Source: Sulfuricurvum sp.
GTDB taxonomy: Bacteria > Campylobacterota > Campylobacteria > Campylobacterales > Sulfurimonadaceae
Assembly: GCF_028712165.1 (NCBI RefSeq)
Contig: NZ_JAQTQR010000021.1
Coordinates: 1-38,407 of the forward strand
Length of the DNA: 38,407 nucleotides
Direction of reading: 5' to 3'
In this document: piece after piece, positions 1 through 38,407 of the stretch
Layout of the letters: each line of letters begins with the position of its first letter
Position numbering within the stretch: position 1 is the stretch's first letter
Notes under the pieces: model-generated
Database searches by the model: none
Told to the model about the DNA's origin: nothing
The model's input: only the letters and a program-made list of their open reading frames with translations
Program-made: the position numbers and the translations under genes

Positions 1-135
1 CTGATGGCAGCACAGTTTCTTTTGGAACGGGGAGGCAAAATGTTTTTATGCAGCGGATATGATTTGAGTGATGTTAAAAGCTACCTGTTAGACGGTGTTC
101 ACAAAAGAGGTACCCTTTTCGTTTCAGAATCTTAA
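1..135 (+). CDS. 3' end of an unidentified protein (partial)
   Basis: Frame 1 is open from the first base to a TAA at 133-135 and gives the last 44 residues of a protein that begins outside the window. The fragment has a GGKMFL strand-like segment and ends in GTLFVSES. The alternation of strand and helix could suit a small alpha/beta domain such as STAS or DsrE, but that is a guess from its texture and no motif proves it. It is followed by an 80-base gap before the response regulator on the same strand, so co-transcription cannot be judged. I do not recognise the family. Confidence 0.55.
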
Positions 136-201
136 AAAAGGGAGAATTCCCTGCTGGTATCCCCACAGGTAATTGATACTTTTTATTTACTTTCTCACCG
201 A

Positions 202-207
202 TATAAT
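202..207 (+). promoter_or_regulatory. Possible -10 box (TATAAT) of the two-component operon
   Basis: A perfect TATAAT lies 7 bases before the ATG at 215. No -35 hexamer sits at a proper distance (TTGATA at 173-178 is 23 bases away). Campylobacterota sigma-70 promoters often lack a clear -35. If used, transcription would start at about 214, so the message would be essentially leaderless. Confidence 0.35.
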
Positions 208-214
208 CGCTTTT

Positions 215-883
215 ATGATTAACGTACTAATGATTGAAGATGATATTGAACTGGCGCAGTTGTTGAAAACGCGCCTCCTAAAAGATGATATTGAGGTTAC
301 CGCAGCATCGACTCCGCTGGAAGGTTTAAGTCTGTTTCAAAAATGTTCTTTTGATTTGTTGGTACTCGATCTCTCCCTGCCGCAAATGGACGGAATAGAA
401 ATTTGCCGCCTGATCCGACAAGAGAGTGACGTTCCCATCATCATCTCATCCGCACGTTCCGATATACGGGATAAGATGATGGGATTTTCGCGCGGTGCCG
501 ATGATTATCTCCCAAAACCATATGACCCGCAAGAACTGATTTTTCGCATCGATGCCATTATGCGCCGTCTCCACCCTGCTATGGTTCAAAAAGCCACTCC
601 GTTTATCGTTGATGATGAACGGCATGAAATCAGTAAAAACGGATCGATTTTACGGCTGACCCAAGCCGAATACGATATCGTTTCCTATATGATCAAAAAA
701 GACCGCTACGCAATCTCACGAGAAGAGCTGCTGCTCAATATCGGATCGATTAAATACGAGAGCAGCCTAAAAAGTATCGATGTTATTATGGGACGTGTAC
801 GTCAGAAAATCGGTGATGATCCTAAAAATCCTCGATTTATTGTTTCTGTACGAGGGGTAGGATACAAATTTGTCAATGAATAA
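215..883 (+). CDS. OmpR/PhoB-family response regulator
   Basis: A 222-residue two-domain response regulator. The N-terminal receiver domain shows the acidic pair in MIEDD, the phospho-acceptor Asp52 in VLDLSLPQMDG, and the conserved Lys in LPKPYDPQEL. The C-terminal half (about residues 130-222) is a winged-helix DNA-binding domain ending in RGVGYKF, typical of the OmpR/PhoB class. The ATG at 215 gives the usual family length and places the first strand correctly; an upstream TTG at 173 would add 14 hydrophobic residues and is not credible. Its stop overlaps the start of the sensor kinase, so the two are translationally coupled partners. No Shine-Dalgarno sequence is visible. It resembles the ArsR (HP0166-like) regulators of the Campylobacterota ArsRS group, which is unrelated to arsenic ArsR; its targets are unknown. 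Confidence 0.9.
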   Translation: MINVLMIEDDIELAQLLKTRLLKDDIEVTAASTPLEGLSLFQKCSFDLLVLDLSLPQMDGIEICRLIRQESDVPIIISSARSDIRDKMMGFSRGADDYLPKPYDPQELIFRIDAIMRRLHPAMVQKATPFIVDDERHEISKNGSILRLTQAEYDIVSYMIKKDRYAISREELLLNIGSIKYESSLKSIDVIMGRVRQKIGDDPKNPRFIVSVRGVGYKFVNE

Positions 884-2126
884 ACACTCTATATTGAGGC
901 TCATTAGTCTCTTTTTCCTTTTTATTTTTGCCCTTATCAATGCCCTATTTTGGATCGCACACCAGTATTTTCTTGAGCAGCATCAAGAAGAACAGCTGCG
1001 ACGTTTTCTGCTCGCTGAAGGACTCATTCACCTCAGAAGCGGAAATTTTGACCATGAGTTACAACAGCTCATGATCCGGGTCTCATTCCATAGCCCTAAT
1101 ATACTCTTAAATGAGGGGACAACAGTTCGTACCCTCCCTTTCGGAAAAATGATCGAGTATCATCAAAAACACTATTTTGTTACAATCCCACCTCCAAAAA
1201 TGCTGTTTGATCGAATGAATCACGAACACAAATATGAGCCTCATCCTATAGCGCATCGCGAGTTTAACCAAGTAGTTATTGAAGACTTGGCCCCGTATAG
1301 CACATTGCCGTTTTGGAGTATTATTATCCTTGTCGACCTGTTGATTCTCCTCTTTTTTGCCTATTTGGTCCGTAAACTGCTCCCTCTTCAGCGCCTTAAA
1401 GATGCAATTATCCATTTTAAAGAGGGCGATACCCATCTCAAAATGGCTATAAACGGACAGGATGAAATCGCCCAAATAACCCAAGAGTTCAATCTCGTAC
1501 TTCAAAAAATCGCTTCGATGAAAGAGGCGCGGAGCTTGTTTTTGAGGAATGTTTTGCATGAGCTTAAAACACCGATCATGAAAGGCTCTTTGAGTGCAGA
1601 TTGTCTCGATTCTTCTGAAGACAAAGAGAGACTCAAACGAATATTCAACCGAATGGATTATTTGTTAAACGAATTTTCCAAAATGGAGCAATTTAGCAGC
1701 GGAGAATGGTATCTCAATCTTCAGGAGTACCGCTTTGTTGATATTCTCGATCATACCTGCGATGTATTGTTGTGCGACAAAAAAGATATCACAGTCAAAG
1801 GGGAAGATTCCGCTCTCATCGTAAAAGTCGATTTTGAGTTATTTGCAATCGCGCTGAAAAATCTCCTCGACAACGCATTCAAATATTCCCGTTCCCGACC
1901 GACGCTTCTGATATTATCGCATTCGATAGAGCTATGCTCACTCGGCGAGCCATTGCCTGATGAGAACCGAACCTTTAGTAAACCCTTTAATCGCACATAT
2001 GAAAGCTCTATGAACGGATTGGGGTTAGGTCTTTATATCACCAATGCGATCTTACTAAAGCATGGATTTAAACTCGAATATCACTACCTTGCTGGAATGA
2101 ATTGTTTTAGGATTCGGTTACACTAA
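876..2126 (+). CDS. Membrane sensor histidine kinase, ArsS-like, with His-rich periplasmic domain
   Basis: A 416-residue sensor kinase, overlapping its regulator by 8 bases. Membrane helix 1 is at about residues 6-28 and helix 2 at about 146-168, enclosing a periplasmic domain of roughly 115 residues that is unusually rich in histidine, including an HxHx4Hx3H cluster (His116, 118, 123, 127). A HAMP-like linker follows, then the dimerisation helix with HELKTP (phospho-acceptor His228) and an ATPase domain with the N-box NLLDNAFKYS and the G-box GLGLGLYITN. The DxGxG G1 box is degenerate (SLGEPL), as I recall for the ArsS-type kinases of Campylobacterota. The ATG at 876 is preferred over an in-frame TTG at 870. 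The His content suggests sensing of pH or of a metal ion; this is inference from composition. Confidence 0.88.
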   Translation: MNKHSILRLISLFFLFIFALINALFWIAHQYFLEQHQEEQLRRFLLAEGLIHLRSGNFDHELQQLMIRVSFHSPNILLNEGTTVRTLPFGKMIEYHQKHYFVTIPPPKMLFDRMNHEHKYEPHPIAHREFNQVVIEDLAPYSTLPFWSIIILVDLLILLFFAYLVRKLLPLQRLKDAIIHFKEGDTHLKMAINGQDEIAQITQEFNLVLQKIASMKEARSLFLRNVLHELKTPIMKGSLSADCLDSSEDKERLKRIFNRMDYLLNEFSKMEQFSSGEWYLNLQEYRFVDILDHTCDVLLCDKKDITVKGEDSALIVKVDFELFAIALKNLLDNAFKYSRSRPTLLILSHSIELCSLGEPLPDENRTFSKPFNRTYESSMNGLGLGLYITNAILLKHGFKLEYHYLAGMNCFRIRLH

Positions 2127-2146
2127 TCAGATTAGTAAACTAAACT

Positions 2147-3418
2147 TTATATACTGAACAAATAATCGGCGATGATGCGGACGTTCGTCTCATCGTATGC
2201 TTTGTTCTGATAAAGCTCCGTGCTGCTGCTGTCATAATTGATCCGTGCGAGTCGTGTTCGAATACGAAACTCTTTACGCGGTTGATAGGTCGCATCAATG
2301 TTGTATTCGTCCGAATCGGGACGAGGATTGAGGGTAAGCGATGCAGAATTCGACTGTTTGCTATCGTTTTGATTGATACGCACGTATTTGGCGGAAACCT
2401 CAAAATTTGATAAAGGACGGTAAACTAGGATTGATCCGTAGGCTTTTGCAGCAGCGTTTTCACTCTCTCCGTCGATTTGGAGATCGGTGTAGGTGATAAA
2501 CCCTCCCCACCCCATTTTCTCATATCGTCCACCTGTCCCCAGCAGGCTTTGATCGCCGATTTGAGTATACAGAGCGCTCAGACTCCACGCTCCTTTAGAT
2601 ACGGTGCCTCTAACTCCCAGTAAATACGTATTTGTTTCTCCCGCTGCATGCAATCCGATACTATTTTCACTCAAATACTGCAGTGCTCCTGAGAATGTTA
2701 TTCCTTCGGATGATTTCCAAATCGAATTGTCAATAATCTGCACATACGGAGCGTTCATTACATCACGCACGTAGGTGTCGTACAGTTCGAGTTTAAAAGA
2801 AGGTTCAGGAGCATAGACCGCTCCCAAAACGGCAATATCACGATCGATTCCTAGAGTGTAGGTCGGGGAGCGGAACGTGTCATCAGCTTTATACTTCCAG
2901 CCCGTGATGTAGGAAGCTTTGAAAACAGTGTTTTTCATAGAGCGGTTCTCACTGTATAGCGCTTCAAAACTGTTGGGGAGCATACGGTTGTAATAGTCAT
3001 TCGCCAGCGGCAGATCGAGACGCTGGCGTCCGAATTTAATCGATGTCTCCCCCGCTTTGTACTGTAGGTACGCTTCGCCAAGGGTATTAATGGAACTGCC
3101 ATCAAGATTGAGATTATGGGTCTGCCCCGAATAAGGCATTCGCGTCACAGGTAATGCCCCATTACTCGAAAAGAAAGAGATTCCTCCATTTAACCCCGAT
3201 ATTGGCGCTGTTTGGTAGGAGAGTATTCCCCCCACGGTCAATGCTGTACGGTCGATTCTTAGATCGCGTTCTCCGTCATACCAAAAGGCTCGAAGTTGAC
3301 CACTCACTTTTCCGTTTTTGAACACATCTTCAAGGTTGTCTGCACTACCAGAAACGCTCATTACAGCGAAAATCATCAATCTTACTAATTGTTGTGCAGC
3401 GTATTTTGATGAAGCCAT
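2147..3418 (-). CDS. Outer-membrane porin, Opr/OprD-like family
   Basis: A 423-residue outer-membrane beta-barrel protein. It starts with a hydrophobic signal segment (about residues 10-27, cleavage probably after GSA) followed by NLEDVFKNGKVSGQLRAFWY, the opening typical of Campylobacterota OprD-like porins. The rest is a series of alternating amphipathic strands (for example EAYLQYKAGETSIKFGRQRL) with no other domain. It ends in ADYLFSI rather than in a terminal Phe, slightly off the usual barrel end signature. AGGA lies 5 bases before the ATG. It follows arsB by 49 bases on the same strand, so it is probably the third gene of the leftward arsenic operon. A role in anion or arsenic passage is suggested only by position; the substrate is unknown. 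Confidence 0.82.
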   Translation of the reverse strand: MASSKYAAQQLVRLMIFAVMSVSGSADNLEDVFKNGKVSGQLRAFWYDGERDLRIDRTALTVGGILSYQTAPISGLNGGISFFSSNGALPVTRMPYSGQTHNLNLDGSSINTLGEAYLQYKAGETSIKFGRQRLDLPLANDYYNRMLPNSFEALYSENRSMKNTVFKASYITGWKYKADDTFRSPTYTLGIDRDIAVLGAVYAPEPSFKLELYDTYVRDVMNAPYVQIIDNSIWKSSEGITFSGALQYLSENSIGLHAAGETNTYLLGVRGTVSKGAWSLSALYTQIGDQSLLGTGGRYEKMGWGGFITYTDLQIDGESENAAAKAYGSILVYRPLSNFEVSAKYVRINQNDSKQSNSASLTLNPRPDSDEYNIDATYQPRKEFRIRTRLARINYDSSSTELYQNKAYDETNVRIIADYLFSI

Positions 3419-3467
3419 ATTGATCCTGACAGTAAATAAGTTTGCTATTTTACTGAATTATTGTTTT

Positions 3468-4721
3468 TTATAATAGCCCTATCAACGCCACCAACAACAC
3501 CGGCGGTGTAATCACCAACCCTACTTTCATATATTCGCCCCATCCGATTTTGACCCCTTTTTGCGCCAAAACATGAAGCCATAACAAGGTAGCGAGCGAA
3601 CCGATCGGTGTCATCTTTGGTCCGAGGTTACACCCGATGATGTTCGCATATGCCAATGCATGATTTCCCGCTTCGCCGATGGCGATATCCATCACCATAA
3701 TGGTCGGCATGTTGTTCATTACCGAGCTGAGAAGTGCGGACAAAAAGCCTGTTCCGATGACAGCGTAGACATTTCCCATCGCCTGCATCTGTGTGATCAA
3801 TCCGGCTAAATAGGTCGTCAATCCGCCATTTTTGAGACCGTAGACGACAACGTACAACCCGATACTAAACCACACAACCTGCCACGGTGCCGCTTTGATC
3901 GTCATGATCGGTTTGGTCGCTTTGAAATAGGTTGCGATAGCTAAAAATACCAATGCACCGCCGAGAGCGAATACCGATACGGGGAGATGATAATGGTCTC
4001 CGATGAAATACCCACCCATCAGCAGAGCCAAGAACCACCAGCTGAGACGAAACATCGTCATATTTTTAATCGCGGATTCCGGAGTCGCTAATTGGGTGAT
4101 ATCGATACGGGTCGGAATGTCTTTTCGAAAGTAGATCCATAATACGGAGATAGAAGCAATAATACTGAGCAGATTCGGCAGAAACATCGTTTTGGCATAT
4201 TCCCAAAACCCGATATGGAAATACCCTGCCGTTACGATATTGGTAAGATTGCTGATGACCAACGGATTGCTGGCACTGTCGCCGATAAATCCACCCGCCA
4301 TCAAAAAGGCAAAGACGGCAATAGGGTTCATCTTGAGATGTTTCATTTTGGCGAGTACGATCGGAGTGAGGATCAGTGCCGCGCCGTCGTTGGCGAACAA
4401 TGCCGATACGAGTGCACCGAGAATGAGGATATAAACAAACATCAGATGACCGTTACCGCCACTCAAACGGGCCATTTTCAGAGCTGCCCACTCGAAAAAA
4501 CCGATCTCATCGAGCACCATCGAGAGCAAAATAATCCCGATAAATGCCAGTGTCGCATCCCAGACGATAGAGGTGACCGTCCAAACATCGGCGATACTCA
4601 CAACCCCCAAAACTACGGCTGCGATGGCACCGATAACAGCAGTTGTACCGATCTGCAGCCCTCGTGGCTGCCATATGACAAAAATGAGCGTTGCTAAAAA
4701 AAGCCCTATGGCAGTGATCAT
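3468..4721 (-). CDS. arsB: Arsenite efflux permease ArsB
   Basis: A 417-residue inner-membrane protein of about 11-12 hydrophobic helices that matches the ArsB (ion transporter superfamily) pattern: an N-terminal helix pair, then VLDEIGFFEWAALKMARLSGG, ALFANDGAALILTPIV with the conserved NDG, a second half with NNMPTIMVMDIAI, and NIIGCNLGPKMTPIGSLATL near the end. ArsB moves arsenite or antimonite out of the cytoplasm, by itself as a proton antiporter or with ArsA; no arsA is present here. E. coli ArsB is 429 residues, so the length fits. AAGGA stands before the ATG. It lies 17 bases downstream of arsC and is surely in one operon with it, which lets the product of ArsC be exported. Confidence 0.93.
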   Translation of the reverse strand: MITAIGLFLATLIFVIWQPRGLQIGTTAVIGAIAAVVLGVVSIADVWTVTSIVWDATLAFIGIILLSMVLDEIGFFEWAALKMARLSGGNGHLMFVYILILGALVSALFANDGAALILTPIVLAKMKHLKMNPIAVFAFLMAGGFIGDSASNPLVISNLTNIVTAGYFHIGFWEYAKTMFLPNLLSIIASISVLWIYFRKDIPTRIDITQLATPESAIKNMTMFRLSWWFLALLMGGYFIGDHYHLPVSVFALGGALVFLAIATYFKATKPIMTIKAAPWQVVWFSIGLYVVVYGLKNGGLTTYLAGLITQMQAMGNVYAVIGTGFLSALLSSVMNNMPTIMVMDIAIGEAGNHALAYANIIGCNLGPKMTPIGSLATLLWLHVLAQKGVKIGWGEYMKVGLVITPPVLLVALIGLL

Positions 4722-4738
4722 GAAATTTCCTTTTTTAT

Positions 4739-5155
4739 TTAATCCGCTAAAAATGCTTTAACGTTTTCTTCGATCGAATCACGGACAGCACGAACCTGTT
4801 CCATGATCTCCTCATCGCTTCCGACAAATGTGGATGGGTCTTTCAAACTCCAATGCTCGTTTTTCATCACACCCGGGAATACGGGACATTGTTCCGCTAC
4901 TGTCTCATCACAAACCGATATGACATGGGTAAAGTGGTGCCCTTCTTTATAGAGTTCAAAAATACATTTGGTTTGATTATTCGAAAGATCAAATCCTTTT
5001 TCCGCCATAGCACGAACAACATACGGATTCAGTTCGCCCGGTTCGATTCCCGCACTTTCGGCGCTCTCATCTTCATGCGCATATTTATTAAAAAAGGCTT
5101 CGGCCATTTGACCTCGCGCACTGTTATGGCTGCAAACAAACAATATTCTTAACAC
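4739..5155 (-). CDS. arsC: Arsenate reductase ArsC, thioredoxin-coupled LMW-phosphatase type
   Basis: A 138-residue cytoplasmic arsenate reductase of the low-molecular-weight phosphatase fold. The phosphate loop CSHNSAR (Cys8 to Arg14, CX5R) is at the N-terminus. The two resolving cysteines, Cys82 and Cys90, lie in SVCDETVAEQC, and the DPSTF loop supplies the general-acid Asp. Known enzymes of this class reduce arsenate to arsenite through a three-cysteine relay and are recycled by thioredoxin. The start is a GTG at 5155 with AAGGG nine bases before it. It is the first gene of the leftward operon, divergent from arsR across a palindromic operator, and its product feeds ArsB. Confidence 0.92.
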   Translation of the reverse strand: MLRILFVCSHNSARGQMAEAFFNKYAHEDESAESAGIEPGELNPYVVRAMAEKGFDLSNNQTKCIFELYKEGHHFTHVISVCDETVAEQCPVFPGVMKNEHWSLKDPSTFVGSDEEIMEQVRAVRDSIEENVKAFLAD

Positions 5156-5184
5156 TCAATTACCCTTATGTATATTTTGACGGT

Positions 5185-5213
5185 ATGGTAGCGTATTTTA
5201 GAATATATATCAA
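5185..5213 (-). promoter_or_regulatory. Predicted leftward ars promoter (arsC-arsB-porin)
   Basis: Reading the minus strand, TTGATA (5213-5208) is separated by exactly 17 bases from TACCAT (5190-5185), a 4-of-6 match to the -10 consensus. The -35 hexamer is formed by the left arm of the ars palindrome. The prediction is from sequence only. Confidence 0.45.
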
Positions 5214-5228
5214 TATATCTTGATATAT
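5205..5228. promoter_or_regulatory. Palindromic operator between the divergent ars operons
   Basis: A perfect inverted repeat with 9-base arms, ATATATCAA and TTGATATAT, separated by the 6-base spacer TATATC. It sits about 45 bases before arsR and 50 bases before arsC. ArsR/SmtB proteins bind imperfect AT-rich palindromes overlapping promoters, so this is the expected site of the ArsR encoded next to it. Each arm contains a TTGATA that could act as the -35 element of one of the two divergent promoters. Confidence 0.65.
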
Positions 5229-5248
5229 TATTTTTATTTTGTTACACT
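5220..5248 (+). promoter_or_regulatory. Predicted rightward ars promoter (arsR operon)
   Basis: TTGATA (5220-5225), formed by the right arm of the palindrome, is separated by 17 bases from TACACT (5243-5248), a 4-of-6 match to TATAAT. A strong ribosome-binding site (GGAGG) follows before the arsR ATG at 5270. Repressor on the palindrome would cover this -35. Confidence 0.5.
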
Positions 5249-5269
5249 GTCACAAATCGGAGGTATACT

Positions 5270-5593
5270 ATGGATGTTTTTTTGGAAACTGTGTCGGCGC
5301 TCAATGATGAAACCCGCATCAAGCTTCTCGCATTTTTAGATATACACGGAGCGTCATGCGTCTGTGATCTGCAAGAGAGTTTCGGGATGATCCAATCTCG
5401 CCTCTCACGTCACCTCAAAATCCTCAAAGACGGAGGATTTTTACGGGTAGAACGGTGCGGAACATGGGCGTATTACTCTATTCGTAGCCCGTTGGATCGT
5501 TTCCGAAGCGAAGCGCTCGCCGAAATCCGCTGTCTGGGAATCGAACTCCCTCCACTGGTCAAATTATCTCAAAACGAAGGTTGTACTCTATGA
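5270..5593 (+). CDS. arsR: ArsR/SmtB-family arsenic-responsive repressor
   Basis: A 107-residue winged-helix repressor. It shows LNDETRIKLLAFL at the start, the metalloid-binding pair Cys30 and Cys32 in ASCVCDL (equivalent to the CVC motif of E. coli ArsR), and the recognition helix QSRLSRHLKILKDGGFL. The third Cys of the E. coli protein is not at its usual place; Cys63 in the wing is another possible ligand. Proteins of this family leave DNA when As(III) or Sb(III) binds. GGAGG lies before the ATG. It is the first gene of the rightward operon and overlaps the second arsC by four bases (ATGA), and it probably controls both divergent operons. Confidence 0.93.
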   Translation: MDVFLETVSALNDETRIKLLAFLDIHGASCVCDLQESFGMIQSRLSRHLKILKDGGFLRVERCGTWAYYSIRSPLDRFRSEALAEIRCLGIELPPLVKLSQNEGCTL

Positions 5594-5994
5594 AAAATGT
5601 TTTAATCCTCTGCACCGGCAACAGCTGCCGATCTATCATGGGCGAAGCACTGATCAACGCTAAAATGGGCGAGTGTGTCTTTGCTCAAAGTTCCGGAGTG
5701 AAAGCCAGCGGTACAGTTAACCCTCACGCTAAGGCACTTCTGGAAGAAAAAGGGTACTGGAGAGACTCGTATCATTCCAAAGTGATCGATACCGTCATCA
5801 ATACCCCTTTTGATCTTGTCGTTACCGTATGCGATCACGCCCATGAGACCTGTCCGATGTTCCCAAAAGCGGTCAAGACGATCCATGTCGCATTCGAAGA
5901 CCCGAGCGGAAAAGAAATAGAAGAGTATGCAAAAACACTCGATCTTATCGAAGCGACACTCTTACCGATCATTCAGGCGGAGCTCTGCGGCTGA
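5590..5994 (+). CDS. arsC: Second arsenate reductase / LMW phosphatase-type ArsC
   Basis: A 134-residue protein of the same fold as the arsC product on the other strand but clearly divergent from it. The phosphate loop is CTGNSCR (Cys8 to Arg14, with an extra Cys13), the resolving pair is Cys81 and Cys88 in TVCDHAHETC, and EDPSG carries the acid Asp. All residues needed for the thioredoxin-type ArsC relay are present. The ATG at 5590 overlaps the arsR stop; an upstream TTG is not needed. The stop overlaps the start of the ArsP-type permease by one base, so the gene is translationally coupled on both sides. Two ArsC in one island may differ in affinity or substrate, which the sequence cannot settle. 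Confidence 0.88.
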   Translation: MKNVLILCTGNSCRSIMGEALINAKMGECVFAQSSGVKASGTVNPHAKALLEEKGYWRDSYHSKVIDTVINTPFDLVVTVCDHAHETCPMFPKAVKTIHVAFEDPSGKEIEEYAKTLDLIEATLLPIIQAELCG

Positions 5995-6938
5995 TGTGGC
6001 AGGAATTCAGCGGGACGATCATCCTTCAATGGCTCGGATTTTCCGGAAAACTCGGTGAGGCACTCCATTTTTTCCTCTATGACACGATCAAAATATGGTT
6101 CTTGCTCCTGTCAATCATCTTCGCCGTTTCGTTTTTACGAACATGGTTCAATACTGAAAAAGTGCGTGCCTATCTGGCGGGAAAACGTGAATTTACGGGA
6201 AATATCCTCGCGGCGCTGTTTGGGATCATCACCCCGTTTTGCACCTGCTCGGCAATACCGCTGTTTTTAGGATTTTTGCAGGCGCGTATCCCGATCGGTG
6301 TGACGTTCAGTTTTCTTATCAGCGCTCCGCTGAACAATGAGATCGCTATCGCAATGCTCTTTGGATTATTTGGATGGAAAATCACCGCAATCTATATCGG
6401 ATTCGGTCTTTTTGTCGCCATTTTGGGAGGATGGGTCATCGGACGCTTTAATGTCGAAAAATACGTTCTAATTTCGGTACCGCCTCTATCAGGAGATATT
6501 GAAATACCGACGTATCGTCCCAAATTTAGTGAACGTTTAAACGATGCATGGGGCAATACCAGAGATATTTTCCATAAAATCTATCTGTGGGTCATGGTCG
6601 GTGTCGGTGTCGGTGCATGGTTCCACGGTTATGTCCCTGCAGAATTTATCGCGCAGTATGCCGGCGGCAGCGCATGGTATACGGTTCCAGTAGCTGTGTT
6701 AATGGGAATACCGATGTATTCATCCGCCGCAGGGGTCATGCCTTTGGTTGAAGTATTGACCCAGAAAGGGATGCTGCTGGGTTCGGCACTGTCATTTATG
6801 ATGGCGGTCACCGCCCTCTCGCTCCCCGAAGCGATTATTCTCAAACAGATTCTCCATATCCGTCTTATCGCCCTCTTTTTTGCTATCATAACTGCAGGAA
6901 TCATGGGAATAGGCTTTATCTTTAACACCATTTTATAG
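5994..6938 (+). CDS. arsP: ArsP-type permease (COG0701/DUF318), probable organoarsenical exporter
   Basis: A 314-residue inner-membrane permease with about eight hydrophobic segments in two homologous halves. The family hallmark TPFCTCSAIPLFLGFL (Cys83, Cys85) and the SAPLNNEIAIAML segment are in the first half, and GIPMYSSAAGVMPL and ALSLPEAIIL are in the second. COG0701 permeases include Campylobacter jejuni ArsP, which exports trivalent methylated and aromatic arsenicals, and other members are placed with thiol-redox proteins. It is coupled to arsC by a TGATG overlap and followed after 8 bases by a mini-thioredoxin. An organoarsenical role is likely from family and context; other soft-metalloid substrates are possible. 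Confidence 0.82.
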   Translation: MWQEFSGTIILQWLGFSGKLGEALHFFLYDTIKIWFLLLSIIFAVSFLRTWFNTEKVRAYLAGKREFTGNILAALFGIITPFCTCSAIPLFLGFLQARIPIGVTFSFLISAPLNNEIAIAMLFGLFGWKITAIYIGFGLFVAILGGWVIGRFNVEKYVLISVPPLSGDIEIPTYRPKFSERLNDAWGNTRDIFHKIYLWVMVGVGVGAWFHGYVPAEFIAQYAGGSAWYTVPVAVLMGIPMYSSAAGVMPLVEVLTQKGMLLGSALSFMMAVTALSLPEAIILKQILHIRLIALFFAIITAGIMGIGFIFNTIL

Positions 6939-6946
6939 GAATTAAT

Positions 6947-7183
6947 ATGAAAATAGAAATACTCGGTACAGGCTGTTCAAAATGCAACGAACTGGAGATG
7001 AAAGTCAAACAGGCAGTGGCGCAGAGCGGTATATTCGTCCAAATCGAAAAAGTCTCTGACTTACAAAAAATCATGGGTTATGGTGTCATGAGTACACCCG
7101 GACTGGTCATTGACGGAAAAGTCGTCAGTACCGGAAAAGTATTAAGCGTTAATGAGATTGTAGAGCTGATCAAAGCACATTAG
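6947..7183 (+). CDS. Mini-thioredoxin (TM0996/MTH895 type, redox-active disulfide protein)
   Basis: A 78-residue cytoplasmic thioredoxin-fold protein. The redox pair is Cys10 and Cys13 in GTGCSKCNEL, and STPGLVIDGKVV carries the cis-proline loop, which is the pattern of the 'small redox-active disulfide protein 2' family. Such proteins often sit next to COG0701 permeases. It lies 8 bases after arsP and directly abuts the CcdA-like gene (TAG then ATG). It could hand electrons to ArsC, to the permease cysteines, or to the CcdA-like carrier; none of these is proved by sequence. A second copy of this family is present at 27125-27382 behind a SulP transporter. Confidence 0.88.
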   Translation: MKIEILGTGCSKCNELEMKVKQAVAQSGIFVQIEKVSDLQKIMGYGVMSTPGLVIDGKVVSTGKVLSVNEIVELIKAH

Positions 7184-7888
7184 ATGGAAAGTTTTTTATT
7201 AGGACTTCTTGATACGCACGGAGCTTTAGTATTCGTCGGAGCATTCAGTGTCGGAGCCCTAACCTCACTTGCACCTTGTTCCATCATCTCTGTCCCGCTG
7301 CTGGTGGGAAGCGCGTTGGGTATGAGTTCGCATCTCACTCCCCGCGAACGGGTAACGTTTACCTATCTCTTCTCCTTGCTGTTTGCATTCGGCGTGACGG
7401 TGAGTTTTTCGATTTTGGCATACATGGTGGCGAAAATGGGGTATTTTTTCTCCATCGCACCGCTGGAAGCGTATATTGCTGGGGCGATTGCGGCTATTAC
7501 GATCGGTCTGTATTCTCTGGGGATACTCCCTGAGGTTATCGATAAATCGCGCTGGATGAGCCGCCTCATCACCCTGCGCTATGTGGGGGCATTTTTGATT
7601 GGGATGCTTTTTGGTCTCGTCTCTACCCCATGTGCCTCGGCTCCGCTGGTGGCCATCATCACGGTAGCTTCCAATGCCCCCGATTGGTACGCGTATGCCC
7701 TTGTCCTCACCTTCGCACTGGGGCATTCGCTCTTGCTGCTGGCAGCGGGGGTATCGGTGGGATTTGCCCAAAGTGTAGCCTCCAGCTCCAAAATAGCGTT
7801 GATCACAGGATGGATCACCAAATTCTTCTCCTTCGCCCTGATCGCTATCGGCGTCTATTTTTTCACCCTTGCCTACGAGCAATTTTAA
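7184..7888 (+). CDS. CcdA/DsbD-like transmembrane thiol-electron carrier
   Basis: A 234-residue inner-membrane protein with about six helices. The two conserved membrane cysteines of the CcdA/DsbD-beta family are present: Cys32 in SLAPCSIISVPLL and Cys150 in STPCASAPLV, each next to proline. Members take electrons from cytoplasmic thioredoxin and pass them to a periplasmic thioredoxin-like partner. The neighbours fit exactly: a cytoplasmic mini-thioredoxin gene abuts it upstream, and a secreted CxxC protein follows after 9 bases. The usual job of CcdA is cytochrome c maturation; placement inside the ars operon suggests a dedicated role here. The name ccdA is not assigned because the partner is probably different. 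Confidence 0.85.
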   Translation: MESFLLGLLDTHGALVFVGAFSVGALTSLAPCSIISVPLLVGSALGMSSHLTPRERVTFTYLFSLLFAFGVTVSFSILAYMVAKMGYFFSIAPLEAYIAGAIAAITIGLYSLGILPEVIDKSRWMSRLITLRYVGAFLIGMLFGLVSTPCASAPLVAIITVASNAPDWYAYALVLTFALGHSLLLLAAGVSVGFAQSVASSSKIALITGWITKFFSFALIAIGVYFFTLAYEQF

Positions 7889-7897
7889 AGGATTATC

Positions 7898-8266
7898 ATG
7901 TTTAAATTCATTTCACTACTTACCCTTTGTGCATCGTTGTTCTCTGCCGAACTGCAACCGCGCCCGTATGCCCTAGTTTTGCAAGAGATAGGCAAAGGGC
8001 AAACGGTTATGGTCGAAACGGGTTCTACCAAATGCAGTGCCTGCAAAGAGATGGGAGAACTGCTTTACCGTGAAATGGAACTTAACCCCAAACGTAAGAT
8101 CTTTTTTGTAAACGTCGGTGAAGAGCGTAGCGCGGCGCGTGCCATGAAAATCCAGATGATCCCAACACAGATCGTCTATGATTGGCAGGGCCGTGAAATC
8201 GACCGTCATATCGGCGGGTTTACAACAGAGGCTCTAAAACAGTTTTTAGCCAAGCATAAAATCTAA
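7898..8266 (+). CDS. Periplasmic thioredoxin-like protein
   Basis: A 122-residue exported thioredoxin-fold protein. The signal peptide covers about residues 1-17 (cleavage after FSA). The active site is CSAC (Cys46, Cys49) in STKCSACKEMG, followed by a strand IFFVNV and the cis-proline loop MIPTQIVYD. It is the last gene of the rightward arsenic operon and the natural partner of the CcdA-like carrier just upstream, from which it would receive electrons. The target in the periplasm is unknown: it could keep permease or porin cysteines reduced, or reduce an arsenical. No gene follows in the operon: the next gene begins 88 bases on, after an AT-only hairpin of doubtful strength. Confidence 0.83.
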   Translation: MFKFISLLTLCASLFSAELQPRPYALVLQEIGKGQTVMVETGSTKCSACKEMGELLYREMELNPKRKIFFVNVGEERSAARAMKIQMIPTQIVYDWQGREIDRHIGGFTTEALKQFLAKHKI

Positions 8267-8321
8267 GAAAAATAGAAATCATTATTTTTAACTCTGTGAT
8301 TATTTGTTGATAGTATTATGT

Positions 8322-8327
8322 TATAAT
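8322..8327 (+). promoter_or_regulatory. Possible -10 box (TATAAT) of the Cache-PAS-GGDEF gene
   Basis: A perfect TATAAT lies 27 bases before the ATG at 8355 in an AT-rich spacer. There is no -35 hexamer at a usual distance, as is common in this phylum. Confidence 0.4.
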
Positions 8328-8354
8328 TATTCTAAAAAGCAGTGATACAAATGC

Positions 8355-10214
8355 ATGAATAAAAATTATAAATTCTATTTTCTGAGCTATTTCATTATCT
8401 TTGGGATATTCATCACTATCCTAAGTTCTCTTATCAGTTACAAAATTCATATGATCGATATAGAGGGTTCTGTAAAAAAATACGCCCAAGAAGTCTCCCT
8501 CAGCAGAAAAAATTATATTATAAAACCCCACATCGATCAAATGGATGATATTGTCATCTCGATTGCCAATGACAAAACCTTGAGAGATTTTATCAAGTCA
8601 GGGAGCTCAATCAAAAAACATGAACTTCAAAATCTCTTTTTAACTCTGACGAACTCTGATAAATCAATCATGCAGACACGCTTTATCGATGCAAGCGGAA
8701 AAGAGGTTATCAGAATCAATCGGGACAATGGACAGAGTCTTCCCTATATTGTCAAAGAATCTGATCTTCAAAATAAAAGCGGCCGAGACTATTTTCAAAC
8801 TGTCAGCAAGATGAACACATCAACAATATGGCACTCAAAACTCGACCTGAATATCGAAAACGGGAAGATAGAGGTACCGTATCGTCCCACTATCCGTATT
8901 GCCGTTCCCCTTTTTATTGATAAAAAATTTGCAGGAATGGTCATCTGTAACATGCTTTCCAGCGAATTATTCACATCTGTAGAAAATTCTACCTCTTTTG
9001 ATCTTTTTATCATCGACAAAGAGGGAAACTATATTCTCCATCCCAACAATAAATATTCATGGAACAAATATACCGGAACCAAGAGGGAACTTTATGAAGA
9101 TTTTCCTGAAGATGCATCCTCCATCCTTGCAGGGAGAGCATCCGGTGCTAAGTTTTTTGCCTACCCGTTGAATTCTATTTTGAACAATGACGATAAAGCA
9201 ATTTTAATACTGAAACCAAAAGCGAATATGATCGATTCATTAAAGAGCAGCAATAGGACTGCAACGATCATTGTTGCACTGTTAAGTCTGATGATCAGTA
9301 TCCCTTTGGCAATATACGCTGCACGTTCACCGATTAAACTTCAACGTGCTTTGCAAAACTCCAATAGTGAACTCAAACGTTTTTCGGATATTATTGATCA
9401 ATATGTGATCAGTACCACCACTAAAACAAGTGGAATCATCACCAGTATCAGCACCGCATTTGCCAATATTAGCGGCTTCTCCAAAGAAGAGATGATCGGA
9501 GAAAAGATGAATCTCATCCGTCATCCCAATACTCCCAAAACAGTGTTCCAAGATTTGTGGAACACTATTTTAAAGGGAAACCAATGGGAAGGTGAGATTC
9601 AAAACAGAGCAAAAAACGGTGAGGCTTATTGGCTCGAACAGCGAATCGTTCCAATCAAAGATGAAAACGGTTCGATCACCTCTTTTATGTCGGTAGGAAC
9701 GGATCACACTGCAAAAAAAGAGCTGGAAGCCCTCGCAATGGTCGATAAATTAACCCATCTCTATAACAGAAGAAAAATGGACGAATGCCTCTATATCGAA
9801 GTAGAAAAATCGAAACGCTACAACAAAGCTCTATCCCTCATTATGATCGATATTGATTATTTCAAAAAAGTCAATGACACCTATGGGCATCAAACAGGAG
9901 ATGCCGTTTTACAAGAAGTTGCTGAACTCATCAGCAATAATACACGGAAAATCGATTGTTGTGCACGATACGGCGGTGAAGAGTTCCTCATCATGTGCCC
10001 TGAAACATCAAAAGAAGGGGCTATGACACTTGCTGAGCAAATCAGACATACTATTGAAAATTACACCTTTGATACGGTTAAGCACCTTACCATCAGCTTG
10101 GGTGTTTCCACATACGATAACAATGATGAAATGATGACATTGATCAAAAAATGCGATGAAGCTTTGTACACGGCAAAACATCAGGGAAGAAACAGGGTAG
10201 TATTTCATGCATAA
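8355..10214 (+). CDS. Diguanylate cyclase with Cache and Aer-like PAS sensor domains
   Basis: A 619-residue membrane enzyme predicted to make c-di-GMP. Helix 1 is at about residues 8-28. An extracytoplasmic double-Cache-like domain follows to about residue 295, including TRFIDASGKEVIRINRD and the IDKEGNYILHP strand. Helix 2 is at about 300-320. A PAS domain at about 345-450 has ISGFSKEEMIGEKMNLIRHP and KNGEAYW, closely like the FAD-binding PAS of the Aer energy-taxis receptor. The GGDEF domain follows, with ARYGGEEF at about 538-545, an active-type signature. No RxxD inhibitory site is obvious at the usual place. It stands alone between the arsenic island and the COG4705 gene. It probably integrates a small-molecule ligand outside the cell with internal redox state. 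Confidence 0.9.
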   Translation: MNKNYKFYFLSYFIIFGIFITILSSLISYKIHMIDIEGSVKKYAQEVSLSRKNYIIKPHIDQMDDIVISIANDKTLRDFIKSGSSIKKHELQNLFLTLTNSDKSIMQTRFIDASGKEVIRINRDNGQSLPYIVKESDLQNKSGRDYFQTVSKMNTSTIWHSKLDLNIENGKIEVPYRPTIRIAVPLFIDKKFAGMVICNMLSSELFTSVENSTSFDLFIIDKEGNYILHPNNKYSWNKYTGTKRELYEDFPEDASSILAGRASGAKFFAYPLNSILNNDDKAILILKPKANMIDSLKSSNRTATIIVALLSLMISIPLAIYAARSPIKLQRALQNSNSELKRFSDIIDQYVISTTTKTSGIITSISTAFANISGFSKEEMIGEKMNLIRHPNTPKTVFQDLWNTILKGNQWEGEIQNRAKNGEAYWLEQRIVPIKDENGSITSFMSVGTDHTAKKELEALAMVDKLTHLYNRRKMDECLYIEVEKSKRYNKALSLIMIDIDYFKKVNDTYGHQTGDAVLQEVAELISNNTRKIDCCARYGGEEFLIMCPETSKEGAMTLAEQIRHTIENYTFDTVKHLTISLGVSTYDNNDEMMTLIKKCDEALYTAKHQGRNRVVFHA

Positions 10215-10287
10215 CACGTAATAGAGGAGATATTTGTTGTTTTTTAAACGATAGACTTTTACAATCTATTTCCTAGGCCTTTATACA

Positions 10288-10980
10288 ATGCAGACCCAAA
10301 CATTTGTTGACCGTGTCCCCCATATACTTTTTTTGTATTGGGTCATCAAAATCGCTTCTACCACTCTGGGCGAGACGGGTGCCGATATGTTCTCCATGAC
10401 CTATGACATCGGATACGGCAATACAATCGTTCTCTTTATGGGGCTGTTTGTCATTCTCTTATCGATTAAACTCAGGGTGAAGCGGTATGAACCCATCATC
10501 TATTGGCTGACGTTTACCGCAACCGCTATCGCCGGAACGGCTATTTCGGATTTTATCGACCGTACACTCGGACTGGGTTATACCATGGGTTCTCTTCTCC
10601 TCGTATCTCTTTTAATCCTCATTCTATGGGGATGGTATATCAAAGAAAAAAGTATCAGTGTAGAATGCATAACCACTACCGGAGCTGAAATTTTTTACTG
10701 GATGGCATTTTTGGTCGCCAATACGCTGGGGACTGCAGCAGGTGATTTTTTAGCCGATGAGTTGGGGATGGGATTCGCTCAAAGTGCCATGCTGATCAGC
10801 ACCATACTGGCTCTCATCGCTTTGCTTCATTACCAGAGCACTGTATCGAAAGTTCTGCTGTTTTGGCTCGCATTTGTATTAACACGCCCTTTTGGAGCGA
10901 CATTCGGCGATCTGTTGACCAAAACCCATGAGCAAGGGGACTCGACCTCGGGACAATCGGCTCATCGGTGTTTTTCATGA
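10288..10980 (+). CDS. COG4705/DUF347 membrane protein, C-terminus lost by frameshift
   Basis: A 230-residue membrane protein of the COG4705 (DUF347 repeat) family, with internal repeats of the form TTLGETGADMFS, GTAISDFIDRTLGLGYTMGS, NTLGTAAGDFLADELGMGF and RPFGATFGDLLTKTHEQG. Each repeat contributes a helix pair. The function is unknown; some relatives are annotated as metal or manganese transporters, which I cannot support from this sequence. After THEQG the reading frame changes to STSGQSAHRCFS and stops. The other frame (10938-11042) continues with the expected last helix, so a single G appears to be missing in the GGGG run at 10936-10939. This is a recent mutation, a sequencing error, or a slippage site. 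Confidence 0.75.
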   Translation: MQTQTFVDRVPHILFLYWVIKIASTTLGETGADMFSMTYDIGYGNTIVLFMGLFVILLSIKLRVKRYEPIIYWLTFTATAIAGTAISDFIDRTLGLGYTMGSLLLVSLLILILWGWYIKEKSISVECITTTGAEIFYWMAFLVANTLGTAAGDFLADELGMGFAQSAMLISTILALIALLHYQSTVSKVLLFWLAFVLTRPFGATFGDLLTKTHEQGDSTSGQSAHRCFS

Positions 10981-11042
10981 TCGTTCTCATCATAGCCGTA
11001 AGAGCAGAAGTGAAACGAGAACGTGAGATTAGATACTGTTAA
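10938..11042 (+). other. Displaced C-terminal coding segment of the COG4705 gene
   Basis: In the frame displaced from the upstream coding sequence, these bases encode GLDLGTIGSSVFFMIVLIIA and a short basic tail ending at TAA 11040-11042. This continues the last DUF347 repeat (after THEQG) and supplies a final membrane helix. Adding one G to the run at 10936-10939 would restore a protein of about 251 residues. Confidence 0.7.
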
Positions 11043-12532
11043 TGCACGCCCATCATTTTTTTGATTTCATCAGGTTTATCGTGGATACCGAAGCGGTCAA
11101 TAATCGTCTGAGTCGCTTCATTATGACCGATCACTTCGACCGTTTTGCCCATATTGCGCAGTTTGATTACCGCTTTATCGAGTGCATACACCGCTGATAT
11201 ATCCCAGAAATGTGCACCGGTTACATCGATCACGATATGTTTCACCTCTTCTTTATAATCAAAGGCATCGGCAAAACGATCAGCTGAGTTAAAGAAAATC
11301 TGCCCGAAAAATTTATAAATTCGGGTATTGCTCGTCTCTTCAAACGATTTTTCCCAATACATCAAATGGCTTATTTTGTTCGCAAAAAAGAGTGAAGCCA
11401 GGAGAACTCCCGTAAAAACACCCAGTGCCAGATTATGGGTTCCTACCACTACAAAAACGGTACTCAGCATGACGATATTGGTTGAAAGAGGGAGCGTTAC
11501 CAGCCCTTTGATCGATGCCCAGTTAAAAGTACCGATCGAAACCATGATCATCACTGCTACCAGTGCCGCCATCGGAATGATTTTGATCAGATCGCTCATA
11601 AAAACGACCATGATCAGAAGCAATACCCCTGCTATCAGGGTTGAGAGACGTCCCCGACCTCCCGATTTGATGTTAATGACGGATTGTCCGATCATCCCGC
11701 ATCCGGCCATTCCGCCGATACATCCCGTAGCGATATTGGCGATCCCCTGCCCTTTGGCCTCACGGTTTTTGTCGCTGTCCGTATCGGTCATATCATCCAC
11801 GATCGTTGCCGTCATAAACGATTCCAAAAGACCTACTGCCGCCAATGCCGCCGAATAAGGAAGAATGATCGATAATGTCTCAAAATTGAACGGAACCTGC
11901 GGCCACAGAAAGAGCGGAAGAGTATCAGGCAATGCTCCCATATCTCCTACCGTATGGACATCGATTCCCATGTAAAAAACAACGAGTGTCAAGACGACAA
12001 TATTCACCAGCGGCGATGGGATCATTTGACCGACTTTTGGTATATACGGAAAAAGATAAATAATCGCAAGCCCTGCCGCCGTCAGTGCATAAACATGCCA
12101 TGTGACATGGGTGAGTTCAGGCAGCTGCGCCATAAAAATCAAAATCGCCAATGCATTTACAAACCCGATCACAACCGTTCGGGAGACAAAACTCATAAGC
12201 GAGCCGAGTTTTAAATACCCTGCCGCCACCTGAAGTACACCCGTCAAAATCGTCGCAGCAAGAAGATACTGCAAGCCGTGATCCCTGACAAGCGTCACCA
12301 TCAGCAGTGCCATCGCACCCGTAGCCGCAGAAATCATCCCCGCACGTCCTCCGACAAAGGCGATTACCGCCGCAATACAAAATGAGGCATAAAGCCCCAC
12401 TTTCGGATCAACCCCGGCGATAATCGAAAAAGCGATCGATTCGGGAATAAGGGCCAGAGCAACGACGATACCGGCGAGAATATCCCCGCGAATATTGCCG
12501 AACCACTCTTGTTTGCTTGACATCAATAACAT
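11039..12532 (-). CDS. SulP-family anion transporter with STAS domain
   Basis: A 497-residue SulP (SLC26) transporter. The membrane part (about residues 1-380) starts with [34 protein letters not shown], here seen as the segments [16 protein letters not shown] and [11 protein letters not shown], and includes [19 protein letters not shown]. The C-terminal STAS domain spans about residues 405-490 ([20 protein letters not shown]). SulP proteins import sulfate, bicarbonate or other anions; the substrate cannot be read from the sequence. AAGGA lies 5 bases before the ATG at 12532. Its 3' end overlaps the displaced tail of the convergent COG4705 gene. It is a different subgroup from the SulP at 25458-27125. 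No linked carbonic anhydrase or sulfate-assimilation gene is present to suggest the substrate. Confidence 0.88.
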
Positions 12533-12734
12533 TCAAATCCTTGTGACAATTACAAAAACTCACTAAAAAAGGGGAGGAGAAAAGAGAATTTGCAGATTTA
12601 GATGTAGAAATTCTAACCAAAACGACCTAAACTCGGGGTAAAATTGAAAAATCATCCTTCTTTAGTGCCCATTTTGGTTTTGAAGTGATAGAATAAATTA
12701 ATAAGAGAGTAAATTCAACACAATAGAGAGAAGA

Positions 12735-13559
12735 ATGAGGTTTTTCCTGCTTTTAGTTTTGCCGTGTCTTATCTACGGAGGAGAACGGTTGGCATTTTCA
12801 GGAGCTACGACCATTCAACCGATCATAGAATATATTGCTCCATATTATGCCATTAAAAATGGTTATACCCTTTCAATCGAAGGTGGCGGTAGCGATCAAG
12901 GGATCAAAAACGTACTCTCCGGTAAAAGTGATATTGGTATGGTGAACCGTCCGCTTACAAACGAAGAAAAAGCTTCTTTGGACTATACCACTATCGGATA
13001 TGATGCAACAGCATTCATCGTCCATAAAAGCAATCCGGTAAATGGCATAACTCGAGGACAATTGATTGATATCTACAAAGGAAAAATCACCAATTGGAGT
13101 CAGATTGGAGGAAACAATCGACCTATCATTCTCATATCGAAAAAGCCAGATCGCGGAACTATGCGGATCATTGAAGAGGAAACAGGGCTTTTTCATCCGT
13201 CTAATCCAAAAAACAATGATGAAACAAAAAAAATTTCTCGTAAAACATGGGACTCAGGATCCAATAACGATGCGATCGTATGGGTCGGCGGATTGTTTGA
13301 TGCAATCGGATTTGTCTCATCCGGAAGTGCCGTCAGAAGTATTCAAGACGGTATGCCGATCAAAATTCTTGCATATGAAGGTGTAATGCCTAGCGAACAA
13401 ACCATTTTCTCTAAACGTTATCCTATAGTACGAGAACTAAATATTATTTACACCAAAAACAATCCGAAAGCAAAAAAATTTGCATCGTTTATCCTCTCCG
13501 AAACAGGGCAACAGGCAGTCTCCCATACAAACTATATCCGGATAGATCATGGAAAATAA
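12735..13559 (+). CDS. PstS-like periplasmic binding protein
   Basis: A 274-residue exported protein of the phosphate-binding PBP-like (PstS, COG0226) family. The signal peptide is residues 1-15 (ending LIYG). Family motifs are FSGATTIQPIIEYIAPYY (the ligand-loop segment), EGGGSDQGIKNVLSGKSDIGMVNR, DATAFIVHKSNPV and the KITNWSQIGG turn. The usual SGT loop reads DRGT here. There are no pstC, pstA or pstB genes beside it. Instead its stop codon lies inside the start of a membrane PAS-GGDEF protein, an 11-base overlap. That suggests a sensing role, in which the binding protein reports phosphate or a similar oxyanion to the cyclase, rather than transport. The ligand is not proved. Confidence 0.85.
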   Translation: MRFFLLLVLPCLIYGGERLAFSGATTIQPIIEYIAPYYAIKNGYTLSIEGGGSDQGIKNVLSGKSDIGMVNRPLTNEEKASLDYTTIGYDATAFIVHKSNPVNGITRGQLIDIYKGKITNWSQIGGNNRPIILISKKPDRGTMRIIEEETGLFHPSNPKNNDETKKISRKTWDSGSNNDAIVWVGGLFDAIGFVSSGSAVRSIQDGMPIKILAYEGVMPSEQTIFSKRYPIVRELNIIYTKNNPKAKKFASFILSETGQQAVSHTNYIRIDHGK

Positions 13560-15012
13560 AAACTTTATTTTCAAGCTGATAGTTGCCAATGCCCTTATTA
13601 TTGTAGTGGTTTTTGGGACATTCTATACCGTTTTTAACTTTTTAAATTTTCAGCTAGCAAAGAACACTCTGCAACGCCAAAATATGACATCTTTCATTCA
13701 TTCATGCGACCATGTTTCTGTTAATCTTTACCAATCAGCCATGTTAAACAATTCTGATTATCTCACAGAAGCGGCACTGTCATCCAATAATGCTTTGAAT
13801 TATCTACAGAGTCTCTCTAACAGCGGGTTCGATACCCGTTCACTCACAGAAAACTATTACGATTTTTTTCGCCAGACGGTTTTGACAACCTCTTTGGTTC
13901 TTGAGCACCGGCTGGATGAAGGGCATATAGCTGATCATATAAGCCACAAGAAATATCAAACTCTACACACGGCATTCTTATCGATGCGACAAAAAATCAA
14001 TGAAGAACAAGAACGTATCATCATGGCAATAAATACATTGATGGGGTTCTCTGCCATCTTGCTTGTTATTATTATTATTGCCAATATAATGATTCTTTTC
14101 CGCTCTTTCAAATCGATACGGGCCAAAGAGAATGAACGTTCTGAAATGATTGCCGCTTTGGGAGACGGTGTATACGGAATCAATTCAAATGGAATCTGTA
14201 CTTTTATCAACCGATCCGCACTGGATATGCTCGGATTTTTAGAAGAGGAAGTAATTGGAGTAAATCAACACCGTTTATTTCATCATCATCGATCCGATGG
14301 AACGATCTATCCGGAAGAAGATTGTCCGATACATCTCACTGAAATGGATCGTAAAATACGTCATTCTGAAGAGATGTTTATCCGAAAAGATGGGACATTA
14401 TTTCCCGTCAGTTTAACGGTTGCTCCATTAGGGACAGATAGATCCATTGTCGTATTTCAGGACATTACTGTGCAAAAAGAAGAACAGGCGATATTGGATG
14501 GATTTGCAAACTACGATACGCTTACTGCATTGCCCAATAGAAGACTTTTTACCATTTTGGCAGATCAAGTAATTGCCCAAGCTAATCGGGACAATAAAAT
14601 GATTTCAATCGGATTTTTGGATTTGGACGGGTTTAAACAAGTCAACGATACCTATGGACATGATGTTGGAGACATCCTTTTACAAGAGGTGGCAAAACGA
14701 TTTAAATCAACACTACGCCAATCCGATATTATAGCCCGGTTCGGAGGAGATGAATTTGTCGTCCTTCTCACATCGATTGATACAAAAAATGAGGCAGAAC
14801 TATCCTTTAAACGGCTTATTGACCAAGTCTCTGAGCCAATCGTTCTGCATTCTTTTGAGATAAAAGTTGGGGTGAGTATTGGTTATACACTGTATCCGCA
14901 AGACAGTGGTGATATTGACTTGCTGGTTCGGCATGCGGATATTGCAATGTATGATGCGAAACAATCCGGTAAAGGTCGGATTCGACGATATCAGAATCAA
15001 GAGATCATCTAA
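13549..15012 (+). CDS. Membrane PAS-GGDEF diguanylate cyclase
   Basis: A 487-residue protein predicted to make c-di-GMP. Helix 1 is at about residues 8-32 and helix 2 at about 160-185, flanking a mostly helical periplasmic domain of some 130 residues. A PAS domain (about 195-310) includes AALGDGVYGINSNGICTFIN and HHHRSDGTIYPEEDC. The GGDEF domain (about 320-480) has the full active signature ARFGGDEF (about residue 395) and LDLDGFKQVNDTYGHDVGD. It overlaps the upstream PstS-like gene by 11 bases, so the two are translationally coupled. The helical periplasmic domain between two helices is the type that can dock a binding protein; a ligand-to-c-di-GMP circuit is an inference from this arrangement. 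Confidence 0.88.
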   Translation: MENKNFIFKLIVANALIIVVVFGTFYTVFNFLNFQLAKNTLQRQNMTSFIHSCDHVSVNLYQSAMLNNSDYLTEAALSSNNALNYLQSLSNSGFDTRSLTENYYDFFRQTVLTTSLVLEHRLDEGHIADHISHKKYQTLHTAFLSMRQKINEEQERIIMAINTLMGFSAILLVIIIIANIMILFRSFKSIRAKENERSEMIAALGDGVYGINSNGICTFINRSALDMLGFLEEEVIGVNQHRLFHHHRSDGTIYPEEDCPIHLTEMDRKIRHSEEMFIRKDGTLFPVSLTVAPLGTDRSIVVFQDITVQKEEQAILDGFANYDTLTALPNRRLFTILADQVIAQANRDNKMISIGFLDLDGFKQVNDTYGHDVGDILLQEVAKRFKSTLRQSDIIARFGGDEFVVLLTSIDTKNEAELSFKRLIDQVSEPIVLHSFEIKVGVSIGYTLYPQDSGDIDLLVRHADIAMYDAKQSGKGRIRRYQNQEII

Positions 15013-15036
15013 ATGCAACTGTGATGGCATAAGCAT

Positions 15037-16203
15037 ATGAAAATAAAATCACTCAACCGTAATATTATTGCCCTTGGGGCAAACAGTTTCTTCACCGACT
15101 TCTCTACCGAAATGATCCTCCCGCTGCTCCCCATTTTTTTGGAACGTTTTTTACACGCGACCAAAAGCGAAATCGGCTTGATCGAGGGGATGGCGGAGTT
15201 TGGAGTCGCGATGCTGATAGCACTCTCAGGCTTTTATTCTGATCGCCTCGGTAAGCGAAAAGGGATCACCGTATTCGGGTACGGAATGTCCAACCTCATC
15301 AAACCGCTCGCATTTTTTGCCCAAAGCGCCACTATGATTGCCATGATCCGTATTGGTGACCGTTTGGCCAAAGGGGTCCGTGTTGCTCCGAGAGATGCCC
15401 TTATCAGTGCTTATACCCCTAAAGAGATCAGCGGATTCGTCTTCGGATTTCACAAAATGATGGATGGTGCCGGGGCACTCGCAGGCTCACTCACCGCTTT
15501 TGGCGTATTATGGTTCTGGGGAGAGAGTGAATCGTCCTTTCGCACTGTTTTTGCCATCAGTTTGATACCCGGTCTCGTATCCATGATGATCCTCATTTTT
15601 TTGGTTACCGATGTCCCCTTTACCCCTGCTTCGATCCGCCGATTCCGCCCGGAAGCACTTCCTGCACCGTTTTACTATCTGGTAGGATGTCAGAGCCTTT
15701 TTAGTCTTTTTGCCATGAATTACTCGTTTATGCTCCTCAAGGCAGAAAGCAACGGTGTCGCTCTGGTTATGATCCCCCTCGCCTATGCACTCTACAATCT
15801 CACCCAATCGGCGTTTGCCATACCGATCGGAAAAGCAGCCGATCGTTTCGGCAAACCGGCATTGCTCTCCTTTATCTACTTGGCTTTTGGGTTGGGGGCG
15901 CTTGCCATGGCTTCCGGTTCGATCTGGGGCGTTTGGTTCGGATTCGCTATATACGGTTTTTTTGCCGGAGGGTTTAATGCACTGGCCAAAGCGATTATCT
16001 CCGATACCGCACCGCAGGAGCTCAAAGCAACCGCATACGGCGTCTATTATACGGCCGTGGGTATTATGACGCTCACCTCGCTAACCTGTGCCGGATGGCT
16101 TTGGGATCATTATGGAAGCACCCTCGTATTTTCGATAGCATCGATCGCAGCACTTATACTGTCAGGGATTTTATTTGCGATACGAAACCGATTTAAAATG
16201 TGA
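15037..16203 (+). CDS. Major facilitator superfamily transporter
   Basis: A 388-residue inner-membrane protein with about 12 helices and MFS motifs: GFYSDRLGKRKGIT in loop 2-3 (motif A), RIGDRLAKGVRVAPRDALIS in the helix 4-5 region, and a degenerate second motif A, GKAADRFGKPALLS, in loop 8-9. The subfamily with RLAKGVRVAPRDALI is usually annotated only as MFS transporter. It begins 24 bases after the GGDEF gene on the same strand and may be co-transcribed with it; its stop is only a few bases from the convergent antiporter. No substrate can be inferred from its neighbours. Confidence 0.85.
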   Translation: MKIKSLNRNIIALGANSFFTDFSTEMILPLLPIFLERFLHATKSEIGLIEGMAEFGVAMLIALSGFYSDRLGKRKGITVFGYGMSNLIKPLAFFAQSATMIAMIRIGDRLAKGVRVAPRDALISAYTPKEISGFVFGFHKMMDGAGALAGSLTAFGVLWFWGESESSFRTVFAISLIPGLVSMMILIFLVTDVPFTPASIRRFRPEALPAPFYYLVGCQSLFSLFAMNYSFMLLKAESNGVALVMIPLAYALYNLTQSAFAIPIGKAADRFGKPALLSFIYLAFGLGALAMASGSIWGVWFGFAIYGFFAGGFNALAKAIISDTAPQELKATAYGVYYTAVGIMTLTSLTCAGWLWDHYGSTLVFSIASIAALILSGILFAIRNRFKM

Positions 16204-16208
16204 CCCTT

Positions 16209-17810
16209 TTATCCGTTTTTCATAATTAATTGAGAGACCATCTGACTCATGACATCATTTTCAATTATTATGTTGGTAATACCGAGTTCGGATATGATGT
16301 TTTTTTCATGTTGAGTATGCACTTTTACAATAATTTTTGAACTTTCAATAAACTGCTGTATTGTTTGACACACATGATAAAGTTTGGCTGGGTTGTCTAT
16401 GGCGACTATGACATACTTCGCCAATTGTATATTTGCTTTTTTTAACACCTCTTTTTTCAATACATTCCCGAAAATGGCCGGTTCCCCCATTTTCTGTATT
16501 GTATGGTACGTATTGATATTATTCTCAATAGCCAGATAAAATTCCCCTTTTTCTTTAAGTGCCAAAGCGACATTACGACCAAATTCTCCAAATCCCAGAA
16601 TAACGGTGTGATCTTTCAATGTATCCGAATCTATAGGATAATCGGTTTGATCATCCTCCTGTTTTAAGAACGTATCCGTCAAGGGAGTTAAATACTTCAA
16701 AATGAGCGGAGTTATAATCATGGATAAAACGATCGTCGCAATCAATATTTGACCGTACGGCGGGACAATAAGTTCATTTGAACGTGCCAACTCCAAAATT
16801 GCCAATGAGAACTCCCCGATCTGTACAAGACTGAGAGCGGTTTTCAGACTTACTCTTTTACTTTCGTTAATTCGGATTAATCCATAAATGATGATGAACT
16901 TCAACACCATAACAGCCAACAGCAACATCATAATAATATGCAGTTTCGAAATCAAAAGGAAAAAATCGATTTGCATCCCGACGGTGATAAAAAAGATACC
17001 GAGCAGCAGGTCTCTAAAAGGTATCAAATCTGCTTCCGCCTGATGTTTGTATCTTGTTTCGGCGATTAGCATACCTGCAATAAAAGCACCCAATGAATAC
17101 GAAAATCCGAAGAAATGGGCAATATAGGATGCCCCTATCGCCAAGAACAGAACACTTCCGACAAAAAGCTCATCCGAATTTGTTTTGAGAATCTGGGTTA
17201 GAAAAGGCTCCAGTATATACTTTCCGAATATCCACAAAAATGCCAATAATGCCGCTGCACTGATCACCATATTTTGCAGTGCCGAAGAGATATCATTCGT
17301 ACTGCTGCTCATAAAACCGATAATAAGCAAAATAGGGATAACGGCAATATCCTGCATAATCAATATTCCGAGTGATCTCTGCCCATGCCTGCGGTTTATC
17401 TCGCCGCTTTCATTGAGCAGTTTGAGTACGATAGCAGTTGACGAGAGAGCTATAACAAGTGAGATAATGATGGAAGATCGAAGCTCTATATGTGCACTAT
17501 AATAGGTGAGTAAAAACACTACCGAAGATGTCAGAAAAATTTGGAGTGTACCGGTGATGAATACCTCATATTTCATTCGCTTTAAATGCGCCAATGAAAA
17601 TTCCAATCCGATAGTAAACATCAAAAAGACAACACCGAATTCGGCTATTTCTTTTAATTCGTAATTACGTACGGCATCATGCAAATCAAATAGATAGGCG
17701 ATGATCGTTCCGGTAAAAATATATCCGATGATAGTGGGTAAATAAATTTTTCTGAGAAAAATATTCGTCAATAAGGACAATAAGAGTGTTGTTACGATAA
17801 TACTTAACAC
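16209..17810 (-). CDS. Kef-type cation:proton antiporter with RCK/TrkA-N domain
   Basis: A 533-residue CPA2-family membrane protein. About 12 helices occupy residues 1-380, with the sodium/proton exchanger signatures FGVVFLMFTIGLEFSL and GAFIAGMLIAET. A cytoplasmic TrkA-N (RCK) nucleotide-binding domain follows from about residue 395, with the Rossmann glycines in VILGFGEFGRN. No TrkA-C domain is evident after it. Relatives exchange K+ or Na+ for H+ and are gated by nucleotide or glutathione adducts. The start is a GTG at 17810 with AGGAG before it. It stands alone, convergent with the MFS gene and 72 bases downstream of the ABC export operon. It is KefB/RosB-like; the exact ion is not determined. 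Confidence 0.88.
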   Translation of the reverse strand: MLSIIVTTLLLSLLTNIFLRKIYLPTIIGYIFTGTIIAYLFDLHDAVRNYELKEIAEFGVVFLMFTIGLEFSLAHLKRMKYEVFITGTLQIFLTSSVVFLLTYYSAHIELRSSIIISLVIALSSTAIVLKLLNESGEINRRHGQRSLGILIMQDIAVIPILLIIGFMSSSTNDISSALQNMVISAAALLAFLWIFGKYILEPFLTQILKTNSDELFVGSVLFLAIGASYIAHFFGFSYSLGAFIAGMLIAETRYKHQAEADLIPFRDLLLGIFFITVGMQIDFFLLISKLHIIMMLLLAVMVLKFIIIYGLIRINESKRVSLKTALSLVQIGEFSLAILELARSNELIVPPYGQILIATIVLSMIITPLILKYLTPLTDTFLKQEDDQTDYPIDSDTLKDHTVILGFGEFGRNVALALKEKGEFYLAIENNINTYHTIQKMGEPAIFGNVLKKEVLKKANIQLAKYVIVAIDNPAKLYHVCQTIQQFIESSKIIVKVHTQHEKNIISELGITNIIIENDVMSQMVSQLIMKNG

Positions 17811-17882
17811 ACTTTTACCGCTCCTTTATATTTTGATTGATTGTAACGCAAAAGGCTTAAAGAGTATCACCGCACCTAGTTC

Positions 17883-18965
17883 TCAGAACAATCGCCCTAT
17901 TTTTCGAAAACCGATCCAATACATCACTCCTCCCACCGCGATAACACCGAGAAAATAAGGCCACAGATCGATCCACTCCGTTCCGCGATAAAAAATACTC
18001 TCACTCCCTTCGATGTAATAACGCAAAGGGGAGATAAAGGATACATACTGCAATACCGGATGCATGGCATAGATGGGTGTCCATGCACCGCTCAAAAAGA
18101 TCAGCGGCATCATAATGACGATAGAGAGCTGTGCGACCTGCATCACATCACGGGCGATCGCCGCGATAAACAGACCGATTCCCGAACCGGCAAAAACAAA
18201 GAAAAAGCTCAACAGTAAAAAAGCACTGAGCGAACCGTTCACCGGTACATTGAATATCCCCAATACGACGAATCCCAAAGAGATCACAATACCGGTCATT
18301 ACAACGATGATCTGCGAAAACGATTTAGCCAGAATGATAACCTTCGGATTCACAGGCATAAGGAGCATTAAATCCCATGTTCCCTGCTCTTTTTCACGCA
18401 CAAAGACCACCGCGGTCAGTATAATAGAGAGCATGGTTATAATAGAAAGCAATTCGGTAAGTGCCATAAAGGTATGGTTGTCGGCATTTTGATTGAATAG
18501 TTTGTGAGTAACGATATCGACGGGAATATTTATTTTTGAGATATCCAAAATGATATGCTGCAGGTAGTTTAGTGTGGTATAGGCCTGGGATGCCGCTGTA
18601 GCATCCATCAATATATCGAGTTGTGCCCTTTTGTTTTGTCGCCATTTTTTTTCAAAATCTTCATCAAAGACGATTCCGACAATGATCTCCTTATCGAAAA
18701 TCGCTCGGCTGAGTTCACTTTGACTGTTAAATCGGCGCGGTGCAAGAAATTCGGGGCCGTGCAAATGGGTCAGAATCTTTTGGCTCAACCCCCCTGCTGT
18801 ACCGTCTACATACCCTACGGCTACGTTTCGGGGATTGATCTCGATTCCGCTTCCCGCGATGTATACCTCGACGCTGAACATATACAACACGACCAATACA
18901 AGCTGCCATGAGCGTATAAAACCGATTAGCTCTTTTCCGACGATTGACCAGAATATACGGATCAT
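17883..18965 (-). CDS. ABC-2 type permease, YbhR-like
   Basis: A 360-residue inner-membrane ABC-2 permease. One helix is at about residues 20-40, a large extracytoplasmic domain follows to about 170, and five more helices come after. The hallmark EKEQGTWDLMLLMPVNPKVI lies just after the second helix and the LSGAWTPIYAMHPVLQYVSF segment near the end. This is the YbhR/YhhJ class of drug or lipid exporters. It overlaps the preceding permease gene by four bases (ATGA) and is the last gene of the minus-strand pump operon. The two permeases would form a heterodimer driven by the double ATPase. Confidence 0.87.
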   Translation of the reverse strand: MIRIFWSIVGKELIGFIRSWQLVLVVLYMFSVEVYIAGSGIEINPRNVAVGYVDGTAGGLSQKILTHLHGPEFLAPRRFNSQSELSRAIFDKEIIVGIVFDEDFEKKWRQNKRAQLDILMDATAASQAYTTLNYLQHIILDISKINIPVDIVTHKLFNQNADNHTFMALTELLSIITMLSIILTAVVFVREKEQGTWDLMLLMPVNPKVIILAKSFSQIIVVMTGIVISLGFVVLGIFNVPVNGSLSAFLLLSFFFVFAGSGIGLFIAAIARDVMQVAQLSIVIMMPLIFLSGAWTPIYAMHPVLQYVSFISPLRYYIEGSESIFYRGTEWIDLWPYFLGVIAVGGVMYWIGFRKIGRLF

Positions 18966-20074
18966 TTGATCTCCTTACGCAGCCATAGAGCCCCGAGACC
19001 CAGCAAAATCACCCCATACAATGCTAAAATCACTAAATAGAGCTGGGTTTTCTCTGACGCGAGACCTTCACCGACCAAAAAAACATCGTAGAGGATATGG
19101 TTGTAATACATCACCGGAAAAACATGGGCTTCATAACGTGACATCCCGACCATCGAGGATATCGGCATGATGATACCCGAATACATAAATCCCGGAATAA
19201 TCGTTACCATAACGGTCAATACTACGGCGACAATCTGGGTTTTGGTTATAACTGAAATCAAAATTCCAATCGAAATACTGACGAGAATATAAAATTCAGA
19301 AGCCACCCAATAAAGCCAGAAACTCCCCCGAAACGGAACTTCAAAAAGATACAGAGCCCACAATAAAAGGATAAAAATATTAAGCGAATGGAGTAAAAAA
19401 ACCGGTATAAGTTTGGCGGCTATAAACTCCGCTTTTGTAAGAGGAGAGGCATAAAAATTAAAAATTGTCCCCCTCTCTTTCTCTTTAACGATGAGCAGTG
19501 CGGCAATAATTGCCGGGGCGACGAGCAAAACCAATCCGATCAGCCCTGGGACAATCGCGTCTTCATCCCGCATAGCTTGATTAAAGAGAGTTCGCTGATT
19601 GATCACGATTGAGCCATTCGTCGCATTGGGAATCAAACCTGACGCCGCATTGAGGATCACCCCCTGCACATAGCTCTCCATCGTCGAACCGCGGCTCGGA
19701 AATGCCGCATCGACATAGATACCGATTTGTGTCGTTTGACCTTTCAAAAGGCGTTTTTCAAAGGCTGCCGGGATAATAATAATCGCATCGCTTTGAGCTT
19801 GTTTAATCTTTCTCAGCGCCTCGCCTTCATCCATAAAGGTTGTTGTCGCATCAAAATATTTGGAGTGTTCAAATTTACTCGTCAACAGATTGGAGAGATG
19901 GCTTTGATCGTTATCGATAATCGCGATCCTCGCATGAGTTACCTCCATCCGTATCCCATATCCGAACAACAGCAAAAGCATCGTCGGCAAAAGATAGACC
20001 ATGATGATCAAACGAGAACGTACAAGTTCGTTCATTTCTTTTAGGATATAAGCTTTGAGTATCCCTATTCTCAT
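18962..20074 (-). CDS. ABC-2 type permease, YbhS-like
   Basis: A 370-residue ABC-2 permease with the same layout as its downstream neighbour: helix 1 near residues 22-42, an extracytoplasmic domain, then EKERGTIFNFYASPLTKAEFI followed by the remaining helices. The PGFMYSGIIMPISSM segment is characteristic of the YbhS/YhiH group. Its ATG overlaps the ATPase stop by four bases and its own stop overlaps the next start by four, so all three pump genes are translationally coupled. It forms the membrane channel with the YbhR-like partner. The substrate is unknown. Confidence 0.87.
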   Translation of the reverse strand: MRIGILKAYILKEMNELVRSRLIIMVYLLPTMLLLLFGYGIRMEVTHARIAIIDNDQSHLSNLLTSKFEHSKYFDATTTFMDEGEALRKIKQAQSDAIIIIPAAFEKRLLKGQTTQIGIYVDAAFPSRGSTMESYVQGVILNAASGLIPNATNGSIVINQRTLFNQAMRDEDAIVPGLIGLVLLVAPAIIAALLIVKEKERGTIFNFYASPLTKAEFIAAKLIPVFLLHSLNIFILLLWALYLFEVPFRGSFWLYWVASEFYILVSISIGILISVITKTQIVAVVLTVMVTIIPGFMYSGIIMPISSMVGMSRYEAHVFPVMYYNHILYDVFLVGEGLASEKTQLYLVILALYGVILLGLGALWLRKEIK

Positions 20075-21696
20075 CGGTAATACTCCAAAAAGATCTCTTC
20101 AAACGTTTGTGCATTCGGGTGCGCCGTATAGAGGTTGGCAATCGTGTCGTCTGCAACTTTTTGCCCCTCACGCATGAGGACAATCCGATCGCAAAATTCC
20201 GCTTCGCTCATATAGTGTGTTGTAATCAAAATCGCAATTTTCCATTTCTCTTTCAAGGCCACCAACAACTGCCAAAACTGAGCACGCGCTATCGCATCGA
20301 CCCCCGATGTCGGCTCATCCAAAAACAATATGACCGGTTCATGCAGCAGTGCGGCGGCAAGCGAAAATCGCTGATTTATCCCCAAAGGAAGTTCAGTAGG
20401 GATAGCATCCATATACTCCTCAAATCCGAGCTCTGCCGCATAACGAGCGATTCGTTTTATCGCTGTATCCATCGGTATTTGGTGCATTAAAGCAAAATAG
20501 AGGAGATTTTCTCGTACCGTCATATCGTTATAGAGGGCAAAATGCTGAGAGACATACCCAATGGAACTTTTAAGTGCCTGACGATCTTTGGCGGTTTCAA
20601 TCCGTTTTCCCAGCAAACTCAACTCTCCCCCGTCAATCGATAAAAGCCCCAAGAGCATTTTGATAAAAGTCGTTTTTCCGGCTCCGTTGGCACCCAGCAA
20701 TCCCAAGATCTCACCCCGATTAAGTCGGATATCAACATGCTCATTGGCAATAAAATCGCCAAAGACCTTCGTCAATCCAATAGCTTCCATTACAACCGAA
20801 GCAAAAGAGCTGTCTCCGTCACGAGGTGTAATTTCGACGGGTGGGAGAAGACGGTTTTTTTGAAGTGCGTTGACAAAAAACAGCGCTTCCAGCGTCGGGG
20901 AGATGTGTTCAGCCTCAAGAGGCTCCAGCGAATAGGTCGTATCCAAAGTACTCATCGAATGAAGATTCGCAGAAGGGGTTAATACATACGTCATCTCCCG
21001 CACCGATTCAATCAACTCTTTCGCACTCCCCTGTGCGATGATCTCTCCGCTATCAAACAGCAATACCCGATCCATTTGCGCCGCTTCTTGCATATACGCT
21101 GTACTCACCAGAACAATGGTCCCCTCATCACGGCGTATCTGATCGAGAATTTTCCATAACTCAATCCGACTCAGAGGATCGACACCCGTAGTCGGTTCAT
21201 CCAAAATCAGCAATTTCGGACGATGAAGAAGCGTACAAATCAGTGAGAGTTTCTGCATCATCCCGCCGCTCAGGTTTCCGGCTCTTCGGTCAACAAATTT
21301 ATCCAAACCTGCCATACGAAGCAGCCTGCTTTTGTACTCATTGAAGCGATCATCCTGAGTGATATTCCGAATATTGGCAAAAAACCTGAGATGTTCACCG
21401 ACTGTGAGCAGATCATACAGAACCAATCCTATCCCCTGAGGCATAAGTCCTATCTGAGATTTTAGCTTTTCGGCTTCGGAAGGTGAATGGTAAACACTGT
21501 TTTGAAACGTAATTTGCCCCTCAAATCGGATGACTCCCGCAATAGCATGGATCAATGAACTCTTTCCGGCACCATCAGCACCGATAAAGCCGATTATCTC
21601 ACCTTCATTAACGTTTAGAGTGGCTTCTTTGATCGCAATACGTTTGTTATGAGTGACACTTACCCTATCAATCTTCAGCATTCCCATCATTTGCAT
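20071..21696 (-). CDS. Double ABC-transporter ATPase, YbhF-like
   Basis: A 541-residue cytoplasmic protein made of two ATP-binding cassettes. Cassette 1 (about residues 6-235) has Walker A GADGAGKSS, signature LSGGMMQK and Walker B LLILDEPTTGVDP. Cassette 2 (about 295-540) has Walker A GANGAGKTT, Walker B ILFLDEPTSGVDA, and a degenerate signature LPLGINQ, as in E. coli YbhF. A linker of about 60 residues joins them. It powers the two ABC-2 permeases encoded directly after it. The ATG at 21696 has in-frame ATG alternatives at 21687 and 21681. The gene starts 5 bases after the HlyD-type adaptor gene ends. Confidence 0.88.
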   Translation of the reverse strand: MQMMGMLKIDRVSVTHNKRIAIKEATLNVNEGEIIGFIGADGAGKSSLIHAIAGVIRFEGQITFQNSVYHSPSEAEKLKSQIGLMPQGIGLVLYDLLTVGEHLRFFANIRNITQDDRFNEYKSRLLRMAGLDKFVDRRAGNLSGGMMQKLSLICTLLHRPKLLILDEPTTGVDPLSRIELWKILDQIRRDEGTIVLVSTAYMQEAAQMDRVLLFDSGEIIAQGSAKELIESVREMTYVLTPSANLHSMSTLDTTYSLEPLEAEHISPTLEALFFVNALQKNRLLPPVEITPRDGDSSFASVVMEAIGLTKVFGDFIANEHVDIRLNRGEILGLLGANGAGKTTFIKMLLGLLSIDGGELSLLGKRIETAKDRQALKSSIGYVSQHFALYNDMTVRENLLYFALMHQIPMDTAIKRIARYAAELGFEEYMDAIPTELPLGINQRFSLAAALLHEPVILFLDEPTSGVDAIARAQFWQLLVALKEKWKIAILITTHYMSEAEFCDRIVLMREGQKVADDTIANLYTAHPNAQTFEEIFLEYYR

Positions 21697-21701
21697 CCGT
21701 T

Positions 21702-22859
21702 TTACTCGGGTACTGCATGCAAGCTCGTAGGCAGCCCTTTACCATCCAATGAGATAACTCCTATTGCCGGAATTCCTAATTTCAAAAGAGGATCTACTTT
21801 CAGAGGCTGCAGGTGTACGGCGAAAACCCGCTGGATACGATCACTCGCTACGCTCACCTCTTTAGGGGTAAATTCTGCTTTTTGCTCTATCCGAACCACT
21901 TTGGCCTCAATCGCTCGATCAGGGGCGGAATCCAAAAAGATTACGGCCGGGTCACCGATTTTAATTTTCCCGTTTTGCAGCGTGTCGACAAAAATTTTCA
22001 GATAAAGACTTTTAGGATCAATCAAGGTCGCAACCGCCATTCCCGAACCGATAACTTCACCGTTATTTGCAATTTTTTCCATAACAAACCCATCTACGGG
22101 AGAACGGAGTTCCATTTCAGACAGGACAGCACTCATCTGTGTTTGAGAAGCCTTCAAAGCTTTTATCCCAGATTCCGAGGCTTTGATCCCCTCACGCAAA
22201 GCGGCAATTTTCTGCTGTGCTGCGGATGCTTCAATCTGATCGCTTTGTGTTATCTCGATAGCACTATTGAGCTGCTCACGTTTGTCCATTAACGAGGAGA
22301 GCTGATCTTTATCACTTTGAAGTTTCAACTTAGCCATTTCCAGCTGATGTTTTTCAATCAGACGATTGGTAAAAAGATTATTCAAGCGCTCAGTATCCCG
22401 CTGATCTTGGGATACAACACTTTTTTGAGTATTGATCATTTTATCGAGCTCATCTCGCTGAGCATTTTTGATAGAGTTGTTTGCTTTGGCCTTAACCAGA
22501 GATTCCGGGATACTTTTTTGCGCGATTGATAGTTCGATCTCTCTTGCGGTGAGTTGCTGAGTCTGGGCTTCTATCTGCGCATCGATTTGAGCTTTTTGGG
22601 CTTTTTGTTCTTCACTGTCGATGATTGCGATAATGGAGCCTTTTTGAATCGCTTCACCCTCTGAAATATCCATTTTAGCAATACGCCCGGGATATTTTGC
22701 ATTCATATTAATCAAATCGCCATCGATTCGTCCGCTCCCCTGCACCAGATTATCCGGCAGCACTTTTGTATGAAGTTTAAAGTAGATCAGCAAAACAGCA
22801 AAAGCAAAAAGGGCTGCAACCGCAACTCCCAGCCAATATTTTTTAGCAATCTGCAGCAT
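21702..22859 (-). CDS. HlyD-family periplasmic adaptor
   Basis: A membrane fusion protein of about 385 residues. A single N-terminal membrane helix (WLGVAVAALFAFAVLLIYF) is followed by a lipoyl half (NMNAKYPGRIAKMDISEGEAI), a long coiled-coil hairpin (about residues 75-225, rich in Gln, Lys and Glu) and the second lipoyl half (MELRSPVDGFVMEKIANNGEVI). It links the inner-membrane ABC pump to an outer-membrane TolC channel. I prefer the ATG at 22859; an in-frame GTG at 22871 overlaps the only GGAG and has no ribosome-binding site of its own. It is the first gene of the minus-strand pump operon and is divergent from the TolC-type gene. Confidence 0.87.
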   Translation of the reverse strand: MLQIAKKYWLGVAVAALFAFAVLLIYFKLHTKVLPDNLVQGSGRIDGDLINMNAKYPGRIAKMDISEGEAIQKGSIIAIIDSEEQKAQKAQIDAQIEAQTQQLTAREIELSIAQKSIPESLVKAKANNSIKNAQRDELDKMINTQKSVVSQDQRDTERLNNLFTNRLIEKHQLEMAKLKLQSDKDQLSSLMDKREQLNSAIEITQSDQIEASAAQQKIAALREGIKASESGIKALKASQTQMSAVLSEMELRSPVDGFVMEKIANNGEVIGSGMAVATLIDPKSLYLKIFVDTLQNGKIKIGDPAVIFLDSAPDRAIEAKVVRIEQKAEFTPKEVSVASDRIQRVFAVHLQPLKVDPLLKLGIPAIGVISLDGKGLPTSLHAVPE

Positions 22860-23017
22860 ACTATCCGTCACTCCAATTCATTATTTTTCATATTACAGTT
22901 TATTGTAGCTATACTATATTCTTCTTCCTTAACTAAGAATGAATTAATTTTTTCACGAATACAATTGAGACAAAATGATCTTCTCTTTTTTGCAGTCAAA
23001 CTATACAAGGATCTCGT

Positions 23018-24313
23018 GTGAAACGGTTGCTTACTTTTATTTTTCCAACATTGATATGGGCGCAGAGCTATCCGGAGGTAATTTCCGGTCTGGATCATTC
23101 CCTGATGATTCAAAGCGCACAGCAGTTAGAGACAGCCGCTTTAGAGAGTTTCCGTGCTGCGGAGGGGAAAAATTTGCCGACGTTGGATGCCAGTGTCAGT
23201 GCTATTAAATTCCAAGAGACTCCTACCGTCACATTTGGATCGGTAAAACTTCCGATGGGAACCAAAAACCATACGGAAGGCTCACTTACACTGACCTACC
23301 CCCTCTTCAGCGGTTTTGCCATCAGTTCCTCTATCGAAAAGTCAAAATTCTCCCATGAAAAAGCTGTATTGGAAGTTGCCGACCTCAAACGAAATCTCTA
23401 TGTCAATGCAACGAAACTTTACAGTGCCGTTGCCGCTGCCGATGAGATTATCGCAGCACAGGAAGAGGCGAAAATCGCGATCGCTGAATCGTATGCTAAA
23501 GCCAAAGGACTTTACGACAACGGTATGTTAGCCCCCGCAGAGCTGTATGCCATAGAAGCCAAAATATTTGAGATCGATGCACAGATAACAGAGAGTCAAA
23601 ACCGTAAATCGCAGGCCCTCAATCAGCTCTCCTATCTCACCGGAGAAAAAATCCTCTCGGCGCATATCCCTGCAACTACACTCCCGGTGATAGAAGAAAA
23701 CGACATGATCACCATTGCATTATCGCAGCGTGAAGACATTCTCGCATTGGCAAAGTCTATGGATATGGCGCAAAGTGATATTAGGATTGCCCAAAGCCGC
23801 TACTATCCGAGTGTAGCTCTTATCGGAAGTCTCAAAGGTCAGGGAGATTCGTTGGAATTTGACGGTGATGGCTACACCAACGGCAACAAAAGCTATGCCG
23901 GAGTCGCCGCTTCGTGGAATCTTTTCAGCGGTTTTAGCGACATACATACAACCGAAGCGGCAAAAGCGGCTAAGCTTGCATCTTCACTCACACTGGATGA
24001 TTATAAAAAGCGGATTATTACCGAAATCGACAACGCCTATCTGGATATTCATGCCACCCAAAGCAAACTGAAAAGTGCGCGGATGCAGGTAAAAGCATCC
24101 GGTGAATATGCCAAACTCACTCGCGGTCGTTTTGAGAACCAGCTTGCCGGTGCCGATGAACTCAGCCGATCGATTGCGGATCTCGCTTCCGCTAAAGCCA
24201 AAACAGCAAATCTGCAGAGCGAACTGTTTAATCAAACTGCCGTTCTATGGCTTGAGGGGGGATTGGACGCATTTCAAGACAAAGTAATCGGGACATTCCA
24301 TATCAATCCATAA
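23018..24313 (+). CDS. TolC-family outer-membrane efflux protein
   Basis: A 431-residue outer-membrane channel protein. A short signal peptide ends near residue 16 (IWA). The body has two structural repeats with the family patterns LDASVSAIKF, LTYPLFSGFAISS, then RYYPSVALIGSL and ASWNLFSGFSDIHTTEAAKA, and long helices such as AEELYAIEAKI-like stretches. The start is a GTG at 23018 with AAGGA 6 bases before it. It is divergent from the HlyD-type adaptor over a 146-base (or slightly longer) gap, so adaptor, ABC pump and channel are all encoded at this locus. It would form the outer-membrane exit of that pump. Confidence 0.88.
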   Translation: MKRLLTFIFPTLIWAQSYPEVISGLDHSLMIQSAQQLETAALESFRAAEGKNLPTLDASVSAIKFQETPTVTFGSVKLPMGTKNHTEGSLTLTYPLFSGFAISSSIEKSKFSHEKAVLEVADLKRNLYVNATKLYSAVAAADEIIAAQEEAKIAIAESYAKAKGLYDNGMLAPAELYAIEAKIFEIDAQITESQNRKSQALNQLSYLTGEKILSAHIPATTLPVIEENDMITIALSQREDILALAKSMDMAQSDIRIAQSRYYPSVALIGSLKGQGDSLEFDGDGYTNGNKSYAGVAASWNLFSGFSDIHTTEAAKAAKLASSLTLDDYKKRIITEIDNAYLDIHATQSKLKSARMQVKASGEYAKLTRGRFENQLAGADELSRSIADLASAKAKTANLQSELFNQTAVLWLEGGLDAFQDKVIGTFHINP

Positions 24314-24317
24314 CCGG

Positions 24318-24725
24318 TTATTTGAATGTAACTCCGCTGTATCGATCATATACCCACTCTGCCACAGCTTGACGCTCTTTTTCGGAGAGTTTCCCTTTGA
24401 GCGAAGGCATAATCCCGAATTTTTCGATCGCCATCGGATGACACATACTGTATTGAACACTCGGGTTTTGAATGTAGTCTTTGATAAATGCGACAATTAC
24501 CCGCCGTTTAACATCGTTGTCATCATCAGCGATAATGACATTTTCTTTGAGACGATTTGAAACTTCGACCATAGGAGGAGCTTTGAGAGTGGCTAGATGT
24601 TTCATGACTTCTTGTTTCTCCATCATCTCAACATGGCACTTCATACAGTTTTTTTGATACACACGGTATCCGTCCGCTCCCCATAGTGTATATCCTGCTA
24701 ATACTAATATCCATAATAATTTCAT
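24318..24725 (-). CDS. Small periplasmic monoheme cytochrome c
   Basis: A 135-residue exported cytochrome. The signal peptide is about residues 1-17 (ending LWGA). The haem site is CMKCH (Cys27, Cys30, His31), and a methionine in KFGIMPSLKGKLSEKERQA is placed as in class I cytochromes, where it serves as the sixth ligand. The C-terminal helix is EWVYDRYSG. A DDDND acidic patch near residue 68 is unusual. The ATG overlaps the stop of the FmdE-like gene (ATGA), so the two are translationally coupled. It would act as an electron carrier in the periplasm; its redox partner is unknown. The gene runs convergent with the TolC-type gene, with only four bases between their stops. Confidence 0.85.
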   Translation of the reverse strand: MKLLWILVLAGYTLWGADGYRVYQKNCMKCHVEMMEKQEVMKHLATLKAPPMVEVSNRLKENVIIADDDNDVKRRVIVAFIKDYIQNPSVQYSMCHPMAIEKFGIMPSLKGKLSEKERQAVAEWVYDRYSGVTFK

Positions 24726-25345
24726 TTATTTTCTCCCTTTCCTTTTTTACACTGAATAAGTCGTTCATCATCGATAAAATCGATCAATAATTTTCGTACC
24801 CTCTCTTGCCAAAGTGTCCCGAATAAATCACATTCCTGTTTATCGGCTCTATTGGATAAAATAAGCGGGAGCAAGGTGCCCATCTGAGGATCAACTGCTA
24901 CGATGGAGGGATCATAGCTCAAAATAACACGCTCATTTGTATCGATACGTTCCAAAGCCATCTCACCTTCTATGACTGCATCATAACTAAGTAAATTGCG
25001 TCGATCAAATTTTTTCCCCAATCCGTGAAAACCGCCGCTTTCAGTTGCACCCGTAATCATTGAAGCAACATTTGCGACTACCCCGACGATGCCTTCTCCA
25101 AGTTTGCCCTTCATCAGCACTTTGATCTCACCCCGCACGGGTATCTCCTCTTCATACAACGATTTCAGCCCGGATCGTACCATCAAAAAGGCACCAGCAA
25201 CCGTAGGACACGAATGTCCTGCCAATTTCACCGTATCTTGATAGCTGTATTCCATCAGTCCGTTTTCTGCCGCACCTAACACTTCAGCCAACGGATCAAA
25301 CATGCGGATCGATGGTATAAGATTAAAAAAAGCAGGAGTATTCAT
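24722..25345 (-). CDS. FmdE-like protein of unknown function
   Basis: A 207-residue protein resembling the FmdE domain (formylmethanofuran dehydrogenase subunit E region). The core motif is LAGHSCPTVAGAFLM, where His44 and Cys46 match the FmdE metal-binding GHxCPG region, followed by GEGIVGVVANVASMITGA. No signal peptide or membrane helix is seen, so it is probably cytoplasmic. The C-terminal zinc-finger found in many FmdE proteins is absent; the single late Cys in KQECDLF does not make one. The ATG at 25345 has GGGA before it; an upstream start at 25417 would extend into the promoter. Methanofuran pathways are not expected in this phylum, so the function is open. It is coupled to the cytochrome c gene. 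Confidence 0.72.
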   Translation of the reverse strand: MNTPAFFNLIPSIRMFDPLAEVLGAAENGLMEYSYQDTVKLAGHSCPTVAGAFLMVRSGLKSLYEEEIPVRGEIKVLMKGKLGEGIVGVVANVASMITGATESGGFHGLGKKFDRRNLLSYDAVIEGEMALERIDTNERVILSYDPSIVAVDPQMGTLLPLILSNRADKQECDLFGTLWQERVRKLLIDFIDDERLIQCKKGKGENK

Positions 25346-25375
25346 ATTTTCCCTTCTATGTTTAAAAATTAACAG

Positions 25376-25381
25376 ATTATA
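25376..25381 (-). promoter_or_regulatory. -10 box of the FmdE-like/cytochrome c operon
   Basis: On the minus strand a perfect TATAAT spans 25381-25376, about 30 bases before the ATG. Its predicted start point is 25369. There is no -35 hexamer; instead an FNR/CRP-like palindrome is centred 41.5 bases upstream, the arrangement of class II activated promoters. Confidence 0.55.
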
Positions 25382-25398
25382 AACTCTTAGCAAACCAT

Positions 25399-25427
25399 TT
25401 GACTTGACCGAAATCAAGTGCTACACT
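25399..25427 (+). promoter_or_regulatory. Predicted promoter of the SulP/mini-thioredoxin operon
   Basis: TTGACT (25399-25404) is followed after exactly 17 bases by TACACT (25422-25427). The start codon lies 30 bases further on. The spacer contains an inverted repeat that looks like an FNR/CRP-family site. Confidence 0.55.
25404..25417. promoter_or_regulatory. FNR/CRP-family-like operator between divergent operons
   Basis: TTGAC-CGAA-ATCAA differs in one base from the FNR consensus TTGAT-N4-ATCAA, and it lies inside the perfect 6-base inverted repeat ACTTGA-N6-TCAAGT (25402-25419). It overlaps the -35 end of the rightward promoter and sits at -41.5 relative to the predicted leftward start. 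Binding by a Crp/Fnr regulator would thus activate the cytochrome operon and block the SulP operon. Confidence 0.5.
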
Positions 25428-25457
25428 TTCGCACACGTTATCCAAGGATGATCTCCG

Positions 25458-27125
25458 ATGCTACGCAAGGTTCACGACTCTCTAGAGCCAAAACTTGTTA
25501 CCCTCTTTCGTCGACAAGGCTACTCATGGGCTGATTTCAGTGCCGATGCGATTGCCGGTCTTGCAGTGGCTATCGTTGCACTCCCTCTCGCGATGGCAAT
25601 TGCGATCGCTTCCAATCTACCCCCTGAACGCGGGCTTTTCACCGCTATTGTTGCCGGATTTTTGATCTCGGCACACGGGGGAAGCCGTTATCAGATCGGC
25701 GGGCCAACGGCGGCATTTATTGTGACCGTGGCGACCGTCGCAATGAAACACGGCTATGAAGGACTCGTACTCGCAACCATCATGGCGGGGATGATCTTAA
25801 TGGTGATGGCTTTTGTCCGTGCGGGAGAGATGATCAAATTCATCCCCTATCCCGTTGTTATCGGATTTACTTCCGGGATTGCTCTGCTCATCGCATTTTC
25901 GCAAATCCGCGATTTTTTCGGTCTCTCCATCACAACCGTTCCGCCCGATTTTATCGATAAGCTCACCGTTTATGTCGCCCATCTTCACGAAACCAACTTT
26001 GTTGCGGTCGTCGTTGCACTCGTTTCTATCGGTATCATTCTCCTCTCCAAACGCTATTTTCCGAAAATTCCAGGACCTATCATAGTTGTCACCCTCTCGG
26101 GGCTTGCCGTGTGGGGGCTTAATCTCCCCGTCGATACGATTGAGAGCCGTTTCGGAGCTATCCCTTCTATGCTCCCCACTCCGGTATGGCCTGACATAAC
26201 ATTCGATAAACTGCGCCTTATACTCCCCGATGCTATCACCATTGCAACCCTCGCTGCTATCGAATCGCTCCTCTCTGCTGTTGTTGCCGACGGAATGACC
26301 GGCACACGCCATAAACCCAATGCCGAACTCTTAGGCCAAGGGATCGCTAATATCGCTTCGGGAATATTCGGCGGTCTTCCCGCTACCGGAGCCATTGCCC
26401 GAACCGCAACCAATATCAAAGCGGGTGCGCGTTCTCCGGTAGCGGGGATGATGCATGCCGCATGGTTGTTTCTTTTTATGCTGCTCCTCTCCCCGCTGAT
26501 CGTAAAAGTTCCTTTGGCGGCTTTGGCGGCGATTTTGATGATCGTTGCATGGAATATGTCGGAGATCAAACATGTTCGAGAAATCATGCAGGCACCTCGA
26601 AGCGATCGAATCGTCCTATTTGTGACGTTTCTTTTGACCGTATTGGTCGATCTTAATTTCGCAATCCAAGCCGGAATAGCCCTTGCATCCATACTGTTTA
26701 TCGATCAGATGATGAAATCGACGCACATCCGTGCCGTTGAAAGCGAAGAAGATGATCCCGATTCAATCCATAATAAAAATATTCCGGAAGGTGTGGAGGT
26801 CTATGAGATTGACGGTCCTCTCTTTTTCGGGGTTGCCGAAAAGCTGGTGGATACGTTGCTGCTGTTTGAAAAACCGCCGATCATCTTTATACTTCGCATG
26901 CGTCATGTTCCCCTCATCGATGCTGCCGGACTGCATGCGCTTGAGGTGCTGCATGAACGGCTTCATCACAACAATACCCGCTTAATTCTCTCAGGGGTCA
27001 ATCCGCAGGTACGCCGTTTTATAGGGACATCCCATATCGATGATAAAATAGGGCAGGAAAATATTGTCGATCACATCGACAAAGCCATCAAAATAGCAAA
27101 TGACGTCATTGGAGAAGAAAATTAA
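25458..27125 (+). CDS. SulP-family anion transporter with STAS domain
   Basis: A 555-residue SulP (SLC26) transporter. The membrane part (about residues 1-430) includes SADAIAGLAVAIVALPLAMA, YQIGGPTAAFIVTVATVAMK and GGLPATGAIARTATNIKAGA. The cytoplasmic STAS domain (about 450-545) has EVYEIDGPLFFGVAEKL and VPLIDAAGLHALE. It is of the DauA/YchM-like length and order, unlike the shorter SulP at 11039-12532. SulP proteins import sulfate, bicarbonate or dicarboxylates; the substrate is not readable. AAGGA stands before the ATG. Its TAA shares one base with the ATG of a mini-thioredoxin gene, so the two are made together, and thiol control of transport is conceivable. Confidence 0.88.
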   Translation: MLRKVHDSLEPKLVTLFRRQGYSWADFSADAIAGLAVAIVALPLAMAIAIASNLPPERGLFTAIVAGFLISAHGGSRYQIGGPTAAFIVTVATVAMKHGYEGLVLATIMAGMILMVMAFVRAGEMIKFIPYPVVIGFTSGIALLIAFSQIRDFFGLSITTVPPDFIDKLTVYVAHLHETNFVAVVVALVSIGIILLSKRYFPKIPGPIIVVTLSGLAVWGLNLPVDTIESRFGAIPSMLPTPVWPDITFDKLRLILPDAITIATLAAIESLLSAVVADGMTGTRHKPNAELLGQGIANIASGIFGGLPATGAIARTATNIKAGARSPVAGMMHAAWLFLFMLLLSPLIVKVPLAALAAILMIVAWNMSEIKHVREIMQAPRSDRIVLFVTFLLTVLVDLNFAIQAGIALASILFIDQMMKSTHIRAVESEEDDPDSIHNKNIPEGVEVYEIDGPLFFGVAEKLVDTLLLFEKPPIIFILRMRHVPLIDAAGLHALEVLHERLHHNNTRLILSGVNPQVRRFIGTSHIDDKIGQENIVDHIDKAIKIANDVIGEEN

Positions 27126-27382
27126 TGCAGATTATACTGTTTGGAACAGGGTGTGAGATGTGCCGTGAAATCGCCCACAACATTGAAGCCGCTATCGCAT
27201 CGCTGAACTACGACATAAATTTCGAGAAAACAGCCGATCTGCATCGTATGTTATCGTACGGGATTAAAAGTACCCCTTCCGTCGTTATCAATGAAAAAGT
27301 CGTCTCAATATCAACCTATTTAAGTAGTGATGATGTGTTGGCACTTATTCACGCGAATTGCAGCTCTGAACATCAAAATTAA
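27125..27382 (+). CDS. Mini-thioredoxin (TM0996/MTH895 type) coupled to SulP
   Basis: An 85-residue thioredoxin-fold protein, paralogous to the one in the arsenic operon. The redox pair is Cys10 and Cys13 in GTGCEMCREI, the cis-proline loop is STPSVVINEKVV, and a short polar tail ends the protein. It has no signal peptide, so it is cytoplasmic. Its ATG overlaps the SulP stop by one base. The last 38 bases overlap the 3' end of the convergent GGDEF-EAL gene. Its likely job is thiol exchange with the transporter, with reduced sulfur intermediates, or with another partner; nothing in the sequence decides between these. Confidence 0.85.
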   Translation: MQIILFGTGCEMCREIAHNIEAAIASLNYDINFEKTADLHRMLSYGIKSTPSVVINEKVVSISTYLSSDDVLALIHANCSSEHQN

Positions 27383-29690
27383 GAAGTTCTTCAAATCTAT
27401 TCACTTGTACCGGTTTGCTGCACAGATACCCTTGAAAATAACGACATTGATGACGCTCCAGAAACTCAAACTGCTCGATCGTCTCTACCCCTTCGGCAAT
27501 AACATCCAGATCGAATATTTTCGCCATTGTGAGTATCGTTTCAACCAATACCGCATCATCCGTGTCACTCATAATATCGCGTACAAAACTTCGATCGATT
27601 TTGAGTGTCGTAAACGGGAGCCGTTTGAGATAAGCAAGCGACGAGTATCCCGTACCGAAATCGTCCATAGAGAGATTTATCCCAAATTCACGAAGGCGTT
27701 TCATCTTCTCGATCACAATATCAATTTTATCGATAATCATCGATTCGGTCAGTTCAATTTCGACCATAGAAGGTAATATTCCCGTTTCGGTGACAATCGC
27801 CATCACTTTGTCTACAAAATCATGTTGTCTAAACTGTATTGCACTGACATTGATAGCGATCCGTTCGATTTCGCTCCCTTTAAGATGATGCGTTTTCCAT
27901 TGGATAAACTGAGAGCACGCCTCTTTCATAACCCATTCGCCAATCGGTACGATAAGTCCGCTCTCTTCAGCGATACTGATCATTTCATCCGGCATTACCA
28001 GACCCATTTCAGGATGGTTCCATCGTAAAAGTGCTTCAGCCCCGATAATTTTTTTCGTTTTGACTTCGATAACCGGCTGATAATAGAGTTCCAATTCACC
28101 GTTTTTAATGGAGTGACGCAGACCGTTTTCCAAAAAGAGCCGTTTTTTAATCCATTCATCCATTTTCGTTTGATAGAAACGGGTTGTATTTCTCCCCTCT
28201 TTTTTAGCCTGATACATTGCCGTATCGGCAAATTTGAGTAAATCATCCGCATTTTGGCTATCGGAGCCCACCAATGAGATTCCGATACTGGAGCTGGTCA
28301 TAATAGGCTCAGGCTGTCCGATATTAAAAGGGTAAGAAAGGACTTCATGAATTTTTTCTGCAATCTTTTCAACTTTATTGGCGGCACTGAGAGAATCGTT
28401 CCCCAGCTCATTCAACAAAATAACGAATTCATCCCCTCCGAGTCGGGCAACAGTATCTCCTTCACGACATATTGAGGTTAAGCGAGACGCCGTTTCAATC
28501 AAAAGCAAATCGCCGATATGATGGCCCAAAGAATCATTCACGCTTTTAAAATGGTCCAAATCCAAAAACATAATTGCAATAAGACTGCCATGTCGGCGAT
28601 AATGGGCCAGAGACTGCTCAATCCGGTCTTTTAGCAATACACGGTTCGGAATATCGGTAAGCGCATCAAAATAGGCCTGATGTTTGATCTTTTCTTCGGC
28701 ATTAACCCGTTCGGTGATATCCGTAACGATGGCAACACCGCCAATGATATTTTTTTTAGAATCATACATCGGAGAAGTGCGCAGTGTAATCCAAAGATCG
28801 AGCTTATTGATCATCGTCGTATAAGGGCCTTCATAATATCCCTTGTTTCCACCGAACGGAGCATTCAGTGTCTCATACAAAGAGTGATCCGGTAATTTTT
28901 TTAAATCCAAACCGATCATATTCTCTCTGCTGATTCTCAGTATTTGCATCATCTCAACATTGGAGTCAATTACGATCAAATCGCTGTCATAATAAAAAAT
29001 ACCAGCCGGAGCCTCTTTAAAAACCGTTTGAAAATGCTCCTCTGAAAGTTCCCATGCTTGAGTCGCTTTTTCATGCAGGATTTTCGATACGAGCGAACTC
29101 ATGATATTGGTATGTATCCGTCTGGAAGCGCTCACCAAAAGCACAAAAAAAGTTACAACCAAAACACCCATCATATGGTATTCCAAACTGCCGTTAAAAA
29201 ACATTACTACAAACAATGGAACAAGAAGAAAAAACAGAAAAAGAACCGCAAGCCCGAACAATGATGCCAAAGTCCCCGATGCGATGGATGCGATTCCGGC
29301 AATCAAAAAGATGAGAAAAAATTGATGAAGCGCATTAGGAGATTTAAAAATTAAAAATGCCACACTTCCCCACACCAATGCTGAAATGAGCATCACATAA
29401 GTAAAATTCTTTTCCCATGTCTTACTATCATGACGTTCCGGATGCATGCGATAGTTATACAATACCTTAAGACGCCAGGCCAACGTGATAATTACTGCTG
29501 AAAACCACAAAACCGTTATTAAGAAAATGGACGTTTGAGAAAACAGATATACAACAATCGAGCCGGCAAAAAAGAGAGGAAAAACAGATGCGAATGATTG
29601 TTTAAGAGCAATCGTCACCTGCTCGTTACGAATATACTTTTTTTCATCTGTATCTAATTCCGATAAAAAATCTTTTTGTCTAAAAATCAT
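27345..29690 (-). CDS. Membrane PAS-GGDEF-EAL c-di-GMP signalling protein
   Basis: A 781-residue protein with both c-di-GMP synthesis and breakdown domains. About six to seven helices lie within residues 30-190 and form a membrane sensor of unknown type. A PAS domain follows at about 210-330 (FKEAPAGIFYYDSDLIVIDS). The GGDEF domain (about 340-500) has the intact signature ARLGGDEF near residue 420. The EAL domain (about 520-775) has AEALLRWNHP near 548 and DDFGTGYSSLAYL, so catalytic residues of both domains look intact. Net activity cannot be told from sequence. It is divergent from flgA across 81 bases, a suggestive link between c-di-GMP and flagellar assembly, though they may have separate control. 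Confidence 0.9.
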   Translation of the reverse strand: MIFRQKDFLSELDTDEKKYIRNEQVTIALKQSFASVFPLFFAGSIVVYLFSQTSIFLITVLWFSAVIITLAWRLKVLYNYRMHPERHDSKTWEKNFTYVMLISALVWGSVAFLIFKSPNALHQFFLIFLIAGIASIASGTLASLFGLAVLFLFFLLVPLFVVMFFNGSLEYHMMGVLVVTFFVLLVSASRRIHTNIMSSLVSKILHEKATQAWELSEEHFQTVFKEAPAGIFYYDSDLIVIDSNVEMMQILRISRENMIGLDLKKLPDHSLYETLNAPFGGNKGYYEGPYTTMINKLDLWITLRTSPMYDSKKNIIGGVAIVTDITERVNAEEKIKHQAYFDALTDIPNRVLLKDRIEQSLAHYRRHGSLIAIMFLDLDHFKSVNDSLGHHIGDLLLIETASRLTSICREGDTVARLGGDEFVILLNELGNDSLSAANKVEKIAEKIHEVLSYPFNIGQPEPIMTSSSIGISLVGSDSQNADDLLKFADTAMYQAKKEGRNTTRFYQTKMDEWIKKRLFLENGLRHSIKNGELELYYQPVIEVKTKKIIGAEALLRWNHPEMGLVMPDEMISIAEESGLIVPIGEWVMKEACSQFIQWKTHHLKGSEIERIAINVSAIQFRQHDFVDKVMAIVTETGILPSMVEIELTESMIIDKIDIVIEKMKRLREFGINLSMDDFGTGYSSLAYLKRLPFTTLKIDRSFVRDIMSDTDDAVLVETILTMAKIFDLDVIAEGVETIEQFEFLERHQCRYFQGYLCSKPVQVNRFEELLNFDVQSCNSRE

Positions 29691-29771
29691 TTTACTCGCT
29701 TACACTATTACTTACCCTAAGAATAACGTAAAGCTAATGAAAAACAAATTGCGTTATGTTACAATTCACCA

Positions 29772-30635
29772 ATGATTAAACTTCTCATTCTATTGCTTCT
29801 TGTCATCCGTCTTGGCGCTTATGAATTGAGCGAAAATTATGAATACACCGACTATACCATTTATTCAAATGACCTGGTTCCTGATATTCCCAAAAAATTT
29901 GAAATTTTGCAAATTCCCTCTGATAAAAATCTATATCGTATAGATGCCAAAATTATTGCCAAAACCTTTGAATTAAACGGGTTTGAACTCAATATTTCAA
30001 AAACCCGCTATGTCAATTTTACACGTCACAGCCCGATAGATTTTACACCGATTAAACAACAGCTTGCACACATGCTTACAGAATTTTATCCGGCAATTCA
30101 TATTCAAGAGATCATCATCACCCCCCGTGGTTATTTAGCCAAACTAGGCAAAAATGTCCATGGCGAATTTGATAAAAGATTTTATCAAAACTCCACCGGA
30201 ACGTTTTATATTCTCGATAACGAGGGGCTTAGACATTATCTCGATTACACCGTCAATGCCACACTCGGAGTTCTCCATACAAACCAAAAAGTCTCCCGAA
30301 AAGAGAGTCTCAGCGGCTTTAACACTCTGCTTAAAACCATCCCCTTCCAATCATTCAAAGACAAACCTCTTACCGCCCTTCCTGAACATCCTTCGCGGTT
30401 TCGAACCAGTCTGAAACCCATGCAGCTTTTAACTCTGCGCAATATTGAGACCATTCCTTTGGTTTTGAAAAATACACCGGTAACGGTTGAACTCCAAAAC
30501 GGAGCGGTTGTCATTGAGTTTGAGGCTACTGCAACGCAAGAGGGGCTACTCTATGATATTATTACAATCCAAAAAAATGACGGCAAACGTGCCAAAGCCA
30601 AAGTGATCGGAGAAAATCGGGTGGAACTTCAATGA
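29772..30635 (+). CDS. flgA: Flagellar basal-body P-ring assembly chaperone FlgA
   Basis: A 287-residue exported protein. The signal peptide is about residues 1-16 (ending RLGA). The C-terminal part from about residue 150 shows the SAF-type FlgA domain, with RHYLDYTVNATLGVLHTNQ-like strand order, ETIPLVLKNTPVTVELQNG and a final KAKVIGENRVELQ, where VxV and GAVVIEF are the usual FlgA strands. FlgA helps FlgI form the periplasmic P ring. Its stop overlaps the ubiX start (ATGA). Position first in the flgA-ubiX-coaD-tmk-hisS-speA-cysE block equals Campylobacter jejuni Cj0769c. No sigma-28 or sigma-54 promoter was recognised upstream. Confidence 0.87.
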   Translation: MIKLLILLLLVIRLGAYELSENYEYTDYTIYSNDLVPDIPKKFEILQIPSDKNLYRIDAKIIAKTFELNGFELNISKTRYVNFTRHSPIDFTPIKQQLAHMLTEFYPAIHIQEIIITPRGYLAKLGKNVHGEFDKRFYQNSTGTFYILDNEGLRHYLDYTVNATLGVLHTNQKVSRKESLSGFNTLLKTIPFQSFKDKPLTALPEHPSRFRTSLKPMQLLTLRNIETIPLVLKNTPVTVELQNGAVVIEFEATATQEGLLYDIITIQKNDGKRAKAKVIGENRVELQ

Positions 30636-31162
30636 AAATCGTCGTCGGAGTAAGCGGTGCCAGCGGTGCGGCGTTGGGTCTAAAACTTGTACGTGCCCTC
30701 CCGACTGATGTACAAAAACATCTCATTCTCTCCGATCATGCCCAAGTGGTGTTAGACAAAGAAGAGAATCTGAAAATTCACCAAAACAACGAAATATGGG
30801 CATCTATTGCATCCGGATCATACGGTGCCGATGCGATGATTATCACTCCGTGCAGTATGAATACTCTCGCGAAAATCGCCTGCGGTATTGCCGATAATCT
30901 TATTACCCGTGCCGCCGCAGTAATGATTAAAGAGCGACGCACTCTTGTTCTCGCACCGCGCGAGATCCCATTTTCACCGATCGCATTGGAAAACATGCAT
31001 AAACTTTCAATGCTGGGAGTCATTATCGCTCCCCCTGTATTGGCATATTACGGAGAACAAAACACCCTTGAAGATATGGAAAACTTTATGATCGGAAAAT
31101 GGTTCGATCTTCTCGGTATACCAAACGATCTTTACAAACGCTGGAGTGATCACGATGCATAA
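30632..31162 (+). CDS. ubiX: Flavin prenyltransferase UbiX
   Basis: A 176-residue cytoplasmic enzyme. The N-terminal flavin-binding motif is VVGVSGASGAALGLKL, followed by DAMIITPCSMNTLAKIACGIADNLITRAA and the LVLAPREIPFSPIALENM segment typical of UbiX. It prenylates FMN to give the cofactor used by UbiD-type decarboxylases in ubiquinone or menaquinone (futalosine) synthesis and other pathways. It overlaps flgA by four bases and coaD by eight. No ubiD is in this window. The C. jejuni counterpart occupies the same place in the block. Confidence 0.92.
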   Translation: MKIVVGVSGASGAALGLKLVRALPTDVQKHLILSDHAQVVLDKEENLKIHQNNEIWASIASGSYGADAMIITPCSMNTLAKIACGIADNLITRAAAVMIKERRTLVLAPREIPFSPIALENMHKLSMLGVIIAPPVLAYYGEQNTLEDMENFMIGKWFDLLGIPNDLYKRWSDHDA

Positions 31163-31646
31163 AATAGCTCTTTATCCGGGTACATTTGACCCGATCACAA
31201 ACGGCCATTTCGACATTATTGAACGAGCAATCAAACTGTTTGACGAAGTGATCATTGCCGTTGCCGACTCACAAGAGAAAAAGCCGATGTTTACCCTTCA
31301 TGAGCGGGTAGAAATGACCAAACTCGCGGTTAAAGATCTGGAACGGGTTCGAGTTGTCGGATTTGACAATCTAACCGTAGAACTGGCGAATACCCTCGGT
31401 GCAACCGTCCTTATCCGTGGACTTCGTGCCGTCAGCGATTTTGAATTTGAATTGCAATTAGGCTATCTTAACAATTCACTGGATCCGAATATCGAAACGG
31501 TTTATTTGATGCCGAAACTCAAACATGCTTTTATCAGTTCATCCATTGTCCGTAATCTTCTGAAATTTAACGGCAAAACGGAGCATCTTCTCCCTGCACC
31601 TGTCCAAAACGTTATCTGGAGTATGAAATCATGTACATTGCCATAG
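31155..31646 (+). CDS. coaD: Phosphopantetheine adenylyltransferase CoaD
   Basis: A 163-residue cytoplasmic enzyme of the nucleotidyltransferase fold. The nucleotide-binding motif YPGTFDPITNGH has the T/HxGH signature, IRGLRAVSDFEFELQL carries the conserved Arg, and the C-terminal ISSSIVRNL is the family ATP-site motif. It transfers AMP to 4'-phosphopantetheine in coenzyme A synthesis. I chose the ATG at 31155; an in-frame GTG at 31146 only adds three residues. Its 3' end overlaps tmk by 16 bases. Confidence 0.94.
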   Translation: MHKIALYPGTFDPITNGHFDIIERAIKLFDEVIIAVADSQEKKPMFTLHERVEMTKLAVKDLERVRVVGFDNLTVELANTLGATVLIRGLRAVSDFEFELQLGYLNNSLDPNIETVYLMPKLKHAFISSSIVRNLLKFNGKTEHLLPAPVQNVIWSMKSCTLP

Positions 31647-32212
31647 AGGGGATTGATACTGCCGGGAAAAGCACTCAAATCGAAGCACTCCGATCGATCT
31701 TTCCGGATGCATTGGTTACCAAAGAACCGGGCGGTACAGCAGCCGGTATCGAAATCCGAAACATGGTATTACACGGAAATCTTACAAGTAAAACAGCTGA
31801 ACTTTTACTCTTTTTAGCGGATCGTGCCGAGCATACCGAAGCTGTCATATTACCCAATATGAATAAGCTTATCATCAGCGACCGTTCCGCCGTTTCAGGA
31901 ATGGCTTACGCCAGTGTTCAAGATTTGTGTGACGAATCGACCCTTGTCATGCTTAACCGTCTCGCAACCAACGGAACTTTACCCGATACGGTATTTATCC
32001 TGAAGCTCACACCGGAAGAGTTAGCGTATCGTCTCAGCCAAAAAGAGCACGATGCGATCGAATCACGCGGCATTGATTATCTGCTCCGTATCCAAGAGTC
32101 TCTTATCGCTTCAGCGTATGCGCTGGGGATTCAAACCCATGTAATCGATGCGACACAATCTATCGATATAATTACAAATGAAATTACCACCCTTATCAAA
32201 GGAGCCTTATGA
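31631..32212 (+). CDS. tmk: Thymidylate kinase Tmk
   Basis: A 193-residue cytoplasmic kinase that phosphorylates dTMP to dTDP. The P-loop is GIDTAGKST (Thr in place of the usual Gly after Asp), TKEPGGT is the substrate-binding loop, and LLFLADRAEH and ISDRSAVSGMAYA carry the DR(S/Y) motif. Length is a little below the usual 205-215, as is common in Campylobacterota. It overlaps coaD by 16 bases and hisS by four, so expression is strongly coupled within the block. Confidence 0.93.
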   Translation: MYIAIEGIDTAGKSTQIEALRSIFPDALVTKEPGGTAAGIEIRNMVLHGNLTSKTAELLLFLADRAEHTEAVILPNMNKLIISDRSAVSGMAYASVQDLCDESTLVMLNRLATNGTLPDTVFILKLTPEELAYRLSQKEHDAIESRGIDYLLRIQESLIASAYALGIQTHVIDATQSIDIITNEITTLIKGAL

Positions 32213-33423
32213 TCCAATCTTTGCGCGGAATGAACGATATCCTCTCTGAGGATTTTGAACGTTTTGAATATTTTTTAGCCACTGCTTCTACTATTGCCAA
32301 ACGGTACGGGTTTCATTACATCGAAACCCCTCTTCTCGAGGAAACGGCTTTGTTCAAACGTTCTGTCGGAGAATCCAGCGATATCGTCGGCAAAGAGATG
32401 TATCAGTTCACTGACAAAGGGGAAAATGATGTCTGCCTTCGCCCTGAGGGGACAGCCGGAGTAGTGCGTGCATTTGTCCAGCACAAACTGGATAAAAAAG
32501 GGGGCATCCATCGTTTTTACTATCACGGTCCGATGTTTCGATATGAACGTCCCCAAAAAGGGCGTTTAAGAGAGTTTCATCAGTTCGGAGTCGAGAGCTT
32601 CGGTGTCGATTCGGTGTATGAAGACGCTTTGATGATTATGATGGTTGCCGATATCCTCAAATCCCTCGGAATCGGATACCGCCTCAAGCTCAATTCCCTC
32701 GGAGATCAGAACTGTATGCCTGCATATCGTGAAAAATTGGTCTCGTTTATCGAATCATGCGGCGATGAAATCTGCGGTGACTGCCTCCGCCGTAAATCGA
32801 CCAATCCTATCCGTGTTTTGGATTGTAAAAACGAGCATTGCCAAAACCTCTATGTAAACGCACCAAAGTTGATTAATAACCTCTGCGAGGGATGTCAAAG
32901 CGATTTCGACACTCTAAAAACGATTCTTGAACAACACAACATCGGCTATGAAATCGATACCAATCTTGTCCGGGGATTGGATTATTATTCCAAAACGGCG
33001 TTCGAGTTTGTCAGTGACAACATCGGGAGCCAAAGCGCTATTGCCGGCGGCGGACGGTATGACCGCCTGATTGAGTTTTTGGACGGAAAACCGACCCCTG
33101 CGGTCGGATTTGCACTCGGGATCGAGCGCTTGATGGAACTCATCGTAATGCCTGAACAACAACGTGAGGGATACTATTTCGGTGCTATGGATGCCGAAGC
33201 AATTACACCTGTTCTTTTAGCTGCTGAGAAAATCCGCCGTACCCAGAAAGCAGTTGTGGAGTACGAACCGCGTTCTCTTAAAGCCCACCTCAAAGGGGCG
33301 GATCGAATCAATGCCCGCTATTGTGCCGTGATCGGAGAAAACGAGCTTGCTAACAACACGATATGGATTAAAGATCTGGTTGAAAAAACCGAATCCGTGA
33401 TTCCCTTAAACGAATTATTCTAA
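32209..33423 (+). CDS. hisS: Histidyl-tRNA synthetase HisS
   Basis: A 404-residue class II aminoacyl-tRNA synthetase. It opens with SLRGMNDIL (the family start), has motif 2 in MFRYERPQKGRLREFHQFGVE (here cited as FRYERPQKGRLREFHQF), the histidine-binding LVRGLDYYSKTAFEF, and motif 3 in AVGFALGIERL. A cysteine-rich insert, CGDCLRRKSTNPIRVLDCKN plus two more cysteines, is the form found in many bacterial HisRS. The anticodon-binding domain is the last 80 residues or so. It overlaps tmk by four bases and lies 9 bases before speA. Confidence 0.95.
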   Translation: MIQSLRGMNDILSEDFERFEYFLATASTIAKRYGFHYIETPLLEETALFKRSVGESSDIVGKEMYQFTDKGENDVCLRPEGTAGVVRAFVQHKLDKKGGIHRFYYHGPMFRYERPQKGRLREFHQFGVESFGVDSVYEDALMIMMVADILKSLGIGYRLKLNSLGDQNCMPAYREKLVSFIESCGDEICGDCLRRKSTNPIRVLDCKNEHCQNLYVNAPKLINNLCEGCQSDFDTLKTILEQHNIGYEIDTNLVRGLDYYSKTAFEFVSDNIGSQSAIAGGGRYDRLIEFLDGKPTPAVGFALGIERLMELIVMPEQQREGYYFGAMDAEAITPVLLAAEKIRRTQKAVVEYEPRSLKAHLKGADRINARYCAVIGENELANNTIWIKDLVEKTESVIPLNELF

Positions 33424-33432
33424 AGGACACCT

Positions 33433-35262
33433 ATGCAAAATTACGGTATAGATATTTGGGGTGAAAACAACTTCATGATCGATCAGGGCGTTGTTAAAGT
33501 CAATTATAAAAGTTCTCCGTCTCTTATTGAAATCAGCCAGCAAATACGCAAAACCAATCTTCGCGGACCGTTGATTTTGCGTTTTCCTCATTTGATCGGA
33601 AAACAAATCGATCTTTTGTACTCTAATTTTCATCGTGCCATTTTTGAAAACGATTACACCGGTAAATTCCGGGCAGTATTTCCGCTCAAAGTAAACCAGT
33701 TTCCAGAAGCGGTAGATGCTATCGTAGAGCTAGGAGACAAATACGGTTACGGGTTAGAGGCAGGTTCCAAAGCCGAACTTGCAATTGCTATGGCAAAAAC
33801 CGCTCTAGGAGCCCCAATTACTGTTAACGGATTCAAAGACGAAGAGATGGTACGGCTTGGGTTTATGGCGGCTCAAATGGGTCATAACATCACGATCACC
33901 ATCGAAGGTCTCGGAGAACTTGAATGGATCATCGATGTAGCACAGTCATGCAATTTGAAAATACCTAATATCGGTATCCGTATACGCCTTCAATCCGAAG
34001 GAAGCGGTATCTGGGCAAAGAGCAGCGGATTAGGTTCTAAATTCGGTCTCACATCAACCGAACTCATTGAAGCAATGAATATGCTCCAAGAAAACAATCT
34101 CGTTAATCATTTTACTATGATTCACTTCCATGTCGGTAGCCAGATGGAAGATATTTCCACCCTAAAGAGGGTTTTGCGTGAAGCGGGAAATATCTATGCC
34201 GAACTCAAAAAAATGGGTGCCGATAAACTTGGAGCTATTAACATCGGCGGTGGTTTAGCGGTTGAGTATTCCCAACACACATCAGGGCGTTTACGTAACT
34301 ATACCCTCGAAGAGTTTTCCAACAGTGTCGTTTTCCTGCTCCGAGAAATCATGAACGCCAAAGGGGTAGCCCATCCTGATATTTTTACCGAATCAGGACG
34401 CTTTATCGTTGCGTCCCACTCCGTACTCATCGCTCCGGTACTTGAACTCTTTTCACACGATTATCAGGCGAAATCACTCAAACTAAAAGAGCATAATCCG
34501 CCGTTGATCGAAGAGTTGCGTGAACTCAATTCGTTACTTTCTCCACGCACCTGTATCGAGTATATGCATGATGCTCTGGATCATATGGAATCTCTCCTCA
34601 CCCTCTTTAATCTAGGCCATATTGATTTGCAAGATCGTTCTAATGCAGAAATTTTGGTTCATCAGATTATCAAAAAATCACTCTATCTCTCTCAAGATAA
34701 CCCTATGCCTGAAATCGAGAGATTGCAAGTCAAACTCCAAGAGCGCTATTTGATCAACACTTCTATCTTTCAAAGTATTCCCGATTATTGGGGATTACAG
34801 CAGCAGTTTCCGATCATGCCGCTCAATCGTCTCGATATTCCTGCGATCCGGGCTGCGAGTCTATGGGATATCACCTGTGACAGCGACGGTGAAATTCGCT
34901 TTAAACCTGAAACTCCATTGTATCTACACGACATCGATTTGGATGAAGAGGAATATTTCCTTGCTTTCTTCAATGTCGGAGCCTACCAAGAGACTTTGGG
35001 GATGAATCACAATCTCTTCACCCATCCGAGCGAATGTACGATTCTTATTAATGATACCGGATATGAAATTGAAAACTTTACCGAATCAGACAATATCCTA
35101 AATATCCTCGAAGACATCGGTTATGACGCTTCTAAACTTCTGAGTAACCTTAAAAATAAACTTGCAGCGAGTGATTTTAGGACAGAAGAAGAAAAAAGTG
35201 ATACACTTCAAAAACTCGAAATGTACCTCTATCAAAACGGGTATCTACGAACAACACGCTAA
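33433..35262 (+). CDS. speA: Biosynthetic arginine decarboxylase SpeA
   Basis: A 609-residue PLP enzyme that turns arginine into agmatine for polyamine synthesis. The PLP-lysine region is FPLKVNQFPE at about residue 76-85, the glycine-rich phosphate-binding loop INIGGGLAVEYS is near 270, and the TESGRFIV segment is near 315, the pattern of the SpeA fold III decarboxylases. The typical length is 610-660. AGGA lies ahead of the ATG. It lies 9 bases downstream of hisS and is followed after three bases by the ribosome-binding site of cysE. Its C. jejuni counterpart is Cj0764c. Confidence 0.94.
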   Translation: MQNYGIDIWGENNFMIDQGVVKVNYKSSPSLIEISQQIRKTNLRGPLILRFPHLIGKQIDLLYSNFHRAIFENDYTGKFRAVFPLKVNQFPEAVDAIVELGDKYGYGLEAGSKAELAIAMAKTALGAPITVNGFKDEEMVRLGFMAAQMGHNITITIEGLGELEWIIDVAQSCNLKIPNIGIRIRLQSEGSGIWAKSSGLGSKFGLTSTELIEAMNMLQENNLVNHFTMIHFHVGSQMEDISTLKRVLREAGNIYAELKKMGADKLGAINIGGGLAVEYSQHTSGRLRNYTLEEFSNSVVFLLREIMNAKGVAHPDIFTESGRFIVASHSVLIAPVLELFSHDYQAKSLKLKEHNPPLIEELRELNSLLSPRTCIEYMHDALDHMESLLTLFNLGHIDLQDRSNAEILVHQIIKKSLYLSQDNPMPEIERLQVKLQERYLINTSIFQSIPDYWGLQQQFPIMPLNRLDIPAIRAASLWDITCDSDGEIRFKPETPLYLHDIDLDEEEYFLAFFNVGAYQETLGMNHNLFTHPSECTILINDTGYEIENFTESDNILNILEDIGYDASKLLSNLKNKLAASDFRTEEEKSDTLQKLEMYLYQNGYLRTTR

Positions 35263-35271
35263 GGATTGAAT

Positions 35272-35973
35272 TTGGGACTTTTTTCAGATATAGCCGAAGA
35301 TTTTTCGAACGTTTATAAAAATGACCCGGCTATAAGTTCTAAAATTGAACTCTTTTTTAACTATCCGGGTGTATGGGCTATCTTTTGGTATCGTATTGCC
35401 AATCGTTTCTATCGAAAAGGTTTTCGCTCTATTGCCCGTCTTATCATGGGGCTTAATCAAATCGTTACCAACATCGATATCCACCCGGGTGCAACCATCG
35501 GGAGACGTGTTTTTATTGATCACGGATTCGGTGTTGTTATCGGACAAACGACTGTTATCGAAGATGATGTCTTGATCTATCAAGGGGTAACGCTTGGCGG
35601 TGTCAGCCTCATTGCCGGTAAACGCCATCCTACGATCAAAAGCGGTGTCGTTATCGGTGCAGGAGCAAAAGTACTGGGCAATATCACGATCGGTGCCAAC
35701 TCTAAAATCGGAGCCAACTCTGTTGTCGTTCGTGAAGTACCCGACAACAGTACCGCGATAGGGATTCCGGCTCACGTTATCCAAAAAGGACGGGATAAAG
35801 ACCCCTTCAGCCATAACAAACTCCCCGATATCAACAAAGAGATGTTCGAATACCTACTCCGACGTGTCGCCGTGCTGGAACATTATATGGTTCAAGACAA
35901 TAAAGAGATCTTGGAACAAGACTTACAGCTTGAAAATATCTATGAATCGTTTATCAAAGCAATGAAACATTGA
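35272..35973 (+). CDS. cysE: Serine O-acetyltransferase CysE
   Basis: A 233-residue enzyme making O-acetylserine for cysteine synthesis. An N-terminal helical region precedes a left-handed hexapeptide beta-helix: NIDIHPGATIGRRVFIDHGF, then VVIGQTTVIEDDVLIYQGVTLGG, with the catalytic His-Asp features. Both candidate starts are TTG. I prefer 35272 because AAGGA (35261-35265) is 6 bases before it; the TTG at 35266 would touch the ribosome-binding site. The stop overlaps the VanZ-like start. It completes the conserved flgA-cysE block. Confidence 0.92.
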   Translation: MGLFSDIAEDFSNVYKNDPAISSKIELFFNYPGVWAIFWYRIANRFYRKGFRSIARLIMGLNQIVTNIDIHPGATIGRRVFIDHGFGVVIGQTTVIEDDVLIYQGVTLGGVSLIAGKRHPTIKSGVVIGAGAKVLGNITIGANSKIGANSVVVREVPDNSTAIGIPAHVIQKGRDKDPFSHNKLPDINKEMFEYLLRRVAVLEHYMVQDNKEILEQDLQLENIYESFIKAMKH

Positions 35974-36326
35974 TCTCTAAGATCTCTTTTTTCAGTGCAT
36001 TAATCCTAATATCCGTTCTCGCTTTTCTCCCGGATTATTCAGCTCTTCCTCCGGTTGTCTCTTTCAGTGACAAACTTAATCATGCCGCCGCTTTTAGCGT
36101 TTTGATACTTCTTTATCGTTTTGCTTTTACTCACAGTACGAAACGTATTATCGTTTCTCTGTTCCTCTATGCCCTGTTTATCGAAATTGTCCAAGCATTT
36201 TTGCCGACACGAGAAGCATCGCTGGAAGATATTTTAGCAGATAGTATCGGATTGGTTTTGGGTCTAATAGTGTACGAATGGATGAAGAAAAAGCGCCCCG
36301 AAACGGGGCAAGAAAGCAGTAATTAA
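35970..36326 (+). CDS. VanZ-like small membrane protein
   Basis: A 118-residue inner-membrane protein with four predicted helices and the VanZ-family pattern SFSDKLNHAAAFSVLILLY, the central ALFIEIVQAFLPTREASLEDIL and the final ADSIGLVLGLIVYEW. The function of the family is poorly known; the first member affects teicoplanin resistance. The start is a TTG overlapping the cysE stop. Its last 40 or so bases also hold the transcription terminator of the convergent TraT-like gene on the other strand. Last gene of the block. Confidence 0.82.
   Translation: MISKISFFSALILISVLAFLPDYSALPPVVSFSDKLNHAAAFSVLILLYRFAFTHSTKRIIVSLFLYALFIEIVQAFLPTREASLEDILADSIGLVLGLIVYEWMKKKRPETGQESSN
36286..36309 (-). terminator. 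Rho-independent terminator of the TraT-like gene
   Basis: On the minus strand a 6-base GC stem (GCCCCG, loop of three, CGGGGC, at 36309-36295) is followed by GCTTTTTCTT. It begins 14 bases past the TraT-like stop codon. It lies inside the coding sequence of the VanZ-like gene, encoding its Lys-rich tail. There is no U-run on the plus strand. Confidence 0.7.
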
Positions 36327-37069
36327 AAAAGGCCGGAAAGTGATTTCCCAAGCGCATCTTGCAATACGGGTTGTGCTTCGGCAAAATCGAGATTGACTTT
36401 ATTCGCTGTACTCACAACACGGGTGCGATACGTTTTCCAGTCCATTTTACCGCCCTGAATATCCTGATTCACATTTGTAGAACTGCCTTGTTTGAGTTTG
36501 GCTTTTTGAGTTTGGGTTATCACTTCTCCTGCCAACGGACGTTCACGAATCTGTACATCGGTAATCATACTAAAATAGGTATCATCCACAAGTGCATCGG
36601 CCACAACACCGACTGCAGCACCGATAAGGCCTCCAGCAGCTGTATTTGAGTTGGAATTATGCATGGCATATCCGGCAGTAGCACCCAAAACAGCACCGCC
36701 GAATCCACCTTCTAATGCACTTTGAGCGCCGCGAAGATCCGTTTTACCCACTTGCAGTACATTGACTTGAAGCATAAAATACGCTTTTTGAGGACTTGTA
36801 GTGATTGTATATCCACGACTTATCAATCCATTGATGATAATATCTTTAACTGCAATATCTTTATCCGATGTGTTTCGAACATCAACAAAAATTACTTTTT
36901 TATCCGGTTCCGTCGGCTCTAAAAAAATTGTTTCGGACATTTTCGTTTGAACATCCAAATTACGCTTTTTAATCGCAGTATGTGCTGCTCCGCATCCAGT
37001 AAACTGGATTGCCACCATACTCAACATACCTGCCATCAAAAGTGATTTGGCAATAGTTTTAAATTCCAT
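36323..37069 (-). CDS. TraT-like complement resistance lipoprotein
   Basis: A 248-residue outer-membrane lipoprotein of the TraT family. The signal peptide ends in the lipobox-like FTGC (Cys26), followed by GAAHTAIKKRNLDVQTKMSE, where AIKKRNL and SETIFLEP are signatures of TraT. A glycine-rich hydrophobic stretch (GGFGGAVLGATAGYAMH and GGLIGAAVGVVADALV) spans about residues 120-165. TraT proteins of F plasmids cause surface exclusion and serum resistance; chromosomal copies occur in environmental Campylobacterota with unknown role. GGAGG lies before the ATG at 37069; longer reading upstream to 37138 ignores that site. It is 75 bases downstream of ribBA on the same strand, and ends at a clear terminator. 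Confidence 0.86.
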   Translation of the reverse strand: MEFKTIAKSLLMAGMLSMVAIQFTGCGAAHTAIKKRNLDVQTKMSETIFLEPTEPDKKVIFVDVRNTSDKDIAVKDIIINGLISRGYTITTSPQKAYFMLQVNVLQVGKTDLRGAQSALEGGFGGAVLGATAGYAMHNSNSNTAAGGLIGAAVGVVADALVDDTYFSMITDVQIRERPLAGEVITQTQKAKLKQGSSTNVNQDIQGGKMDWKTYRTRVVSTANKVNLDFAEAQPVLQDALGKSLSGLF

Positions 37070-37144
37070 TCTACTTCCTCCATCGTTATAATGTTTGATT
37101 CTAAACAAAGTAGCCTTAAAAATGCATAATAACGGCAATTGTTT

Positions 37145-38173
37145 TTAAGTGGGATTTATCGTCTCAATAACATCCAAGCCGAACCCGCTCAGCCCTGCAA
37201 AATCAGATATTTTTGTTTCTGCAATAAGACGCATATGTTTAACACCCAGAGATTTTAGGATTTGTGCTCCGATTCCGTACTCTTTCATATTAACCTGCTG
37301 ATGATGCGGTTTGTTGATGAAAAGCAATACACCGCTGTTGTGTTTGAGATAATTGATCGTATCGATCAAATGGGCATATTTGCTTTGATTGAGAAGCAAA
37401 TCGATATCCGGAACAACGTTATGAACTTTGACGTTTGCCGTTTCTCCCGCTTTGTAAAATACGATAGCGGTATGTCGGTTGTTTTGATGATCGACAAACT
37501 CGTATTTTTTGACATGCACACCGAAAAATTCAATCTCTTCTTCCGAAACCGCTTTGACCAGTGTTTCGTTCGCAAGACGGAATTCAACGATATCAGAGAT
37601 ATAAACGATTTTAAGATTATGTTTTACCGCAAAAACGTCCAAATCATCACGACGTGCCATCGTTCCGTCTTCTTTCATAATTTCACATATGACCGCAGAC
37701 TCAGCCAGTCCAGAAAGGCGGCAGAGGTCGACCGAACCTTCCGTATGACCGATCCGAACCAGCGTCCCACCCTCTTTTGCTATCAGAGGGAAAATATGTC
37801 CCGGTGCAACTAATTCCGAAGGGTGCGAAAGTGGGTTTGCCAAAATTTTGATTGTCATATCACGCTCAAATGTTGAAATACCTGTTGTAGCAACCGTAGC
37901 GTCCACTGAAATCGTAAACGCAGTTTCATGCATGGATGTATTCGATTTAACCATAGGTTCAAGGCTTAGACGCTTAGCAGTGGTAGGATTGATAGCTACA
38001 CAAATCAATCCTTTGGCATGTGTCGCCATAAAATTAACATGATCGGGAGTCGAAAAAACCGAGGCGTACACAAGATCACCCTCATTTTCTCGATCCTCAT
38101 CATCCACCATAATGACCATATGCCCTTTTTTAAATTCTTCGATAGCATCCAATACACGTTGCACTGCTGACAT
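37145..38173 (-). CDS. ribB: RibBA: active RibB domain with degenerate GTP cyclohydrolase II domain
   Basis: A 342-residue cytoplasmic protein. Residues 1-205 are 3,4-dihydroxy-2-butanone 4-phosphate synthase, with MVDDEDRENEGDLVYA, the catalytic TGISTFERDMTIK, and HIFPLIAKEGGTLVRIGHTE all intact. Residues 206-342 have the order of a GTP cyclohydrolase II (YGIGAQILKSLGVKHMRL is its usual IGLxxKL-like end) but contain no cysteine at all, so the zinc site Cys-x10-Cys-x-Cys is gone. It should therefore supply only the butanone-phosphate for riboflavin, with a separate RibA elsewhere, as in Helicobacter pylori. A TATAAT lies about 33 bases ahead of the ATG. Confidence 0.9.
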   Translation of the reverse strand: MSAVQRVLDAIEEFKKGHMVIMVDDEDRENEGDLVYASVFSTPDHVNFMATHAKGLICVAINPTTAKRLSLEPMVKSNTSMHETAFTISVDATVATTGISTFERDMTIKILANPLSHPSELVAPGHIFPLIAKEGGTLVRIGHTEGSVDLCRLSGLAESAVICEIMKEDGTMARRDDLDVFAVKHNLKIVYISDIVEFRLANETLVKAVSEEEIEFFGVHVKKYEFVDHQNNRHTAIVFYKAGETANVKVHNVVPDIDLLLNQSKYAHLIDTINYLKHNSGVLLFINKPHHQQVNMKEYGIGAQILKSLGVKHMRLIAETKISDFAGLSGFGLDVIETINPT

Positions 38174-38205
38174 TCAATACTCTTTTGTTATTAATATAGT
38201 AAGCA

Positions 38206-38211
38206 ATTATA
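38206..38211 (-). promoter_or_regulatory. -10 box of ribBA
   Basis: On the minus strand a perfect TATAAT spans 38211-38206, giving a predicted start point near 38199 and a 25-base leader before the ATG at 38173. No good -35 is visible, and the leader is too short for an FMN riboswitch. Confidence 0.5.
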
Positions 38212-38281
38212 GGATAAAAGGGTTAAAAAACTATCACAATCAAAAAAATGCACTTTTTTAACTCCGTTATCATCGAAGCTC

Positions 38282-38310
38282 TTGACAAATTTGTTAAAAG
38301 TGTCTATAAT
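38282..38310 (+). promoter_or_regulatory. Consensus sigma-70 promoter of tRNA-Gln
   Basis: TTGACA (38282-38287), a 17-base spacer and TATAAT (38305-38310): a perfect match to the consensus. The predicted start is about 16 bases before the mature tRNA. Such a strong promoter is expected for a stable RNA gene. Confidence 0.85.
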
Positions 38311-38332
38311 TTCGGCCTCTTAACGAGAACAT

Positions 38333-38407
38333 TGGGGTGTCGCCAAGCGGTAAGGCAACTGGTTTTGGTCCAGTCATTCGGGGGTTCGAATCCCTCCTCC
38401 CCATCCA
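38333..38407 (+). tRNA. tRNA-Gln (anticodon TTG)
   Basis: A 75-base tRNA including an encoded CCA. The anticodon stem ACTGG/CCAGT encloses the loop TTTTGGT, so the anticodon is TTG (Gln, CAA/CAG). D arm GCC-AAGCGGTAA-GGC and T arm GGGGG-TTCGAAT-CCCTC are normal (one G-U pair). The acceptor stem TGGGGTG/CTCCCCA pairs except for one T6-T67 mismatch. The gene ends at the last base of the window. Confidence 0.95.

Follow-up and report, generated by a model that had tools for sequence, protein, structure and literature searches.

In the Campylobacterota, responses to nitrate, NO and N2O are mediated in Wolinella by the regulators NssA, NssB and NssC, and no FNR orthologues are known from this phylum according to the same review (PMC6682613). 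In Nitrosophilus labii, another member of the phylum, a TTGA-N6-TCAA box is found before nap, nor and nos, with its first base 48-49 bases from the start (PMC11539149). On the protein side, Rodionov and co-workers related Ser or Pro at position 180 together with Glu at position 181 of the regulator to boxes of the form TTGAC-N4-GTCAA (PMC1274295). Single sites of Crp/Fnr proteins acting on two flanks have been described as well: Cmr acts as a repressor at one of its own promoters and as an activator at another and at the divergent rv1676 (PMC5499769), and CRP activates divergent promoters from one target (cited in PMC5499769).

The window analysed here, a stretch of 38,407 nucleotides from Sulfuricurvum sp., carries such a candidate site between an fmdE-like gene followed by a small cytochrome c gene (cytC) and a divergent sulP gene followed by a mini-thioredoxin gene (Table 1). 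A first-pass annotation had described the site as an FNR/CRP-like box one base off the FNR consensus, centred 41.5 bases upstream of the predicted fmdE-cytC start and overlapping the sulP promoter, and had proposed that it switches the two operons in opposite directions. All bases on which this geometry depends were found in the sequence, the two transcription starts being predictions. The minus strand before fmdE-cytC reads TTGATTTCGGTCAA-N22-TATAAT, which places the box centre (25410.5) at -41.5, given a start 7 bases past TATAAT. On the sulP side, TTGACT and TACACT (25422-25427) are separated by 17 bases, with a TG ahead of the -10; this promoter was also returned by a local promoter scan, whose result for the region was at chance level. 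Promoters without a -35 are normal in Campylobacterota, and a missing -35 alone is no mark of activator dependence. Since fmdE and cytC overlap by four bases, they should form one operon. Elsewhere in the window, the 3' ends of the mini-thioredoxin gene and a convergent GGDEF/EAL gene overlap (27345-27382), and there is a second, distantly related SulP-family gene (11075-12502; 27% identity).

Table 1 Features of the fmdE-cytC/sulP intergenic region and the flanking genes, with positions in the window.
Feature	Position	Strand	Remarks
Nss-type Crp/Fnr box TTGACCGAAATCAA	25404..25417	.	Minus-strand reading TTGATTTCGGTCAA; centre 25410.5; predicted from sequence and conservation
fmdE-cytC promoter -10 TATAAT	25376..25381	-	22 bases from box; predicted start near 25369
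fmdE ribosome-binding site AGAAGGGA	25350..25357	-	Sequence
fmdE-like gene, 207 aa	24722..25345	-	FmdE-like fold by model and PDB matches
Small cytochrome c gene (cytC), CMKCH	24318..24725	-	Start overlaps fmdE stop
sulP promoter extended -10 TGCTACACT	25419..25427	+	Common to box-less sulP orthologues; predicted start near 25434
sulP promoter -35-like TTGACT	25399..25404	+	Last base common to box
SulP-family transporter gene (Sulfate_transp and STAS)	25458..27125	+	Domain profiles
Mini-thioredoxin gene (Thioredoxin_3, MTH895/ArsE-like)	27125..27382	+	Domain profiles

The product of fmdE gave no Pfam or NCBIfam match to a curated FmdE profile, and a sequence search of the PDB gave no FmdE family either. 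Its AlphaFold2 model (pLDDT 92.7) was matched by Foldseek with probability 1.00 to four FmdE-like PDB chains (2gvi, 2glz and 3d00), with TM scores of 0.45-0.48 by query length. The predicted structure supports an FmdE-like fold, and it is as a statement about fold that the FmdE-like label of the first-pass annotation holds.

In order to assess the conservation of the box, we compared 30 fmdE upstream regions, 29 from Sulfuricurvum and one from another genus of the same order (L031), with dinucleotide shuffles of these regions. The pattern TTGAYN4RTCAA was present in 20 of them, against a shuffle mean of 0.055, and the remaining 10 lacked the perfect box. An exact N22 from box to TANNNT, which puts the palindrome near -41.5 of the predicted start as in class II promoters, was found in 19 of the 30 loci and in none of the shuffles. 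Most boxes of the genus have the form TTGAT-N4-RTCAA, and the one base by which ours differs from the E. coli FNR consensus, correctly noted before, is thus the local norm. Among 36 further fmdE loci, nearly all from other genera but including L031 again and two within-genus second copies, 13 carried TTGA-N6-TCAA within 250 bases, several of them with N22. Box and N22 also precede the solitary cytC of genomes G001 and G034. It would have spoken against the proposal if close relatives sharing the gene order had lost the palindrome, but G035 and G011 both keep the box. Class II activation of fmdE-cytC, as originally suggested, is thus well supported as a prediction by the conservation of the box and its exact spacing. 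No Crp/Fnr match was obtained in G039 (82% complete), which nevertheless has an fmdE box at spacing 23, or in G010, which has neither a box-N21-23-TANAMT match nor a box before fmdE (L020).

Some related arrangements were observed along the way. In G001, one box has a class II placement both ways, with N23-TATACT on the side of an ABC exporter and N22-TATAAT on that of the solitary cytC (L205:2232-2302). A napA-like gene is the divergent neighbour of fmdE in other genera, and the interval between the two holds one or two boxes (L217, L221, L225 and L229). A 410-residue membrane protein whose gene bears the box in several relatives had no match in the genome studied here.

At the level of the genus, box-N21-23-TANAMT gave 317 matches in 41 genomes, compared to 21 for the reversed pattern, and spacings of 22, 21 and 23 occurred in a ratio of 108:20:20 (148 tallied among the matches listed). 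In G035, this architecture precedes napA, a cd1 nitrite reductase gene (NirS type), the genes for NnrS and NrdD (anaerobic ribonucleotide reductase), a cytochrome c gene and a tetrapyrrole methylase gene. The other clear site of this form in our genome precedes an operon for a hemerythrin, a DUF2249 protein and a membrane protein; NapA and NirS orthologues were not detected in this genome (99.94% complete) at the thresholds used. The box itself, TTGACCGAAATCAA, conforms to the TTGA-N6-TCAA consensus of Nss regulons (PMC11539149). The count of bare TTGAYN4RTCAA boxes in our genome (22 copies, against 3 for the reversed pattern) was dropped as a regulon signal, most sites lying inside ORFs, and box plus spacing plus -10 was used instead: it is the arrangement of the box with a -10 that exceeds chance, and the bare box is not special.

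The only Crp/Fnr protein with an HTH in the genome has 222 residues (C60:14676-15341); the other two cNMP-binding matches belong to longer ORFs (745 and 626 residues). The one with 745 residues (G000:C34:2254-4332), in which a SulP-like match occurs together with the cNMP-binding domain, possibly encodes a nucleotide-gated transporter. The recognition helix PETLSR is invariant across 29 aligned regulators of the same type, ours included, and is also present in a second Crp/Fnr type found in G035; the genome thus holds a regulator whose helix matches the box by the published rule (PMC1274295). PDB relatives of the regulator include DNR. The cysteine set for the 4Fe-4S cluster of FNR is absent from it, its cysteines being located only at positions 32, 106 and 226 of a 227-residue reading, and there are fewer than three in most relatives of its type. 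Judged by its sequence, the regulator fits the description of an Nss/DNR-like Crp/Fnr protein better than that of an oxygen-sensing FNR. Because the PETLSR helix is present and the iron-sulphur cysteines of FNR are absent, a nitrogen oxide (NO, nitrate or N2O) appears likelier as its signal than oxygen, which is also what the genes sharing the promoter architecture point to. Of the initial designation as an FNR/CRP-like box, the Crp/Fnr type is thereby retained and oxygen-sensing FNR is not. Another Crp/Fnr type, with QPATLSR replacing TPETLSR, is encoded beside nap in G035 (L185:11333-12889), where a PilJ-type protein follows, and in G029 (L186:9120-10672); from its helix, it may read a slightly different box.

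On the sulP side, an extended -10 of the form AAG-TGNTANANT lies 30-34 bases before the start codon in 15 of 16 close orthologues, and in the 16th (L076) AAG-TGCTACACT is visible downstream of an earlier chance match. The box is missing from 24 of 27 sulP upstream regions and present only in the three with a divergent fmdE (ours, G035 and G011). These three differ little from TTTGACTTGACCGA up to the sulP start, whereas their fmdE leader and spacer diverge. Outside these three, a -35-like TTGACT at this place occurs only in G016, where an OEP gene lies directly upstream of sulP with a similar but broken sequence, TTGACTTGcatctgcgCAAGTGATACACT; either an insertion of the fmdE-cytC cassette between the OEP gene and sulP or its loss from that place in G016 could account for this. 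Since the box is limited to the three genomes with fmdE-cytC divergent to sulP, its overlap with the sulP promoter is, as far as these comparisons tell, a matter of gene arrangement and recent gene order. Class II spacing towards sulP was not found. The box sits between the sulP -35 and -10, ending one base ahead of the extended -10, and is centred at about -23.5 relative to the predicted start, a position from which repression is sterically plausible.

From the sequence, the spacing, the conservation and the regulator repertoire, we infer binding, signal and the direction of regulation on both sides as follows. The Nss/DNR-like regulator, which most likely senses a nitrogen-oxide signal (NO, nitrate or N2O), would bind at -41.5 and bring RNA polymerase to the fmdE-cytC promoter, which has a TATAAT but no -35. 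In our genome and the two relatives, the divergent orientation of fmdE-cytC puts the site just upstream of the sulP extended -10, so that an occupied box would keep polymerase out and reduce transcription of sulP, as an incidental effect of the gene arrangement. We regard this reading, a class II activator site of fmdE-cytC for the single HTH-bearing Crp/Fnr protein with a side effect on sulP, as probable. Points against it are the fmdE box of G039, a genome in which no Crp/Fnr match was obtained, the ten fmdE regions without a perfect box, and the lack of NapA and NirS orthologues in our genome, which leaves no evident source of the signal. A palindrome at a coincidental spacing could be invoked because many ORFs of this genome contain the 14-base pattern as well, but position and spacing are kept before fmdE as no shuffle keeps them, which refutes chance for the fmdE side and leaves it a negligible probability overall. 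A classical oxygen-sensing FNR switch would fit a box one base from the E. coli consensus; given the three scattered cysteines of the regulator, the even fewer in most of its relatives and the review that knows no FNR orthologues in the phylum (PMC6682613), we consider it very improbable.

Two further readings differ in what they assign to sulP. Selection may have kept the box for two functions at once, activation of fmdE-cytC and repression of sulP-trx in response to one signal. Its place within the sulP promoter, its retention together with the gene order in G035 and G011 and the precedent for dual or divergent regulation from single Crp/Fnr sites (PMC5499769) are in favour of such a two-way switch; the many sulP regions without a box speak against it, and to explain the conservation in the three related genomes no more is needed than the fmdE side and the sulP core, so that we find it possible but rather doubtful. 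Of the opposite switch proposed in the first-pass annotation, the overlap with the sulP promoter is borne out, whereas repression is suggested by position and, if real, would be limited to the three genomes in which fmdE-cytC is divergent to sulP. Alternatively, sulP might not be measurably affected, for example if polymerase at the extended -10 outcompetes the regulator. The box tracks fmdE or cytC and not sulP, and relatives without it also keep the extended -10, but regulator site and polymerase footprint overlap fully and zero interference would be unusual; we can entertain this reading only tentatively.

The preferred reading, activation of fmdE-cytC with a side effect on sulP, links a cytochrome c and an FmdE-like protein that is so far uncharacterised to the nitrogen-oxide regulon of Campylobacterota, through a promoter architecture that is precise and testable. 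It is also a clear case of how a change in gene order could bring a neighbour under the control of a regulator. The neighbours of fmdE-cytC or cytC vary by lineage, with sulP here, an ABC exporter in G001 and napA in other genera. It is conceivable, though somewhat speculative, that the module settled with its own box beside these varied neighbours and, on landing in the sulP promoter, gave rise to a new reciprocal switch.

Compared to the known systems, the predicted fold of the fmdE product is like that of the FmdE-like proteins 2gvi, 2glz and 3d00, with which it shares only 14-16% identity, and its gene is encoded with that of a cytochrome c. E. coli FNR class II promoters are alike in the centre at -41.5 and in the palindrome one base off consensus; unlike E. 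coli FNR, the regulator here is without the Fe-S cysteine pattern, and the -35-less promoter is ordinary in the phylum. The Nss-type systems of Campylobacterota (NssA/B/C, NssR, DNR-like) have the same TTGA-N6-TCAA about 41 bases before the start, in the same phylum, and the nap, NirS and NO-linked genes of relatives share this architecture, although C. jejuni NssR reads TTAAC-N4-GTTAA, unlike the box here. What distinguishes our locus from known Nss targets is the fmdE-cytC operon itself, in a genome that lacks orthologues of NapA and NirS. At M. tuberculosis cmr-rv1676 and at divergent promoters of E. coli CRP, one Crp/Fnr site has effects on both sides; Cmr has opposite effects at two cmr promoters, repression at one and activation at the other, and also activates the divergent gene, whereas the effect on sulP here is a prediction.
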